A stretch of DNA of 42,852 nucleotides from contig JAUNFS010000006.1 of NCBI GenBank assembly GCA_030524925.1, positions 1 through 42,852 of the forward strand, in the 5' to 3' direction. This DNA comes from a bacterium. Its GTDB lineage: Bacteria > Bacillota_I > Bacilli_A > RF39 > UBA660. The first letter of the stretch is position 1. Each line of letters opens with the position of its first letter. Both the position numbers and the translations under genes were made by a program. This document shows, piece after piece, positions 1 to 42,852 of this stretch. A model generated the notes under the pieces. It did no database searches. It worked only from the letters and a program-made list of their open reading frames with translations, and was not told where the DNA came from.

Positions 1-91
1 TAGATTTTATGCTATCTAGAGAATGTTTTTCTTATACAACTGTCAAAGTAGGGTGTTTTTGTAAAAAATTTAAATTTTTAATAATTTTGTA

Positions 92-120
92 TTGATTATG
101 AGTTATTCTTATGGTATATT
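92..120 (+). promoter_or_regulatory. Promoter of the tRNA-Met gene
   Basis: A -35 box TTGATT (92-97) and a -10 box TATATT (115-120) are separated by 17 nt. Transcription would start near 127, about 13 nt before the mature tRNA. The 91 nt before it are AT-rich and show no gene that I can support; the start may be the tail of an upstream gene. Confidence 0.6.
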
Positions 121-139
121 TAATTTGTTCATTTGATAT

Positions 140-216
140 GGCGGTGTAGCTCAGTTGGCTAGAGCATCCGGTTCATACCCGGCAGGTCGGGAGTTCAAAT
201 CTCTCCGCCGCTACCA
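140..216 (+). tRNA. tRNA-Met (CAT anticodon), elongator type
   Basis: A full cloverleaf can be folded. The acceptor stem GGCGGTG pairs with CGCCGCT (first pair G-U). The D arm is GCTC/GAGC, the anticodon loop is TTCATAC with anticodon CAT, and the T arm is GGGAG/CTCTC. The discriminator A and the CCA end are encoded. The sequence closely resembles the Bacillus subtilis elongator tRNA-Met as I remember it and lacks the GC-rich anticodon stem of initiator tRNA. tRNA-Ile2 (modified CAT) is the main alternative and is less likely given this resemblance. Confidence 0.95.
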
Positions 217-236
217 ATTTAATTTGAATAATTTAA

Positions 237-262
237 AGCGACTTGTTAGAGAGTCGTTTTTA
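237..262 (+). terminator. Intrinsic terminator after tRNA-Met
   Basis: The stem CGACT (239-243) pairs with AGTCG (252-256) across an 8-nt loop and is followed by a run of five Ts. It lies 20 nt after the tRNA and just before the HD-domain gene, so the tRNA is probably monocistronic. Confidence 0.75.
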
Positions 263-299
263 TTATATAATTTGAGTAGAAAAAGTGAGTGTGTTAAAA

Positions 300-887
300 A
301 TGAAAATAGATGATGTAATAACTAACATATATAATGAGGTAAAAAGAAGATGTGAATTACCTAGTAATGTTTATGGAATTGGTGCATGGGATCATCATAT
401 TAGAGTAGTGTATGAGCTAGCAAAAAAATATGCTGATGATTATGGTGCTAGTTTTGAAATTGTTTCTATTGCAGCTTTATTACATGATATTGCAAGTGTG
501 ACAGATGCTAAGTTTACTGAAGAACATCATATCATTGGTGCTTCTATTGCTGGAGAATTGTTAATAAAAGTAGGGTATCCAAAAGATAAAATAGATTTAG
601 TTAAAAAATGTATTTTAAATCATCGTGGAAGCAGATTAATGGAAAAGACAAGCCAAGAAGAAGTGTGCATTGCTGATTGCGATGCGATGGCTCATTTTTA
701 TAGTGTTCCTAGTTTATTAAGTATGGTTTATCGTGAGAAGAAATTGGGTATAGATGAAGGAAGCAAATTTGTTTTGGATAAACTTGAAAGAAGTTATAAT
801 AAAATGTCAGATAGAGGTAAGCAACTAGTTAAAAAGCAATATGATTCTGCAAAAGATATTTTGGGACCTCTTGATTTGAAATTATAG
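300..887 (+). CDS. HD-domain hydrolase, probable metal-dependent phosphohydrolase
   Basis: A 195-residue soluble protein of the HD superfamily. Counting from the ATG at 300, the expected metal ligands appear in order: HH at 32-33 after the GAWD turn, the HD pair H62-D63 in LLHD, the HH pair at 76-77, H108 in ILNHRG and the acidic ADCDA segment at 125-129. Members of this superfamily hydrolyse phosphate esters or nucleotides; the substrate cannot be named here. A GTG at 285 would add five residues (SVLK region). Neither start has a convincing ribosome binding site, and I prefer ATG 300 because the conserved helix begins directly after it. The gene stands alone between a terminator upstream and the T-box of proS downstream. 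Confidence 0.85.
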   Translation: MKIDDVITNIYNEVKRRCELPSNVYGIGAWDHHIRVVYELAKKYADDYGASFEIVSIAALLHDIASVTDAKFTEEHHIIGASIAGELLIKVGYPKDKIDLVKKCILNHRGSRLMEKTSQEEVCIADCDAMAHFYSVPSLLSMVYREKKLGIDEGSKFVLDKLERSYNKMSDRGKQLVKKQYDSAKDILGPLDLKL

Positions 888-903
888 TAAAGTTTTGTGA
901 TTC

Positions 904-932
904 TTGATTTTATTATAAATAGATGCTATACT
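904..932 (+). promoter_or_regulatory. Promoter of the T-box/proS transcript
   Basis: The -35 box TTGATT (904-909) and -10 box TATACT (927-932) are 17 nt apart. A TG one base before the -10 box makes it an extended -10. The start would be near 939, just ahead of T-box stem I. Confidence 0.7.
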
Positions 933-944
933 TTAAGTGTTTTA

Positions 945-1131
945 AATCGCTGAAAAAGGAATGTTATTTAGGAATGCATAAAAGTGAGCTTGGTATAGTG
1001 GGAACAAGTTATGTTGATAAATGACTCCTACCTTTTGAGAGAAATGAAAACATTTCCGGGTTGACCGTTATAGAAAATAAGTAAAAGTAAGGATGGTACC
1101 GTGCTTAGCACTCCTATGGTATCATCTTTTT
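945..1131 (+). promoter_or_regulatory. Proline T-box riboswitch upstream of proS
   Basis: A tRNA-sensing leader that permits transcription of proS when uncharged tRNA-Pro accumulates. Stem I can be traced: AAAAGG (954-959) pairs with CCTTTT (1031-1036). GTTATTTA (963-970) pairs with TAAATGAC (1018-1025). CATAA (977-981) pairs with TTATG (1009-1013), and CTTG with CAAG closes the apical part. The internal loop carries the specifier CCT at 1027-1029 followed by A, a proline codon. The T-box element is at 1090-1100 (GGATGGTACC). The antiterminator pairs AGGA with TCCT and GTGC (1101-1104) with GCAC (1108-1111). The competing terminator is GATGGTACC (1092-1100) with GGTATCATC (1118-1126), then TTTTT. 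The TGGT in the bulge matches a tRNA 3' end of ACCA. Confidence 0.93.
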
Positions 1132-1145
1132 GTTTGGAGGATATT

Positions 1146-1217
1146 ATGAATTATTTTAAACGACCGAGTTTTTTATTTTTTAAATTAAGAAAGGAAGACG
1201 AGGATGAAATTAAGTAA
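1146..1217 (+). CDS. Possible 23-residue leader peptide overlapping the proS start
   Basis: A short open frame starts at ATG 1146, five bases after a perfect GGAGG (1136-1140) just past the T-box terminator. It encodes 23 residues (MNYFKRPSF..., one Pro codon, acidic end EDEDEIK) and stops at 1217, 14 nt inside proS in another frame. The proS start at 1204 has its own weaker site (GGAAG and GAGG). The arrangement suggests translational coupling: ribosomes ending the leader would release at the proS start. I know of no such peptide and cannot rule out chance, although the ribosome binding site is stronger than that of proS. Confidence 0.45.
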   Translation: MNYFKRPSFLFFKLRKEDEDEIK

Positions 1218-2487
1218 ATTAAATATTAAAAAAATAAATTTTAATGATATTGATAGAAAGTATGCTGGGCAAGATATTTTAATGAAGTTGGGTGAATTAT
1301 ATCAATTTGAAAGTGGAATTTATGCTTATGGTAACGTTTGGACAAAATTGGAACAGAATATTGAAAAAATAATAATAGAAGAACTTGATAAAGCTGATTG
1401 TGTTCAAGTTGAATTTCCAAAGCTGCAACCAAAAGGAATATGGGAAAAATCTGATAGATGGCAATTATATACTACGGAAAAAGATATTATGTTTACTGTT
1501 AATAATAATTTAGGAGATTATGGACTTGCCCCAACTGCTGAAGAGTGTGCTGCACTATTTGCTGCTAACAGAGTAATTTCGTATAAACAACTGCCAACGA
1601 TTTATTATCAGATAGGTGAAAAATTTAGAAAAGAAATTAGAACTAGAGGTTATTTGTTTAGACCAAGAACTTTTGTGATGATGGATGCTTATTCATTTGA
1701 TAAAACAGAAAAGGATATGGTAGAATCTTTTAATAAAATGCATAGTGCTTATTTAAATATTTTTAAAAGAATAGGAATAGATGTTATTCCCACAATAAGT
1801 GATGGTGGAACTATTGGTGGCAGAGTATCTGAAGAATTTCAGGCAATTTTACCACAGGGTGAGGATGTTATTTTATATAATAAAGAAAATAATATAGGTA
1901 TTAATAAAGAAGTATTAGACTATGATGATAAAGATATTTTTATAAAAGAATTAAATGGATTGTCTTTAAATGAAATGAACGAAGTTAGTACTATTGAATT
2001 AGGAAATAACTTTAAACTAGGGACTAAATATGCAGAGACGATGAAATTGTATTTTCAAGATGAAAATGGAGAAAATAAGCCATTTTATATGGGTTGCTAT
2101 GGAATAGGTGTTGGAAGAATACTAGCGACTTTAATTGAAAATAACATAATTATTAAGGATAATCAGATTAAAGGTTTTTCAATACCATATGAGATAGCAC
2201 CATATAAAGTACATATAATCTATAATGAAGATAATAAGTTAAATGCATTTAAACTTTATGAAAATCTTTTAAATAATAAAATAGATTGTATTATTGATGA
2301 TCGAGAAAATTTATCTTTAGGAAATAGAATGAATGATGTATCTTTATTGGGTACGCCAAAGATGATTGTATTAGGTTCAAAATTTGACAATCAGAGTTAT
2401 GAAGTAGAGGACTTAAAAAGTGGTACAAAAGAATTGGTTAATATTGATAATATAGTTGAATATTTAAAAAATAGTAAGAGGCTCTAG
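1204..2487 (+). CDS. proS: Prolyl-tRNA synthetase, short form without the editing insertion
   Basis: A class II aminoacyl-tRNA synthetase that charges tRNA-Pro with proline. It has the class II motifs in order: motif 1 around PKLQPKGIWEKSDRW, motif 2 around RTRGYLFRPRTF and motif 3 at GCYGIGVGRI. The C-terminal anticodon-binding domain follows (IAPYKVHIIY through LGTPKMIVLG). At 427 residues it is much shorter than the roughly 570-residue bacterial type. The segment between motifs 2 and 3 is only about 100 residues, so the YbaK-like INS domain that hydrolyses Ala-tRNA-Pro is absent. The upstream T-box with a CCT specifier independently supports the proline assignment. The start ATG 1204 lies inside a possible leader ORF. 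Confidence 0.95.
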   Translation: MKLSKLNIKKINFNDIDRKYAGQDILMKLGELYQFESGIYAYGNVWTKLEQNIEKIIIEELDKADCVQVEFPKLQPKGIWEKSDRWQLYTTEKDIMFTVNNNLGDYGLAPTAEECAALFAANRVISYKQLPTIYYQIGEKFRKEIRTRGYLFRPRTFVMMDAYSFDKTEKDMVESFNKMHSAYLNIFKRIGIDVIPTISDGGTIGGRVSEEFQAILPQGEDVILYNKENNIGINKEVLDYDDKDIFIKELNGLSLNEMNEVSTIELGNNFKLGTKYAETMKLYFQDENGENKPFYMGCYGIGVGRILATLIENNIIIKDNQIKGFSIPYEIAPYKVHIIYNEDNKLNAFKLYENLLNNKIDCIIDDRENLSLGNRMNDVSLLGTPKMIVLGSKFDNQSYEVEDLKSGTKELVNIDNIVEYLKNSKRL

Positions 2488-2498
2488 AAAGCCTTTTA
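2479..2498 (+). terminator. Weak terminator overlapping the end of proS
   Basis: AGGCT (2479-2483) pairs with AGCCT (2490-2494), followed by TTTTATTATTTT. The proS stop codon sits in the loop. The stem has only five pairs, so read-through into the next gene is likely. Confidence 0.45.
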
Positions 2499-2530
2499 TT
2501 ATTTTGGTAAAATATAGTTAGAGGTAGACT

Positions 2531-2737
2531 ATGAGTAAGTATGATAAATTGTGGAAATATGTTAAAGACGATAATAAAGAAAAATATGAACTTGGTTTTG
2601 ATGAAATAAAAGATATTTTAGGTTTTGAGATAGATCATTCTTTTTTAAAGTATAAAAAGGAGTTAGAAGACTTTGGATACAAAGTTGTTAAAATTAAACT
2701 TAAAGAAAAAAGTGTTTTGATTGAAAAGGTAAGTTAA
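2531..2737 (+). CDS. Small conserved cytosolic protein of unknown function
   Basis: A 68-residue charged protein with no signal peptide or membrane segment. The pattern (DKLWKYVKDDNKEKYELGFDEIKDIL region, then DHSFLKYKKELEDFGYKV) is one I associate with small stand-alone proteins of low-GC Firmicutes that may bind nucleic acid, but I cannot assign a function. It follows proS by 43 nt and precedes the DNA glycosylase gene by only 4 nt, so it is probably co-transcribed with the repair gene. The start ATG 2531 has GAGG about 8 nt upstream. Confidence 0.75.
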   Translation: MSKYDKLWKYVKDDNKEKYELGFDEIKDILGFEIDHSFLKYKKELEDFGYKVVKIKLKEKSVLIEKVS

Positions 2738-2741
2738 AAAG

Positions 2742-3281
2742 ATGAATAGATGTAAGTGGTGTAATTTAGATAATCTTTTATATGTTAAATATCATGATGA
2801 AGAATGGGGAGTATTAAATACTAGTGATGCTTATTTATTTGAAATGCTAATTTTAGAAAGTTTTCAGGCAGGACTTTCTTGGGAGTGTGTTTTAAATAAA
2901 AGAGAAGATTTTAGAAAAGCTTATGATAATTTTGATATTAATAAAGTAGTCAAGTATGATGAATATAAAGTACTGGAGTTATTGAGTAATGAAAAAATTA
3001 TAAGAAACAAATTAAAGATAAAGGCAAGCGTTAGTAATGCTAGAATTTTTAAGGACATTGTAAAAGAATATGGGAGTTTTTATGATTATTTGTGTTTATT
3101 TACTCAAGGAAATATTATAGTGGAATGTGATAAAACTACTAATTATTTGTCTGATCAGATATCTAAAGATTTAAAAAAGAGAGGAATGATTTTTGTGGGT
3201 TCTACAATTATATATTCTTTTTTACAAGCAATAGGAGTTATCAATTCTCATGAAGATGGATGTTTTTTACATAAAAAATAA
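2742..3281 (+). CDS. tag: DNA-3-methyladenine glycosylase I
   Basis: A base-excision repair enzyme that removes 3-methyladenine from alkylated DNA. The 179-residue protein aligns along its length with E. coli Tag (187 residues). It keeps the N-terminal RCKW, YHDEEWG, FEMLILESFQAGLSW with the conserved Glu39, and the C-terminal KKRGMIFVG and SHEDGC. The four zinc ligands of the family are visible as C4, H18, H170 and C174. The extra Cys at position 7 is not one of the standard ligands. It begins four bases after the small gene upstream and is followed by an independent ATPase gene. Confidence 0.95.
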   Translation: MNRCKWCNLDNLLYVKYHDEEWGVLNTSDAYLFEMLILESFQAGLSWECVLNKREDFRKAYDNFDINKVVKYDEYKVLELLSNEKIIRNKLKIKASVSNARIFKDIVKEYGSFYDYLCLFTQGNIIVECDKTTNYLSDQISKDLKKRGMIFVGSTIIYSFLQAIGVINSHEDGCFLHKK

Positions 3282-3314
3282 TTAATTGCATTAATAGTTA
3301 TAAAGGTGATAGAA

Positions 3315-5777
3315 ATGAATAAAGAATTAGAAGGGGTTTTTGAAGAATATAATGGTTTAAGTGAAGAAGAGGTTTTAAATTTAAGAGAAAATTATGGTGA
3401 GAATGTTTTAAAGCCTAAGAAAAAGCTACCTTTCATTTTTAGACTGCTAGCAGTTTTTAAAGAGCCAATGTTTTTACTTTTAATTATTACAGCAAGTGTA
3501 TATTTTATTGTTGGTGAGTATGCAGATGGCTGTTTAATGTTAGTTTTTGTTGTGGTAATTTCTATGATATCTTTTTTTCAAGAAAATAAGACAGAAAAAG
3601 CGTTAGAAGAACTTAGTAAGTTATCAGCAATTAATGTTAAAGTAATTAGAAATAAAATGGTAAAAACAGTTTCTAGTGAAGAATTAGTAGTTGGAGATTT
3701 GGTTATATTAGAAGAGGGAGACAGTGTCCCAGCTGATGGGATATTACTTTATGCGGAAGGTTTAGGCGTTAATGAGGCAATGCTTACTGGAGAATCTGCA
3801 GTTGTTTATAAAAACATTTTAGAAGATGATAAGAATCATTTTAAATTAAATATGGTCTATTCTGGAACTAGCGTAGTTGGTGGAGTAGGACTATTTAAAG
3901 TTAGTAGTGTTGGTACTATGACAGAAATTGGTAAGATTGGTTCTGAACTTGAAGAAATAAAAAAAGGAAAGAGTCCTTTAACAAAACAAGTAAATAAACT
4001 AGTTTATGTATGTACAATTATAAGTGTTTTAATTTGTGTTTTTACGATGATTATTAACTTTATTAATTTAGGAGATTTGAGTCTTAAAGAAAGAATTATA
4101 GAATCTATTTTAGCTGGCATTACAATAGCAATGGCAACAATACCGGAAGAAATACCAGTAATACTTACGGTGTTTTTAGCATTAGGAGCGTCTGGTCTTG
4201 CGAAAGAAAAAACACTTGTTAAGAATTTAAATGCTACTGAAACACTTGGTGCTATAAATGTATTATGTACTGATAAAACCGGGACATTAACTCAAAATAA
4301 AATGGATGTGGCTTTTGCTTATGAGAATAGTAAGTCTTTTGGTGAAAGTGCTGTTAGAGCTTCTTTAAAAATTTCAATTGATCCGATGGAAAAGGCAATA
4401 AAAAAGTATTTTAGTAATGTAAAGATTAAGCCCTTGGAGGTTTTAAGAGAATATCCTTTTTCTAATGTATCTAAAATGATGGGGATACTTTGGGCTGATG
4501 GGGTACTTTGTATAAAAGGGGCTTATGAAAGCGTGCTACCACTTTGCAAGATGACTGATGAACTTTATAAAAAGATGGTTAAAGATATTACTCATTACAT
4601 GAATGATGGATATAGAGTATTGGCAGTTGCTAGAGCTAGTAATGTTAAAGATAGTATAAATAATCTTAGTGATGTATCTTATGATTTTGAAGGTTTTATT
4701 GTTTTAGAAGATCCACCAAGAAAGAATGTATATAAGTCAGTGATGGCATGTAATAATGCTGGAATTAGGGTAATTATGATTACTGGTGATAATGGAAGTA
4801 CAGCACTTGGAATAGCTAATAAAATTGGTTTAATTAACAATGGCCATGTAATAACAGGTGAAGAACTAGAAAAAATGAACGATGATGAGTTGTTTATTAG
4901 TGTGCAGAATACAAATATTTTTGCAAGAGTTTATCCAAGTCATAAGATGAGAATAGTTGAAGCACTGCAAAAGAATAATAATGTAGTTGCTATGACAGGT
5001 GATGGAGTAAATGACGCGTCTGCTTTAAAGAAGGCTGATGTAGGAATTGCGATGGGATTAAGAGGTACTAATGTATCAAAAGAAGCAGCTGATATTATAA
5101 TTTTAGATGATAATTTTAATACAATTGTTAAAGGCGTATTTGATGCAAGAGGAATTTATAAAAATATTAAAAAAGCAATATCTTATATTTTTGTTATTCA
5201 TATACCAATAGCGCTCTTATCACTATTTGTTCCGCTTTTTAACTTACCACTGTTGTTAAAACCAATTCATATTCTTTTATTAGAATTACTTATTGATCCA
5301 ACGTCGTCAATTATTTTTCAAAGAATTAAAAATAGTAAGGATATTATGTATGAAAAACCTAGAAAGAAAGATGAAAATATTATTCATAGAAAAACAGTTG
5401 TAAGAAGTGTAGCTCAGGGTTTATTAATTTTCTTGGTAACTTTTTTAAATTATTATTTATTAATTCATTTAAATGTTATCACTAACAAAGCAATTACGAT
5501 AACTTATAGTACTTTAGTTTTGTCAATAATATTAGTTTCTTTTCAGCTTCGTACTTTAGATTCAACGTTTAAAACATTAGCTAATGCTTTAAAAGATAAA
5601 ACAGTTTTGATTGTTAATTTGGTTATAATTATGGGATTAATTTTGCTTGTTTATTTACCATATTTTAATAAGGTAGCTAATACAATGCCACTTAATATTT
5701 TAGAGTGGGGATATGTAGTTTGCATGGCAATAATATGTGTTGTTCCTTTTGATTTATTTAAGAAAAAGATTAAATAG
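3315..5777 (+). CDS. P2-type cation-transporting ATPase
   Basis: A membrane ATP-driven cation pump of about 820 residues. From the preferred ATG at 3315 (AAAGGTGA lies about 6 nt upstream; a GTG at 3306 overlaps that site), the actuator motif TGES is at 158-161. The M4 motif IPEEIP is near 276-281. The phosphorylated Asp is D320 in DKTGT, and the hinge TGDGVND lies later. Four hydrophobic helices precede and about six follow the catalytic domains, the usual P2 layout. The PEEIP form in place of the PEGLP of Ca2+-ATPases leaves the ion undetermined. M6 retains an acidic residue in LLIDPTSS. Calcium export is the first guess from family membership, with other divalent cations possible. Confidence 0.92.
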   Translation: MNKELEGVFEEYNGLSEEEVLNLRENYGENVLKPKKKLPFIFRLLAVFKEPMFLLLIITASVYFIVGEYADGCLMLVFVVVISMISFFQENKTEKALEELSKLSAINVKVIRNKMVKTVSSEELVVGDLVILEEGDSVPADGILLYAEGLGVNEAMLTGESAVVYKNILEDDKNHFKLNMVYSGTSVVGGVGLFKVSSVGTMTEIGKIGSELEEIKKGKSPLTKQVNKLVYVCTIISVLICVFTMIINFINLGDLSLKERIIESILAGITIAMATIPEEIPVILTVFLALGASGLAKEKTLVKNLNATETLGAINVLCTDKTGTLTQNKMDVAFAYENSKSFGESAVRASLKISIDPMEKAIKKYFSNVKIKPLEVLREYPFSNVSKMMGILWADGVLCIKGAYESVLPLCKMTDELYKKMVKDITHYMNDGYRVLAVARASNVKDSINNLSDVSYDFEGFIVLEDPPRKNVYKSVMACNNAGIRVIMITGDNGSTALGIANKIGLINNGHVITGEELEKMNDDELFISVQNTNIFARVYPSHKMRIVEALQKNNNVVAMTGDGVNDASALKKADVGIAMGLRGTNVSKEAADIIILDDNFNTIVKGVFDARGIYKNIKKAISYIFVIHIPIALLSLFVPLFNLPLLLKPIHILLLELLIDPTSSIIFQRIKNSKDIMYEKPRKKDENIIHRKTVVRSVAQGLLIFLVTFLNYYLLIHLNVITNKAITITYSTLVLSIILVSFQLRTLDSTFKTLANALKDKTVLIVNLVIIMGLILLVYLPYFNKVANTMPLNILEWGYVVCMAIICVVPFDLFKKKIK

Positions 5778-5782
5778 TTATA

Positions 5783-5811
5783 TTGTTTTTTAGGGTTAAG
5801 TATGCTAAAAT
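5783..5811 (+). promoter_or_regulatory. Promoter of the cadherin-like surface protein gene
   Basis: The -35 box TTGTTT (5783-5788) and -10 box TAAAAT (5806-5811) are 17 nt apart. A TG before the -10 box gives an extended form. The start falls about 20 nt before the GTG start codon at 5838. Confidence 0.6.
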
Positions 5812-5837
5812 TATTTTAGAATAGGAAGGTGTAGTTT

Positions 5838-7304
5838 GTGAAAAAATATTTATTATTTGCATTTTTATTGTTACTTCCTTGCAAGGTTTTGGCTTTTGCA
5901 TTTGATTGTCCTAGTTCAGTAACTAGTGGAGAAGAGATAAGATGCACAATTATACCGGGAGATAACCTAAATAAAATAAATGGTAATGTTGGATTTGATG
6001 ATGCGTTAGTTTTTTATGGAATATCAGGTAGCGGATTTACAAATGTAAGTAGTGGAACAAGCGTTACTTTAAATAGTGTTAAAACAAATGCAGAGATTTA
6101 TTTGAAATTTAAAGCACCAAGTGTTACTACAAAAAAAGAGTATGCGATAACATTTACAAATTTTTCGTATGTTACTGGAGATAATCGGACAAATCTTTAT
6201 GAAGCAAAATTATTTAAAGTAAATGTTGTTCCTAAGACAACAACCACAACTACAACAAAAGCAAGCGTTTTTAAAATCACTTTTGATGCTAATGGTGGAA
6301 CTGGGACTTTTAATGAATTATCTTGTACTAGCAAAAATGGAGTTTGTAATGTTGATTTAAGTAGTGTAGGAGTTCCTGTTAAAGATGGTTTTACATTTAA
6401 TGGCTGGGGAACTGTTAGAAGTTGTACTACTTCTGGGAATAAGAATGTTTATAAGGCTAAAAAGAGTACGACTTTATATGCTTGTTATACAAAAAATGGT
6501 GATACAACTACAACGACCACGACTACAAAAGTAACAACTACTACTAAGACAACGTCTACGACTACAGCTAAGACTGATATAAAATTATATTTAAAAGATT
6601 TAAGTGTTGAAGGTCAAAATATTGATTTTAGTAAGTTTAAAACAAATTATGAAATTAAGGTTTTATATGAGGTTGAAAGTATTAAAATTAATGCTGAAGC
6701 AGCTAGCGAGGGTATAAATACTGATTATCAAAATGAAGTAAATTTAGAAGTTGGTGAAAATGAAATCCCAATTACGCTTAGTGATGGGACGACTTCATCA
6801 GTTTATACTTTAAAGGTAATAAGGCTTAAAGAAGGCGAAGAAATTAAAGATGCTTCTAATGATGCTACTTTAAAGTCTTTAGTACTTACTGGTTATAATA
6901 TTGGATTTAATTCTACAGTAACAAGTTATGAACTAACTGTTAAATATAACGTTAGCAATATTGAGGTAAAAGCTACACCTAATGATGAGAATGCTAAGTT
7001 TGTTATTACTGGTAATAGTGATATTGCAAATGGAAGTGTTATAAAAGTTGATGTGCAGGCTGAAGATGGAACACTTATGTCTTACAAAATAAATATTGTA
7101 AAGCAAAACTTTTTTCAGACTTATAAAAATTATTTTTTAATGGGTGCAGGAGCGGTATTACTTATTTTAATAATTTTAATTATTGTTGATAAGAAGAAAA
7201 AAGTAAAAAAAATACCGAAAACTACTGTTGTAAAGAAATCAAGTAATATTAAATCTAGTGGTTCTAGCAATAAATCAAATGGAGTTGAAGTTTTAAAGAT
7301 GTAA
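5838..7304 (+). CDS. Membrane-anchored surface protein with InlB-type repeat and two cadherin-like beta-sandwich domains
   Basis: A 488-residue exported protein. Residues 1-19 form a signal peptide (KKYLLFAFLLLLPCKVLA). A beta-rich domain resembling cohesin follows (about 20-130), then a Thr-rich linker. Next comes an InlB/Listeria-Bacteroides-type repeat (FDANGGTGTF...GFTFNGWGT, about 145-215), then a second Thr-rich linker. Two cadherin-like beta-sandwich domains follow (about 248-330 and 341-420). One membrane helix (NYFLMGAGAVLLILIILIIV) and a Lys-rich cytoplasmic tail end the protein. This is a type I membrane protein displayed outside the cell, probably adhesive or structural; the ligand is unknown. 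The GTG start has GGAAGG eight nt upstream. It has its own promoter and a strong terminator. Confidence 0.85.
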   Translation: MKKYLLFAFLLLLPCKVLAFAFDCPSSVTSGEEIRCTIIPGDNLNKINGNVGFDDALVFYGISGSGFTNVSSGTSVTLNSVKTNAEIYLKFKAPSVTTKKEYAITFTNFSYVTGDNRTNLYEAKLFKVNVVPKTTTTTTTKASVFKITFDANGGTGTFNELSCTSKNGVCNVDLSSVGVPVKDGFTFNGWGTVRSCTTSGNKNVYKAKKSTTLYACYTKNGDTTTTTTTTKVTTTTKTTSTTTAKTDIKLYLKDLSVEGQNIDFSKFKTNYEIKVLYEVESIKINAEAASEGINTDYQNEVNLEVGENEIPITLSDGTTSSVYTLKVIRLKEGEEIKDASNDATLKSLVLTGYNIGFNSTVTSYELTVKYNVSNIEVKATPNDENAKFVITGNSDIANGSVIKVDVQAEDGTLMSYKINIVKQNFFQTYKNYFLMGAGAVLLILIILIIVDKKKKVKKIPKTTVVKKSSNIKSSGSSNKSNGVEVLKM

Positions 7305-7310
7305 TGTTTG

Positions 7311-7333
7311 AAAGATGAGAAATCATCTTTTTT
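7311..7333 (+). terminator. Strong intrinsic terminator
   Basis: AAAGATGA (7311-7318) pairs with TCATCTTT (7323-7330) around a GAAA loop, followed by a T run to 7333. It isolates the surface protein gene from the slippage-prone promoter that follows. Confidence 0.9.
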
Positions 7334-7426
7334 GTATGGTAAAAAATAATATTTGAGCTGTCCTATTTTTGACAAAGTGAAAAATTTCTAGAAGCAACTT
7401 CTCGTCAGAGTTTTCCACACTCCTAG

Positions 7427-7454
7427 TTGACACGGGGGGGGGTTGTTATATAAT
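7427..7454 (+). promoter_or_regulatory. Consensus promoter with a G9 tract in its spacer; probable phase-variable switch
   Basis: A perfect -35 box TTGACA (7427-7432) and a perfect -10 box TATAAT (7449-7454) are separated by 16 nt. Nine of those spacer bases are an uninterrupted run of G (7434-7442). One added G gives the optimal 17-nt spacer and one lost G gives 15, so slippage in the tract should change promoter strength. Transcription would start near 7461, just before the large surface protein gene at 7478. The same logic is known for promoter-spacer homopolymers such as the poly-G tract of Neisseria porA. Confidence 0.85.
7434..7442. repeat. Homopolymeric G9 tract
   Basis: Nine consecutive Gs in a genome that is otherwise strongly AT-rich; I see no other G run of this length in the window. 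It lies wholly within the promoter spacer of the surface protein gene. Confidence 0.95.
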
Positions 7455-7477
7455 AAAAGAAGAAAATAGGTGGTAGA

Positions 7478-9712
7478 GTGATAAAAAAATATAGGAAACG
7501 CATACTAATTCTGGCGTGTTTGCTACTGATAACCGTGCTTCTAGCCGGGGTATCTTATGCTGTGTTTAATAGTTATGCATCTCAAAATAGTACTAATACA
7601 TTAGCGGCAACTTGTATAGAACTAGAATTTAGTGGAGAAGATTCAGTTAATTTAATAAATGTATATCCAATAAGTGATAGTGAGGGATTAAAAACTACGC
7701 CATATAAATTTAAAATAAAAAACAAGTGTAAGAACTATTTAGAATATATGGTGATAGCTTCAGCAATAAATATTACTAATCCCTTAGATTCAAAATATGT
7801 AAAAGTAAATTTAAGTGGAGATAATGAAATGGAACCAGTGTCACTATCATCATTAAAATCTATCCAAACACCATCTTCATTATCAGGTTATAGTATTAAG
7901 GAAAATTATGTATTGAAAGATAATGATGGAATACTAAAAGATGAAGAGAGAAACTTTGAATTTAGAATGTGGTTAGATGGAGAAAATGAAGAGACTTGGA
8001 CAAGTGAACAGGTAGAAAGTAAAAACTATCAAGTAAAAATATCTGTAATTGGTACAGTAAAAATTGAACCAAAGAGTGATATATATATAGCAGCTTTAAT
8101 AGATGGAGAGGAAAGTCTTACATTTCCAACAACAGCCGATTATATGGCAAAAGTAAACTGTACTAGAGGCGGTAAAAAGGTAGATACAAATGCGAGTATA
8201 AAGTGGACAGGTGCAAGATGGGCACTAACTACAACTATTACTGATGGTAATACTAGGTGTAATGTTTCTTTTGTTGCGGAACCGGCTCCAGATGGTTGGT
8301 ATGCTGCTGAAGATGGGACACTACTTGCGGCAATAAAAAGCGATAATGAATTAGAGCCAACTATAACAACGCCAGGGACAGCGACAAGTTATAGCTTAGC
8401 AGATAAAATACCAGATTGGATATTTAATGTGGATGCATATTATACATATGGAGATACATATAAAGTGAATAGTGATGGGACGTATACTATTGAAAATCCA
8501 AAGAAGATAAAATATAGTGATGAATTAAGTATTTTAAAGGGAAAGTATATGGTTAGTTCACAAGATAATTATTCAGATGCTTTTTCTTCTAATGATGAAT
8601 TACTTGATACCACAAATAAGAAACAATTACTGTTGATTAGAGATACGGCTAGTGATGGTTTTACGTATAGTAAAATATCTGGTGGAATGAAAACTTTTCC
8701 TAAAGAAACTGAAGCAGTAATGGCTACTACGGCAGATGATTATGGGACTTCATATTACTTTAGAGGTGCTGTTGAAAATAATTATATAGAGTTTGCTAAT
8801 AAGTGCTGGAGAATAGTAAGAGTAACCGGTAATGGTTCAATAAAACTGGCACTATTTAATAATAATGCGAATAGTAGTACTAATCCATGTGCGGAAGTTA
8901 ATGATAGTAAAGAGGCTGCTACTGTGGGGTCAAGTATGTTTAATTATGCTCATGGTGATAATGCTTTTGTTGGATTTATGTATGGAAATGCTGGTTGTTC
9001 TAATGGAACCTCAATTAATAAAAATGAATGTACCAGTGCTGGAGGCACGTGGAACGCTTCAACGTCATATGCAAATGCGCAGGCCAATGTTAATAAAAGT
9101 ACAATATTAAAGTATTTAGAAGAGTGGTATAATAATAATTTAGCTAGTTATGATAGTTATATAGCAGATACTATATGGTGTAATGATAAGAGTACAGTAA
9201 AAGATACGTCATTTAATCCATGGGGATGGACGCTAGGAACGAATTATGGATATGGGTTTAATTCAAATTATTATAGTGCTAATAAAAGATTGCTGCAGAA
9301 TGATGAGTATGGGTTAATGCTTGCTGGTAATCCATCGCTAATTTGTCCAAATGATAATAATGGAGGAAAGTTATCTAAGTTTACAGTAAGCGATACCACT
9401 AATGGCAATGGAAATTTAGATAAAAAGATTGGATTACTTACTGCTGATGAAGTAGTGTTTGCGGGAGGTGGTGAGGTAAATTACAGCTTTTATTTAATAA
9501 AAAATACTTATACGTGGTGGTGGACTATGTCTCCTGGTGATCTAGGAAATGTTGGAACTAGTATGTGGGGAGTAAGTGGCGACCACAGTATTGTTGGTAT
9601 TTATCTTACTATACGAAGCAGAGCTGTAAGGCCATCAATATCACTAGTTTCTACAGTGCGAGTCACATCGGGAAATGGAACTAGAAATAATCCTTATAAA
9701 ATAACTGTATAA
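7478..9712 (+). CDS. Large SipW-dependent-like surface protein, paralogue of the protein at the window end
   Basis: A 744-residue exported protein. Residues 9-31 form a hydrophobic signal segment ending GVSYAVFNSYAS, then STNTLAATC, the pattern of SipW-dependent (TasA/camelysin-like) proteins. Beta-rich regions follow. The C-terminal half contains YYFRGAVENN, CWRIVRVTGNG, TIWCNDKS, LICPNDNNGGKLSKF and LLTADEVVFAGG. It ends in a compact domain WWWTMSPG...VRPSISL resembling C-type-lectin/DUF6273-like folds. Several blocks are near-identical to the protein starting at 40990. The GTG start has AGGTGG four nt upstream. Expression is probably switched by the G9 promoter. Role: probably a surface adhesin or matrix protein; the exact function is unknown. 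Confidence 0.85.
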   Translation: MIKKYRKRILILACLLLITVLLAGVSYAVFNSYASQNSTNTLAATCIELEFSGEDSVNLINVYPISDSEGLKTTPYKFKIKNKCKNYLEYMVIASAINITNPLDSKYVKVNLSGDNEMEPVSLSSLKSIQTPSSLSGYSIKENYVLKDNDGILKDEERNFEFRMWLDGENEETWTSEQVESKNYQVKISVIGTVKIEPKSDIYIAALIDGEESLTFPTTADYMAKVNCTRGGKKVDTNASIKWTGARWALTTTITDGNTRCNVSFVAEPAPDGWYAAEDGTLLAAIKSDNELEPTITTPGTATSYSLADKIPDWIFNVDAYYTYGDTYKVNSDGTYTIENPKKIKYSDELSILKGKYMVSSQDNYSDAFSSNDELLDTTNKKQLLLIRDTASDGFTYSKISGGMKTFPKETEAVMATTADDYGTSYYFRGAVENNYIEFANKCWRIVRVTGNGSIKLALFNNNANSSTNPCAEVNDSKEAATVGSSMFNYAHGDNAFVGFMYGNAGCSNGTSINKNECTSAGGTWNASTSYANAQANVNKSTILKYLEEWYNNNLASYDSYIADTIWCNDKSTVKDTSFNPWGWTLGTNYGYGFNSNYYSANKRLLQNDEYGLMLAGNPSLICPNDNNGGKLSKFTVSDTTNGNGNLDKKIGLLTADEVVFAGGGEVNYSFYLIKNTYTWWWTMSPGDLGNVGTSMWGVSGDHSIVGIYLTIRSRAVRPSISLVSTVRVTSGNGTRNNPYKITV

Positions 9713-9721
9713 TTTATGAGT

Positions 9722-9750
9722 AAAATGTAATAACTTTACATTTTTTCTTT
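9722..9750 (+). terminator. Intrinsic terminator after the surface protein gene
   Basis: AAAATGTAA (9722-9730) pairs with TTACATTTT (9736-9744), followed by a T-rich tract. Confidence 0.8.
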
Positions 9751-9784
9751 TTTTTGTTAAGATTTTTTTAGGAGTGATGCGGGG

Positions 9785-10552
9785 ATGGGAAGAAAATATT
9801 TTTTAGCGTATTATGCTGATAATGAGAATTATGTTGCAATAGATTTAAAGAAACTTCCTTATTTTAGTGGAAGGAATGCTGGTAATGCTTATGATATTAT
9901 TAGTTTTTATAATGAGTTTGATGATCAGCAAGATTTGTTTCTTTATTTAAGACAAAAGGGGTTAATTCCAAGAAATACGGAGGAAATATGTTTGTGTATG
10001 CAGCAAAAGAATCAAAATGGAAGTACGACTTTGAAAGCTTTGCCACATAGCGAAGAACCTTTAGTAAAATCTAGTTCTAAATTTTTTAGAAAAGATTATC
10101 TTATTGATTATTTAAGAAAAAATTTATTAGATAATAAATTTGTGGATGCTGTAAGAAGAGAGTTTGGTTTTTATCGTATTTATGAGTATGACGGAATTAG
10201 TTTAGAGTCTTGCTTAAATAATATTGTTTATTTTAATAATTTAAAAAAGGGGCATAATTTGGATAATGCTAGTGCAACAGAATTAGAACATAAAATTGAT
10301 ATGGTTGTAGTTGGTTTGACTAACGGGGTAAAAACATTTATTACTACGGCACTATTTTGTAATTATTATGCTGGGTTAGGAAAGCATGGACCAGTTAGTA
10401 AAGATGAAGTACGGGATGTAAGTTATGATAGTGAAGAGTTTTTGGAGTTAAATGATATAGTAAAGTATAATGTAGGTTTATCTGGTAAGGCGTTAGAAGA
10501 AGCTTTAGAAGATGAAGAACTTGCAAGTGAAAAGGTATCTAAGAAATTTTAG
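9785..10552 (+). CDS. Hypothetical protein, 255 residues, probably cytosolic
   Basis: I do not recognise this protein. It has no signal peptide or clear membrane segment. It starts MGRKYFLAYYADNENY and contains a mixed alpha/beta pattern, a GLTNGVKTFITTALFCNYYAGLG stretch near residues 178-200 that is the only moderately hydrophobic segment, and an acidic C-terminal tail (EEALEDEELASEKVSKK). The ATG at 9785 has GGAG about 12 nt upstream and GCGGGG directly before it. It stands between the phase-variable surface gene and xerD, and the XerD promoter begins 12 nt after its stop, so it is probably a separate transcription unit. Confidence 0.7.
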   Translation: MGRKYFLAYYADNENYVAIDLKKLPYFSGRNAGNAYDIISFYNEFDDQQDLFLYLRQKGLIPRNTEEICLCMQQKNQNGSTTLKALPHSEEPLVKSSSKFFRKDYLIDYLRKNLLDNKFVDAVRREFGFYRIYEYDGISLESCLNNIVYFNNLKKGHNLDNASATELEHKIDMVVVGLTNGVKTFITTALFCNYYAGLGKHGPVSKDEVRDVSYDSEEFLELNDIVKYNVGLSGKALEEALEDEELASEKVSKKF

Positions 10553-10563
10553 ATATTTTTTTA

Positions 10564-10593
10564 TTGAACAATTTTTTCTTTATATTGTATAAT
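10564..10593 (+). promoter_or_regulatory. Promoter of xerD
   Basis: TTGAAC (10564-10569) and TATAAT (10588-10593) are spaced by 18 nt. The promoter occupies the region that would encode an N-terminal extension of the recombinase, which supports the internal ATG at 10612 as the real start. Confidence 0.65.
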
Positions 10594-10611
10594 TTAAGTG
10601 GTAGTGATGAT

Positions 10612-11502
10612 ATGAAAGATAATATTAATAAATTTTTAGATTATATTGCTTATGAGAGAAAATATTCGGATAAAACTGTTAGAAGTTATGAAAATGATTT
10701 ATATAAGTTAGAAAATTTTTTAAACAAAAAGAAACTTAATTATTTACATTTAGAATATGAAAATGTTAGTGAGTTTTTGATGTTTTTGCAAAAGAGTGGG
10801 TATAAGAGTGGGTCAATAAATAGAATGATTAGTGCATCAAGGTCTTTTTATAATTATTTGATGCTTTCTGATATAGTAAATGATAATCCTTTTATGTTAG
10901 TTTCTAATTTAAAAAGAGAAAAGATGCTTCCTACATATTTTACTTATAATGATTTTGAGAAGATGTTAGATAGTGTTACTTTGGATGATGAATTAAGTGT
11001 AAGAAATAGATTAATTTTAGAACTACTACTAGCGACAGGAACAAGAGTTAGCGAACTTGCAAATATTAAGATTAGTGATATAGATTTTAAAAATAATGAA
11101 ATTAAGATTTTTGGTAAGGGTAGTAAAGAACGAGTGGTATTTTTTGGAAATCACGCTAGAGAAAAGATGTATTATTATTTAAAAGATGCTAGGCCAAAGC
11201 TTTTAAATGGGAAGTTTAGTGAGTTTTTATTTATAAATGATAAGGGAGGAAGACTTACTGATAGAGGGGTAAGATTTATTATTGATAATATAATGAAGAA
11301 ATGTCAGTTAAAAGTAAAGGTTACTCCACATGTTTTTCGTCATACTTTTGCGACGATGCTTTTAAATGAGGGATGTGACGTTAGAAGTGTCCAGGAGCTA
11401 CTTGGACATGAAAATTTAGGTACTACAAGTATATACACTCATTTGACTAATGAAACTATTAGAAAGACATATTTAAATGCACATCCTCATGGAAAACGCT
11501 AG
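10612..11502 (+). CDS. xerD: Tyrosine recombinase XerC/XerD type
   Basis: A site-specific tyrosine recombinase of 296 residues from the ATG at 10612, the standard XerC/D length. It has the N-terminal SAM-like DNA-binding domain (residues 1-85) and a catalytic domain. The catalytic residues are R145 (TGTRVSEL), K169/K172 (GKGSKER), H240 and R243 (HVFRHTFAT), H266 (LLGHENLG) and Y275. The family resolves chromosome dimers at dif with FtsK. Xer-type enzymes may also invert or integrate DNA, but this one looks like the housekeeping form, ending AHPHGKR as XerC/D proteins do. A longer reading from TTG 10564 overlaps its own promoter and is unlikely. Confidence 0.93.
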   Translation: MKDNINKFLDYIAYERKYSDKTVRSYENDLYKLENFLNKKKLNYLHLEYENVSEFLMFLQKSGYKSGSINRMISASRSFYNYLMLSDIVNDNPFMLVSNLKREKMLPTYFTYNDFEKMLDSVTLDDELSVRNRLILELLLATGTRVSELANIKISDIDFKNNEIKIFGKGSKERVVFFGNHAREKMYYYLKDARPKLLNGKFSEFLFINDKGGRLTDRGVRFIIDNIMKKCQLKVKVTPHVFRHTFATMLLNEGCDVRSVQELLGHENLGTTSIYTHLTNETIRKTYLNAHPHGKR

Positions 11503-11553
11503 ATTTTTTGATTGCTAATTGTTATAATTAAGTAGTAGGCTATGGTGGTTAAT

Positions 11554-12225
11554 ATGGAAGAAAATAACGAGAAAATTTTAAAAAAAGTTTTTCTGATTGG
11601 AGTTATAGTAATACTTTTAATTATTTTGCTATATTTAATTGATAATACACTTTCTGTTAATAGATATAGTTATGAACTGCCAAAGACTACAAGTGCTGTA
11701 CAGGATAAAAGTATAAGAATTATAGATGATAATTTGAAAAAAGAGTATAATGCTAAGCTTAATGATAATTTGTTTTTAACAGCGTTATATAATGCACTAG
11801 GCAGTAATTTATCAGTTAGTGATGTTAATTTATTGCAGTCTGAAGCAAGTAAGTTTATTTTTGTTTATACTAAAGAAATGTATGATACTCCTACGGAGAC
11901 GATGGATTCAGCAGCAATAAACTTAGCTATTGGTAATATTTTTGGGGTATCAATTGATTATGAAAGTATTAAGGATTACAAAATAGATGATAATTATAAA
12001 TATGAAATTAATTTTGCTAATCCTAGATATTGTTTGAAGGCATCAAAGTTAAAGGAAGAAAATGATAAGTTGGATGTCTATTTAGATTTAATTGATTATA
12101 ACTCTTTGAGCTGTGGTAGTGATGAGCTTTCTTATAGTGATGATATAGTTGCTATGAAAGCGGTACTTTCAGTAGATAAGAGTAATAATATATATTTTAT
12201 AAATTCATTTATGAGAATCGACTAG
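11554..12225 (+). CDS. Hypothetical protein with one N-terminal membrane helix
   Basis: About 223 residues. A single hydrophobic helix (KVFLIGVIVILLIILLYLI, about residues 9-28) follows a short charged N-terminus. The rest is an extracytoplasmic domain with two Cys residues (YCLK and LSCGSD) that could form a disulfide. I do not recognise the family. I chose ATG 11554, where GGTGG lies five nt upstream, rather than ATG 11542. It lies 17 nt before ppdK and could be co-transcribed with it, but nothing in the sequence links the functions. Confidence 0.7.
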   Translation: MEENNEKILKKVFLIGVIVILLIILLYLIDNTLSVNRYSYELPKTTSAVQDKSIRIIDDNLKKEYNAKLNDNLFLTALYNALGSNLSVSDVNLLQSEASKFIFVYTKEMYDTPTETMDSAAINLAIGNIFGVSIDYESIKDYKIDDNYKYEINFANPRYCLKASKLKEENDKLDVYLDLIDYNSLSCGSDELSYSDDIVAMKAVLSVDKSNNIYFINSFMRID

Positions 12226-12241
12226 AAAGGAAGGAAATTTT

Positions 12242-14863
12242 ATGAAATATGTTTATTTGTTTTCTGAAGGAAACAAGGATATGAAGAATCTTTTAGGGGG
12301 TAAGGGTGCTAATTTAGCAGAGATGACTAAGTTAGGGTTACCGGTTCCACAAGGTTTTACTATAACAACTGAAGCTTGTACTAAGTATTATGACGATGGC
12401 CAAAAGATTAGTGATGATATTCAAAAAGAGATTTTTGAGAATATTGCTAAAATGGAAGAGATTACCGGTAAGAAGTTTGGTGATTTAGAAAATCCACTAT
12501 TAGTTTCTGTTAGAAGTGGTGCTAGGGCATCTATGCCAGGAATGATGGATACAATACTTAATCTTGGTTTAAATGAAGATGTAGTTGATGTTCTTGCTAA
12601 GAAGAGTAATAATCCAAGATGGGCTTGGGATTGTTATCGTAGATTTATTCAAATGTATTCTGATGTTGTAATGGAAGTTGGAAAGAAATATTTTGAAACT
12701 CTTATTGATAAAATGAAAGAGAAAAAGGGTATTACTTTAGATACTGAACTTACTGCTGATGATTTAAAAGAACTTACAGTAGAGTTTAAAAATGAATATA
12801 AAAATAAAGTAGGTAGTGATTTTCCTACTGATCCTAAAGAACAATTAATGGGAGCAATTAAGGCTGTATTTAGATCTTGGGATAATCCTAGAGCTAATGT
12901 TTATCGTAGAGATAATGATATTCCTTATTCTTGGGGAACAGCTGTAAATGTTCAAATGATGGCTTTTGGTAATATGGGAGAAACTTCTGGTACTGGGGTA
13001 GCATTTACTAGAGATCCAGCAACGGGTGAAAAACATTTAATGGGTGAATTTTTAATGAATGCTCAAGGAGAAGATGTTGTAGCTGGGGTTAGAACTCCGC
13101 AACCGATTGATCATTTAAAAGAGGTTATGCCTGAGGTTTATGAAGAGTTTACAAAGATTTGTAAGACTTTAGAAGAGCATTATCATGATATGCAAGATAT
13201 GGAATTTACTATTGAGGATAAACATTTATATATGCTTCAAACTCGTAATGGTAAAAGAACTGCTAAGGCTGCTTTAAAAATTGCCTGTGATTTAGTTGAT
13301 GAAGGAATGATTACTGATAAAGAAGCAGTAATGATGATTGATCCTCGTAATTTAGATACACTTTTACATCCTGCGTTTGATGCTAGTTTATTAAAGGATG
13401 CTAAGTTAGTTGGTAAAGGACTTGCGGCTTCACCTGGTGCTGCTGCTGGACAAATTGTATTTACTGCTGATGATGCTAAACGTGCAAAAGAGAGTGGTAA
13501 AAAGGTTGTTCTTGTTAGATTAGAAACTTCTCCTGAAGACATTGAAGGAATGAAAGCTAGTGAAGGAATACTAACTGTTCGTGGTGGTATGACTAGTCAT
13601 GCTGCTGTTGTAGCGCGCGGAATGGGAACTTGTTGTGTTTCTGGGTGTCAAGAAATTGTTATGGATGAAGAAAATAAAGTATTTACTTTAGGTGGAGTAA
13701 CTTTTAAAGAATTTGATGAGATTTCTATTGATGGAAGCACTGGTAATATTTATGCAGGATTAATACCTAAAGTTGATGCAACTATAACAGGTGAATTTGA
13801 AAGAATTATGGCTTGGGCTGATAAATATAGAAAGTTAAAGGTAAGAACTAACGCTGATACTCCTAGAGATGCTAAGAAAGCTAGAGAACTTGGTGCTGAG
13901 GGTATTGGATTATGTCGTACTGAGCATATGTTCTTTGATAAAGAAAGAATTGCGGCTATTAGAGAGATGATTTGTTCTGATACTGTTGATGAAAGAGAAA
14001 ACGCACTTGCTAAGTTAGAGCCAATGCAACAAAAAGATTTTGAAGCACTTTATGAAGCTATGGAAGATTATAGTGTTACGATTAGATATTTAGATCCTCC
14101 TCTTCATGAGTTTGTTCCTACTGAGGAAGCGGATATTGAACTTCTTGCTAAGACTCAAGGAAAGAGTGTTCAAGAGATTAAAGCAATTATTGCTTCATTA
14201 CATGAATTTAACCCAATGATGGGACACCGTGGATGCAGACTTGCAGTTACATTCCCTGAGATTGCTAAAATGCAAACTAGAGCAGTAATTAAAGCGGCTA
14301 TTGAGGTTTCTAGAAGAAAGAATATTAAGATAGAACCAGAGATTATGATTCCATTAGTTGGTGAAGCTAAAGAGCTTAAGTATGTTAAAGATATTGTTTG
14401 TAGTGTTGCTGATGAAATTCTTAAGAAAGAAAACTTTGAAATGAAGTATCATGTTGGTACCATGATTGAAATTCCTAGAGCGGCACTTACTGCTGATGAG
14501 ATTGCTAAGGAAGCTGACTTCTTCTCATTTGGTACAAACGATTTAACACAAATGACATTTGGCTTTTCAAGAGATGATGCTGGTAAGTTCTTATCTTCAT
14601 ACTATGATAAAAAAATTTATGAAAATGATCCTTTTGCAAAACTTGATCAAAAGGGTGTAGGCAAACTTGTTAAAATGGCAGTTAGTTTAGGAAGAGAAGC
14701 AAATCCTAATATTCATTTAGGTATTTGTGGTGAACATGGTGGAGATCCTTCTTCAGTTGAGTTCTGCCATAATGTAGGACTTGATTATGTTTCTTGCTCG
14801 CCGTATAGGGTTCCAATTGCAAGGCTCTCTGCTGCGCAAGCTGCAATTAAATCAGAAGAATAG
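12242..14863 (+). CDS. ppdK: Pyruvate, phosphate dikinase
   Basis: Catalyses the reversible conversion of pyruvate, ATP and phosphate to phosphoenolpyruvate, AMP and diphosphate; in anaerobes it is often used for glycolytic ATP gain. The 873-residue length is typical. The N-terminal ATP-grasp part has LLGGKGANLAEM and SVRSGARASMPGMMDT. The phosphorylated His is H453 in GGMTSHAAV. The C-terminal PEP/pyruvate barrel has GLCRTEHMFF and MGHRGCRLAVT, and ends near GICGEHGGDPSS with the catalytic Cys region. Its site AAGGAAGG is close to the ATG. Codon choice is more uniform than in neighbours (many GCT, GGT, AGA), consistent with high expression. A good terminator follows. Confidence 0.98.
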   Translation: MKYVYLFSEGNKDMKNLLGGKGANLAEMTKLGLPVPQGFTITTEACTKYYDDGQKISDDIQKEIFENIAKMEEITGKKFGDLENPLLVSVRSGARASMPGMMDTILNLGLNEDVVDVLAKKSNNPRWAWDCYRRFIQMYSDVVMEVGKKYFETLIDKMKEKKGITLDTELTADDLKELTVEFKNEYKNKVGSDFPTDPKEQLMGAIKAVFRSWDNPRANVYRRDNDIPYSWGTAVNVQMMAFGNMGETSGTGVAFTRDPATGEKHLMGEFLMNAQGEDVVAGVRTPQPIDHLKEVMPEVYEEFTKICKTLEEHYHDMQDMEFTIEDKHLYMLQTRNGKRTAKAALKIACDLVDEGMITDKEAVMMIDPRNLDTLLHPAFDASLLKDAKLVGKGLAASPGAAAGQIVFTADDAKRAKESGKKVVLVRLETSPEDIEGMKASEGILTVRGGMTSHAAVVARGMGTCCVSGCQEIVMDEENKVFTLGGVTFKEFDEISIDGSTGNIYAGLIPKVDATITGEFERIMAWADKYRKLKVRTNADTPRDAKKARELGAEGIGLCRTEHMFFDKERIAAIREMICSDTVDERENALAKLEPMQQKDFEALYEAMEDYSVTIRYLDPPLHEFVPTEEADIELLAKTQGKSVQEIKAIIASLHEFNPMMGHRGCRLAVTFPEIAKMQTRAVIKAAIEVSRRKNIKIEPEIMIPLVGEAKELKYVKDIVCSVADEILKKENFEMKYHVGTMIEIPRAALTADEIAKEADFFSFGTNDLTQMTFGFSRDDAGKFLSSYYDKKIYENDPFAKLDQKGVGKLVKMAVSLGREANPNIHLGICGEHGGDPSSVEFCHNVGLDYVSCSPYRVPIARLSAAQAAIKSEE

Positions 14864-14880
14864 TTAAAATATATTATATA

Positions 14881-14908
14881 AGGCTGACGCAAATGCGTTG
14901 GCTTTTTT
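14881..14908 (+). terminator. Intrinsic terminator of ppdK
   Basis: GCTGACGC (14883-14890) pairs with GCGTTGGC (14895-14902) with two G-U pairs and an AAAT loop. A run of six Ts follows. Confidence 0.9.
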
Positions 14909-14982
14909 CTAACAATTTTGGTTATTGCAAATTATATTTTTAGCAAAATTTAAGGTCAAATTTGATAATACTTTGTATCGTA

Positions 14983-15011
14983 TGGAAATATGCTTTTTTT
15001 TATAGTATAAT
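14983..15011 (+). promoter_or_regulatory. Probable promoter of the DUF4230 pair
   Basis: TGGAAA (14983-14988) and TATAAT (15006-15011) are spaced by 17 nt. The rest of the 225-nt gap between ppdK and the next gene shows only the terminator and AT-rich sequence. Confidence 0.5.
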
Positions 15012-15088
15012 TTTATTGTATACTTGGAGAGTTAAACAATTCGCGAAAAAAACATATTCTACTACGAATATAAAAAGGAGAAAGAAGT

Positions 15089-15763
15089 ATGAAAAAAATA
15101 GATAGTGAAATACCAAAAAAAGGGGAATTAAATAATTTAAAAGATGAAAAGATTGCCCAAAGAAAAGATGAACAAAAAAATTCAAGTATATTGTCAAAAA
15201 TTATTGCGATGTCTGCTATAATTTTAGTAGCAGGAGTAGTGATTCTATTAGTAAATGGTAGTAAAGATGGAAATATAAAAAGTAATGCCAAAATTTCTTT
15301 GGATAAAATTGTTGAAAAAAGTGATTTAGAGACTGCAAATATTACATATAATGTAATTGCAAAGAAATGCAAGAATGAAGAGGAATGTGATTTAAAATCA
15401 AATAATATAGCTGATTTTAAATATGTGGTATCATGTAAAGGAACAATTACTGCGGGAATTGATTTTAGTAAAATTAAGATAGAACAAATTGATAAAGAAA
15501 AAAAGTTAATTATTACTATGCCTGAAGCAACATTAAAAGGTGAACCTACAATTGGTTCAACAAAATTTCTAAATGGAACAGATATATCCGCAAATGAGTT
15601 ACCTGAAGCTAGAAAATTATGCCAAGAAACAGTTAAAGAAAAAAGTGAAAAAGATAATAAATTGTTGCCAGCTGCGAAAGAACAAGCGAGAGTTGTTTTA
15701 GAAGAATTTTATACTCAATGGATTAAAGCGTACGATTCTGATTATAAGGTAGAGGTTAGGTAA
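15089..15763 (+). CDS. DUF4230-like membrane-anchored protein
   Basis: 224 residues with a Lys-rich cytoplasmic start, one membrane helix (IIAMSAIILVAGVVILLV, about 33-51) and an outer domain of the DUF4230 type. The conserved pattern is a central GIDFSKIKIEQID strand pair, an MPEATLKGEPTI turn and a long C-terminal helix with LLPAAKEQARVVLEEFY. The function of the family is unknown. A strong site (AAGGAG) lies upstream of the ATG. The next gene starts 16 nt later and encodes a related domain, so the two form an operon of diverged duplicates. A Cys pair (KKCKNEEECD) may be disulfide-bonded. Confidence 0.8.
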   Translation: MKKIDSEIPKKGELNNLKDEKIAQRKDEQKNSSILSKIIAMSAIILVAGVVILLVNGSKDGNIKSNAKISLDKIVEKSDLETANITYNVIAKKCKNEEECDLKSNNIADFKYVVSCKGTITAGIDFSKIKIEQIDKEKKLIITMPEATLKGEPTIGSTKFLNGTDISANELPEARKLCQETVKEKSEKDNKLLPAAKEQARVVLEEFYTQWIKAYDSDYKVEVR

Positions 15764-15779
15764 GGTAGGTGGTAATAGC

Positions 15780-16376
15780 ATGAAAAAAATAGTGTTTAAT
15801 GTTGGAATAATTTTAGCAATATTTGTACTTACTGGTTGTAGTAAAAATGGAGATTACGAATCATTATCAGAAAATGTTAAAAGATTAGAACTAACAGGGA
15901 ATTTAGTTACATATGAAGCCTATTATCATAATGTGCTTGAGTTTGAAAAAGAAGCAGGTAAAGGAATAACGCACGTTTTTGAAAAAGATAGAAAATTATT
16001 TGCAGAATATACTGGAACAATAAAGTTAGGAATTGATTTAAATAAAGTAAAAATTGAAATTAATGGTAAAGAAATAAATGTAAAAATACCTGCAGCAAAA
16101 ATAATTGGACAACCTAATGTGGATAAAGATGATTTTAAAAAAGAAAAATTTATTGAGTCTGAAGAAGGTTTTATTAATAAAAATCGAATAAATGGCGATG
16201 ATATATCAAAAGCTTTTGATGATGCTCAAGCTGCAATGAAAAAATATGCTGAAGATGATGAAGAGTTGCTTGCGATTGCGCAAAAGAGAGCTAAAATTAT
16301 TATTGAAGAAAACATAAATCAATTTAGTGGTATGAAACCCTCTGATTATACTATTAATTGGGAATATGAATCATAA
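15780..16376 (+). CDS. DUF4230-like lipoprotein
   Basis: 198 residues. A lipoprotein signal peptide ends in the lipobox LTGC with the lipidated Cys at position 20, so the protein is predicted to be tethered to the outer face of the membrane. The rest matches its upstream neighbour: GIDLNKVKIEING, VKIPAAKIIGQPNV and the helix DEELLAIAQKRAKIIIEE. This indicates gene duplication, one copy anchored by a helix and the other by lipid. It is the last intact gene before a stretch of decayed accessory DNA. Confidence 0.85.
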   Translation: MKKIVFNVGIILAIFVLTGCSKNGDYESLSENVKRLELTGNLVTYEAYYHNVLEFEKEAGKGITHVFEKDRKLFAEYTGTIKLGIDLNKVKIEINGKEINVKIPAAKIIGQPNVDKDDFKKEKFIESEEGFINKNRINGDDISKAFDDAQAAMKKYAEDDEELLAIAQKRAKIIIEENINQFSGMKPSDYTINWEYES

Positions 16377-16482
16377 CGTTGAAGTTTTCTTTTGCTTTTT
16401 GATAGATTTTGATATATATGAAAAGATTATCAGAATAGTATAGTATAAATTATAATTGAATATACTAATAATGGTATACTAA

Positions 16483-16511
16483 TTGACATTTTTATAAAAA
16501 TATAGTATATT
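16483..16511 (+). promoter_or_regulatory. Promoter of the type III antitoxin RNA
   Basis: A perfect TTGACA (16483-16488), 17 nt, then TATATT (16506-16511). The start would be near 16518, directly before the 5' hairpin and the two pseudoknot repeats. Confidence 0.75.
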
Positions 16512-16534
16512 TATTTTGCACTGAAAAGTGTGAA

Positions 16535-16632
16535 AATGTTTTTCGCTTCTGGATGGTGCGAATAATAAATGATTCCAGGCGACAATGTTTTTCGCTTCCA
16601 GGTGGCGCGACTAATAAATGATCCTGGTTGAA
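16535..16632 (+). repeat. Two tandem 49-nt repeats
   Basis: Both copies share AATGTTTTTCGCTT at their start and AATAAATGAT late in the unit. The differing bases are concentrated in paired positions. Confidence 0.9.
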
Positions 16633-16642
16633 AATATAAAAT

Positions 16643-16675
16643 AACTTCATCAAACGGTGGAGTTTTCTTTTCTTT
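16643..16675 (+). terminator. Terminator between antitoxin RNA and toxin remnant
   Basis: AACTTCATC (16643-16651) pairs with GGTGGAGTT (16656-16664) through an AAAC loop, followed by T-rich sequence. Type III loci place an attenuating terminator exactly here. Confidence 0.8.
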
Positions 16676-16707
16676 TATTTTATGCATAGATTATGCATTG
16701 AGATGAT

Positions 16708-16829
16708 ATGATACACATTGAAATTTATATTATATTAAAGATGAATATTTTGATGTCGTAGACGATGATAGTTTAAAAAAGAAAATGTTAGATGAAATAA
16801 AAGTAAGTTATTTAGTTCTTATTTGCTAA
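16708..16829 (+). pseudogene. Frameshifted, truncated type III toxin-like gene remnant
   Basis: A start at ATG 16708 reads MIHIEIYI, but the conserved-looking part, IKDEYFDVVDDDSLKKK, begins at 16734 in another frame and ends at a stop at 16827-16829. A one-base change in the AT-rich stretch 16726-16736 would join them. The YxIKDEYFD opening resembles what I remember of CptN/ToxN-type endoribonuclease toxins, but only about 30 of the usual 150 or more residues remain, so no function is expected. The identification rests mostly on the antitoxin-like RNA upstream. It could also be a remnant of an unrelated small protein. Confidence 0.55.
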
Positions 16830-16834
16830 ACTTT

Positions 16835-16864
16835 AAAAAGAGCAGTTTATTAATTGCTCTTTTT
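16835..16864. terminator. Bidirectional terminator
   Basis: AAAAGAGCA (16836-16844) pairs with TGCTCTTTT (16855-16863), with As on one side and Ts on the other, so it can end transcription from both directions. It overlaps the stop of the minus-strand transporter remnant. Confidence 0.75.
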
Positions 16865-18015
16865 GAATATTTCAAATTTTTTAGTTTGAATAAGTGAATA
16901 GATATATTTATATGTGCCTGAAACTAATTGACCGATATATGTGCAAAAACCTGTTGGTAAAAATGAACATAATAATCTTAAAATTCTACAAGTTATATAT
17001 GATATGTTGTGTTTTTGATTGTTATCTTTTATTTGTAAATAATTCCATTTGATTATAGCCGGTACATTTAAAACCATGTCTATAATTTGGATTATAAATA
17101 TTATAATATAAATCTTTAAATCTGGTTTATAGAACCAATATAAACTGATATTCATCATTATAATAGATATCAAAAGAAGACCTAATAATTTGTATGCGTC
17201 TTTTAAAGATTTTTTGTAATTAAAATTATCTTTAGAAATATCAATTTTGGATACAGTACTAATGCTGGATAACATATCCCATTGGGTGTCAGATGTTAAA
17301 CTATCAAAATTTATAGCTGTTAAATATTTTGTTCCATAAGATACACTGTTTTGAATGCCAGTTAAATAAATAAGTAACATTCCAAAATTACCAATAATAT
17401 TGAAAGAAACATTTTTTATATTCTTCTTAAACATTAAATTTGGCTTAACAAGCTTAACATTTTTACAATAATAATAGGCGATTAGAATGGCGTCTATTAG
17501 GATAGTTAATATAACTGATAAACAGTTTTTAATTATTAATGATAGTATTACAATACAACTTAGATTTGTTATATTAAAACATGTATTCATTTTGTTTGAT
17601 AAAGTGTTTTTATTTTCATAATAAAGTTTTTGCGATATAAGTTGCATTAAGAATCCGAAAAACATAAGAAATACTGAGTATATAGCGTAATAGTGATAGA
17701 CGCTTGTTTCTAAATTAAAAAATAATAAATATTTATCAATGTTTATAGTTAATATAATAGTAATTAAAAGTACAAGGACAGTTCCAAAAAGCATATTGGA
17801 ATATACAATGTTTTTAATATTATTTTTACTATCAGTTATGTTTGGACCTACAGAAAATATCTCCGTAAAGATCATATAAAAAATTGTAAGGGGTAAGTTA
17901 TTATTAGGACGTTAGATATTTCTTTATTAATTATTAAACCTAAAGCTATCCATATTATAATGGGACATATAGATGTTAGGAAAATGTCTAAACTTATTTG
18001 TAAGAGTCTTTTCAT
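16850..18015 (-). pseudogene. Frameshifted polytopic transporter of the MATE/flippase type
   Basis: Two minus-strand frames, 17872-18015 and 16850-17875, overlap by four bases and together make a roughly 390-residue protein with about 12 hydrophobic helices. The first ends in TYPLQFFI and the second begins MIFTEIFSVGPNI. Reading across a run of six Ts with one extra T gives a continuous YPLQF(F)YMIFTEIF, as expected for the family. The start is placed at 18015 (MKRLLQISLD), where GAAAGGA lies nine nt upstream; the frame is open further upstream but that part has no ribosome site. MATE or Wzx-type proteins export drugs or lipid-linked sugars. A programmed frameshift, translational coupling of two half-proteins or a sequencing error are possible alternatives. 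Confidence 0.65.
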
Positions 18016-18153
18016 ATAGGCGTATCCTTTCAAAAATATTATTACTAGTATGATTATAATAAAGAGATATGGCAAATGCAATGTATAAACATTACAAAAA
18101 TGAAATATTTAATATTTTAAGTTTGTGTTAAAATAGTGGCAGAGGGATGATTT

Positions 18154-18831
18154 ATGGATAAAATTTTAATAGCTGAAGATGATGAGAAGTTAAGAAATGA
18201 ATTAGAGATATTTTTAAATAATAATGGATATGAAACTATTGGTTTAAAAACGTTTGATGATACTTTAAATGATATATTAAAGATAAATCCTAGATTGCTA
18301 CTTTTAGATATCAATTTGCCGGGAGCTGATGGTGAATATATTTGTAAAGAGTTAAGAAAAAAGTCTAATATGCCAATTATTATAATTACTAGTAGAGATA
18401 ATGAAATAGATGAATTATTAAGTATAAATAATGGTGCTGATCATTATGTTACGAAACCATTTAATATTCATATTTTACTTGCTAAGATTAATTCACTTTT
18501 AAGAAGAAGTAATATGGTTAGTGATAAAGTAGTAATTGATGCTGGAGATTTTGTACTTAATGTAGATAAAAGTACTATAGAAAAAGATGGCAATGTGTTA
18601 GAACTTACTAAAAATGAATTTAGAATATTAAAGTTTTTAGTTCAAAATATGGATAAAATTGTTACTAGAGAAGAGATTATGATTTGTTTATGGGACAGTG
18701 ATAGTTTTATAGGTGATAGTACTCTTACGGTTAATATGACTAGGCTTAGAAATAAATTAGATGAAATGGGACTAGAAAATCTTATTGAAACTAAAAGAGG
18801 ACAAGGTTATATTTTAAAAAGGAGAAGGTAA
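18154..18831 (+). CDS. OmpR-family response regulator, BceR-like
   Basis: A 225-residue two-domain transcription regulator. The receiver domain (1-115) has the acidic pocket D9/D10, the phosphorylated D52 (LLDINLPG), T79 and K101 (TKP). The winged-helix DNA-binding domain (about 125-225) has LTKNEFRIL and the C-terminal RGQGYIL. Its stop overlaps the start of the kinase gene (TAATG). Genes for a kinase with almost no outer loop and an ABC transporter follow, so it is the regulator of a BceRSAB-type antimicrobial peptide response. It shares TTACAAAA and AGTGGCAGA elements with the promoter of the transporter genes. Confidence 0.93.
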   Translation: MDKILIAEDDEKLRNELEIFLNNNGYETIGLKTFDDTLNDILKINPRLLLLDINLPGADGEYICKELRKKSNMPIIIITSRDNEIDELLSINNGADHYVTKPFNIHILLAKINSLLRRSNMVSDKVVIDAGDFVLNVDKSTIEKDGNVLELTKNEFRILKFLVQNMDKIVTREEIMICLWDSDSFIGDSTLTVNMTRLRNKLDEMGLENLIETKRGQGYILKRRR

Positions 18832-19853
18832 TGATGAGTTTTTGGATGCTTCTAAAAGAAAAACTTGTACAGATAGTTTTGTTAGTATTTGCAGTTGTTA
18901 CAATAGAGATTTTTTTAATGATATATTCATTTGATAGCTTTATTAAAATTTATATTCCAGTGATAATTTTTGGTTTATATATGGTTGGTTTTATTTATGA
19001 GTATCTGATAAAGAAAAGATACTATGATGAATTACAAAAAACAATTGATGGACTTGATGAGAAGTACTTAATTACTGAAATTATGAAAACGTCAAATTTT
19101 GTTGAGGGCAAAATTTTAAACGATATTTTAAGCCAAGTTGATAAATCTATGCATGAGCAGGTTAATAAATATAAATATTTACAAGAGGATTATAAAGAGT
19201 TTATAGAACTATGGATTCATGAAGTTAAATTGCCACTTGCTACTAGTAAAATGATTATTGAAAATAATAAGAATAAAGTTACTAAAAGTATTGAAGAAGA
19301 GTTAGATAGTATAGAAAATTATATAGAGCAGGCTTTGTTTTATGCGAGAAGTAGTGCGGTTGAAAAAGATTATAGTATAAGAAAATGTAATTTAAAGGAT
19401 ATTGTTAGTGAAAGTATTAAAAAAAATAAGACTAGTCTTATTGAGGAAAAAGGGGAAATTAATATTCACGATTTAGATAATGTAGTTAGTACTGATAGTA
19501 AATGGATTGTTTTTATTCTTAGCCAAATTATTCAAAATAGTGTTAAGTATAGAAATAAAAAATTGTTATTAAATATTGAAATTTATAGTGAGCCTAAAAA
19601 AGATAATACCGTACTTTATATAAGAGATAATGGGATTGGTATAAAAAAAGGAGAAATTTCTAGAGTATTTGATAAAGGGTTTACTGGGACTAATGGAAGG
19701 TTAGCAGGTAAAAAATCAACAGGAATAGGTCTATATTTATGTAAGAAGCTATGTGAGAAACTTGGGGTATCAATAAATGTGATGTCTACTGAAGGGGATG
19801 GGACACTTATAAGTTTGGTTTTTCCAAATAGTAGTTTTGTGAGACTAAAATAA
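18831..19853 (+). CDS. Intramembrane-sensing histidine kinase, BceS-like
   Basis: 340 residues. Two membrane helices near the N-terminus (about 13-33 and 39-60) are joined by only a few residues, so there is no real extracellular sensor. The phosphorylated His is H130 in LWIHEVKLPL. The ATPase domain has the N box IIQNSVKY, DNGIGI and TGIGLYLC. Kinases of this type do not detect the peptide themselves; they receive the signal from the partner ABC transporter. The start can be either ATG at 18831 or 18834. A good site (AAAGGAGAAGG) lies inside the end of the regulator gene. Confidence 0.93.
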   Translation: MMSFWMLLKEKLVQIVLLVFAVVTIEIFLMIYSFDSFIKIYIPVIIFGLYMVGFIYEYLIKKRYYDELQKTIDGLDEKYLITEIMKTSNFVEGKILNDILSQVDKSMHEQVNKYKYLQEDYKEFIELWIHEVKLPLATSKMIIENNKNKVTKSIEEELDSIENYIEQALFYARSSAVEKDYSIRKCNLKDIVSESIKKNKTSLIEEKGEINIHDLDNVVSTDSKWIVFILSQIIQNSVKYRNKKLLLNIEIYSEPKKDNTVLYIRDNGIGIKKGEISRVFDKGFTGTNGRLAGKKSTGIGLYLCKKLCEKLGVSINVMSTEGDGTLISLVFPNSSFVRLK

Positions 19854-19856
19854 ATG

Positions 19857-19920
19857 TTACAAAAGTGTAGGGTTATTGTAAGGTAAATTAGTGGCAGATA
19901 ATTATAAAAACGACTATAAT
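19857..19920 (+). promoter_or_regulatory. Probable regulator-binding site and promoter of the BceAB-like genes
   Basis: TTACAA (19857-19862) and TTGTAA (19876-19881) form an inverted repeat upstream of a promoter with TGGCAG (19892-19897), 17 nt and TATAAT (19915-19920). The poor -35 box and an upstream inverted repeat are what one expects of a promoter that needs an OmpR-type activator. AGTGGCAGA also occurs at 18135-18143 upstream of the regulator gene. Confidence 0.5.
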
Positions 19921-19948
19921 TAAGACGTATTTTGAAAGGAGTTTTTAT

Positions 19949-20716
19949 ATGGAAAATATATTAGAGGTTAAAAATGCATTAAAATATTATGGTAATAAGT
20001 CTAATTTGACTAAAGCTATTGATAATGTAAGTTTTAGCGTACAAAAAGGTGAATTTGTCGGAATAATGGGTGCTTCTGGTAGTGGTAAGACTACACTTTT
20101 AAATTGTATTTCAACGATTGATAAAGTTACAGCAGGGCATATTATTATTAATGGTGATGATATTACTGAGCTTAAAGGAAATAATTTAAATAAGTTTAGA
20201 AGAGAAGAACTTGGATTTATTTTTCAAGATTTTAATTTACTTGATACTTTAACTGCTTATGAAAATATTGCACTTGCTTTAACAATTCAAAAAATAGATG
20301 CTAAAGAGATTGATAAAAGGGTAAGAGATATTGCTAAGAAGTTGGATATTGATAAAATATTAAGTAAGTATCCTTATCAATTATCAGGTGGTCAAAAACA
20401 AAGGGTAGCGTCTGCTAGAGCAATTATAACAAATCCTAAGTTAGTGCTTGCCGATGAACCAACGGGGGCATTAGATTCTAAGTCTGCTAGACAGTTATTA
20501 GAGACTTTTACAGCACTAAATGAAGATTTGGATGCAACAATTTTGATGGTTACACATGATGCGTTTACTGCCAGTTATGCTGATAGAATTATTTTTATTA
20601 AAGATGGTAAAATATTTAATGAATTAGTAAAAGGAAATAATACTAGAAAAGAGTTCTTTGAGAAGATTATTGAGGTTCAAACTCTTCTTGGAGGTGAGCT
20701 AAACGATGTTATTTAA
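19949..20716 (+). CDS. ABC transporter ATPase, BceA-like
   Basis: 255-residue ATP-binding subunit. Walker A is GASGSGKTT, the signature is LSGGQKQR, Walker B is LVLADEPTGALDS and the switch His is in VTHDAF. These match the MacB/BceA group that partners FtsX-type permeases. AAAGGAG lies about ten nt upstream of the ATG. The permease gene overlaps the end by 11 nt. Together they probably free cell-wall precursors from antimicrobial peptides such as bacitracin or lantibiotics and also signal to the kinase. Confidence 0.95.
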   Translation: MENILEVKNALKYYGNKSNLTKAIDNVSFSVQKGEFVGIMGASGSGKTTLLNCISTIDKVTAGHIIINGDDITELKGNNLNKFRREELGFIFQDFNLLDTLTAYENIALALTIQKIDAKEIDKRVRDIAKKLDIDKILSKYPYQLSGGQKQRVASARAIITNPKLVLADEPTGALDSKSARQLLETFTALNEDLDATILMVTHDAFTASYADRIIFIKDGKIFNELVKGNNTRKEFFEKIIEVQTLLGGELNDVI

Positions 20717-22793
20717 ATTATCATTTAAAAACATGAAAAAATGCTTTAAAGATTATGCGATTTACTTTATAACTTTAATATTAGGGGTTGCAATATTTTA
20801 CATGTTTAACTCTTTAGATAGTCAAGAAGCGATGCTTGAAGTATCTAGTTCAACTAAAGAAATGATTAAACTAATGATTAATATGCTTGGCATGGTATCA
20901 GTATTTATTGCAGTCATACTTGGACTATTAATTGTGTATGCAAATAGATTTTTAATTAATAGGAGAAAAAAAGAATTTGGTATATATATGACTCTTGGTA
21001 TGGGAAAAAGAGATATTTCTAAAATACTATTATTTGAAACTATCTTTATTGGTATAATTTCTCTAATCATTGGTTTAGTGCTTGGAGTTTTTGGGTCACA
21101 GTTAATGTCTATTTTGGTAGCAAAACTATTTGAAGCAGATATGAGTAATTTTGAGTTTGTTTTTTCACAAAGTGCATGCATTAAAACATGCGTCTATTTT
21201 GCAATAATGTATCTAGCTGTAGTATTTTTTAATTCATTTACAGTATCAAGATATAAACTTATTAATCTTTTAAATGATGCTAAGAAAAATGAGCAAATAA
21301 AAATGAAGAATCCTGTTATGTGTATAATCGTATTTATATTATCGTGTTTGGGTCTATCATACGCCTACTGGATCGTAACTAAAGGTATCTATAAATTACA
21401 TGGAGTAAACGAAACAACTTTCTATATTGGTATAGCAGTAATAATTGGGGTAATTACAACAATTTTAATTTTTTGGTCAATATCTGGTTTAATTTTAAAA
21501 CTAGTTCAATCAAGAAAAAGTATTTATTTAAAAGGTACAAATATGTTTGTTTTAAGACAACTACATAATAAAATTAATACAACTGTAATAAGTGTAAGTG
21601 TAATATGTTTAATGCTATTTATGACAATTACAGCATTGTCTTCATCTTTGGCTTTAAAAAATTCAATGCAAAAAGATATTGAAAAACTCACACCTGTTGA
21701 TATTAATTTATATAAAACTGCTAACTTAGATAAGAGCGCTGAAAGTATTACTTATAGTGAAGAAATAAAAAAGGATTCTAAAATGCCAATTTCTTACACA
21801 CTTAAAGAAAATGGATTTGATATGAACCTCTTAAAAGATATTATAGAAGTACCTATTTATGAACTAAGTGATTTAACATGGGAAAAAACATTAGGAAGTG
21901 CTGCTATTGATATTAAAAAGGAATTTCCAATGATGAATTTAACAACTCCAGAAATGATTATAAAACTATCAGATTATAATAAAATAGCAAAACTTTATGA
22001 TAATAAAGAATATACTTTAAATGATAATGAATATTTAATAATTGCTAATTATGAAAGTATTGCGGGCATGAGAAATAAGGGGTTACAGGCAAACACAGTA
22101 ATTAATATAAATGATAGTGAGTATAAGCCTAAATATCAAAAATGCGAAGATAGTTTTATTGAGATTTCTACTAGCAAAACTAATGTTGGAATTATAGTTG
22201 TTCCTGATAGTGCTAATTTAAATATTGATAATCAAAAATTATGGCTTCTAGCAGCAAATTATAATGCTAAGACTAAAGAAGAAAAAGATAAAATAGAGGA
22301 TATTTTTTCAAATAATGAGTCTGTTCTTAATCAAAGACTTCATGAAGCTAAAAACTCTTTAAATAGTGATACAAAAATTAAGATGTTTGAATCAAGCGTT
22401 GGTTTATCAACTATTGTTGTGTTTATTGCAATTTACTTAGGAATTATTTTTCTTATAGTAAGTTGTGCGGTTCTTGCACTTAAACAGTTAACTGAAAGTT
22501 CTGATAACAAACAAAGATATATTATTTTAAGAAAAATTGGCTGTGATGAAAAGATGATTAATAGTGCTTTATTTAAACAAATTGCGATATTCTTCATTCT
22601 GCCTTTAATCTTAGCAATAATTCATTCTATATTTGGTATTCAGTTTGCTTTATCAATATTTGATACTTTGGTTTCCAAAAAACAATTAATTCCATCTGTT
22701 ATAATGACGGTAATTGTAATGGGACTTGTTTATGGCTGTTACTTTTTAGCAACTTATATTGGTAGTAAGAATATAATTAAAGATTATGATTAG
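20706..22793 (+). CDS. ABC transporter permease, BceB-like (FtsX family)
   Basis: 695 residues with ten predicted membrane helices. A first hairpin is followed by an FtsX-type bundle, a large extracytoplasmic domain between about residues 310 and 560 and a C-terminal FtsX bundle. This is the BceB layout; the outer domain is the part that recognises peptide-lipid complexes and sets specificity. The opening MLFKLSFKNMKKCFKDYAIY is typical of the family. Which peptide is recognised cannot be read from sequence. A terminator follows. Confidence 0.93.
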   Translation: MLFKLSFKNMKKCFKDYAIYFITLILGVAIFYMFNSLDSQEAMLEVSSSTKEMIKLMINMLGMVSVFIAVILGLLIVYANRFLINRRKKEFGIYMTLGMGKRDISKILLFETIFIGIISLIIGLVLGVFGSQLMSILVAKLFEADMSNFEFVFSQSACIKTCVYFAIMYLAVVFFNSFTVSRYKLINLLNDAKKNEQIKMKNPVMCIIVFILSCLGLSYAYWIVTKGIYKLHGVNETTFYIGIAVIIGVITTILIFWSISGLILKLVQSRKSIYLKGTNMFVLRQLHNKINTTVISVSVICLMLFMTITALSSSLALKNSMQKDIEKLTPVDINLYKTANLDKSAESITYSEEIKKDSKMPISYTLKENGFDMNLLKDIIEVPIYELSDLTWEKTLGSAAIDIKKEFPMMNLTTPEMIIKLSDYNKIAKLYDNKEYTLNDNEYLIIANYESIAGMRNKGLQANTVININDSEYKPKYQKCEDSFIEISTSKTNVGIIVVPDSANLNIDNQKLWLLAANYNAKTKEEKDKIEDIFSNNESVLNQRLHEAKNSLNSDTKIKMFESSVGLSTIVVFIAIYLGIIFLIVSCAVLALKQLTESSDNKQRYIILRKIGCDEKMINSALFKQIAIFFILPLILAIIHSIFGIQFALSIFDTLVSKKQLIPSVIMTVIVMGLVYGCYFLATYIGSKNIIKDYD

Positions 22794-22794
22794 A

Positions 22795-22828
22795 AGGGTA
22801 ATGGACAATTGTTTATTGCTCTTTTATT
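22795..22828 (+). terminator. Terminator of the Bce-like operon
   Basis: The 12-nt arms 22795-22806 and 22811-22822 pair with four G-U pairs around an AATT loop, followed by TTTTATTTT. Confidence 0.75.
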
Positions 22829-22857
22829 TTAATAGAAATGGAGATGATTAATAAAAT

Positions 22858-23151
22858 ATGGCAACTACTAAAGAATATAAAAATTATATTTTAGAACAGT
22901 TAGATTTACTTGATAATATAGTTTGCAAAAATATGATGGGAGAGTACTTACTTTATTATAAGGGTGTATTAATTGGTGGAATATATGATAATAGGTTACT
23001 TTTAAAAATTGTAAATACTAATAAAAAATATAGATTAAAAGAATCTATACCTTATAAAGGAGCCAAGAAGATGTATTTAGTTCAAAACGTTGATAATAAA
23101 GAGATATTAAGAGATATTGTATTTGACACTTATAATTGGTTAATAAAATAG
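22858..23151 (+). CDS. TfoX N-terminal domain protein
   Basis: A 97-residue protein with the TfoX/Sxy N-terminal fold only: KNMMGEYLLYYKGVLIGGIYDNRLLLKIV and KKMYLVQNV are the family pattern. In Gram-negatives TfoX regulates competence; small stand-alone versions in Firmicutes have no settled role. The ribosome site is weak, with GGAG well upstream of the ATG. It runs tail to tail with gerM with no gap and no obvious terminator hairpin between them. Confidence 0.85.
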   Translation: MATTKEYKNYILEQLDLLDNIVCKNMMGEYLLYYKGVLIGGIYDNRLLLKIVNTNKKYRLKESIPYKGAKKMYLVQNVDNKEILRDIVFDTYNWLIK

Positions 23152-24078
23152 TTAAATATAATAATTTTTATATAGTTGGTTGTCTATATTGTAGATAACT
23201 TCTTTTTGGGTGTAGTTTTCTTTTACTGAAAGATTTATGGTATAGATAACACTTTCTATAAGATTGGATTCGTATAAGTCATTAAATAGTTTTTTGCTCA
23301 TGTTTAAAGATATAAAATTGTTTTCTATTTCGTAACTAATTTCTTTTGTGTCTTTGAGATAACTAATTAAACTAGTTTCGTAGACATTTTTACTTGCTAG
23401 TTCTTCTATAATTATTTCTATTTTTTCTTTATTTTCATTATTAACCATGGTAAATGGAACGTAATAGTAATAGTCTTTAAATTTAGATAAGTAATAAATT
23501 GTGGTTTTAGTGCTTCCTTTGATGTTTGTAATGTTATATTTTTGATTGATTCCATAAGATCGGTCTATTATTGTAGGAATTTGTTTTCCGCTTAACATTT
23601 TGTTTAAAATGTTTCCTTCTATATAAATAGAAATCTTATTAATATTTTCTAGGCTGGTTAGGGTGTAGACTAGAGAACTAATTAGTTTATCTTCTTTTTC
23701 TTCATCTATTGTTAAGAATTGTTTGGAAAAATTTAGTTTTACTAGATCATTTTCAGTCTTTATTGAAAGTAGTTTGGTATTTTTAGGGATAATAGGAGCA
23801 AAGCCTTCTTTTAGTGTACTATTTTTAGATGAGCCTTCGGTAAGATATTCAATTAGTTCGTAAATTTGTTTTTCACTAGTTTTATTTGCCATTATAACAG
23901 ATACTCTTGCAATATAGTTATTTTGATCTAGTAAATAGATGATACTAGTGTTACTTTCACTTTTTTCGTTATTGATAGATGTTTCTTCTTTTTTTGTTGG
24001 AAAAAGATAGACTATTAAAATTAAAATAATGCTTGAGATTATTAAAAATGATTTCTTTTTGATTATTCTTGTTAACAT
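23152..24078 (-). CDS. gerM: GerM-like sporulation/germination lipoprotein-type protein with two GerMN domains
   Basis: About 308 residues. One N-terminal hydrophobic helix (SFLIISSIILILIVYLF) anchors an outer part with two similar GerMN domains. The first contains LTEGSSKNSTLKEGFAPIIP and VKLNFSKQFL; the second contains VPFTMVNNENKEKIEIIIEEL and ISLNMSKKLF. In Bacillus, GerM is made in the mother cell and contributes to the SpoIIQ-SpoIIIAH-linked channel. There is no lipobox Cys, so anchoring is by the helix. I placed the start at 24078, five nt after GAGGTG, instead of the longer frame to 24090. The two genes before it on this strand, gerE and spoIIIAH, support the assignment. Confidence 0.85.
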   Translation of the reverse strand: MLTRIIKKKSFLIISSIILILIVYLFPTKKEETSINNEKSESNTSIIYLLDQNNYIARVSVIMANKTSEKQIYELIEYLTEGSSKNSTLKEGFAPIIPKNTKLLSIKTENDLVKLNFSKQFLTIDEEKEDKLISSLVYTLTSLENINKISIYIEGNILNKMLSGKQIPTIIDRSYGINQKYNITNIKGSTKTTIYYLSKFKDYYYYVPFTMVNNENKEKIEIIIEELASKNVYETSLISYLKDTKEISYEIENNFISLNMSKKLFNDLYESNLIESVIYTINLSVKENYTQKEVIYNIDNQLYKNYYI

Positions 24079-24111
24079 TAAGCACCTCATTAAAATATAT
24101 TCTTTAAAATG

Positions 24112-24135
24112 AAAAAAAGTCGTATAAAACGACTT
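24112..24135 (-). terminator. Terminator of gerE on the minus strand
   Basis: AAGTCGT (24117-24123) and ACGACTT (24129-24135) pair; on the minus strand the hairpin is followed by a T run (complement of 24112-24116). It overlaps the gerE stop codon. Confidence 0.8.
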
Positions 24136-24340
24136 AAATACTTAATTCTCCTAGTTTTAGTAACTCTACTATAGCGCCTGAACGACCTTTAACGTTAAGT
24201 TTTTGCATTGCATTAGAAATATGATTGCGAACTGTTTTTTCACTGATTTTTAGAATGATACTTATTTCTTTGGTACTTTTATTTTGAATAAGTAATTCAA
24301 ATACTTCTTTTTCACGAGTGGTTAATATTTTTTTGACCAT
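24134..24340 (-). CDS. gerE: GerE, late mother-cell sporulation regulator
   Basis: A LuxR-type helix-turn-helix protein consisting of the DNA-binding domain alone, 68 residues from the chosen start (77 if the longer frame to 24367 is used). The sequence TTREKEVFELLIQNKSTKEI followed by ISEKTVRNHISNAMQKLNVKG matches Bacillus GerE almost throughout. GerE acts with sigma-K to switch on late coat genes and switch off others. The start at 24340 has GAGGG about six nt upstream; the longer start has no such site. Its place between spoIIIAH and gerM is a strong sign that this bacterium forms endospores. Confidence 0.93.
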   Translation of the reverse strand: MVKKILTTREKEVFELLIQNKSTKEISIILKISEKTVRNHISNAMQKLNVKGRSGAIVELLKLGELSI

Positions 24341-24405
24341 GGTTTCCCTCACTTTCAAATCTTCCATAGTATTTTATGTAAGATAAGACTGTAAGGTTAC
24401 GCTAG

Positions 24406-24900
24406 TTATTGGTATTTGACAGTGATATATTTTTTTTCGCTAAATTCTTTTTGTATAGTTCTCATGATTTGGTTGGCTTTTTCTGGTGAACTATCTTTGG
24501 CAGCTACTGTAACGTTTATTTGATCATTTTTAATTTTAATAAAACTTTTAATTTTGTGTTCTTTTAAAACTAATTCTTCTAAAGCTGCTTCTTTACCTTT
24601 ATTTAAATTAATTAGTAGAAGTTTATTGTAGGCATTGCTTTTATCTTCAGCGCTTACTGATTTATCTTGAAGAGTTTCTTCTAGCTTACTAATTTCTGAT
24701 AATGTTTCTTCATCGTTTTCAATTCTTAGAGATGCTAGAGAGTCTTCGCTATTGATTGATACTTTGCTTTCTTCACTGTTTGTTTCTGAAGATTTGAGTA
24801 GGTTAGACAAAGTTTCATTTGGAAGTGCTACATAATAGACTGTTAATACCAAAATAATACTAAATAAAGTTAAGAACCATAGTTTTTGTTTGTTTATCAT
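24406..24900 (-). CDS. spoIIIAH: SpoIIIAH-like sporulation protein
   Basis: 164 residues. One N-terminal membrane helix (LWFLTLFSIILVLTVYYVAL) is followed by an acidic, low-complexity linker and a C-terminal ring-forming domain (ELVLKEHKIKSFIKIKNDQI to RTIQKEF). SpoIIIAH is made in the mother cell and binds forespore SpoIIQ across the two membranes to form the feeding channel. In Bacillus it is the last gene of the eight-gene spoIIIA operon, but here it stands without the other spoIIIA genes in view. The start at 24900 follows GGAGG by five nt; the longer frame from GTG 24912 includes that site. Confidence 0.88.
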   Translation of the reverse strand: MINKQKLWFLTLFSIILVLTVYYVALPNETLSNLLKSSETNSEESKVSINSEDSLASLRIENDEETLSEISKLEETLQDKSVSAEDKSNAYNKLLLINLNKGKEAALEELVLKEHKIKSFIKIKNDQINVTVAAKDSSPEKANQIMRTIQKEFSEKKYITVKYQ

Positions 24901-24946
24901 AGTTTCCTCCACTAGTAAATTATATTACTTTGATTTATTAATATAC

Positions 24947-25003
24947 CTAAATCATGAAAGTAAATATATGGAATAGCATTCTTCTTAGTATTCTAAAAAA
25001 CAT
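24947..25003 (-). CDS. Possible 18-residue hydrophobic, Arg-containing peptide
   Basis: A minus-strand frame starts at 25003 six bases after a perfect AAAGGAGG (complement of 25010-25017), among the strongest ribosome sites in the window. The product MFFRILRRMLFHIFTFMI is hydrophobic with three Arg and would form an amphipathic helix. It lies about 47 nt upstream of spoIIIAH on the same strand. It could be a sporulation micro-protein (SpoVM is a known short amphipathic example, without sequence similarity here), a leader peptide, or the stump of a gene lost from the inverted repeat that precedes it. Confidence 0.4.
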   Translation of the reverse strand: MFFRILRRMLFHIFTFMI

Positions 25004-25041
25004 AATTAACCTCCTTTGTTAATTGCTCATTAGAGATTCCT

Positions 25042-25083
25042 CTCTATTAGTTATTGTTGTAAAAAGAATAGCTATTTCCTTTT
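25042..25083 (-). repeat. Left arm of a 42-nt imperfect inverted repeat
   Basis: The complement of 25042-25062 is identical over 21 nt to 25890-25910. The complement of 25073-25083 is identical over 11 nt to 25869-25879. The 10 nt between differ in both arms but have the same length. A small hairpin TAGAGA-GGAA-TCTCTA adjoins the outer end (complement of 25031-25046). Confidence 0.85.
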
Positions 25084-25133
25084 TTTTATTTTCAATTTTA
25101 TTTTTATTTGGTAAAATTATCCTAGGTGTTATT

Positions 25134-25820
25134 ATGGAAAAGTTAGTATATTATTTTATATATTTTTTTATATTTTCAGTTTTAGGATATATATGTGAGG
25201 TTACTTATGTATATATTTGCGATAGAAAATTAGTTAATAGAGGTTTTTTACATGGACCTTATATACCGATATATGGAAATGGCGCTATTTTTATTACGCT
25301 TGCACTTGGCCAGTGTAAGATGGTTATTTTAGTTTTTTTAGGTAGTATGCTAATTTGTAGTATTTTAGAGTATATTACTAGTTATGTGATGGAAGTTATT
25401 TTTCATAATAGATGGTGGGATTATAGTAAGCAAAAATTTAATATTAATGGAAGAGTATGTTTAAAGAACGCTTTACTTTTTGGAATAGGGGCGATAGCAA
25501 TTGTTTATCTATTAAATCCTGTATTTAATAAATTTTATTATATGATTGATTATAAAATATTAAAGTTTATTTGTTTAGGTTTGATGCTAATCATGGGACT
25601 TGATTTTGTAATTAGCTTTAGTGAAGCAATTAAGTTAAGTACAATGATGGAGTGTTATAATAAATTTGTTAACGAGTGTGTAAATATTAAAAATGTTAAA
25701 TTTGATAAATTTAAAACTAGACTTTTTAATGCTTATCCTAACTTGATACTTACGAATAAAAAGTTTGGTAGTTTTTTAAAGAAAAATTTAGGTAAATTTA
25801 GAAAAAGAATAAATTGGTAA
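25134..25820 (+). CDS. PF06541-type multipass membrane protein (putative ABC transporter permease family)
   Basis: About 229 residues and five or six hydrophobic helices. The segment GYICEVTYVYICDRKLVNRG followed by FLHGPYIPIYG and then HNRWWDYS is the hallmark of the PF06541 family, whose label 'ABC transporter' is by annotation tradition; the biochemical role is not established. I chose ATG 25134, five nt after AGGTG. The frame is open back to 25023, but that part crosses the left inverted repeat. It sits between the two inverted-repeat arms and directly before the bacteriocin exporter, so it is a candidate immunity or accessory protein by position only. Confidence 0.8.
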   Translation: MEKLVYYFIYFFIFSVLGYICEVTYVYICDRKLVNRGFLHGPYIPIYGNGAIFITLALGQCKMVILVFLGSMLICSILEYITSYVMEVIFHNRWWDYSKQKFNINGRVCLKNALLFGIGAIAIVYLLNPVFNKFYYMIDYKILKFICLGLMLIMGLDFVISFSEAIKLSTMMECYNKFVNECVNIKNVKFDKFKTRLFNAYPNLILTNKKFGSFLKKNLGKFRKRINW

Positions 25821-25868
25821 TTATTAAAATTACTGATTTTTTTTAGTTATCAACAAAATAAAAAAATT

Positions 25869-25910
25869 AAAAGGAAATAAAGCTTAAGCTTACAACAATA
25901 ACTAATAGAG
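25869..25910 (+). repeat. Right arm of the inverted repeat, in the leader of the bacteriocin exporter
   Basis: Pairs with 25042-25083 as described for the left arm. Its outer end runs straight into the GGAGG ribosome site (25911-25915) of the C39 exporter gene. The divergent middle, AAGCTTAAGC, forms part of a duplicated AAGCTT. Confidence 0.85.
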
Positions 25911-25919
25911 GGAGGAAAG

Positions 25920-27920
25920 ATGAAAAGTTATGTTGTAAGACAAGAAGATGAAGCTGATTGTGGAGCTTGCTGTTTGCTGTCTATTTTACTTTATTATGGG
26001 GGATATATGCCACTAGAGTTAATTAAGGTCGATACCTTAACAAATAAAAATGGTACTAATTTTTATAATATTAAAGTAGCAGCAAATAGATATGGTTTAG
26101 ATGCTACTGGGAAAAAACTACTAAAAGTAGTTGGTAATATGCCTTGTATAGCACAGGTTAATATTAAGGGTTTATTTCATTTTGTAGTTATTTATAAGAT
26201 TACAGATAAGTATCTTTTGTTAATGGATCCAAGCAAAGGACTAGTTAAAGTAAATTTAGATGATTTTTATAGAGTGTTTACTGGCTATATTTTAGAGTTT
26301 ACACCTACAAGTGCAGTTATCTATTATAAGCCTAAATCGTTGTTTATTAACTATTTAAAAGAGGCATTTTTAAGTAATATTAAAATTATATCTTTATTAT
26401 TAATTATTTCTTTATTAGTTGTATTTTTGAGTTTATATAGTACTAGTATGATTGAGTTAGTAATTAATAATAAGAATAGGCTTTATATATATGTTTTTAT
26501 CTTCTTAATAATGTTAAAAGTTTTATTTTGTTATTTAGAAAATATCTTAATTGCTCATTTAAATAAAAATATAAATAATAAGATAACATTTAGTTATTTA
26601 GAACATTTATTTTTTCTCCCTTTTAAATATTTACAGTTAAAGAAGAAAGGTGATTTAATTAATCGGTTACAGGATTTAAATGGAATTAAAGATTATTTTT
26701 CAGTAGGTATAATTGAGAGTGTTATTAATATTTTATATATATTAGTTAGTAGCATTATTTTAATTAAGATTAATTTAAAACTATTTTTGATTCTATTATT
26801 TTTTAGTATCTTGTATTTGCCAATAGCAATCTATAATAGTAAAAAGATTTATTATGATATAGAAAAGATGATAGAAAATGATAATGAACTTATGGATGAT
26901 TTAGTTAGTGGAATTAATAATCTTTGGACTATTAAAGTATTAAATAAATCAAAGTTTATTTTAAAGAACATTAATGGTAAGTTACATACTGGATATTTTA
27001 GTCATTTTATGTTTGATAAAAAAAGAGCTAGAAATGACTTATTAAATAATTTTTATGAGAGCATATCTTTTGCTGGATTAATTATTTTTGGAAATTTATT
27101 AAATATAAAACTTTCTTTGTTACTTGTGTTTATTTTTATATATAATTATTTTAGTTCGGGAGTTAAATTCTTTTTAGATTTTATCCCTAATTATTTGTAT
27201 TTTAAGAGTACTTATCAAAGAATTAATAGTTTGTTTTATCTTGAGAAAGAAAACGAGGAAGGAATTAAATGGGTTAATGGAGATATAGCTATTAGTAATT
27301 TATCTTTTAGTTATGATCTTAATATTATTTTTAATAATTTTAATTTATTTATTCCGATGGGAAGCAAAGTATTATTAAGAGGTAATAATGGTAGTGGAAA
27401 GAGCACTCTTTTAAATATTTTATTTAGAATTATTGATAAGTATAATGGTTTAATTACAATAAATAACCAAGATCTACGAAGTATTATTTTTAACGAGGTT
27501 AGAAATAATATTTGTTATGTAAGTCAAAATGATGGCTTACTGCCAGGCACAATTCTTTATAATATTTTATTAGATGAAGAATATGATGATTTAAAAATGA
27601 GGAGGATAAGTTCATTACTTTATCTAGATAGAATTATAAATAATAAAATTAATGGTATAAATACAGTGATTAGAGATAATTTGAGTGGAGGTGAAAAACA
27701 AAGAATTATCTTAGCTAGAGCCTTGTATAGAAATTTTGACGTGTTGCTTCTTGATGAAGCTCTTTGTGAGGTAGATTATAAGTTAAGAACTAAAATAATA
27801 TTTAATATTAATAATTATTATAAAGATAAGACAATAATTATGGTGAGTCATAATGAAGAAAAATTTAAATTTGATAAAGTTGTTAATTTAACTGTTAGAA
27901 AGGATTGGTATGTTAGATAA
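25920..27920 (+). CDS. Bacteriocin exporter with C39 leader peptidase (ABC transporter)
   Basis: 666 residues in the classical three-part layout. The peptidase C39 domain (1-130) has Q8 and the catalytic C14 in QEDEADCGACC, a His in LFHFVV and an Asp in LMDPSKG. A membrane domain with about six helices covers 150-420. The nucleotide-binding domain has Walker A GNNGSGKST (488-496), the signature LSGGEKQR, Walker B VLLLDEALCEVD and the switch VSHNEE. Such proteins cut double-glycine leaders and export the peptides. Two such peptides are encoded immediately after it, the first starting inside its end. The site GGAGGAAAG is strong. Confidence 0.96.
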   Translation: MKSYVVRQEDEADCGACCLLSILLYYGGYMPLELIKVDTLTNKNGTNFYNIKVAANRYGLDATGKKLLKVVGNMPCIAQVNIKGLFHFVVIYKITDKYLLLMDPSKGLVKVNLDDFYRVFTGYILEFTPTSAVIYYKPKSLFINYLKEAFLSNIKIISLLLIISLLVVFLSLYSTSMIELVINNKNRLYIYVFIFLIMLKVLFCYLENILIAHLNKNINNKITFSYLEHLFFLPFKYLQLKKKGDLINRLQDLNGIKDYFSVGIIESVINILYILVSSIILIKINLKLFLILLFFSILYLPIAIYNSKKIYYDIEKMIENDNELMDDLVSGINNLWTIKVLNKSKFILKNINGKLHTGYFSHFMFDKKRARNDLLNNFYESISFAGLIIFGNLLNIKLSLLLVFIFIYNYFSSGVKFFLDFIPNYLYFKSTYQRINSLFYLEKENEEGIKWVNGDIAISNLSFSYDLNIIFNNFNLFIPMGSKVLLRGNNGSGKSTLLNILFRIIDKYNGLITINNQDLRSIIFNEVRNNICYVSQNDGLLPGTILYNILLDEEYDDLKMRRISSLLYLDRIINNKINGINTVIRDNLSGGEKQRIILARALYRNFDVLLLDEALCEVDYKLRTKIIFNINNYYKDKTIIMVSHNEEKFKFDKVVNLTVRKDWYVR

Positions 27921-28044
27921 TAAAGAACTTTTACAAGTTGAAGGCGGAGCGATTAAGTGGACCGTTGGAATAATCTTAGGCGCATTTGCTTCTTTACTTG
28001 CGGGAATTATTGATGGTTATCTAAGACCCGGGAAGTGTAACTAA
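27910..28044 (+). CDS. Double-glycine bacteriocin precursor A (two-peptide class candidate)
   Basis: 44 codons starting at ATG 27910, with AAAGGA six nt upstream, inside the end of the exporter gene. The leader MLDNKELLQVEGG has the ELxxV-GG pattern of class II leaders. The mature peptide of 31 residues (AIKWTVG... to LRPGKCN) is hydrophobic with two GxxxG motifs, GIILG and GIIDG, and a cationic end. GxxxG motifs in both partners are characteristic of two-peptide (class IIb) bacteriocins. The stop overlaps the start of the second peptide gene (TAATG), so the two would be made in equal amounts. Confidence 0.88.
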   Translation: MLDNKELLQVEGGAIKWTVGIILGAFASLLAGIIDGYLRPGKCN

Positions 28045-28190
28045 TGAGTGATAAAGAGATGGTATTAGTTTATGGTGGTTTTAGTACTACATTACTTAAT
28101 TCTTTAGCAAGAATATTGACAGTAGTTTTTAATATTGGCAAGTCTGTTGGAACATCTATTAGAATGATAAGACAAAAACAAAAATGTTAG
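28044..28190 (+). CDS. Double-glycine bacteriocin precursor B (two-peptide class candidate)
   Basis: 48 codons from ATG 28044, with GGGAAG upstream. The leader MSDKEMVLVYGG ends in two Gly. The 36-residue mature peptide (FSTTLLNSLARILTVVFNIG...) has a GxxxG motif (GKSVG) and a strongly basic tail ending RQKQKC. It would act with peptide A in the target membrane. A single Cys near the C-terminus of each mature peptide is unusual for this class and could allow dimer formation; this is inference. Confidence 0.85.
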   Translation: MSDKEMVLVYGGFSTTLLNSLARILTVVFNIGKSVGTSIRMIRQKQKC

Positions 28191-28237
28191 TTACAAAATG
28201 ATCTTTTTTTGATATAATTGTTAAGGGTGCAATCAAT

Positions 28238-29320
28238 ATGGATAGCAATATAAAAAAAGTATTAAAAAAGTTAGAAGATAATGGATATGAAGCTTATATT
28301 GTTGGTGGTTTTGTTAGAGATTATTTACTTGGTAATGAAACAACTGATGTTGATATTTGTACTAATGCACTACCAAAAGATGTTTTAAAAATTTTTGATA
28401 TAAAAAAAGAGACATCTTTGTATGGTTCAATTAAGATTACTACTAAGAAATATAATTTTGATATTACTACTTATCGCACTGAGAGTAATTATGATAATAG
28501 AAGACCTACTAATGTTATTTATGTAAATAATTTAATAGATGATATTAAAAGAAGGGATTTTACTATTAATTCACTTTGTATGAATAGTGATGGAACAGTT
28601 ATAGATTTACTCGGTGGTAAAGAAGATATTGAAAATAGATTAATAAAGGTAGTTGGAGATACTAATTTAAAGTTAAAAGAGGATCCTCTTAGGATTTTAA
28701 GAGCTATAAGATTTTCTACTGTTCTTGATTTCAAATTAGATGATGAAATAATTGATTTTATTAAAAATAATAAAGATTTAATAAAGTCATTATCTTATAC
28801 TAGAAAAAAGGAAGAACTTGATAAAATATTGGTTTCTAAAAATGTTTTAAAGGGATTAGAATTTTTAAAAAATTATGATTTACTTGATACATTGGAGATT
28901 AATTATGATAAGATAACTGTAGTTCCAGATTTGCTTGGAATGTGGGCACAAATAAATTATTCTGAAAAGTATCCTTTTACAAGAGATAACATAAGAATGA
29001 TTAATAAGATTAGAAAAATTATTGAGTTTGGAAAGTTTTCTAATGAGGTACTGTTTTTTAATGATTTATATACTTTACTAGTTAGTTCTGAAATACTTAA
29101 TATATCAAAAGAAAGTGTTTATGATGCTTATAATTCTTTGCCTATAAAAAGTAGGGAAGAGTTAGTTATTAAACCAAAGGATATTATTGATATTTTAAAT
29201 ATTATTCCTTCTAAATTAGTTAAAGATATATATGATGAGGTTTTGTTAAAAGTTATTAATGGAGAGTTACTTAATAGTAAAGAAGATTTAACTAGATATG
29301 TTTTAAATTATAAGGAGTGA
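28238..29320 (+). CDS. cca: CCA-adding enzyme / tRNA nucleotidyltransferase
   Basis: 360 residues, class II nucleotidyltransferase head with GGFVRDYLLG (23-32) and the metal-binding DVD (37-39), then DIKRRDFTINSL and the RNA-binding helices around EDPLRILRAIRFSTVLDF. The family adds or repairs the 3' CCA of tRNA. It is shorter than some forms and lacks a C-terminal HD domain. A TATAAT at 28213-28218 precedes it. The next gene begins within six nt of its stop. The window's tRNA already encodes CCA, so the enzyme probably serves repair and other tRNAs. Confidence 0.95.
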   Translation: MDSNIKKVLKKLEDNGYEAYIVGGFVRDYLLGNETTDVDICTNALPKDVLKIFDIKKETSLYGSIKITTKKYNFDITTYRTESNYDNRRPTNVIYVNNLIDDIKRRDFTINSLCMNSDGTVIDLLGGKEDIENRLIKVVGDTNLKLKEDPLRILRAIRFSTVLDFKLDDEIIDFIKNNKDLIKSLSYTRKKEELDKILVSKNVLKGLEFLKNYDLLDTLEINYDKITVVPDLLGMWAQINYSEKYPFTRDNIRMINKIRKIIEFGKFSNEVLFFNDLYTLLVSSEILNISKESVYDAYNSLPIKSREELVIKPKDIIDILNIIPSKLVKDIYDEVLLKVINGELLNSKEDLTRYVLNYKE

Positions 29321-29325
29321 GTGAT

Positions 29326-29967
29326 ATGAGTAATACAATTTTGGAAGGGTTAGTTAAAGAAAAAGATTTTACTTTTAAGAAGCTGTTATTCAAAATTGTA
29401 AAAAGTTTTAAGTTAGATGTTAATGAACTTTTATTACTCGTATACTTTATAAATGAAGATAAGCCTTGTCTAGATATTAAGAGAATAGCACTTATTACTT
29501 ATATGGATGATAAAGATATTATGGGTGCTTTTTCTTCATTGAGCACTAAAGGGCTAATTAAGCTTTCAGTCATTAAGGAGTCTGGTAAAATAACTGAGAT
29601 AGTTGATATTAGTAATACTTATAAAGCAATGGTAAGTGATATTAATATTAAGATTAAGAAAAAAACTAATGATGATGTGTTTTCTACTTTTGAAAAAGAG
29701 TTCGGTAGACCATTATCTCCGATGGAATATGAAATTATAAGAGCTTGGATAGCTAGTGGAATGAGTGAAGAACTACTTATTGGTGCTTTAAAAGAAGCTA
29801 CATTTAATGATGTTCGTAATTTAAGATATATTGATAAAATATTATTAGAATGGGCTAATAAGGGCTTTAAGACTATGGAAGAGGTAAATAATCATCTTAA
29901 AAAAAGAGTAAAAAAAGAGGAGAAGAAGGAACTGTTTGATTATGACTGGCTTTCAGATGGCGAATGA
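29326..29967 (+). CDS. dnaD: DnaD-domain primosome protein
   Basis: 213 residues. A winged-helix N-terminal domain (about 15-110) is followed by a DnaD/DnaB2 C-terminal domain with FGRPLSPMEYEIIRAWI, ATFNDVRNLRYIDKILLEW and the WANKG element. DnaD helps load the replicative helicase at the origin and at restart sites. The start ATG 29326 has AAGGAG eight nt upstream; an earlier GTG at 29317 overlaps that site. The dnaD-nth order is common in Firmicutes and supports the call. Its end overlaps the nth gene by 32 nt. Confidence 0.92.
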   Translation: MSNTILEGLVKEKDFTFKKLLFKIVKSFKLDVNELLLLVYFINEDKPCLDIKRIALITYMDDKDIMGAFSSLSTKGLIKLSVIKESGKITEIVDISNTYKAMVSDINIKIKKKTNDDVFSTFEKEFGRPLSPMEYEIIRAWIASGMSEELLIGALKEATFNDVRNLRYIDKILLEWANKGFKTMEEVNNHLKKRVKKEEKKELFDYDWLSDGE

Positions 29968-30571
29968 TATATATAAAAAGTTAGATTATTATATTCCTAA
30001 TCCAAAGTGTGAACTTAATTATAATAAAGACTATGAGTTATTGATAGCGACGGTTTTAAGTGCTCAGTGTACTGATAAAAGAGTAAACATGGTTACTAGT
30101 GAGTTATTTAAAAATAGAGATTTAAAAGATATAGCTAATATGAGTTTAAGTGATATTAAAATGATAATTCATAGTCTTGGTTCTTATGAAAGAAAAGCAG
30201 TTTATGTTAAAGTTATTGCAAGCAGATTAGTAAATGATTTTAATTCTTCAGTTCCAAATAACAGAGGCTATTTACTTAGTTTACCTGGTGTTGGGACAAA
30301 GACGTGCAATGTGGTGTTAAAGAATCTTTTTAATGAACCTTCTATTCCAGTGGATACGCATGTTATGAGAGTTTGCCAAAGATGGAAAATAGCAAGTCTT
30401 AGTGATAGTCCTCAAGTGATAGAAAGAAAATTACAGAAACTTATTCCAGTAGATAAGTGGAATAGAGTAAGTGAACAAATACTTTTATTTGGTAGATATT
30501 TTTGTACTTCTAGAAATCCAAAGTGTGCAAACTGTTTATTTAAAGAAAATTGTCAATATAAAAAGAAGTGA
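29936..30571 (+). CDS. nth: Endonuclease III
   Basis: A DNA glycosylase/AP lyase that removes oxidised pyrimidines. 211 residues with the helix-hairpin-helix LPGVGTKTCNVV carrying the catalytic K122, D140 in VDTHVMR and the [4Fe-4S] ligands C190, C197, C200, C206 with the C-x6-C-x2-C-x5-C spacing. The start is either TTG 29936 (five nt after AAGGA) or ATG 29942; the family alignment begins near residue 8. It overlaps dnaD and ends in a terminator shared with the opposing PBP gene. Confidence 0.95.
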   Translation: MIMTGFQMANDIYKKLDYYIPNPKCELNYNKDYELLIATVLSAQCTDKRVNMVTSELFKNRDLKDIANMSLSDIKMIIHSLGSYERKAVYVKVIASRLVNDFNSSVPNNRGYLLSLPGVGTKTCNVVLKNLFNEPSIPVDTHVMRVCQRWKIASLSDSPQVIERKLQKLIPVDKWNRVSEQILLFGRYFCTSRNPKCANCLFKENCQYKKK

Positions 30572-30595
30572 TTTTTTGTAAGTCACTTCTTTTTT
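30560..30595. terminator. Bidirectional terminator between nth and PBP1
   Basis: AAGAAGTGA pairs with TCACTTCTT around a T-rich loop, with As before and Ts after, at the meeting point of two convergent genes. It overlaps the PBP stop codon. Confidence 0.85.
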
Positions 30596-33356
30596 AACAA
30601 CCACTTGTAAGGTTTCTATTTAAAGTTTTAGTTTTTCCATTATAGGTTACGATATGCATTACTTGATAACTATCATTGCAACTTAGGGTTTTACAATCAA
30701 CTTCATTATTGTTTTGATAACATTCGTCAGTTACAGTCGCACTTGATGTAACGTCATATCCATTGTCTAAAACTTTTACTAATTTGTTATTACTTTTTAA
30801 ATCGTAATATTCTGAAACAGTTATTGAACTACTTCCGTTTAATTGTGGCGTCCAATTATTAGTAGGTTCAGGAGTAACACTTCCTTCAGGATTAACTGTT
30901 ACAGTTGTTCCGCTAGACATATTATTTTTAAATATTGAGTAAGATGATTTTACTGTAAATGTAGTTTTTCCAGTTAGAACACCAGTATATGTATATTTAT
31001 TATTGGTTGTAAAGCCTAGGTCGGTAGTATTTCCATTTGTTGTAACGTAGATGTGATAACCAATATTACCGATATTTGCACGGTTGTATTCTAATCTTTG
31101 ATTATAATATTTTTCACTCCATGGTTTGTAGCCTTCATCAAAGTAAGATTTTAAGAATGTTTCATCAATGGCTTGTGGAGTAGCTATATTGTTCCAAGAT
31201 AACTCAACAGCGCCTTGTAAGTAATCGGCTTTTAAATTTGTGGGATTATCCAGTTGTTTAAAACGATATGATTCTTCATCAGGTACTGTACCTTTTTTGA
31301 AATATTCTGTACTTCTTAGTTTTGCTGGTGTTGCAGCACTCGCTAGAGCTAAAGGTTCAGTTTCTAATTCTATTTCAGCTTGAACAACACTTGATGGTTG
31401 AGTCCATCTTGAGTTAGGTTCCATAATATTTTTAATAAGTAATTTTACCATTGGTTTTTTGATTTTACCGGCATCTTCGTTAAGTAAGTGAGTTTCTTTT
31501 GTTGTTTCTTTATATCCAATCCAAAGACTGATTGTATAATCTGGTGAGTAGACCATTTGCCAAGAGTCACCAATAACGTTTCCTTTGATACCTTCATTTT
31601 TTAAATAGTTTGAATCTACTGTTGATGTTCCAGTTTTACTTGCAATGTCAGTTCCAGATTTTGATCCAGCTGCTACATAGTTACTAGTAACAGCATTTTT
31701 TAAAATCATATTTATCATAAATGCGGTAGCTTCACTCATTACAGTTCTTTTTTCAGGAGTAACAGTATAAACTTCACCAGTATCTAGATATTCTAAACTG
31801 GTAAATGAATATGGCTCTATGTAAACACCACCTCTTGCAAATGTTGCATAAGCAGCTGCCATTTCTAATGGGTTTGTTCCTGAGAAACCACCAATACTAT
31901 GTGATTCGTTGATGTAGCCATTTTCATATTCAGGAGTAATCCCTAAATTTGTAACAAATGTTTTGATTTGATCTTGGGTAAGTGCTTGAAAAGCTTGAAG
32001 AGCTGGGATATTTCTTGATGTTCCTAGGGCAGTATTTATAGTCATAATTCCCATATATGTATTATTCCAGTTTTTTAAATATCCACCACCAGAATATGTA
32101 TATTTGTCATCTATAATCATTTTACCAGTAGACCAGTTTAAGTATTCAATAGCGGGACCATAATCAAATATTGGTTTAGCAGTTGATCCTGGATGTCTTT
32201 TAATTTGGGTAGCATAATTATATTCTAATAGTCTTTTACGGTTTCTACCAGCGCCGATAGCACTTATTGAGCCGTTATCATTATCTATTACTACCATAGC
32301 AGCTTGAACTGTATCGTTTATCCATTTGTATTCTTTTCCATTATATATATCATTAATAGCATCTTGTTTGGTAGGGTTTAAAGTGGTTTTTATTTGCATT
32401 GAAATTTCATAAGGGTTTTTCCCAGTTCTTTTCTTAACTTCTTCAACTACGGTATCAATAAATCCTTGGTATTGATTAGCAGTACTAGAACTTTCAATTA
32501 ATAAGCTTTTTAGTGGAATAGATTTAGCAATTTCACATTCTTGTTCACTAATATAGCCATGTCTTTTCATTAAGTTTAATACTTGGTTACGACGGCTTTC
32601 AGCTTTTTCTGGATAGTTAAATGGGTCATAAGCAACAGGTGCTTGGAATAAACCAGCAATAGTAGCAGCTTCAGGAAGCGATAACTGACTTACGGATTTT
32701 CCAAAGTATACTTGGCTTGCTTGTTCAATACCCCAAGAACCACCTCCTAAGTAAGGTATATTTACATAATACTCAATTATTTGTTCTTTTGAATACTGTT
32801 TTTCTAAAACAAATACAGAAAGATATATATCAGTAAACTTTCTAATGATTCCTTTGATACCAGTTGCTTCATTGTTAGTTAATCTTTGTTTAGCAACTTG
32901 CATGGTTAGAGTAGAAGCACCACCAGCACCGCTTTGACCTAAAACTTGACCGATTGTAGCTTTTAAAAATCTTGCCATATCAACACCACTGTGTTGAAAG
33001 TATCTTGAATCTTCGGTAGCTACTAGAGCGTCAATAAATACCTCAGGTAGTTCATCATAAGTGACTTTTTGTCTATTTTCAGTTCCTAATCTAGCAAATT
33101 CTTCACCATTTTTATCTAGCAAAATAGATGCTTCTTTAGTGTAAAGACTTTCTACATCAAACTTTGGGGCTTTAATAACAACATAAGCAAAGAACACCAA
33201 AGCAAGAGCAAAGCCAGCAACTAGAAATAACATTATGATAATTAATATTTTTTCAGCGATGTTACCTTTTTTAAAAGTTTTCTTAAACTGACTTATAGTT
33301 TTATTATCTTCTTTTGGTGTTTTTTTTGTTCTTTTTTTAATTTTTATCTTTTTCAT
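30594..33356 (-). CDS. ponA: Class A penicillin-binding protein (PBP1A type)
   Basis: A bifunctional peptidoglycan synthase of 920 residues. It has a basic cytoplasmic N-terminus, one membrane helix (about 37-62) and a GT51 glycosyltransferase with E115 in ATEDSRYFQHSG and GASTLTMQVAKQ. The transpeptidase has STAK (391-394), SRN (447-449) and KTGT (574-577). The C-terminal 220 residues contain a fibronectin-III-like domain (NPTNLKADYLQGAVELSW) and a further Cys-containing domain. The site AAAGGA lies upstream. recU precedes it on the same strand, the recU-ponA order conserved in Firmicutes. Confidence 0.96.
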   Translation of the reverse strand: MKKIKIKKRTKKTPKEDNKTISQFKKTFKKGNIAEKILIIIMLFLVAGFALALVFFAYVVIKAPKFDVESLYTKEASILLDKNGEEFARLGTENRQKVTYDELPEVFIDALVATEDSRYFQHSGVDMARFLKATIGQVLGQSGAGGASTLTMQVAKQRLTNNEATGIKGIIRKFTDIYLSVFVLEKQYSKEQIIEYYVNIPYLGGGSWGIEQASQVYFGKSVSQLSLPEAATIAGLFQAPVAYDPFNYPEKAESRRNQVLNLMKRHGYISEQECEIAKSIPLKSLLIESSSTANQYQGFIDTVVEEVKKRTGKNPYEISMQIKTTLNPTKQDAINDIYNGKEYKWINDTVQAAMVVIDNDNGSISAIGAGRNRKRLLEYNYATQIKRHPGSTAKPIFDYGPAIEYLNWSTGKMIIDDKYTYSGGGYLKNWNNTYMGIMTINTALGTSRNIPALQAFQALTQDQIKTFVTNLGITPEYENGYINESHSIGGFSGTNPLEMAAAYATFARGGVYIEPYSFTSLEYLDTGEVYTVTPEKRTVMSEATAFMINMILKNAVTSNYVAAGSKSGTDIASKTGTSTVDSNYLKNEGIKGNVIGDSWQMVYSPDYTISLWIGYKETTKETHLLNEDAGKIKKPMVKLLIKNIMEPNSRWTQPSSVVQAEIELETEPLALASAATPAKLRSTEYFKKGTVPDEESYRFKQLDNPTNLKADYLQGAVELSWNNIATPQAIDETFLKSYFDEGYKPWSEKYYNQRLEYNRANIGNIGYHIYVTTNGNTTDLGFTTNNKYTYTGVLTGKTTFTVKSSYSIFKNNMSSGTTVTVNPEGSVTPEPTNNWTPQLNGSSSITVSEYYDLKSNNKLVKVLDNGYDVTSSATVTDECYQNNNEVDCKTLSCNDSYQVMHIVTYNGKTKTLNRNLTSGC

Positions 33357-33371
33357 AAATAAAATTCCTTT

Positions 33372-33929
33372 CTAAAATAATTTATCTATTTCTTTTAAAT
33401 AATCTAGAGTAGGGCTATAGTTTAATTTAATTTCTATACCATGATCTTTAATAAAATCATAAGGAATACTTTTTCTAGAATTACTATTGATAAATTCTAA
33501 TAATATTTTACCATCTAATATAAAAAATTGCGAGTTAATTTCTATTAATAAAAATGAGATGCCTCCATTATCAATGATTCTTTCTATGTGTTTTAACTGA
33601 TGACTATGAATATTTGAAAGAGCAAAGCTGGTTTTACTTTTGGTGCTTTTAGCATCAAAATCTAAATATTTGCCTTTATATACGCCGACATAATCTAATG
33701 TAGATTTTTGTTTTAATACGCCTTCAATATATTCCGTTTTACCTTTGTAAGTAACTTTTTTAATATCTACTGGAGTAGGCTTTTTATAAATTATTGCTAG
33801 ATTTTCTTTTATATAATAATCGTTTGCTTCATTTATTAAGTTTTCTAAGTCCATACCACGGTTAGCGTAATTTATAAATTTTTGATATTCCTTTTTTGCT
33901 TTGCCTGGATATAACAATGTAATCACCAA
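33372..33929 (-). CDS. recU: Holliday junction resolvase RecU
   Basis: 185 residues, slightly shorter than Bacillus RecU (about 206). The nuclease core is STLDYVGVYKGKYLDFDAK with D79, D92 and K94; Asp replaces the usual Glu at 92. The family cuts Holliday junctions and acts in recombination and chromosome segregation. The GTG start at 33929 is only about seven nt after a TATAAT on the minus strand, so the mRNA may be nearly leaderless; a TTG nine nt inside is the alternative. It is followed by ponA after 15 nt. Confidence 0.93.
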   Translation of the reverse strand: MVITLLYPGKAKKEYQKFINYANRGMDLENLINEANDYYIKENLAIIYKKPTPVDIKKVTYKGKTEYIEGVLKQKSTLDYVGVYKGKYLDFDAKSTKSKTSFALSNIHSHQLKHIERIIDNGGISFLLIEINSQFFILDGKILLEFINSNSRKSIPYDFIKDHGIEIKLNYSPTLDYLKEIDKLF

Positions 33930-33980
33930 TTTGATTATACTAGATTATTATGGGGTAATGCTATAAATAATGTTGAAGGT

Positions 33981-34009
33981 TTGCATTTTTTGACACTATT
34001 TTATATAAT
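33981..34009 (+). promoter_or_regulatory. Promoter of engB
   Basis: TTGCAT (33981-33986), 17 nt, TATAAT (34004-34009). A perfect TTGACA at 33990 lies only eight nt from the -10 box and so cannot serve as its -35. Confidence 0.6.
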
Positions 34010-34032
34010 AAAGTTGTAGAAAAGAGGAACTT

Positions 34033-34626
34033 ATGAAAATTGATAGTTCAAATTTAAGTACAATTGCGGTTAGAACAAGTCAGTATCCTACTGATAATAA
34101 GCCAGAATTTTTACTTGTTGGTAGAAGTAATGTTGGTAAAAGTAGTTTTATTAATACACTTTTGGGAAGAAAGAATTATGCTAAAACCAGTGCAACACCT
34201 GGTAAAACTCAAACTTTAAATTTTTATATTTGTAATGATGAATTTTATTTAGTAGATGTACCAGGTTATGGATATGCTAATACAGATAAAAGTACGCAGA
34301 AGAAACTTGGATTAATGATAGAAGATTATTTAAAAACTAGAACTAATTTGGTGAGAGTTTTTATGTTAGTTGATGGTAGAATGAAACCTACAGAAAATGA
34401 TGTTTTGATGTATAATTATTTAAAGTATTATAATGTACCAACAACTGTTGTTGCTACTAAATATGATAAATTAAAAGCTAAGGATAGGGATAAGAATATT
34501 AAAAATGTTTCGTTAGTACTCAATTTAAATGATGATGATAAGGTTGTAGCTTTTTCTAATGTTACTAAAAAGGGTAAAGAAGAGGTTTTAAATATTATTT
34601 TAGAAGGGCTTAATAATGAAGAATAA
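34033..34626 (+). CDS. engB: Ribosome-biogenesis GTPase EngB (YsxC)
   Basis: 197 residues. G1 is GRSNVGKSS, the switch region has TSATPGKTQTLNF, G3 is DVPGYGYA and G4 is TKYDK. The family is essential in many bacteria for assembly of the large ribosomal subunit. AGAGGAAC lies upstream of the ATG. The last codons overlap the start of the pseudopilin gene by 11 nt. Confidence 0.96.
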   Translation: MKIDSSNLSTIAVRTSQYPTDNKPEFLLVGRSNVGKSSFINTLLGRKNYAKTSATPGKTQTLNFYICNDEFYLVDVPGYGYANTDKSTQKKLGLMIEDYLKTRTNLVRVFMLVDGRMKPTENDVLMYNYLKYYNVPTTVVATKYDKLKAKDRDKNIKNVSLVLNLNDDDKVVAFSNVTKKGKEEVLNIILEGLNNEE

Positions 34627-35041
34627 AAAAGGGTTTACGCTAGTTGAACTTCTAGCAGTTATTTCAGTTTTAGCGATTGTAATGGTTATAGTTATTCCGG
34701 CAGTAAGTAATAATAGTAAGACTGCAAAAGAAGGAATTTTAAAAACTAAATTAGATTTAATTGTGGATCAATCTATTATATGGGGGCAAGATCATATTAA
34801 CTATTTTGTAAATGAATCTGAACCACTGGAAGAGTGCACGACTAGTGATGATTTGGTTAGCTGCAAGATTAGTTTTGGTGCTTTAGCTAAAGAAGGGTAT
34901 GTAAAGTACGATGAAGGTGAAATAATAAGTGATCCAACTAAAAGAAGAGATAATTTAAATAATGAAAAAATAGATATTGTTTATGATAAGAAGAAAAATG
35001 ATGTAAGTGCTACTTATGATAGTAGTCATTTGTTTGATTAA
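34616..35041 (+). CDS. Orphan type IV pilin-like (pseudopilin) protein
   Basis: 141 residues. The N-terminus KKGFTLVELLAVISVLAIV is a class III (prepilin) signal: cleavage after Gly by a prepilin peptidase, Phe at +1, Glu at +5 and a long hydrophobic helix. The rest is a small outer domain with two Cys (EECTTSDDLVSCK) and an acidic end. No pilus assembly ATPase, platform protein or peptidase is visible in the window. It overlaps engB, so expression may be coupled to that housekeeping gene. Competence pseudopilin is one possible role. Confidence 0.88.
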   Translation: MKNKKGFTLVELLAVISVLAIVMVIVIPAVSNNSKTAKEGILKTKLDLIVDQSIIWGQDHINYFVNESEPLEECTTSDDLVSCKISFGALAKEGYVKYDEGEIISDPTKRRDNLNNEKIDIVYDKKKNDVSATYDSSHLFD

Positions 35042-35042
35042 A

Positions 35043-35063
35043 TTCCCATTTATGGGTTTTTAT
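35043..35063 (+). terminator. Short terminator-like hairpin after the pseudopilin gene
   Basis: CCCA pairs with TGGG with a TTTA loop, followed by TTTTTATTTTG. The stem is short, so efficiency is doubtful. Confidence 0.4.
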
Positions 35064-35110
35064 TTTGTCTATTTTATGGTAAAATTAGTGAGAAAAAAGA
35101 GGTGTTTTGC

Positions 35111-36427
35111 GTGAGAAAGACTGTTTGTTTAATTGGTAGACCAAATACTGGGAAGTCAACGTTATTTAATAGATTAATAAATGAAAAGAAAGCTATTATA
35201 GATGATATGCCAGGTGTTACGAGAGATAGAATTTATGGGATTGTTAATTATAAGGATAAAAGTTTTAATTTGATAGATACTGGTGGTATAGATTTAGCAA
35301 AAGAAGATTTTAATGAAAATATTAAGATGCAGGCAGAACTAGCGATAGATGAGTCTGATGTTATTGTTTTTGTCATTGATGGAAAAACTGATGTTACGAG
35401 TAATGATATTTTGATTTCTAAGATGTTAAAAAAGGCTGATAAAAAGGTAATTGTTGCAGTAAATAAATTAGATGAAACACATCAAAATGATTTAATGTAT
35501 AATTTTTATGAACTTGGTTTTGATTTGATTTTGCCGATAAGTGCTGAACATAATAAGGGAATAAATGCACTTCTTGATGAGATAACTAGTGATTTTAATG
35601 CTTATACGACAGAAGAGGATGAGGCAATTTTAAAATTTTGTATTATTGGTAGACCTAATGTTGGTAAAAGTTCTTTAATTAATGCTTTACTAAACGAAGA
35701 TAGAGCAATTGTTTCTAATGTTGCTGGAACAACAAGGGATGCAGTTGATACAAGATTTACTTATGATAAAAATGATTATATAGTTATTGATACAGCTGGA
35801 ATGAGAAAAAGAGGAAGAGTTTATGAAAATATAGAAAAATATAGTCTTCTTCGTAGTATGAAAGCAATAGATAGATCTGATGTATGTGTGCTAGTAATTA
35901 ATGCTGAAGAGGGTATTATAGAACATGATAAACATATAGCGTCTTATGCACTTGATGCTGGGAAAGCAATGGTTATTGTTGTTAATAAATGGGATTTGAT
36001 TGAAAATAAGGATGAACAGATGAAATATTGGATAAAGAATATTAGGGCTAATTTTCAGTTTATTCCGTATGTTAATATAGTATTTTTATCATCTAAGACA
36101 AAGGCAAGAATTCATACTTTAATGCCAGAAATTATTAAAGCTTATGAAAGTGCTAGAAGAGAAATTAAGACTAGTGTTTTAAATGATGTTGTTAGAGAAG
36201 CCATTATGCTTCATGAACCACCTAGTTATAAGGGCAAGAGACTAAAGGTTTATTTTGTTAATCAGTGTGATACTAAACCACCTAAGTTTGAGTTTTCAGT
36301 TAATAATAAGAAACTTATTCATTTTAGTTATGAAAGATATTTAGAAAATCAAATAAGAGCTAATTTTGATTTGACTGGTACGCCAATTATTTTGAAGTTT
36401 ACAAATAAGGGTGATAAAGGTGAATAA
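35111..36427 (+). CDS. der: Ribosome-biogenesis GTPase Der (EngA)
   Basis: 438 residues with the diagnostic tandem GTPase domains. The first has GRPNTGKST and DTGGID; the second has GRPNVGKSS, DTAGMRKRG and NKWDL. A KH-like C-terminal domain ends near GTPIILKFTNKG. It acts in 50S subunit assembly. I chose GTG 35111, eight nt after AAAGAGG; the earlier GTG at 35102 overlaps that site. The next gene starts eight nt before its stop. Confidence 0.97.
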   Translation: MRKTVCLIGRPNTGKSTLFNRLINEKKAIIDDMPGVTRDRIYGIVNYKDKSFNLIDTGGIDLAKEDFNENIKMQAELAIDESDVIVFVIDGKTDVTSNDILISKMLKKADKKVIVAVNKLDETHQNDLMYNFYELGFDLILPISAEHNKGINALLDEITSDFNAYTTEEDEAILKFCIIGRPNVGKSSLINALLNEDRAIVSNVAGTTRDAVDTRFTYDKNDYIVIDTAGMRKRGRVYENIEKYSLLRSMKAIDRSDVCVLVINAEEGIIEHDKHIASYALDAGKAMVIVVNKWDLIENKDEQMKYWIKNIRANFQFIPYVNIVFLSSKTKARIHTLMPEIIKAYESARREIKTSVLNDVVREAIMLHEPPSYKGKRLKVYFVNQCDTKPPKFEFSVNNKKLIHFSYERYLENQIRANFDLTGTPIILKFTNKGDKGE

Positions 36428-37313
36428 GAAAGTTACTTTAATTTCTATTTTAATATTGTTATTGATTGCTGGTGGGGTGTTTGCTCTCGTTAAAATAATA
36501 GATAATAAAAAAAGTGATGTTACTACTTTAAAAGTTATTGTTACTGAATCTTATAAAGGGTATGCTCTTGCTCAGGTAATTGGTGATAGTGATTTAGATA
36601 TTGTTGAGGTACCAGTAGATGGGTTAAATGTAGGTGATGAACTTATTTTGGATGTTAAAGAAATTATGGAGATTTATCCGCCTAAGGTCCTTTTAAATTC
36701 TTATGAGATTGTAAATGATAAATTTGAAGATACAACAACTACTAGTACGACGACAACAAGAGTAGTAGAGAGTGATGTTACTACAACTAAAAAAATTACT
36801 ACAACAAGTAAAGCAACTACAAAGCAAACTACGACGGTAAAAGTTGCAGAAAAGGCTTATAAAAATGCCGATGATAGTGTCTTAAAAACTACTTCTGAAA
36901 TGTTAAAAGATAAAAATAGGAATGTAATAAAAGAAAATTTTATAAAAATAGTTGACTTTATCTTTTATGATAGAGATATTAATGGCTATTATTTTAAAGA
37001 TTTAACTAATGGAGCTAAACTAAAAGTTATTTACTATGCTACGATGTTAGATAATTTAATTGATAAAGAATTTCCTTCTTATAAAGAGAACTTAAGTGAG
37101 ATGTATAATAATATGAAAGCAAAGCTTGTTAAACTTTATTTAGAGAAAAGTTCAGAATATTGCAAGGATAATGAAAATGTTTGTAAACAAGCAAAGAGTG
37201 ACTTTACAGTTTTAAAGAAGAGTTTAAATATTACCTTTGGTTTTATAAAAGGACTTTGTCAAGATGGAACACAAAAACTAAAAGAATGGTATGAGATTTA
37301 CAGTGGAAAATAA
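36420..37313 (+). CDS. Membrane-anchored protein with Thr-rich linker, unknown function
   Basis: About 297 residues. One N-terminal helix (VTLISILILLLIAGGVFALV), a small beta domain (ESYKGYALAQVIG...), a linker rich in Thr/Lys (about 107-145) and an alpha-helical C-terminal domain with four Cys (EYCKDNENVCKQ and GLCQDG). The Thr-rich linker resembles those of the surface protein at 5838-7304, suggesting a shared surface-display or glycosylated-linker style. I chose GTG 36420, eight nt after AAGGG. It overlaps der and is overlapped by the following gene. I do not recognise the family. Confidence 0.75.
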   Translation: MNKKVTLISILILLLIAGGVFALVKIIDNKKSDVTTLKVIVTESYKGYALAQVIGDSDLDIVEVPVDGLNVGDELILDVKEIMEIYPPKVLLNSYEIVNDKFEDTTTTSTTTTRVVESDVTTTKKITTTSKATTKQTTTVKVAEKAYKNADDSVLKTTSEMLKDKNRNVIKENFIKIVDFIFYDRDINGYYFKDLTNGAKLKVIYYATMLDNLIDKEFPSYKENLSEMYNNMKAKLVKLYLEKSSEYCKDNENVCKQAKSDFTVLKKSLNITFGFIKGLCQDGTQKLKEWYEIYSGK

Positions 37314-37926
37314 GATTTTTTTAGATGGTGAAGTAATTACTTATGTGGTTATAAGAAAGAGAATAAAAAATGCTTATTTTAGGTTTAAAGATGGAAAACT
37401 TGTGGTAAGTGTAAATTATTTAGTTAGTGATAAAAAGATAGAGAAAATGCTTCATGATAATGCTAAGGCTATTTTGAAACTTCAAGATAGAGTAAAACAA
37501 AGAAGTGAAGAGACGCTTAGTTATTTAGGAAATGATTTAAATTTAATAATTAGAGATGATAAACCAAAAATGATTGGTGATGTTATTTATGCTAGGTCAT
37601 TTGATGAAGCTAAGAATTATATCTACTCTTTGGCTTTAAAAGTATTTGAGTCAAGACTAATGCAAGTTAGATGTAATTTTGATGATTTACCAGATTTTAA
37701 ATTAAAAAGTAGATTAATGAAGACCAAGTGGGGAGTATGCAATATATCTAGTATGAGTGTTACGCTAAATACCAGTTTGATAATGAAAGATGTACATTTA
37801 ATTGATTATGTTTTAGTACATGAGTTATCACATTTTAAATATATGAATCATTCTAAGGATTTTTGGAATTATGTTGGGGAGCATTATCCATATTATAAAC
37901 AAGCTAGAAAGGAACTTAATTATTAA
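37291..37926 (+). CDS. YgjP/DUF45-type metallopeptidase
   Basis: 211 residues. The zinc-binding motif is HELSHFKYMNHSKDFW near the C-terminus, with a preceding KTKWGVCNISSMSVTLN block that is standard for PF01863. The family is widespread and presumed to be a soluble protease; substrates are not known. The start at 37291 overlaps the upstream gene by 23 nt. A GTG at 37303 is an alternative. The stop shares a base with the methyltransferase start (TAATG). Confidence 0.9.
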   Translation: MRFTVENKIFLDGEVITYVVIRKRIKNAYFRFKDGKLVVSVNYLVSDKKIEKMLHDNAKAILKLQDRVKQRSEETLSYLGNDLNLIIRDDKPKMIGDVIYARSFDEAKNYIYSLALKVFESRLMQVRCNFDDLPDFKLKSRLMKTKWGVCNISSMSVTLNTSLIMKDVHLIDYVLVHELSHFKYMNHSKDFWNYVGEHYPYYKQARKELNY

Positions 37927-38639
37927 TGATAACATCTATAAATAATGAAAAAATAAAAGAGTATGCTAAATTAAATGATAAAAAATATAGGGATTTATCT
38001 AGTCTTTTTATAGCTCCGGGTGAACATTTAGTTGAAGAAGCAATAAATGCTAATTTAGTTAAAGAGATATTTGTTCTTGATGGTGAAGAAAAATTTGGAG
38101 GAACAATTGTTAGTGAAAACGTGATGAAGAAGTTATCTGGACTAACTAGTGCTCCTAAAGTTCTGGCAATTGTTTATAAGAAGGAGAATAGAGTTGATGA
38201 TGGTAATGTTCTTATTTTAGATGGAATAAGTGATCCAGGAAATATGGGGACAATTATTAGATCTGCCTTAGCGTTTGGCTATAAAAATATTATAATAAGT
38301 GAAAATTCTTGTGATGTTTATAATTTAAAGTGCATTAGAGCTAGTGAAGGGATGATTTTCAAAGTTAATATTTATATAGGAGATATTATTTCTAAAATAA
38401 ATGAATTAAAAGATAAAAATTATGTTATTTATGGAACTGATGTGGTTAAAGGTAGTAAACCGGCTAGAGAAAAAAATAAACATGCGATAATAATTGGCAG
38501 TGAAGCTAAAGGAATGCGTGACGAAGTAAAAAAAGGATGCACAAAATTTTTACATATACCAATGAGCGATGAGTGTGAAAGTTTAAATGCGGGAGTTAGT
38601 GCTAGTTTGCTTATGTATATACTAGGTGAAAATGTATGA
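37926..38639 (+). CDS. TrmH/SpoU-family RNA methyltransferase
   Basis: 237 residues. An N-terminal substrate-binding domain is followed by the knotted SPOUT domain with LDGISDPGNMGTIIRSA, IIIGSEAKGM and the C-terminal SLNAGVSASLLMYIL. These enzymes 2'-O-methylate ribose in rRNA or tRNA with S-adenosylmethionine. Such genes often sit beside pheS, but here the neighbour is a DUF45 protease. The target nucleotide cannot be told. Confidence 0.93.
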   Translation: MITSINNEKIKEYAKLNDKKYRDLSSLFIAPGEHLVEEAINANLVKEIFVLDGEEKFGGTIVSENVMKKLSGLTSAPKVLAIVYKKENRVDDGNVLILDGISDPGNMGTIIRSALAFGYKNIIISENSCDVYNLKCIRASEGMIFKVNIYIGDIISKINELKDKNYVIYGTDVVKGSKPAREKNKHAIIIGSEAKGMRDEVKKGCTKFLHIPMSDECESLNAGVSASLLMYILGENV

Positions 38640-39331
38640 AAATGGATTTTTTATTAAAACAAAAATTTGTAAATAAGGGAGTTTATAATAATAAAAATGT
38701 AATAGAAAATACGTTGCCAGCGTTTGATTTAGCTATTAAAAGTAATTTTGGAATATGGTTTAGAGTTAGATGTACAAAAGATAATAAAGTAATAGTTTAT
38801 GATGATGAAAACTTTGCTAGATTACTTAAAGTAAAAGATAATGTCGGAAGTGTTAATTATGATGACATAGCTTATCTATCTTCTTATCATGTTCCCTTAT
38901 TAGAAGAGGTATTAAATTTTATTAATGATAAAACGCCAGTTATTATTAATTTAGCTGGTGTGTATGATAAAAAAATGACTAAGGAAATAATAAATATCTT
39001 AGATAAATATCATGGAAGATTTGCAATTGTAAGCAATAATTCTAAAACTATTAGTTATTTTAATAAAGTAAGAGAAAATTATATTCTTGGAGAAATTGTT
39101 AGTAAGCAAAAACTAAGTATTTATTCTTTAGGTAACTTTATAGCACATTATATGATTAAGACAGTTTTTAAAAGTGTGAATATAAAACATTATAATTCTA
39201 GTGAGTTATTAAATTTTAAGAAGTTAGAAGTTCCATTAATGGGGTATTTGATTACTGATCAAGGACAGCTAAATAGTTATAATGATTATTTTGATAATAT
39301 TGTGGTGGATGGAAATATTTTTAATATGTAA
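38636..39331 (+). CDS. Glycerophosphodiester phosphodiesterase-like protein without catalytic residues
   Basis: 231 residues following the GDPD fold: an N-terminal VIENTLPAFDLAIK, a strand pair ending TKDNKVIVYDDENF, VPLLEEVLNFI, TPVIINLAG and a C-terminal MGYLITDQGQLNSY. All three catalytic places are altered: the HRG His is replaced (NKG), the ExD pair is WFR and the HDD His is Asp (YDDEN). It should not hydrolyse phosphodiesters and may be a binding or structural relative. It overlaps the methyltransferase by four nt and precedes rimM closely, so it is translated with housekeeping genes. Confidence 0.8.
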   Translation: MKMDFLLKQKFVNKGVYNNKNVIENTLPAFDLAIKSNFGIWFRVRCTKDNKVIVYDDENFARLLKVKDNVGSVNYDDIAYLSSYHVPLLEEVLNFINDKTPVIINLAGVYDKKMTKEIINILDKYHGRFAIVSNNSKTISYFNKVRENYILGEIVSKQKLSIYSLGNFIAHYMIKTVFKSVNIKHYNSSELLNFKKLEVPLMGYLITDQGQLNSYNDYFDNIVVDGNIFNM

Positions 39332-39342
39332 GAAGGATTGTT

Positions 39343-39822
39343 ATGAAAGATAAATTATGGATAGGTAAAATTGTAAATTATTTTGGTATTAAGGGAGAAC
39401 TGAAGGTAGTTTCTGATTTTGAGATGGCTGATAGGGCCTTTAAAGAAAATAATATAATATATATTAATAATGAGAAACATTTAGTAACCGGTTGTAGGTT
39501 TCATCATCATAATTATTTAGTTAAGATTGATCATATTAATGATATTAATCAAATCACTAAGTATATAGGTTATGATATTTATATTGATAGAGATACTTTA
39601 AGCTTAAGTGATGATGAATATTTGCTTGATGATTTGGTCGGTTTAGATGTTTGCGATGGTGATGAATTGGTAGGAAAGGTAGAATCTGTTAATAAAAATA
39701 AGGTTAATCCATTAATAAAAGTTAAAGGGTTCTATATTCCGATATATGGAAATTTTATTGTTAAGGTAAGTTTAAGCGAGAAAAAAATATATTGTAAAAA
39801 TATAAGTGGTTTAATGTTGTAG
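39343..39822 (+). CDS. rimM: Ribosome maturation factor RimM
   Basis: 159 residues. The RimM N-terminal domain has IGKIVNYFGIKGELKV and the PRC-barrel domain has DDLVGLDVCDGDELVGKV and NPLIKVKG. RimM assists 30S head assembly by binding S19. AAGAAGGA precedes the ATG. The gene runs into trmD after 10 nt, the usual rimM-trmD pair. Confidence 0.95.
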   Translation: MKDKLWIGKIVNYFGIKGELKVVSDFEMADRAFKENNIIYINNEKHLVTGCRFHHHNYLVKIDHINDINQITKYIGYDIYIDRDTLSLSDDEYLLDDLVGLDVCDGDELVGKVESVNKNKVNPLIKVKGFYIPIYGNFIVKVSLSEKKIYCKNISGLML

Positions 39823-39832
39823 GTGATGATTA

Positions 39833-40504
39833 GTGGAAATTATAGTATTGTCGCTTTTTCCAAAGATGTTTGATGGTTTCTTAAGCGAGTCAATAATTAA
39901 AAGAGCAATAGATAAAAATATTGTAAGTATTAAAGTAATTAATTTTAGAGATTATTCAGTTTATAATAATAATCAAGTAGATGATACTCCTTATGGTGGA
40001 GGAGCTGGGATGGTTTTAATGTGCGATCCAATATTTAGATGTTTAGATGAAATTAGAGATGATGATTCTTATGTTGTTTTACTTTCACCGGAAGGAAATA
40101 TTTACAATCAAGAAAAAGCTAGAGAATATAAAAATATTAAAAAATTGATAATTATTTGTGGGCATTACGAGGGCTTTGATGAACGAATTAAAGAGGAAGC
40201 CGATGAAATAGTGTCAATTGGGAATTACATTTTAACTGGCGGAGAAATTGGTGCGATGGCAATAATGGATAGTGTAATTAGATTAGTGCCAGGAGTAATT
40301 AATCATGAAAGCTTAGATGATGAAAGTTTTAATGATGGGCTTTTAGATTATCCAGTATATACGAAGCCAGAAGAATATAGAGGAAAGAAAGTTCCGAGTA
40401 TTCTTTTATCTGGTAATCATCAAAAAATTAAAGAATATAGACATAATGAAAGAATTAGGGTTACTAAAGAAAAGAGACCCGATTTGTTAAGTGAAGATGT
40501 ATAG
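39833..40504 (+). CDS. trmD: tRNA (guanine-37-N1)-methyltransferase
   Basis: 223 residues of the SPOUT class. The N-terminal MEIIVLSLFPKMFDG, the DDTPYGGGAGMVL loop, the knot IICGHYEGFDERI and SIGNYILTGGE are all present. It methylates G37 of several tRNAs and prevents frameshifts. GTG start with AGGTGAT upstream. Its end overlaps the following small gene. Confidence 0.97.
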   Translation: MEIIVLSLFPKMFDGFLSESIIKRAIDKNIVSIKVINFRDYSVYNNNQVDDTPYGGGAGMVLMCDPIFRCLDEIRDDDSYVVLLSPEGNIYNQEKAREYKNIKKLIIICGHYEGFDERIKEEADEIVSIGNYILTGGEIGAMAIMDSVIRLVPGVINHESLDDESFNDGLLDYPVYTKPEEYRGKKVPSILLSGNHQKIKEYRHNERIRVTKEKRPDLLSEDV

Positions 40505-40883
40505 AGTTTTTAGATTAAATGATAGACTTAAGCTTAATGATATAATATTTTTTGATGGTTATGAAATAAAAATAAAGAAATGTAATTTAGTAATAATTAA
40601 ACAAGAGTGGATTAATAAACTAATTTGTATGCTTTATGATAATAATTATAATGATTTAATTAGTAGAATACTTTTATTTTTAGATAATGATTCTAGTGAT
40701 GATGCTAGAGATTTACTTGAAGAATTAAGAATTGTTAGAATGATTTTGTATAATAAATATGAAAAGTATTTGGATAAAAAAACACTTAATAAGTATTTAT
40801 TTAAAATTGTTTTATTAAAAAGTGAATTAGAGCAAAGAGTATTAAAAAAAGAAAATAATATAGTTAGAGGAAGACAAATGTAA
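40497..40883 (+). CDS. Hypothetical protein, about 128 residues
   Basis: A charged protein with no signal peptide. An N-terminal beta segment (RVFRLNDRLKLNDIIFFDGY) is followed by a helical region rich in Lys, Leu and Asp, ending in KKENNIVRGRQ. I do not recognise it. The ATG at 40497 or the GTG at 40491 could start it; both lie within the end of trmD, so translation is probably coupled. A promoter for the next gene begins after it. Confidence 0.65.
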   Translation: MYRVFRLNDRLKLNDIIFFDGYEIKIKKCNLVIIKQEWINKLICMLYDNNYNDLISRILLFLDNDSSDDARDLLEELRIVRMILYNKYEKYLDKKTLNKYLFKIVLLKSELEQRVLKKENNIVRGRQM

Positions 40884-40911
40884 TTGTTTTCTTTTTTTCT
40901 GATTTAGGTTA

Positions 40912-40940
40912 TTGAAATTATATTTAAATTTTTATATAAT
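40912..40940 (+). promoter_or_regulatory. Promoter of the second surface protein gene
   Basis: TTGAAA (40912-40917), 17 nt, TATAAT (40935-40940). The spacer has no homopolymer G run, unlike the promoter of the paralogue at 7427. Confidence 0.7.
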
Positions 40941-40989
40941 GGTATAAGGATAGATAGGTATAAATTAGATGTACTTTTGGAGGTCACAT

Positions 40990-42852
40990 ATGAGAGAAAA
41001 GTATAGGAAAAGATTGTTAATATATGTTGGAATTTTGTTTTGCTTGATTTCATTAGTTGGTGTGAGTTATGCTGTTTTTAACGGTTATGCTTCACAAAGT
41101 TCAACAAATTCACTTACTGCTACGTGTGTAGAGCTAGTTTTTAGTGGAGAGAACTCCGTTAATTTAACTAATGCTTATCCGATTAGTACTGCGGAAGGTC
41201 TTAAGACGACGCCTTATACTTTTAAGATAAAGAATAATTGTGATAATTATATGCAGTATACAATAATTGCTTCAGTTATTAATACTACAAATGTGCTTGA
41301 TTCTAAGTTTGTTAGAATTGCTTTGGATGGGGATGATGTGGTAAGCCCAACAAATATTAGTGTTTTAAAGAAAATAAATACACCAGCGTCTCTTTCTGGT
41401 TATAGTATTAAAGAAAATTTTGTTTTAAGTGAGACAATGGGAATTAGTAAGAATGAAGAGAAGAACTTTAAGTTTAGAATGTGGCTTGATGGAGATAGTA
41501 GTGAAACTTGGACAAGTGAGCAAGTTGAGGGAATGAATTATCAGTTAAAGATTTCGGTTGTAGCTACTGTTAAGACTAAACCAGCGGATGATTTATATAT
41601 TGCTACTTTAGTTGATGGAGCGGCAAGTAGTTCTTTTCCGACAACTGATGAGTATGATGCGAGCGTGGTTTGTGAAAATGAAAGTGGAACAATTAATACA
41701 GGAGCAACAATTACTTGGAGTGATAATAAGTGGAAGCTAGCAATTGACGATGTTTCTACTGGGGAAACTACATGTACTGTTAAGTTTGTTGAAAGTAAAG
41801 TTAAATTACTGGCCGATGCTATTAAGGGTAAGAATAATAAAAATGTTTCGGTTGTTCAAACAACGCCAGGTTCTGCAGCATCAACTTCTACTGAGGCAGT
41901 TTTAGCAAGTACACAAGATGATTATGGAACTAGCTATTATTTTAGAGGTGCAGTAGAAAATAATTATGTAGAGTACGCTAATATGTGCTGGAGGATAGTA
42001 AGAATAACTGGAAATGGTGCTATAAAATTAGTTCTATATAATTATAATGGATTAACTAGTACTAATAATACTCTAGCAAGTAGTACACCTTGTAATGTAA
42101 CTGGAAACGATTATGCCTTTGCAAGATATGAAGGAGATACTTATACATCAACATTTAATTCAAGTTATAAAGATAATGCTTATGTAGGATTTATGTATGG
42201 CACGGCAGGAGCAAGTTCTTATACAGCTGCTCATGCTAATACTAATCCAAGTACTATGCTTACTAATCTAAATAAATGGTATACAAATGTACTTTCTAAG
42301 CAAGCCGGTTTTAATGATAGTCAGTTAGCAGATACAATATGGTGCAATGATAAGAGTGTAGTAACTGACACAACATTTAAACCTGGTAATTGGACTTTAG
42401 GTACAAATTATGGTTATGCAACTAATAAGAATTATTATAGCGCCACTAAAAGATTGGTACAAGCATCATCATGGAGTGCAGGAGGAACAGGACCTAGTCT
42501 AATATGTCCAAATGATAATAATGGAGGAAAGTTATCAAAGTTTACTGTAAGTGACACAACATATGGTAATGGAGCATTAAGTGGTTATGCTAAAGTTGGA
42601 TTGCTTACTGCAGATGAAATAGTATTTGCTGGTGGTGCTGCATACATGCCAAATTCAACATATTATATAAAAGGTAATGCTAGTTCAAATTATTGGCGGG
42701 CTTTGTCTCCGGGCTACTTTTATGGCGACGACGCTCTCGTTTGGGTTGCTTATGGCGGCGACGGCAGCATTGGCGACGGCTACGTTTACAGCGACATCGG
42801 CGTGCGTCCATCTTTATCACTTAGCTCTGGAGTTAAAATATCTGCCGGTGAT
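40990..42852 (+). CDS. Second large surface protein (partial), candidate target of a diversity-generating retroelement
   Basis: The frame is open from ATG 40990 (GGAGG six nt upstream) to the window end, 621 codons without a stop. The N-terminus, MREKYRKRLLIYVGILF through GVSYAVFNGYASQSS, matches the protein at 7478 closely. So do TTPYTFKIKN, YYFRGAVENN, CWRIVRITGNG, TIWCNDKS and CPNDNNGGKLSKF. It is exported and SipW-dependent-like. The final visible domain, NYWRALSPG...GVRPSLSL, is C-type-lectin/DUF6273-like. Its codons turn GC-rich from about 42694, unlike the rest of the gene. The C-terminus lies beyond the window. Confidence 0.88.
   Translation, partial: MREKYRKRLLIYVGILFCLISLVGVSYAVFNGYASQSSTNSLTATCVELVFSGENSVNLTNAYPISTAEGLKTTPYTFKIKNNCDNYMQYTIIASVINTTNVLDSKFVRIALDGDDVVSPTNISVLKKINTPASLSGYSIKENFVLSETMGISKNEEKNFKFRMWLDGDSSETWTSEQVEGMNYQLKISVVATVKTKPADDLYIATLVDGAASSSFPTTDEYDASVVCENESGTINTGATITWSDNKWKLAIDDVSTGETTCTVKFVESKVKLLADAIKGKNNKNVSVVQTTPGSAASTSTEAVLASTQDDYGTSYYFRGAVENNYVEYANMCWRIVRITGNGAIKLVLYNYNGLTSTNNTLASSTPCNVTGNDYAFARYEGDTYTSTFNSSYKDNAYVGFMYGTAGASSYTAAHANTNPSTMLTNLNKWYTNVLSKQAGFNDSQLADTIWCNDKSVVTDTTFKPGNWTLGTNYGYATNKNYYSATKRLVQASSWSAGGTGPSLICPNDNNGGKLSKFTVSDTTYGNGALSGYAKVGLLTADEIVFAGGAAYMPNSTYYIKGNASSNYWRALSPGYFYGDDALVWVAYGGDGSIGDGYVYSDIGVRPSLSLSSGVKISAGD
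42694..42810 (+). other. GC-rich, adenine-poor C-terminal segment, candidate DGR variable region
   Basis: By hand count about 61% G+C over 117 nt. Codons here are mostly NNC (GGC, GAC, CTC, AGC, TAC, ATC), while elsewhere in the gene T or A endings dominate. Replacement of AAC codons at their As would give exactly this set. The position, at the end of a lectin-like domain just before VRPS, is where DGR variable regions lie. No reverse transcriptase or template repeat is in the window; they would be expected downstream. Confidence 0.6.

What the first reader, a model, noticed from the sequence alone, without database searches (positions are those of the whole stretch)
27910..28190. Unlisted two-peptide bacteriocin after a C39 exporter
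Two small overlapping genes, 44 and 48 codons, both have double-glycine leaders and GxxxG motifs in the mature part. They start inside the exporter gene and overlap each other by one base. The peptides resemble no bacteriocin I can name. Each has one Cys near its C-terminus, which is unusual for class IIb.
Basis: partly seen in the sequence, partly recalled or inferred. Interest (0 to 1): 0.85.

Follow-up and report, generated by a model that had tools for sequence, protein, structure and literature searches.

The report
Competence-linked two-peptide bacteriocin
Almost every member of a large family of uncultured gut bacteria carries the same pair of tiny secreted, probably membrane-piercing peptides, made under the same promoter as a DNA-uptake gene, which suggests that these bacteria burst neighbours when they are ready to take up DNA.

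Summary
The two ORFs are real. A (27910-28044, 44 aa) and B (28044-28190, 48 aa) follow a C39 peptide exporter and have double-glycine leaders, GxxxG motifs and a C-terminal Cys. A passes the curated cut-off of NCBIfam TIGR03949 (class IIb, lactobin A/cerein 7B). B matches nothing.

This is not an isolated cluster. With a profile, A is found in 224 of 241 genomes of the window's order and in almost none outside its family. In 158 distinct pairs the Cys is present in 158 A and 156 B peptides, at a fixed distance from GxxxG. Both peptides are under purifying selection. Many relatives add a third, leaderless membrane peptide after B, the usual place of an immunity gene.

The decisive result is regulatory. 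The exporter-A-B operon and comEA (DNA uptake) share one promoter in the same genome, with lineage-specific variants. In the window's genome both read AAAAGGAAAT-N10-CTTACAACAATAACTAATAGAGGGAGG. Own-genome pairs score 23.3 against 13.6 for mismatched pairs (0 of 10,000 permutations).

Best reading: a competence-induced two-peptide bacteriocin, working like pneumococcal CibAB (fratricide), conserved family-wide, possibly as a disulfide-linked pair. Killing, immunity and the disulfide are inferred. The window itself lacks the putative immunity gene.

The parts
27910..28044 (+). peptide A: double-glycine leader (13 aa) plus 31-aa mature peptide, hydrophobic helix with GIIDG, C-terminal ..RPGKCN
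   Evidence: TIGR03949 above cut-off; profile A1; AF2 single helix 4-38, mean pLDDT 81
28044..28190 (+). peptide B: double-glycine leader (12 aa) plus 36-aa mature peptide, cationic (+6), helical, GKSVG, C-terminal Cys
   Evidence: profile A2; AF2 helix 14-43, mean pLDDT 73
25920..27920 (+). peptidase C39 ABC exporter, expected to cut both leaders and export A and B
   Evidence: PF03412, PF00664, PF00005 all above cut-off; directly upstream of A in 60 of 61 regions
25868..25914 (+). promoter of the operon: AAAAGGAAAT - N10 - CTTACAACAATAACTAAT followed by the ribosome-binding site GAGGGAGG; shared with comEA of the same genome
25039..25083 (-). second copy of the same promoter, on the other strand
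24947..25003 (-). 18-codon ORF (MFFRILRRMLFHIFTFMI) with a good ribosome-binding site behind the second promoter copy; an 18-codon counterpart (MLFRFLFRALYLTFRMFL) is in the sister species L091
   Evidence: coding status unproven

Best explanation
A and B are a class IIb two-peptide bacteriocin of the competence regulon. When the cell becomes competent, an alternative-sigma-type promoter turns on comEA-comEC (DNA uptake) and, with the same promoter, the exporter-A-B operon. The C39 exporter removes the GG leaders and exports both peptides. A (hydrophobic helix) and B (cationic helix) pair through their GxxxG motifs in the membrane of non-competent neighbours and permeabilise it, so that DNA is released for uptake. 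It works like CibAB of Streptococcus pneumoniae (fratricide). The register-locked Cys in each peptide probably joins A and B by a disulfide or has another fixed role. Shown: gene structure, family-wide conservation, invariant motifs, purifying selection, promoter shared with comEA. Inferred: export of these two peptides by this exporter, membrane permeabilisation, killing, DNA release, disulfide, the identity of the sigma factor.
For: C39 exporter plus two coupled GG-leader genes with GxxxG. TIGR03949 above cut-off for A; 36 of 41 A-family members match it at E<=0.01 and 22 match the lactococcin G-beta model. Profile A1: 224/241 genomes of the order, 203/216 of good quality, 86/93 genera; in the class draw 34 of 38 family genomes against 4 of 258 others, those four matching the leader part only. 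158 distinct pairs: Cys in 158 A and 156 B, GxxxG in 153 A and 156 B; residues between GxxxG and Cys 6 in 140 of 141 A and 11 in 150 of 154 B. Mature A dN/dS 0.11, mature B 0.23, exporter 0.16. Promoter: the AGGA[AT]3 element stands at a fixed place before 64% of 107 exporters, at most 7% of 508 control genes. comEA carries it in 19 of 24 genomes. Own-genome exporter/comEA promoter similarity 23.3 against 13.6, 0 of 10,000 permutations; 15 of 27 exceed the 99th percentile of other genes of the same regions. In the window's genome the two promoters match over 28 nt and comEA is followed by comEC. Third leaderless peptide after B in 64 of 158 loci, where immunity genes sit.
Against: No activity data. 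The window and its closest relatives lack the third gene, so their immunity is unexplained. Peptides kept across a whole family are unusual for a weapon, although cibABC is reported as universal in S. pneumoniae (PMC13059744). spo0A and spoVG, known sigma-H targets in B. subtilis, lack the element here, so the sigma factor is not identified. Completeness of the competence machinery beyond ComEA/ComEC was not checked. A few genomes have no detectable A.
Confidence: 0.68

Rival explanations
1. A and/or B are the competence pheromone: exported GG peptides sensed at the surface that switch on comEA and their own operon (like ComC exported by ComAB).
For: Same promoter as comEA; C39 exporter with GG peptides is also the pheromone architecture; mature A strongly conserved.
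Against: Two peptides, both with invariant GxxxG and a hydrophobic or cationic helix; no histidine kinase or response regulator linked to the locus in the conserved neighbourhood; ComC Pfam match of A below cut-off (12.3 against 20.4 bits) and limited to the leader.
Confidence: 0.15
2. A and B act on the producer itself as part of transformation (for instance opening the own envelope or supporting DNA passage), not as a weapon.
For: Near-universal single-copy presence in the family, purifying selection, and no immunity gene in about 60% of loci.
Against: Architecture and motifs are those of class IIb bacteriocins; a third gene in the usual immunity position in 64 of 158 loci.
Confidence: 0.1
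3. The pair belongs to sporulation (cannibalism or signalling at spore onset), as its neighbours SpoIIIAH, GerM and a GerE-like gene suggest.
For: SpoIIIAH adjacent in 20 of 61 regions and GerM in 18; Spo0A in 30 of 30 genomes; genomes without detectable A lack SpoIIIAH more often (5/19 against 2/61, Fisher p=0.007).
Against: The promoter is shared with comEA and is absent from spo0A and spoVG; sigma-E-like sites score well for SpoIIIAH and GerM but not for the exporter; 14 of 19 genomes without A keep SpoIIIAH; other genomes place the operon beside RsmD/YlbD instead.
Confidence: 0.05

Closest known systems
CibABC of Streptococcus pneumoniae (competence-induced two-peptide bacteriocin with immunity protein CibC)
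   Same: Two small peptides; in the competence regulon under an alternative-sigma promoter together with DNA-uptake genes; kept across the taxon; a candidate immunity gene after the two structural genes in many relatives (literature: PMC5295010, PMC13059744).
   Different: Different, distantly related lineage of Bacilli/Mycoplasmatota; own dedicated exporter in the same operon; invariant Cys in both peptides; the third gene is missing in the window. Sequence homology to CibA/CibB was not tested.
Class IIb bacteriocin, lactobin A/cerein 7B family (NCBIfam TIGR03949)
   Same: Peptide A passes the curated cut-off; GG leader, GxxxG, C39 exporter.
   Different: The model covers mainly leader and hydrophobic part; B does not match; the A C-terminal motif GVIDGYxRPLKCN and its Cys are specific here.
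Lactococcin G-alpha/beta, enterocin 1071 (NCBIfam NF038034, NF038035)
   Same: 22 of 41 A-family members match the beta model and 7 the alpha model at E<=0.01; two-peptide, GxxxG-based helix pairing (PMC8538875).
   Different: Weak, mostly leader-level similarity; no conserved Cys known to me in lactococcin G.
CabAB of Streptococcus mitis
   Same: Competence-late two-peptide bacteriocin that lyses neighbours by contact and raises DNA uptake (PMC13059744).
   Different: Variable accessory genes there (95 variants); a near-universal single pair here.

Membership tests
class IIb two-peptide bacteriocin | two adjacent co-transcribed genes for small peptides | tested here: met
   A-B distance -53 to +24 nt in nearly all of 158 pairs; one-base overlap in the window
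class IIb two-peptide bacteriocin | double-glycine leader on both peptides and a C39 exporter | tested here: met
class IIb two-peptide bacteriocin | GxxxG (or similar) in both mature peptides | tested here: met
   153/158 A, 156/158 B
class IIb two-peptide bacteriocin | helical, membrane-active size and charge | tested here: met
   mature 31 and 36 aa, charges +2 and +6 in the window; AF2 helices
class IIb two-peptide bacteriocin | immunity gene beside the structural genes | tested here: inconclusive
   third leaderless membrane peptide in 64/158 relatives, absent in the window and its genome; its immunity function is untested
class IIb two-peptide bacteriocin | activity only, or mainly, when both peptides are present | not testable with these tools
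   needs a bench assay
NCBIfam TIGR03949 (lactobin A/cerein 7B) | score above curated cut-off | tested here: met
   A 30.7 against 21.5 bits; B no match
CibAB-type competence bacteriocin | expression with competence genes | tested here: met
   promoter shared with comEA in the same genome; by sequence only, no expression data
CibAB-type competence bacteriocin | sequence homology to CibA/CibB | not tested
   no CibA/CibB sequence was fetched; claimed as 'works like', not as a member
CibAB-type competence bacteriocin | lysis of non-competent kin lacking the immunity factor | not testable with these tools
   needs culture and co-culture assays
competence pheromone (ComC/BlpC type) | linked histidine kinase and response regulator | tested here: not met
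   none among conserved neighbours; the kinase at 18831-19853 lies 6 kb away beside a BceAB-like ABC pair and is not conserved with the locus

The most novel reading that the evidence does not exclude
A family-wide, vertically inherited competence toxin that is a disulfide-joined A-B heterodimer: GxxxG pairs the helices, the fixed spacers (6 residues in A, 11 in B) bring the two Cys together, and the leaderless third peptide protects the producer by imitating the GxxxG half of B. It would be the first fratricide system shown to be close to core in a whole family of uncultured, genome-reduced gut bacteria.
Probability: 0.3. Interest if true: 0.86.

Novelty: new variant of a known kind. Interest (0 to 1): 0.74.

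Why it matters
Bacteriocins are usually patchy, strain-level weapons. A two-peptide bacteriocin kept in more than 90% of good genomes of a family and wired to DNA uptake by a shared promoter suggests that kin or neighbour lysis for DNA is a basic lifestyle trait of an abundant, uncultured, genome-reduced gut lineage. It makes the question whether competence and killing are generally coupled in Gram-positives testable outside streptococci, gives a promoter signature for finding the competence regulon of organisms that cannot be grown, and offers hundreds of natural A/B pairs with invariant Cys for peptide chemistry.

Tried and rejected
Chance ORFs: rejected by conservation and dN/dS. Mobile or phage-borne cassette: no match on plasmids and none confirmed in viral contigs; flanks are core genes (YqeY, RpsU, RsmD, SpoIIIAH, GerM, CCA transferase). 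Sigma-H regulon proven through spo0A/spoVG: rejected, both lack the element. Sporulation control: weak statistics only. Solved-structure relatives: only a weak leader match to the CtA substrate peptide 7s5j. A first motif search with a too strict exporter pattern found only 7 sequences and was redone; its two-block score was partly driven by an upstream T-run, so the element was re-counted alone. The search for related loci with the 41-row alignment failed for lack of conserved stretches; a 10-row alignment worked. Cophylogeny of exporter and peptides is positive but modest (rho 0.28, n=58), so purely vertical inheritance is likely but not proven.

Full report
OBSERVATION. A, 27910-28044, has a 13-residue leader ending in GG and a 31-residue mature part. 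B, 28044-28190, has a 12-residue leader ending in GG and a 36-residue mature part. A starts 11 nt before the end of the exporter gene; B overlaps the stop codon of A by one base. The exporter (25920-27920) has a C39 peptidase, a membrane and an ATPase domain. A scores above the curated cut-off of NCBIfam TIGR03949, class IIb bacteriocin, lactobin A/cerein 7B; B has no family match.

DISTRIBUTION. A search of 290 genomes of the same family found A in 238, B in 221 and the exporter in 228, as a rule one copy each. With a profile of 41 A peptides, 224 of 241 genomes of the order (203 of 216 good ones; 86 of 93 genera) are positive. In a draw from the class, 34 of 38 family members are positive but only 4 of 258 others, through leader-length matches. 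Some 'negative' genomes still hold divergent copies (L023 of G007). Named contigs recovered with A are MAGs of uncultured Bacilli, Mollicutes and Tenericutes, among them Candidatus Pelethosoma and Candidatus Faecisoma; that this is the order RF39 is my inference from memory of the GTDB placement of those genera.

ANATOMY. In 61 fetched regions the exporter lies directly upstream in 60. About half of them insert a 115-166 aa single-span protein between exporter and A, which I read as a short HlyD-like accessory; it has no Pfam match. The window and its nearest relatives lack it. Among 158 distinct A/B pairs the genes are usually within 25 nt of each other, Cys is present in 158 A and 156 B, and GxxxG in 153 and 156. 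The distance from GxxxG to Cys is fixed: 6 residues in 140 of 141 A and 11 in 150 of 154 B. Alignment of 41 A shows invariant G, G, D, G and C (G-x-x-D-G ... RPxxC). Alignment of 41 B shows invariant G-x-x-x-G and C. In 64 of 158 loci a third gene follows B: a leaderless peptide of about 55 aa with a membrane segment and the same GxxxG..R motif as B. Its place after the two structural genes is that of an immunity gene. No such gene exists in the window's genome as far as it is assembled (85% complete). AF2 models give one long helix for each peptide (mean pLDDT 81 and 73).

SELECTION. For close pairs of species (dS below 1.2, pairs not independent) dN/dS is 0.37 for the A leader, 0.11 for mature A, 0.21 for the B leader and 0.23 for mature B; the exporter gives 0.16 on comparable pairs. 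The peptides are kept, not diversifying. Genomic neighbours are core genes, in a few recurring settings (SpoIIIAH-GerM; YlbD-RsmD; RpsU-YqeY). No plasmid copy and no confirmed viral copy was found.

PROMOTER. De novo inspection of exporter upstream regions showed a conserved element, [AC]AGGA[AT][AT]T, at a fixed place before the ribosome-binding site, in 64% of 107 exporters against at most 7% of 508 control genes in any window of the same size. spo0A and spoVG of the same family lack it. A pattern search of one genome (G099) for the element led to comEA. ComEA was then located in 28 of 30 genomes above cut-off, including the window's own (G000 contig 26, 87 bits against 53.1), where it is followed by ComEC. 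Side by side, exporter and comEA promoters of one genome share lineage-specific sequence. Window genome: AAAAGGAAATAAAGCTTAAGCTTACAACAATAACTAATAGAGGGAGG (exporter) and AAAAGGAAATTGAGAGGCATCTTACAACAATAACTAATAGAGGGAGG (comEA). G136 differs at one position in 48 nt. Mean local alignment score is 23.3 for own pairs and 13.6 for mismatched pairs, 0 of 10,000 permutations reach the own-pair mean, and 15 of 27 own pairs exceed the 99th percentile of other genes in the same regions. Among 807 gene upstreams in the regions only four resemble the exporter promoter strongly: one is comEA and two are PD-(D/E)XK (Rpn-like) genes; the fourth, before SpoIIIAH in L091, is the second promoter copy that serves an 18-codon ORF. 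Some genomes show a -10 that fits sigma-H/ComX (AGGAWWW ... GCGAATAA in G234), but many do not, so I call the factor alternative-sigma-type and unidentified.

MECHANISM. The simplest account joins both halves: class IIb anatomy and competence control. In pneumococcus, cibABC is a late competence locus under ComX; CibAB lyses non-competent kin lacking CibC, which feeds transformation (PMC5295010), and cibABC is universal in that species (PMC13059744). Class IIb peptides pair by GxxxG and permeabilise membranes (PMC8538875). I therefore propose that A and B are released during competence and open the membrane of neighbours. The fixed Cys in both peptides is unusual: a review-type source notes that disulfide formation between single cysteines has not been reported for such bacteriocins (PMC10059821). 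In a parallel helix pair crossing at GxxxG, an extended 6-residue tail in A and an 11-residue helical stretch in B would end at similar depth, so an A-B disulfide is plausible; this is geometry by reasoning, not a model.

LIMITS. No expression, export, killing or disulfide was observed. The immunity route in the window is unknown. The competence apparatus beyond ComEA/ComEC was not surveyed. No report of such peptides in this lineage turned up in the open-access library searched, which does not cover all literature. A 'putative class IIb bacteriocin' is mentioned for Ca. Mycoplasma girerdii (PMC10557491), apparently unique to that species in that study.

Noticed in passing
window 24947-25083 (-); L091 near 12112 (+): A second copy of the competence-type promoter drives an 18-codon ORF for a cationic hydrophobic peptide (MFFRILRRMLFHIFTFMI; MLFRFLFRALYLTFRMFL in the sister species). 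It could be a leaderless peptide toxin or signal.
   Followed up: partly
L095 about 1425 (+); L116; L268 about 1956 (+); L367 about 2166 (+): PD-(D/E)XK (PDDEXK_2, Rpn-like) nuclease genes recurrently carry the same promoter as comEA and the exporter, in several genomes; a possible new member of the competence regulon.
   Followed up: partly
L331 / L369 about 6440 (+): In genome G099 an extra 40-aa GG-leader peptide (MVLNKQELININGGCLRYIFTIGLKKIVMKLNKAIMAFFS) stands alone behind the same promoter, far from the exporter; a candidate pheromone or further bacteriocin.
   Followed up: partly
window 18154-22793 (+): Response regulator, sensor kinase, ABC ATPase and a 695-aa FtsX-type permease in a row look like a BceRS-BceAB peptide-antibiotic sensing and resistance module, 3 kb upstream of the exporter; not conserved with the locus.
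   Followed up: no
window 34616-35041 (+): Prepilin-like ORF (MKNKKGFTLVELLAVISVLAIVMVIVIPAVSNNS...) directly after the engB-like GTPase gene; possibly a type IV or competence pseudopilin.
   Followed up: no
upstream of spo0A in L271-L296: Repeated TTCGACA motifs (0A-box like) in front of spo0A across the family suggest autoregulation of Spo0A is kept in this lineage.
   Followed up: no

What the first reader, a model, noticed from the sequence alone, without database searches (positions are those of the whole stretch)
42694..42810. Candidate diversity-generating retroelement variable region at the end of a surface protein
A sharp switch to GC-rich, A-poor, NNC-ending codons occurs in the final lectin-like domain of a gene that is otherwise AT-rich. 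Adenine-specific mutagenesis of AAC codons in a template repeat yields exactly these codons. The paralogue at 7478 has no such composition shift at the same place. The window ends shortly after it, so the template and reverse transcriptase would lie outside.
Basis: inference. Interest (0 to 1): 0.85.

Follow-up and report, generated by a model that had tools for sequence, protein, structure and literature searches.

The report
Hypermutation target of a bacterial retroelement
The end of this surface-protein gene is a hypervariable cassette, one of at least eleven in a very small bacterial genome that look as if they were rewritten from one shared template by a mutation-making reverse transcriptase, so a whole family of surface proteins can be varied from one source.

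Summary
Window 42694-42810 is the variable region (VR) of a diversity-generating retroelement (DGR). The rest lies in the same draft genome on contig C25: template repeat (TR) C25:391-507, a MutS-like accessory gene (MSL), an Avd-like gene, and a reverse transcriptase (RT) with DGR motifs. Window VR and TR agree at 76 of 83 non-adenine template positions but at only 13 of 34 adenines (p=5e-9). The same TR matches the VRs of 11 of 25 aligned paralogues, on nine contigs. In their adenine-containing codons, positions 1 and 2 differ far more than position 3, the reverse of ordinary divergence. A further target, cut off at the start of C25, lies just upstream of the TR. In two other genomes of the family the TR matches only one other place, beside it. 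The window ends here because two targets share an exact 55-base end, which probably broke the assembly. The VR forms the last strands of a confidently modelled C-type-lectin-like domain. One RT and TR serving dispersed targets is known (seven in Treponema denticola), so this is a large new member of a known kind. Present activity could not be tested.

The parts
40990..42852 (+). DGR target gene (surface-protein family member); probable start ATG 40990, open at the contig end
   Evidence: ORF 40969..42852 open at 3' end; GGAGG upstream of the in-frame ATG at 40990; N-terminal hydrophobic stretch; 49 further matches of the protein in the genome
41866..42852 (+). C-terminal domain with C-type-lectin-like fold (residues 300-628 of the ORF from 40969)
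   Evidence: AlphaFold2 model mean pLDDT 90.3, pTM 0.92; VIA-align matches to Legionella Lcl C-terminal domain Z 6.5 and many C-type lectins Z 4-5.5
42694..42810 (+). Variable region (VR), 39 codons, WRALSPGYFYGDDALVWVAYGGDGSIGDGYVYSDIGVRP
   Evidence: Aligns without gaps to TR C25:392-508: 76/83 non-A template positions identical, 13/34 A positions identical, Fisher p=5.2e-9
42799..42809 (+). GC-rich 3' end of VR shared with the TR (GGCGTGCGTCC), candidate initiation-of-mutagenic-homing site
   Evidence: Identical in TR, window VR, C7 and C18:24420 VRs; similar in the others; role inferred by analogy with BPP-1
42798..42852 (+). 55 bases identical to the end of the target gene on contig C7; probable reason why the contig, hence the window, ends here
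   Evidence: Exact shared suffix of 55 bases; a 35-mer of it found only at these two contig ends
9518..9634 (+). Homologous segment of the paralogue at 7478, not derived from this TR
   Evidence: 45/83 non-A and 12/34 A positions match, p=0.048; no GC shift of the same size

Best explanation
Window 42694-42810 is the VR of a chromosomal DGR that acts in trans. Shown by sequence: one TR, one RT with DGR motifs, MSL- and Avd-like genes between them, and 11 target genes on nine contigs (plus one cut-off target next to the TR) whose 3' ends are copies of the TR changed mainly where the TR has A. Inferred: the TR and its conserved downstream spacer are transcribed, the RT (with Avd) copies the RNA with errors opposite A, and the cDNA replaces the VR from its GC-rich 3' end, making new binding surfaces on a C-type-lectin-like domain of exported proteins. 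All 20 adenine-containing template codons (12 AAC, 4 GAC, 2 AAT, 1 GAT, 1 AGC) can change without making a stop, allowing about 10^20 variants per target.
For: One RVT_1 match in the genome, C25:1666-2394, E 1.6e-15. TR C25:391-507 aligns to window 42693-42809. Order on C25: TR, MutS_I protein (28.0 bits, cut-off 20.6), Avd-like protein (below cut-off, NCBIfam DivGenRetAVD E 3.2e-6), RT; RT matches phrog_1423 at 4e-71 and its best solved match is 8ub7 at 1.2e-22. RT motifs IGNMTSQ and YMDD fit the DGR motif given in passages of PMC3521204. BLASTP with BPP-1 Brt E 7e-25, 24% identity. In 11 VRs the mismatch rate is 240/369 at template A against 55/337 at C, 32/294 at G, 26/275 at T. Codon positions 0.61/0.59/0.13 in A-codons, against 0.20/0.19/0.33 in the flank just upstream. 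Same gene order in a congener, with three TR-like copies. VR falls on the last strands of a confident CLec-like model.
Against: No population or strain data, so present activity is not shown. The window VR carries 7 non-A differences of 83 (the 11 VRs carry 113 of 906 in all), more than a freshly written VR should. The Avd-like protein is below curated cut-offs and has no meaningful BLASTP similarity to BPP-1 Avd. I found no perfect stem of 7 bp or more within 50 bases after the VRs. TR and window VR are on different contigs, so physical linkage is unknown.
Confidence: 0.94

Rival explanations
1. The target VRs are fossils: the DGR once rewrote them but no longer does, and the paralogues now diverge by ordinary mutation and selection.
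For: Non-A differences are common (7/83 in the window VR, 18/83 in C26). Eight of 11 VRs share C15T and seven share T18G against the present TR, as if written from an older template. A second DGR in the congener is decayed: its RT frame has a stop and its TR is short.
Against: The RT frame is intact with both motifs. C18:24420 differs from the TR at one of 83 non-A positions but 19 of 34 A positions, which implies recent writing. TR, spacer and terminator-like stem are present.
Confidence: 0.2
2. No DGR: the GC-rich end is a repeat shared by paralogues through gene conversion or ordinary divergence, with strong selection on binding residues.
For: The targets are paralogues, and their flanks are similar too.
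Against: Ordinary divergence hits third positions most (flanks 0.20/0.19/0.33; 14 other paralogues 0.58/0.61/0.74), while the 11 VRs show 0.61/0.59/0.13 in A-codons. The donor copy lies outside any plausible gene, beside an RT.
Confidence: 0.01
3. The GC-rich segment came by horizontal transfer from a GC-rich organism.
For: GC 0.607 inside a gene of GC 0.337.
Against: The shift is confined to the 117 bases that match the TR, and the composition follows from A-to-N change of AAC codons.
Confidence: 0.01
4. The RT is an antiviral (DRT/retron) enzyme and the repeats are unrelated to it.
For: PADLOC RT models match (best DRT-named model RT_UG4 1.9e-22); all these RTs are related.
Against: SQ motif, adjacent TR, MSL and Avd-like genes, and the same gene order in the congener; phrog_1423 4e-71.
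Confidence: 0.02

Closest known systems
Treponema denticola DGR (TvpA family), PMC4891356, passages read
   Same: One TR and one RT with target genes dispersed round the chromosome; targets have C-type-lectin-fold (FGE-like) domains; mismatches mostly at template A.
   Different: Seven targets in the best isolates against 11 plus one cut off here; the accessory protein named in the passages is HRDC, here MSL and Avd-like; different phylum and much larger genome (recalled).
Bordetella phage BPP-1 DGR (record NC_005357; PMC3240598, passages read)
   Same: TR, Avd, RT; A-specific change; VR at the 3' end of a lectin-fold protein (fold recalled); GC-rich 3' end shared by TR and VR.
   Different: Phage-borne with the target beside the cassette; RT only 24% identical; no MSL annotated; has a hairpin after the VR that I did not find here.
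Cyanobacterial DGRs with remote variable proteins (PMC7517822, passages read)
   Same: Remote CLec paralogues with TR homology beside paralogues without it.
   Different: 58 DGRs with 90 targets in 52 genomes, mostly predicted cytosolic and often kinase or peptidase fusions; here the proteins look exported.
   Same: RT 41-44% identical to this one; TR and VR pair with A-specific differences.
   Different: The TR matches only one other place in the genome, beside it.

Membership tests
Diversity-generating retroelement | Reverse transcriptase with (I/V/L)GxxxSQ and YxDD motifs | tested here: met
   IGNMTSQ and YMDD in the C25 RT; motif definition from passages of PMC3521204
Diversity-generating retroelement | Template repeat near the RT, outside the target gene | tested here: met
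   C25:391-507, about 940 bases before the RT start
Diversity-generating retroelement | VR near the 3' end of a coding gene, differing from the TR mainly at template adenines | tested here: met
   Window: 21/34 A against 7/83 non-A mismatches, p=5.2e-9; 11 of 25 aligned paralogues pass
Diversity-generating retroelement | Accessory protein Avd (common, not universal) | tested here: inconclusive
   118-aa ORF overlapping the RT start matches bAvd 6.7e-5 and DivGenRetAVD 3.2e-6, both below curated cut-offs; no useful BLASTP match to BPP-1 Avd
Diversity-generating retroelement | MSL accessory protein (PF01624), found in some DGRs | tested here: met
   MutS_I 28.0 bits, cut-off 20.6; MSL named as a DGR accessory in PMC10053308 passages
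Diversity-generating retroelement | Target domain with C-type-lectin fold (usual, not universal) | tested here: met
   Model pLDDT 90.3; Lcl C-terminal domain Z 6.5, rmsd 4.4, 120 aligned, and many C-type lectins Z 4-5.5, rmsd about 3, about 100 aligned. Z below 8 is moderate
Diversity-generating retroelement | Hairpin/cruciform just 3' of the VR, as in BPP-1 | tested here: inconclusive
   Only perfect stems of 7 bp or more sought, in 13 flanks; two found, 73 and 97 bases after the VR; window and C7 flanks are only 42 bases long
Diversity-generating retroelement | Active adenine-specific diversification in a population | not testable with these tools
   One genome of the species; no reads

The most novel reading that the evidence does not exclude
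A very small (0.9 Mb draft) Bacilli genome runs a genome-wide surface repertoire from a single mutagenic template: at least a dozen dispersed lectin-like surface genes are kept rewritable by one RT and TR, while about as many stable paralogues serve as a reserve, a bacterial counterpart of an antigen or receptor repertoire, with the many-target state having arisen within this genus from single-target ancestors.
Probability: 0.5. Interest if true: 0.72.

Novelty: new member of a known kind. Interest (0 to 1): 0.52.

Why it matters
It shows how far one DGR can spread its targets in a reduced genome, where coding space is scarce. It gives 11 natural VRs written from one template, useful for measuring the error spectrum and template drift. 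It also bears on surveys: contig-based DGR searches miss remote targets, a limit that PMC8144416 states (passages), and the shared target ends can themselves break assemblies at the VR, as seems to have happened here.

Tried and rejected
Rejected: horizontal transfer and ordinary paralogue divergence (codon-position inversion). My first codon alignment used the wrong reading frame of the TR and was discarded; one search repeats it in the right frame. An ungapped comparison understated VRs that carry codon gaps.

Led nowhere: Rfam on C25:1-1500 (one sub-threshold match); thermodynamic fold of the TR transcript (z -0.09); viral contigs for the target protein (no match) and for the spacer pattern (none); viral contigs for the RT gave six relatives at 25-34% only; solved structures for the Avd-like and target proteins (nothing useful); Pfam and NCBIfam gave no domain for the target above cut-off; a de novo TR/VR scan of L002 found nothing, because its local VR has too many non-A differences. 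In the structure lists no known DGR variable protein appeared by name; that is not evidence against the fold. The best fold match was the N-terminal part of Thomasclavelia ramosa IgA peptidase (Z 10.9, rmsd 3.5, 187 aligned); I draw no function from it.

Borderline targets not counted: C20:34301 (51/79 non-A, p 1e-5) and C28 (54/83, p 0.03) may be old VRs. More distant matches on C1, C28:24390, C38:52487 and C24 were looked at by eye and not aligned codon by codon, so 11 is a lower bound.

Limits: the line between 11 'written' and 14 'other' paralogues was set by alignment score after seeing the data, and the score itself rewards non-A identity; the A/non-A contrast is therefore best judged on the top few (C18:24420 1/83, C7 4/82, window 7/83 non-A mismatches). 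Template A's fall mostly on likely binding-surface codons, but selection there would not spare third positions. The 13-of-59 RT count includes G000 itself.

Full report
What was claimed and what is there. That is real: GC 0.607 against 0.337 earlier in the gene, 20 of 39 codons ending in C against 4% before, and no other 117-base stretch of the window as GC-rich. The paralogue at 7478 lacks it (GC 0.444, 4 of 39 NNC).

The missing parts exist. The window is contig C16 of a 905,118-base, 38-contig draft genome, 85% complete. A search with the reverse-transcriptase family gave one match, on C25. A search of the genome with window 42660-42840 gave 16 further places, ten of them with E below 0.004. 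One is C25:391-507, about 940 bases before the RT, which aligns to window 42693-42809. Read in frame it gives WWALSPNDFNGNNANVWDVNGDNSNLDNDNVNNNNGVRP, the asparagine-rich look of a template repeat. Its 34 adenines fall in 20 codons (12 AAC, 4 GAC, 2 AAT, 1 GAT, 1 AGC), none of which can become a stop by changing A, and which allow about 10^20 proteins.

Anatomy of C25. In order: the last codons of a target gene (1-57), TR (391-507), a spacer ending in a terminator-like stem (706-731), an MSL gene with a MutS domain I (ORF 685-1116; probable start ATG 760), an Avd-like gene (1103-1459), the RT (1447-2547), a paralogue without a TR-like VR, and a paralogue with one (4570-5991). The RT has IGNMTSQ and YMDD. 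Genes further on read as ribosomal proteins S10 and L3 (recognised from memory, not searched), so the locus looks chromosomal rather than phage.

Template specificity. I aligned the 3' ends of 25 paralogues to the TR codon by codon. Eleven match well; non-A identity runs from 0.78 to 0.99, A identity from 0.15 to 0.44. The window VR: 76/83 non-A, 13/34 A, p=5.2e-9. The cleanest, C18:24420, has one non-A difference of 83 and 19 A differences of 34. Summed over the 11: A 240/369 mismatched, C 55/337, G 32/294, T 26/275; the changed A's became G 125, T 81, C 34. The other 14 show no such contrast (A 291/464, C 281/424, G 147/365, T 101/340). A control that does not rest on which base is A: in template codons with A, codon positions 1, 2, 3 differ at 0.61, 0.59, 0.13 in the 11, but 0.58, 0.61, 0.74 in the 14; the 60 codons upstream of the 11 VRs differ pairwise at 0.20, 0.19, 0.33. 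Ordinary coding evolution spares positions 1 and 2; these VRs spare position 3.

Results against the simple picture. The VRs also carry non-A differences, 113 of 906 in all (sums). Some are shared: eight of 11 have T at template position 15 and seven have G at 18. The congener's TR also has CCG at that proline codon, so an older template, or unreplaced 5' ends, would explain them. The Avd-like protein is below curated cut-offs. No perfect hairpin was found close after the VRs, although two flanks were only 42 bases long.

Why the window stops here. C16 and C7 share exactly their last 55 bases, beginning inside the 3' end of the VR, and the 35-mer tested occurs only at these two contig ends. 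A de Bruijn assembly with k=55 would break there (inference). C25 likewise starts about 16 bases past where a VR would end: C25:1-164 is 91% identical to the sequence after the VR of the C20 target. That cut-off gene, directly upstream of the TR, is probably the twelfth target; its VR is missing from the assembly.

Relatives. Of 59 genomes searched (G000 included), 13 hold a related RT at E up to 1e-20. In the congener G003 (64% complete) contig C11 holds a target gene, three TR-like copies, MSL, Avd-like gene and RT in the same order, and the TR next to the MSL gene also matches C43 and C2. G003 has a second, decayed DGR on C84 (RT with one TAA; short TR). The spacer after the TR is conserved in own C25, G003 C11 and G003 C84 (75% over 114 bases and 70% over 142), which suggests a functional RNA part. 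In two other genera of the family, G022 and G005, the TR matches only one other place in the genome, next to it. G002 of the same genus has 24 matches to the target protein at E up to 1e-40 but no RT or TR match; it is 84% complete, so absence is not proved. Among 40 related RT loci tested, an MSL relative was found in 3 and an Avd relative in 16 by tblastn at 1e-4, many loci being short. Named relatives of the RT are mostly uncultured Bacilli, including Candidatus Caccenecus.

The target protein. Residues 300-628 of the window protein, with 39 paralogues and relatives as alignment, gave a model of mean pLDDT 90.3. The VR is model residues 277-315, which hold three of its last four strands and the start of the fourth; block pLDDT there is 92-97. 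Solved matches are C-type-lectin-like: Legionella Lcl C-terminal domain Z 6.5 and many lectins at Z 4-5.5; viral models named DUF6273 and DUF1566 also match, mostly weakly. Surface exposure of the VR residues was not computed. Export is inferred from the hydrophobic N-terminus only.

Comparison with print. Remote targets and multi-target DGRs are known. T. denticola has one TR, one RT and up to seven dispersed targets (PMC4891356, passages). DiGReF found up to four VRs within the regions scanned and noted written genes living beside stable paralogues (PMC3521204, passages). MetaCSST reports 271 of 948 DGRs with several VRs and some with very many, one of them called atypical (PMC6642488, passages). 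Thiohalocapsa has 15 targets over nine DGR loci (PMC10907252, passages). The global survey says it would not detect remote targets (PMC8144416, passages). Searches for DGR with Tenericutes gave one paper (a liver-disease review) and with Mycoplasm* eleven, of which ten were listed and none has a title about DGRs of this lineage (listings only); that is a weak statement, since most subscription papers are not held.

Verdict. A DGR variable region, shown by anatomy and by template-specific change; writing in trans of at least 11 targets is the best reading; present activity is unproved. New member of a known kind, at the high end for number of dispersed targets of one template among the cases I read.

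Noticed in passing
L109 (G003:C11), reverse strand, about 900-1714 in reversed coordinates: The congener carries three tandem TR-like copies of differing sequence before its MSL, Avd-like and RT genes; the middle one reads partly like a written copy.
   Followed up: partly
L110 (G003:C84):4152-5789: A second, decayed DGR in the congener: RT frame broken by a stop, short TR, conserved spacer still present.
   Followed up: partly
L002:516-705: Spacer after the TR is conserved at 70-75% in three DGR loci of the genus and is followed by a terminator-like stem; possibly a functional part of the template RNA.
   Followed up: partly
L002:about 187-242: An inverted repeat (GTGGCAACTGCT ... AGCAGTTGCCAC) between the cut-off target gene and the TR; seen by eye, role unknown.
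   Followed up: no
L170 (G002:C8), 558-674 reverse: One target paralogue of G002 has a GC 0.53, 33% NNC segment like a written VR, although no RT or TR was found in that 84% complete genome.
   Followed up: no
L119 (G000:C1), reverse strand: A 585-residue relative ends in a VR-like segment that shares GGCGTGCGTCC with the TR but is otherwise diverged.
   Followed up: no
window 41866-42852 (model): The best solved-structure match of the target domain is the N-terminal part of Thomasclavelia ramosa IgA peptidase (9qa6, Z 10.9, 17% identity).
   Followed up: no
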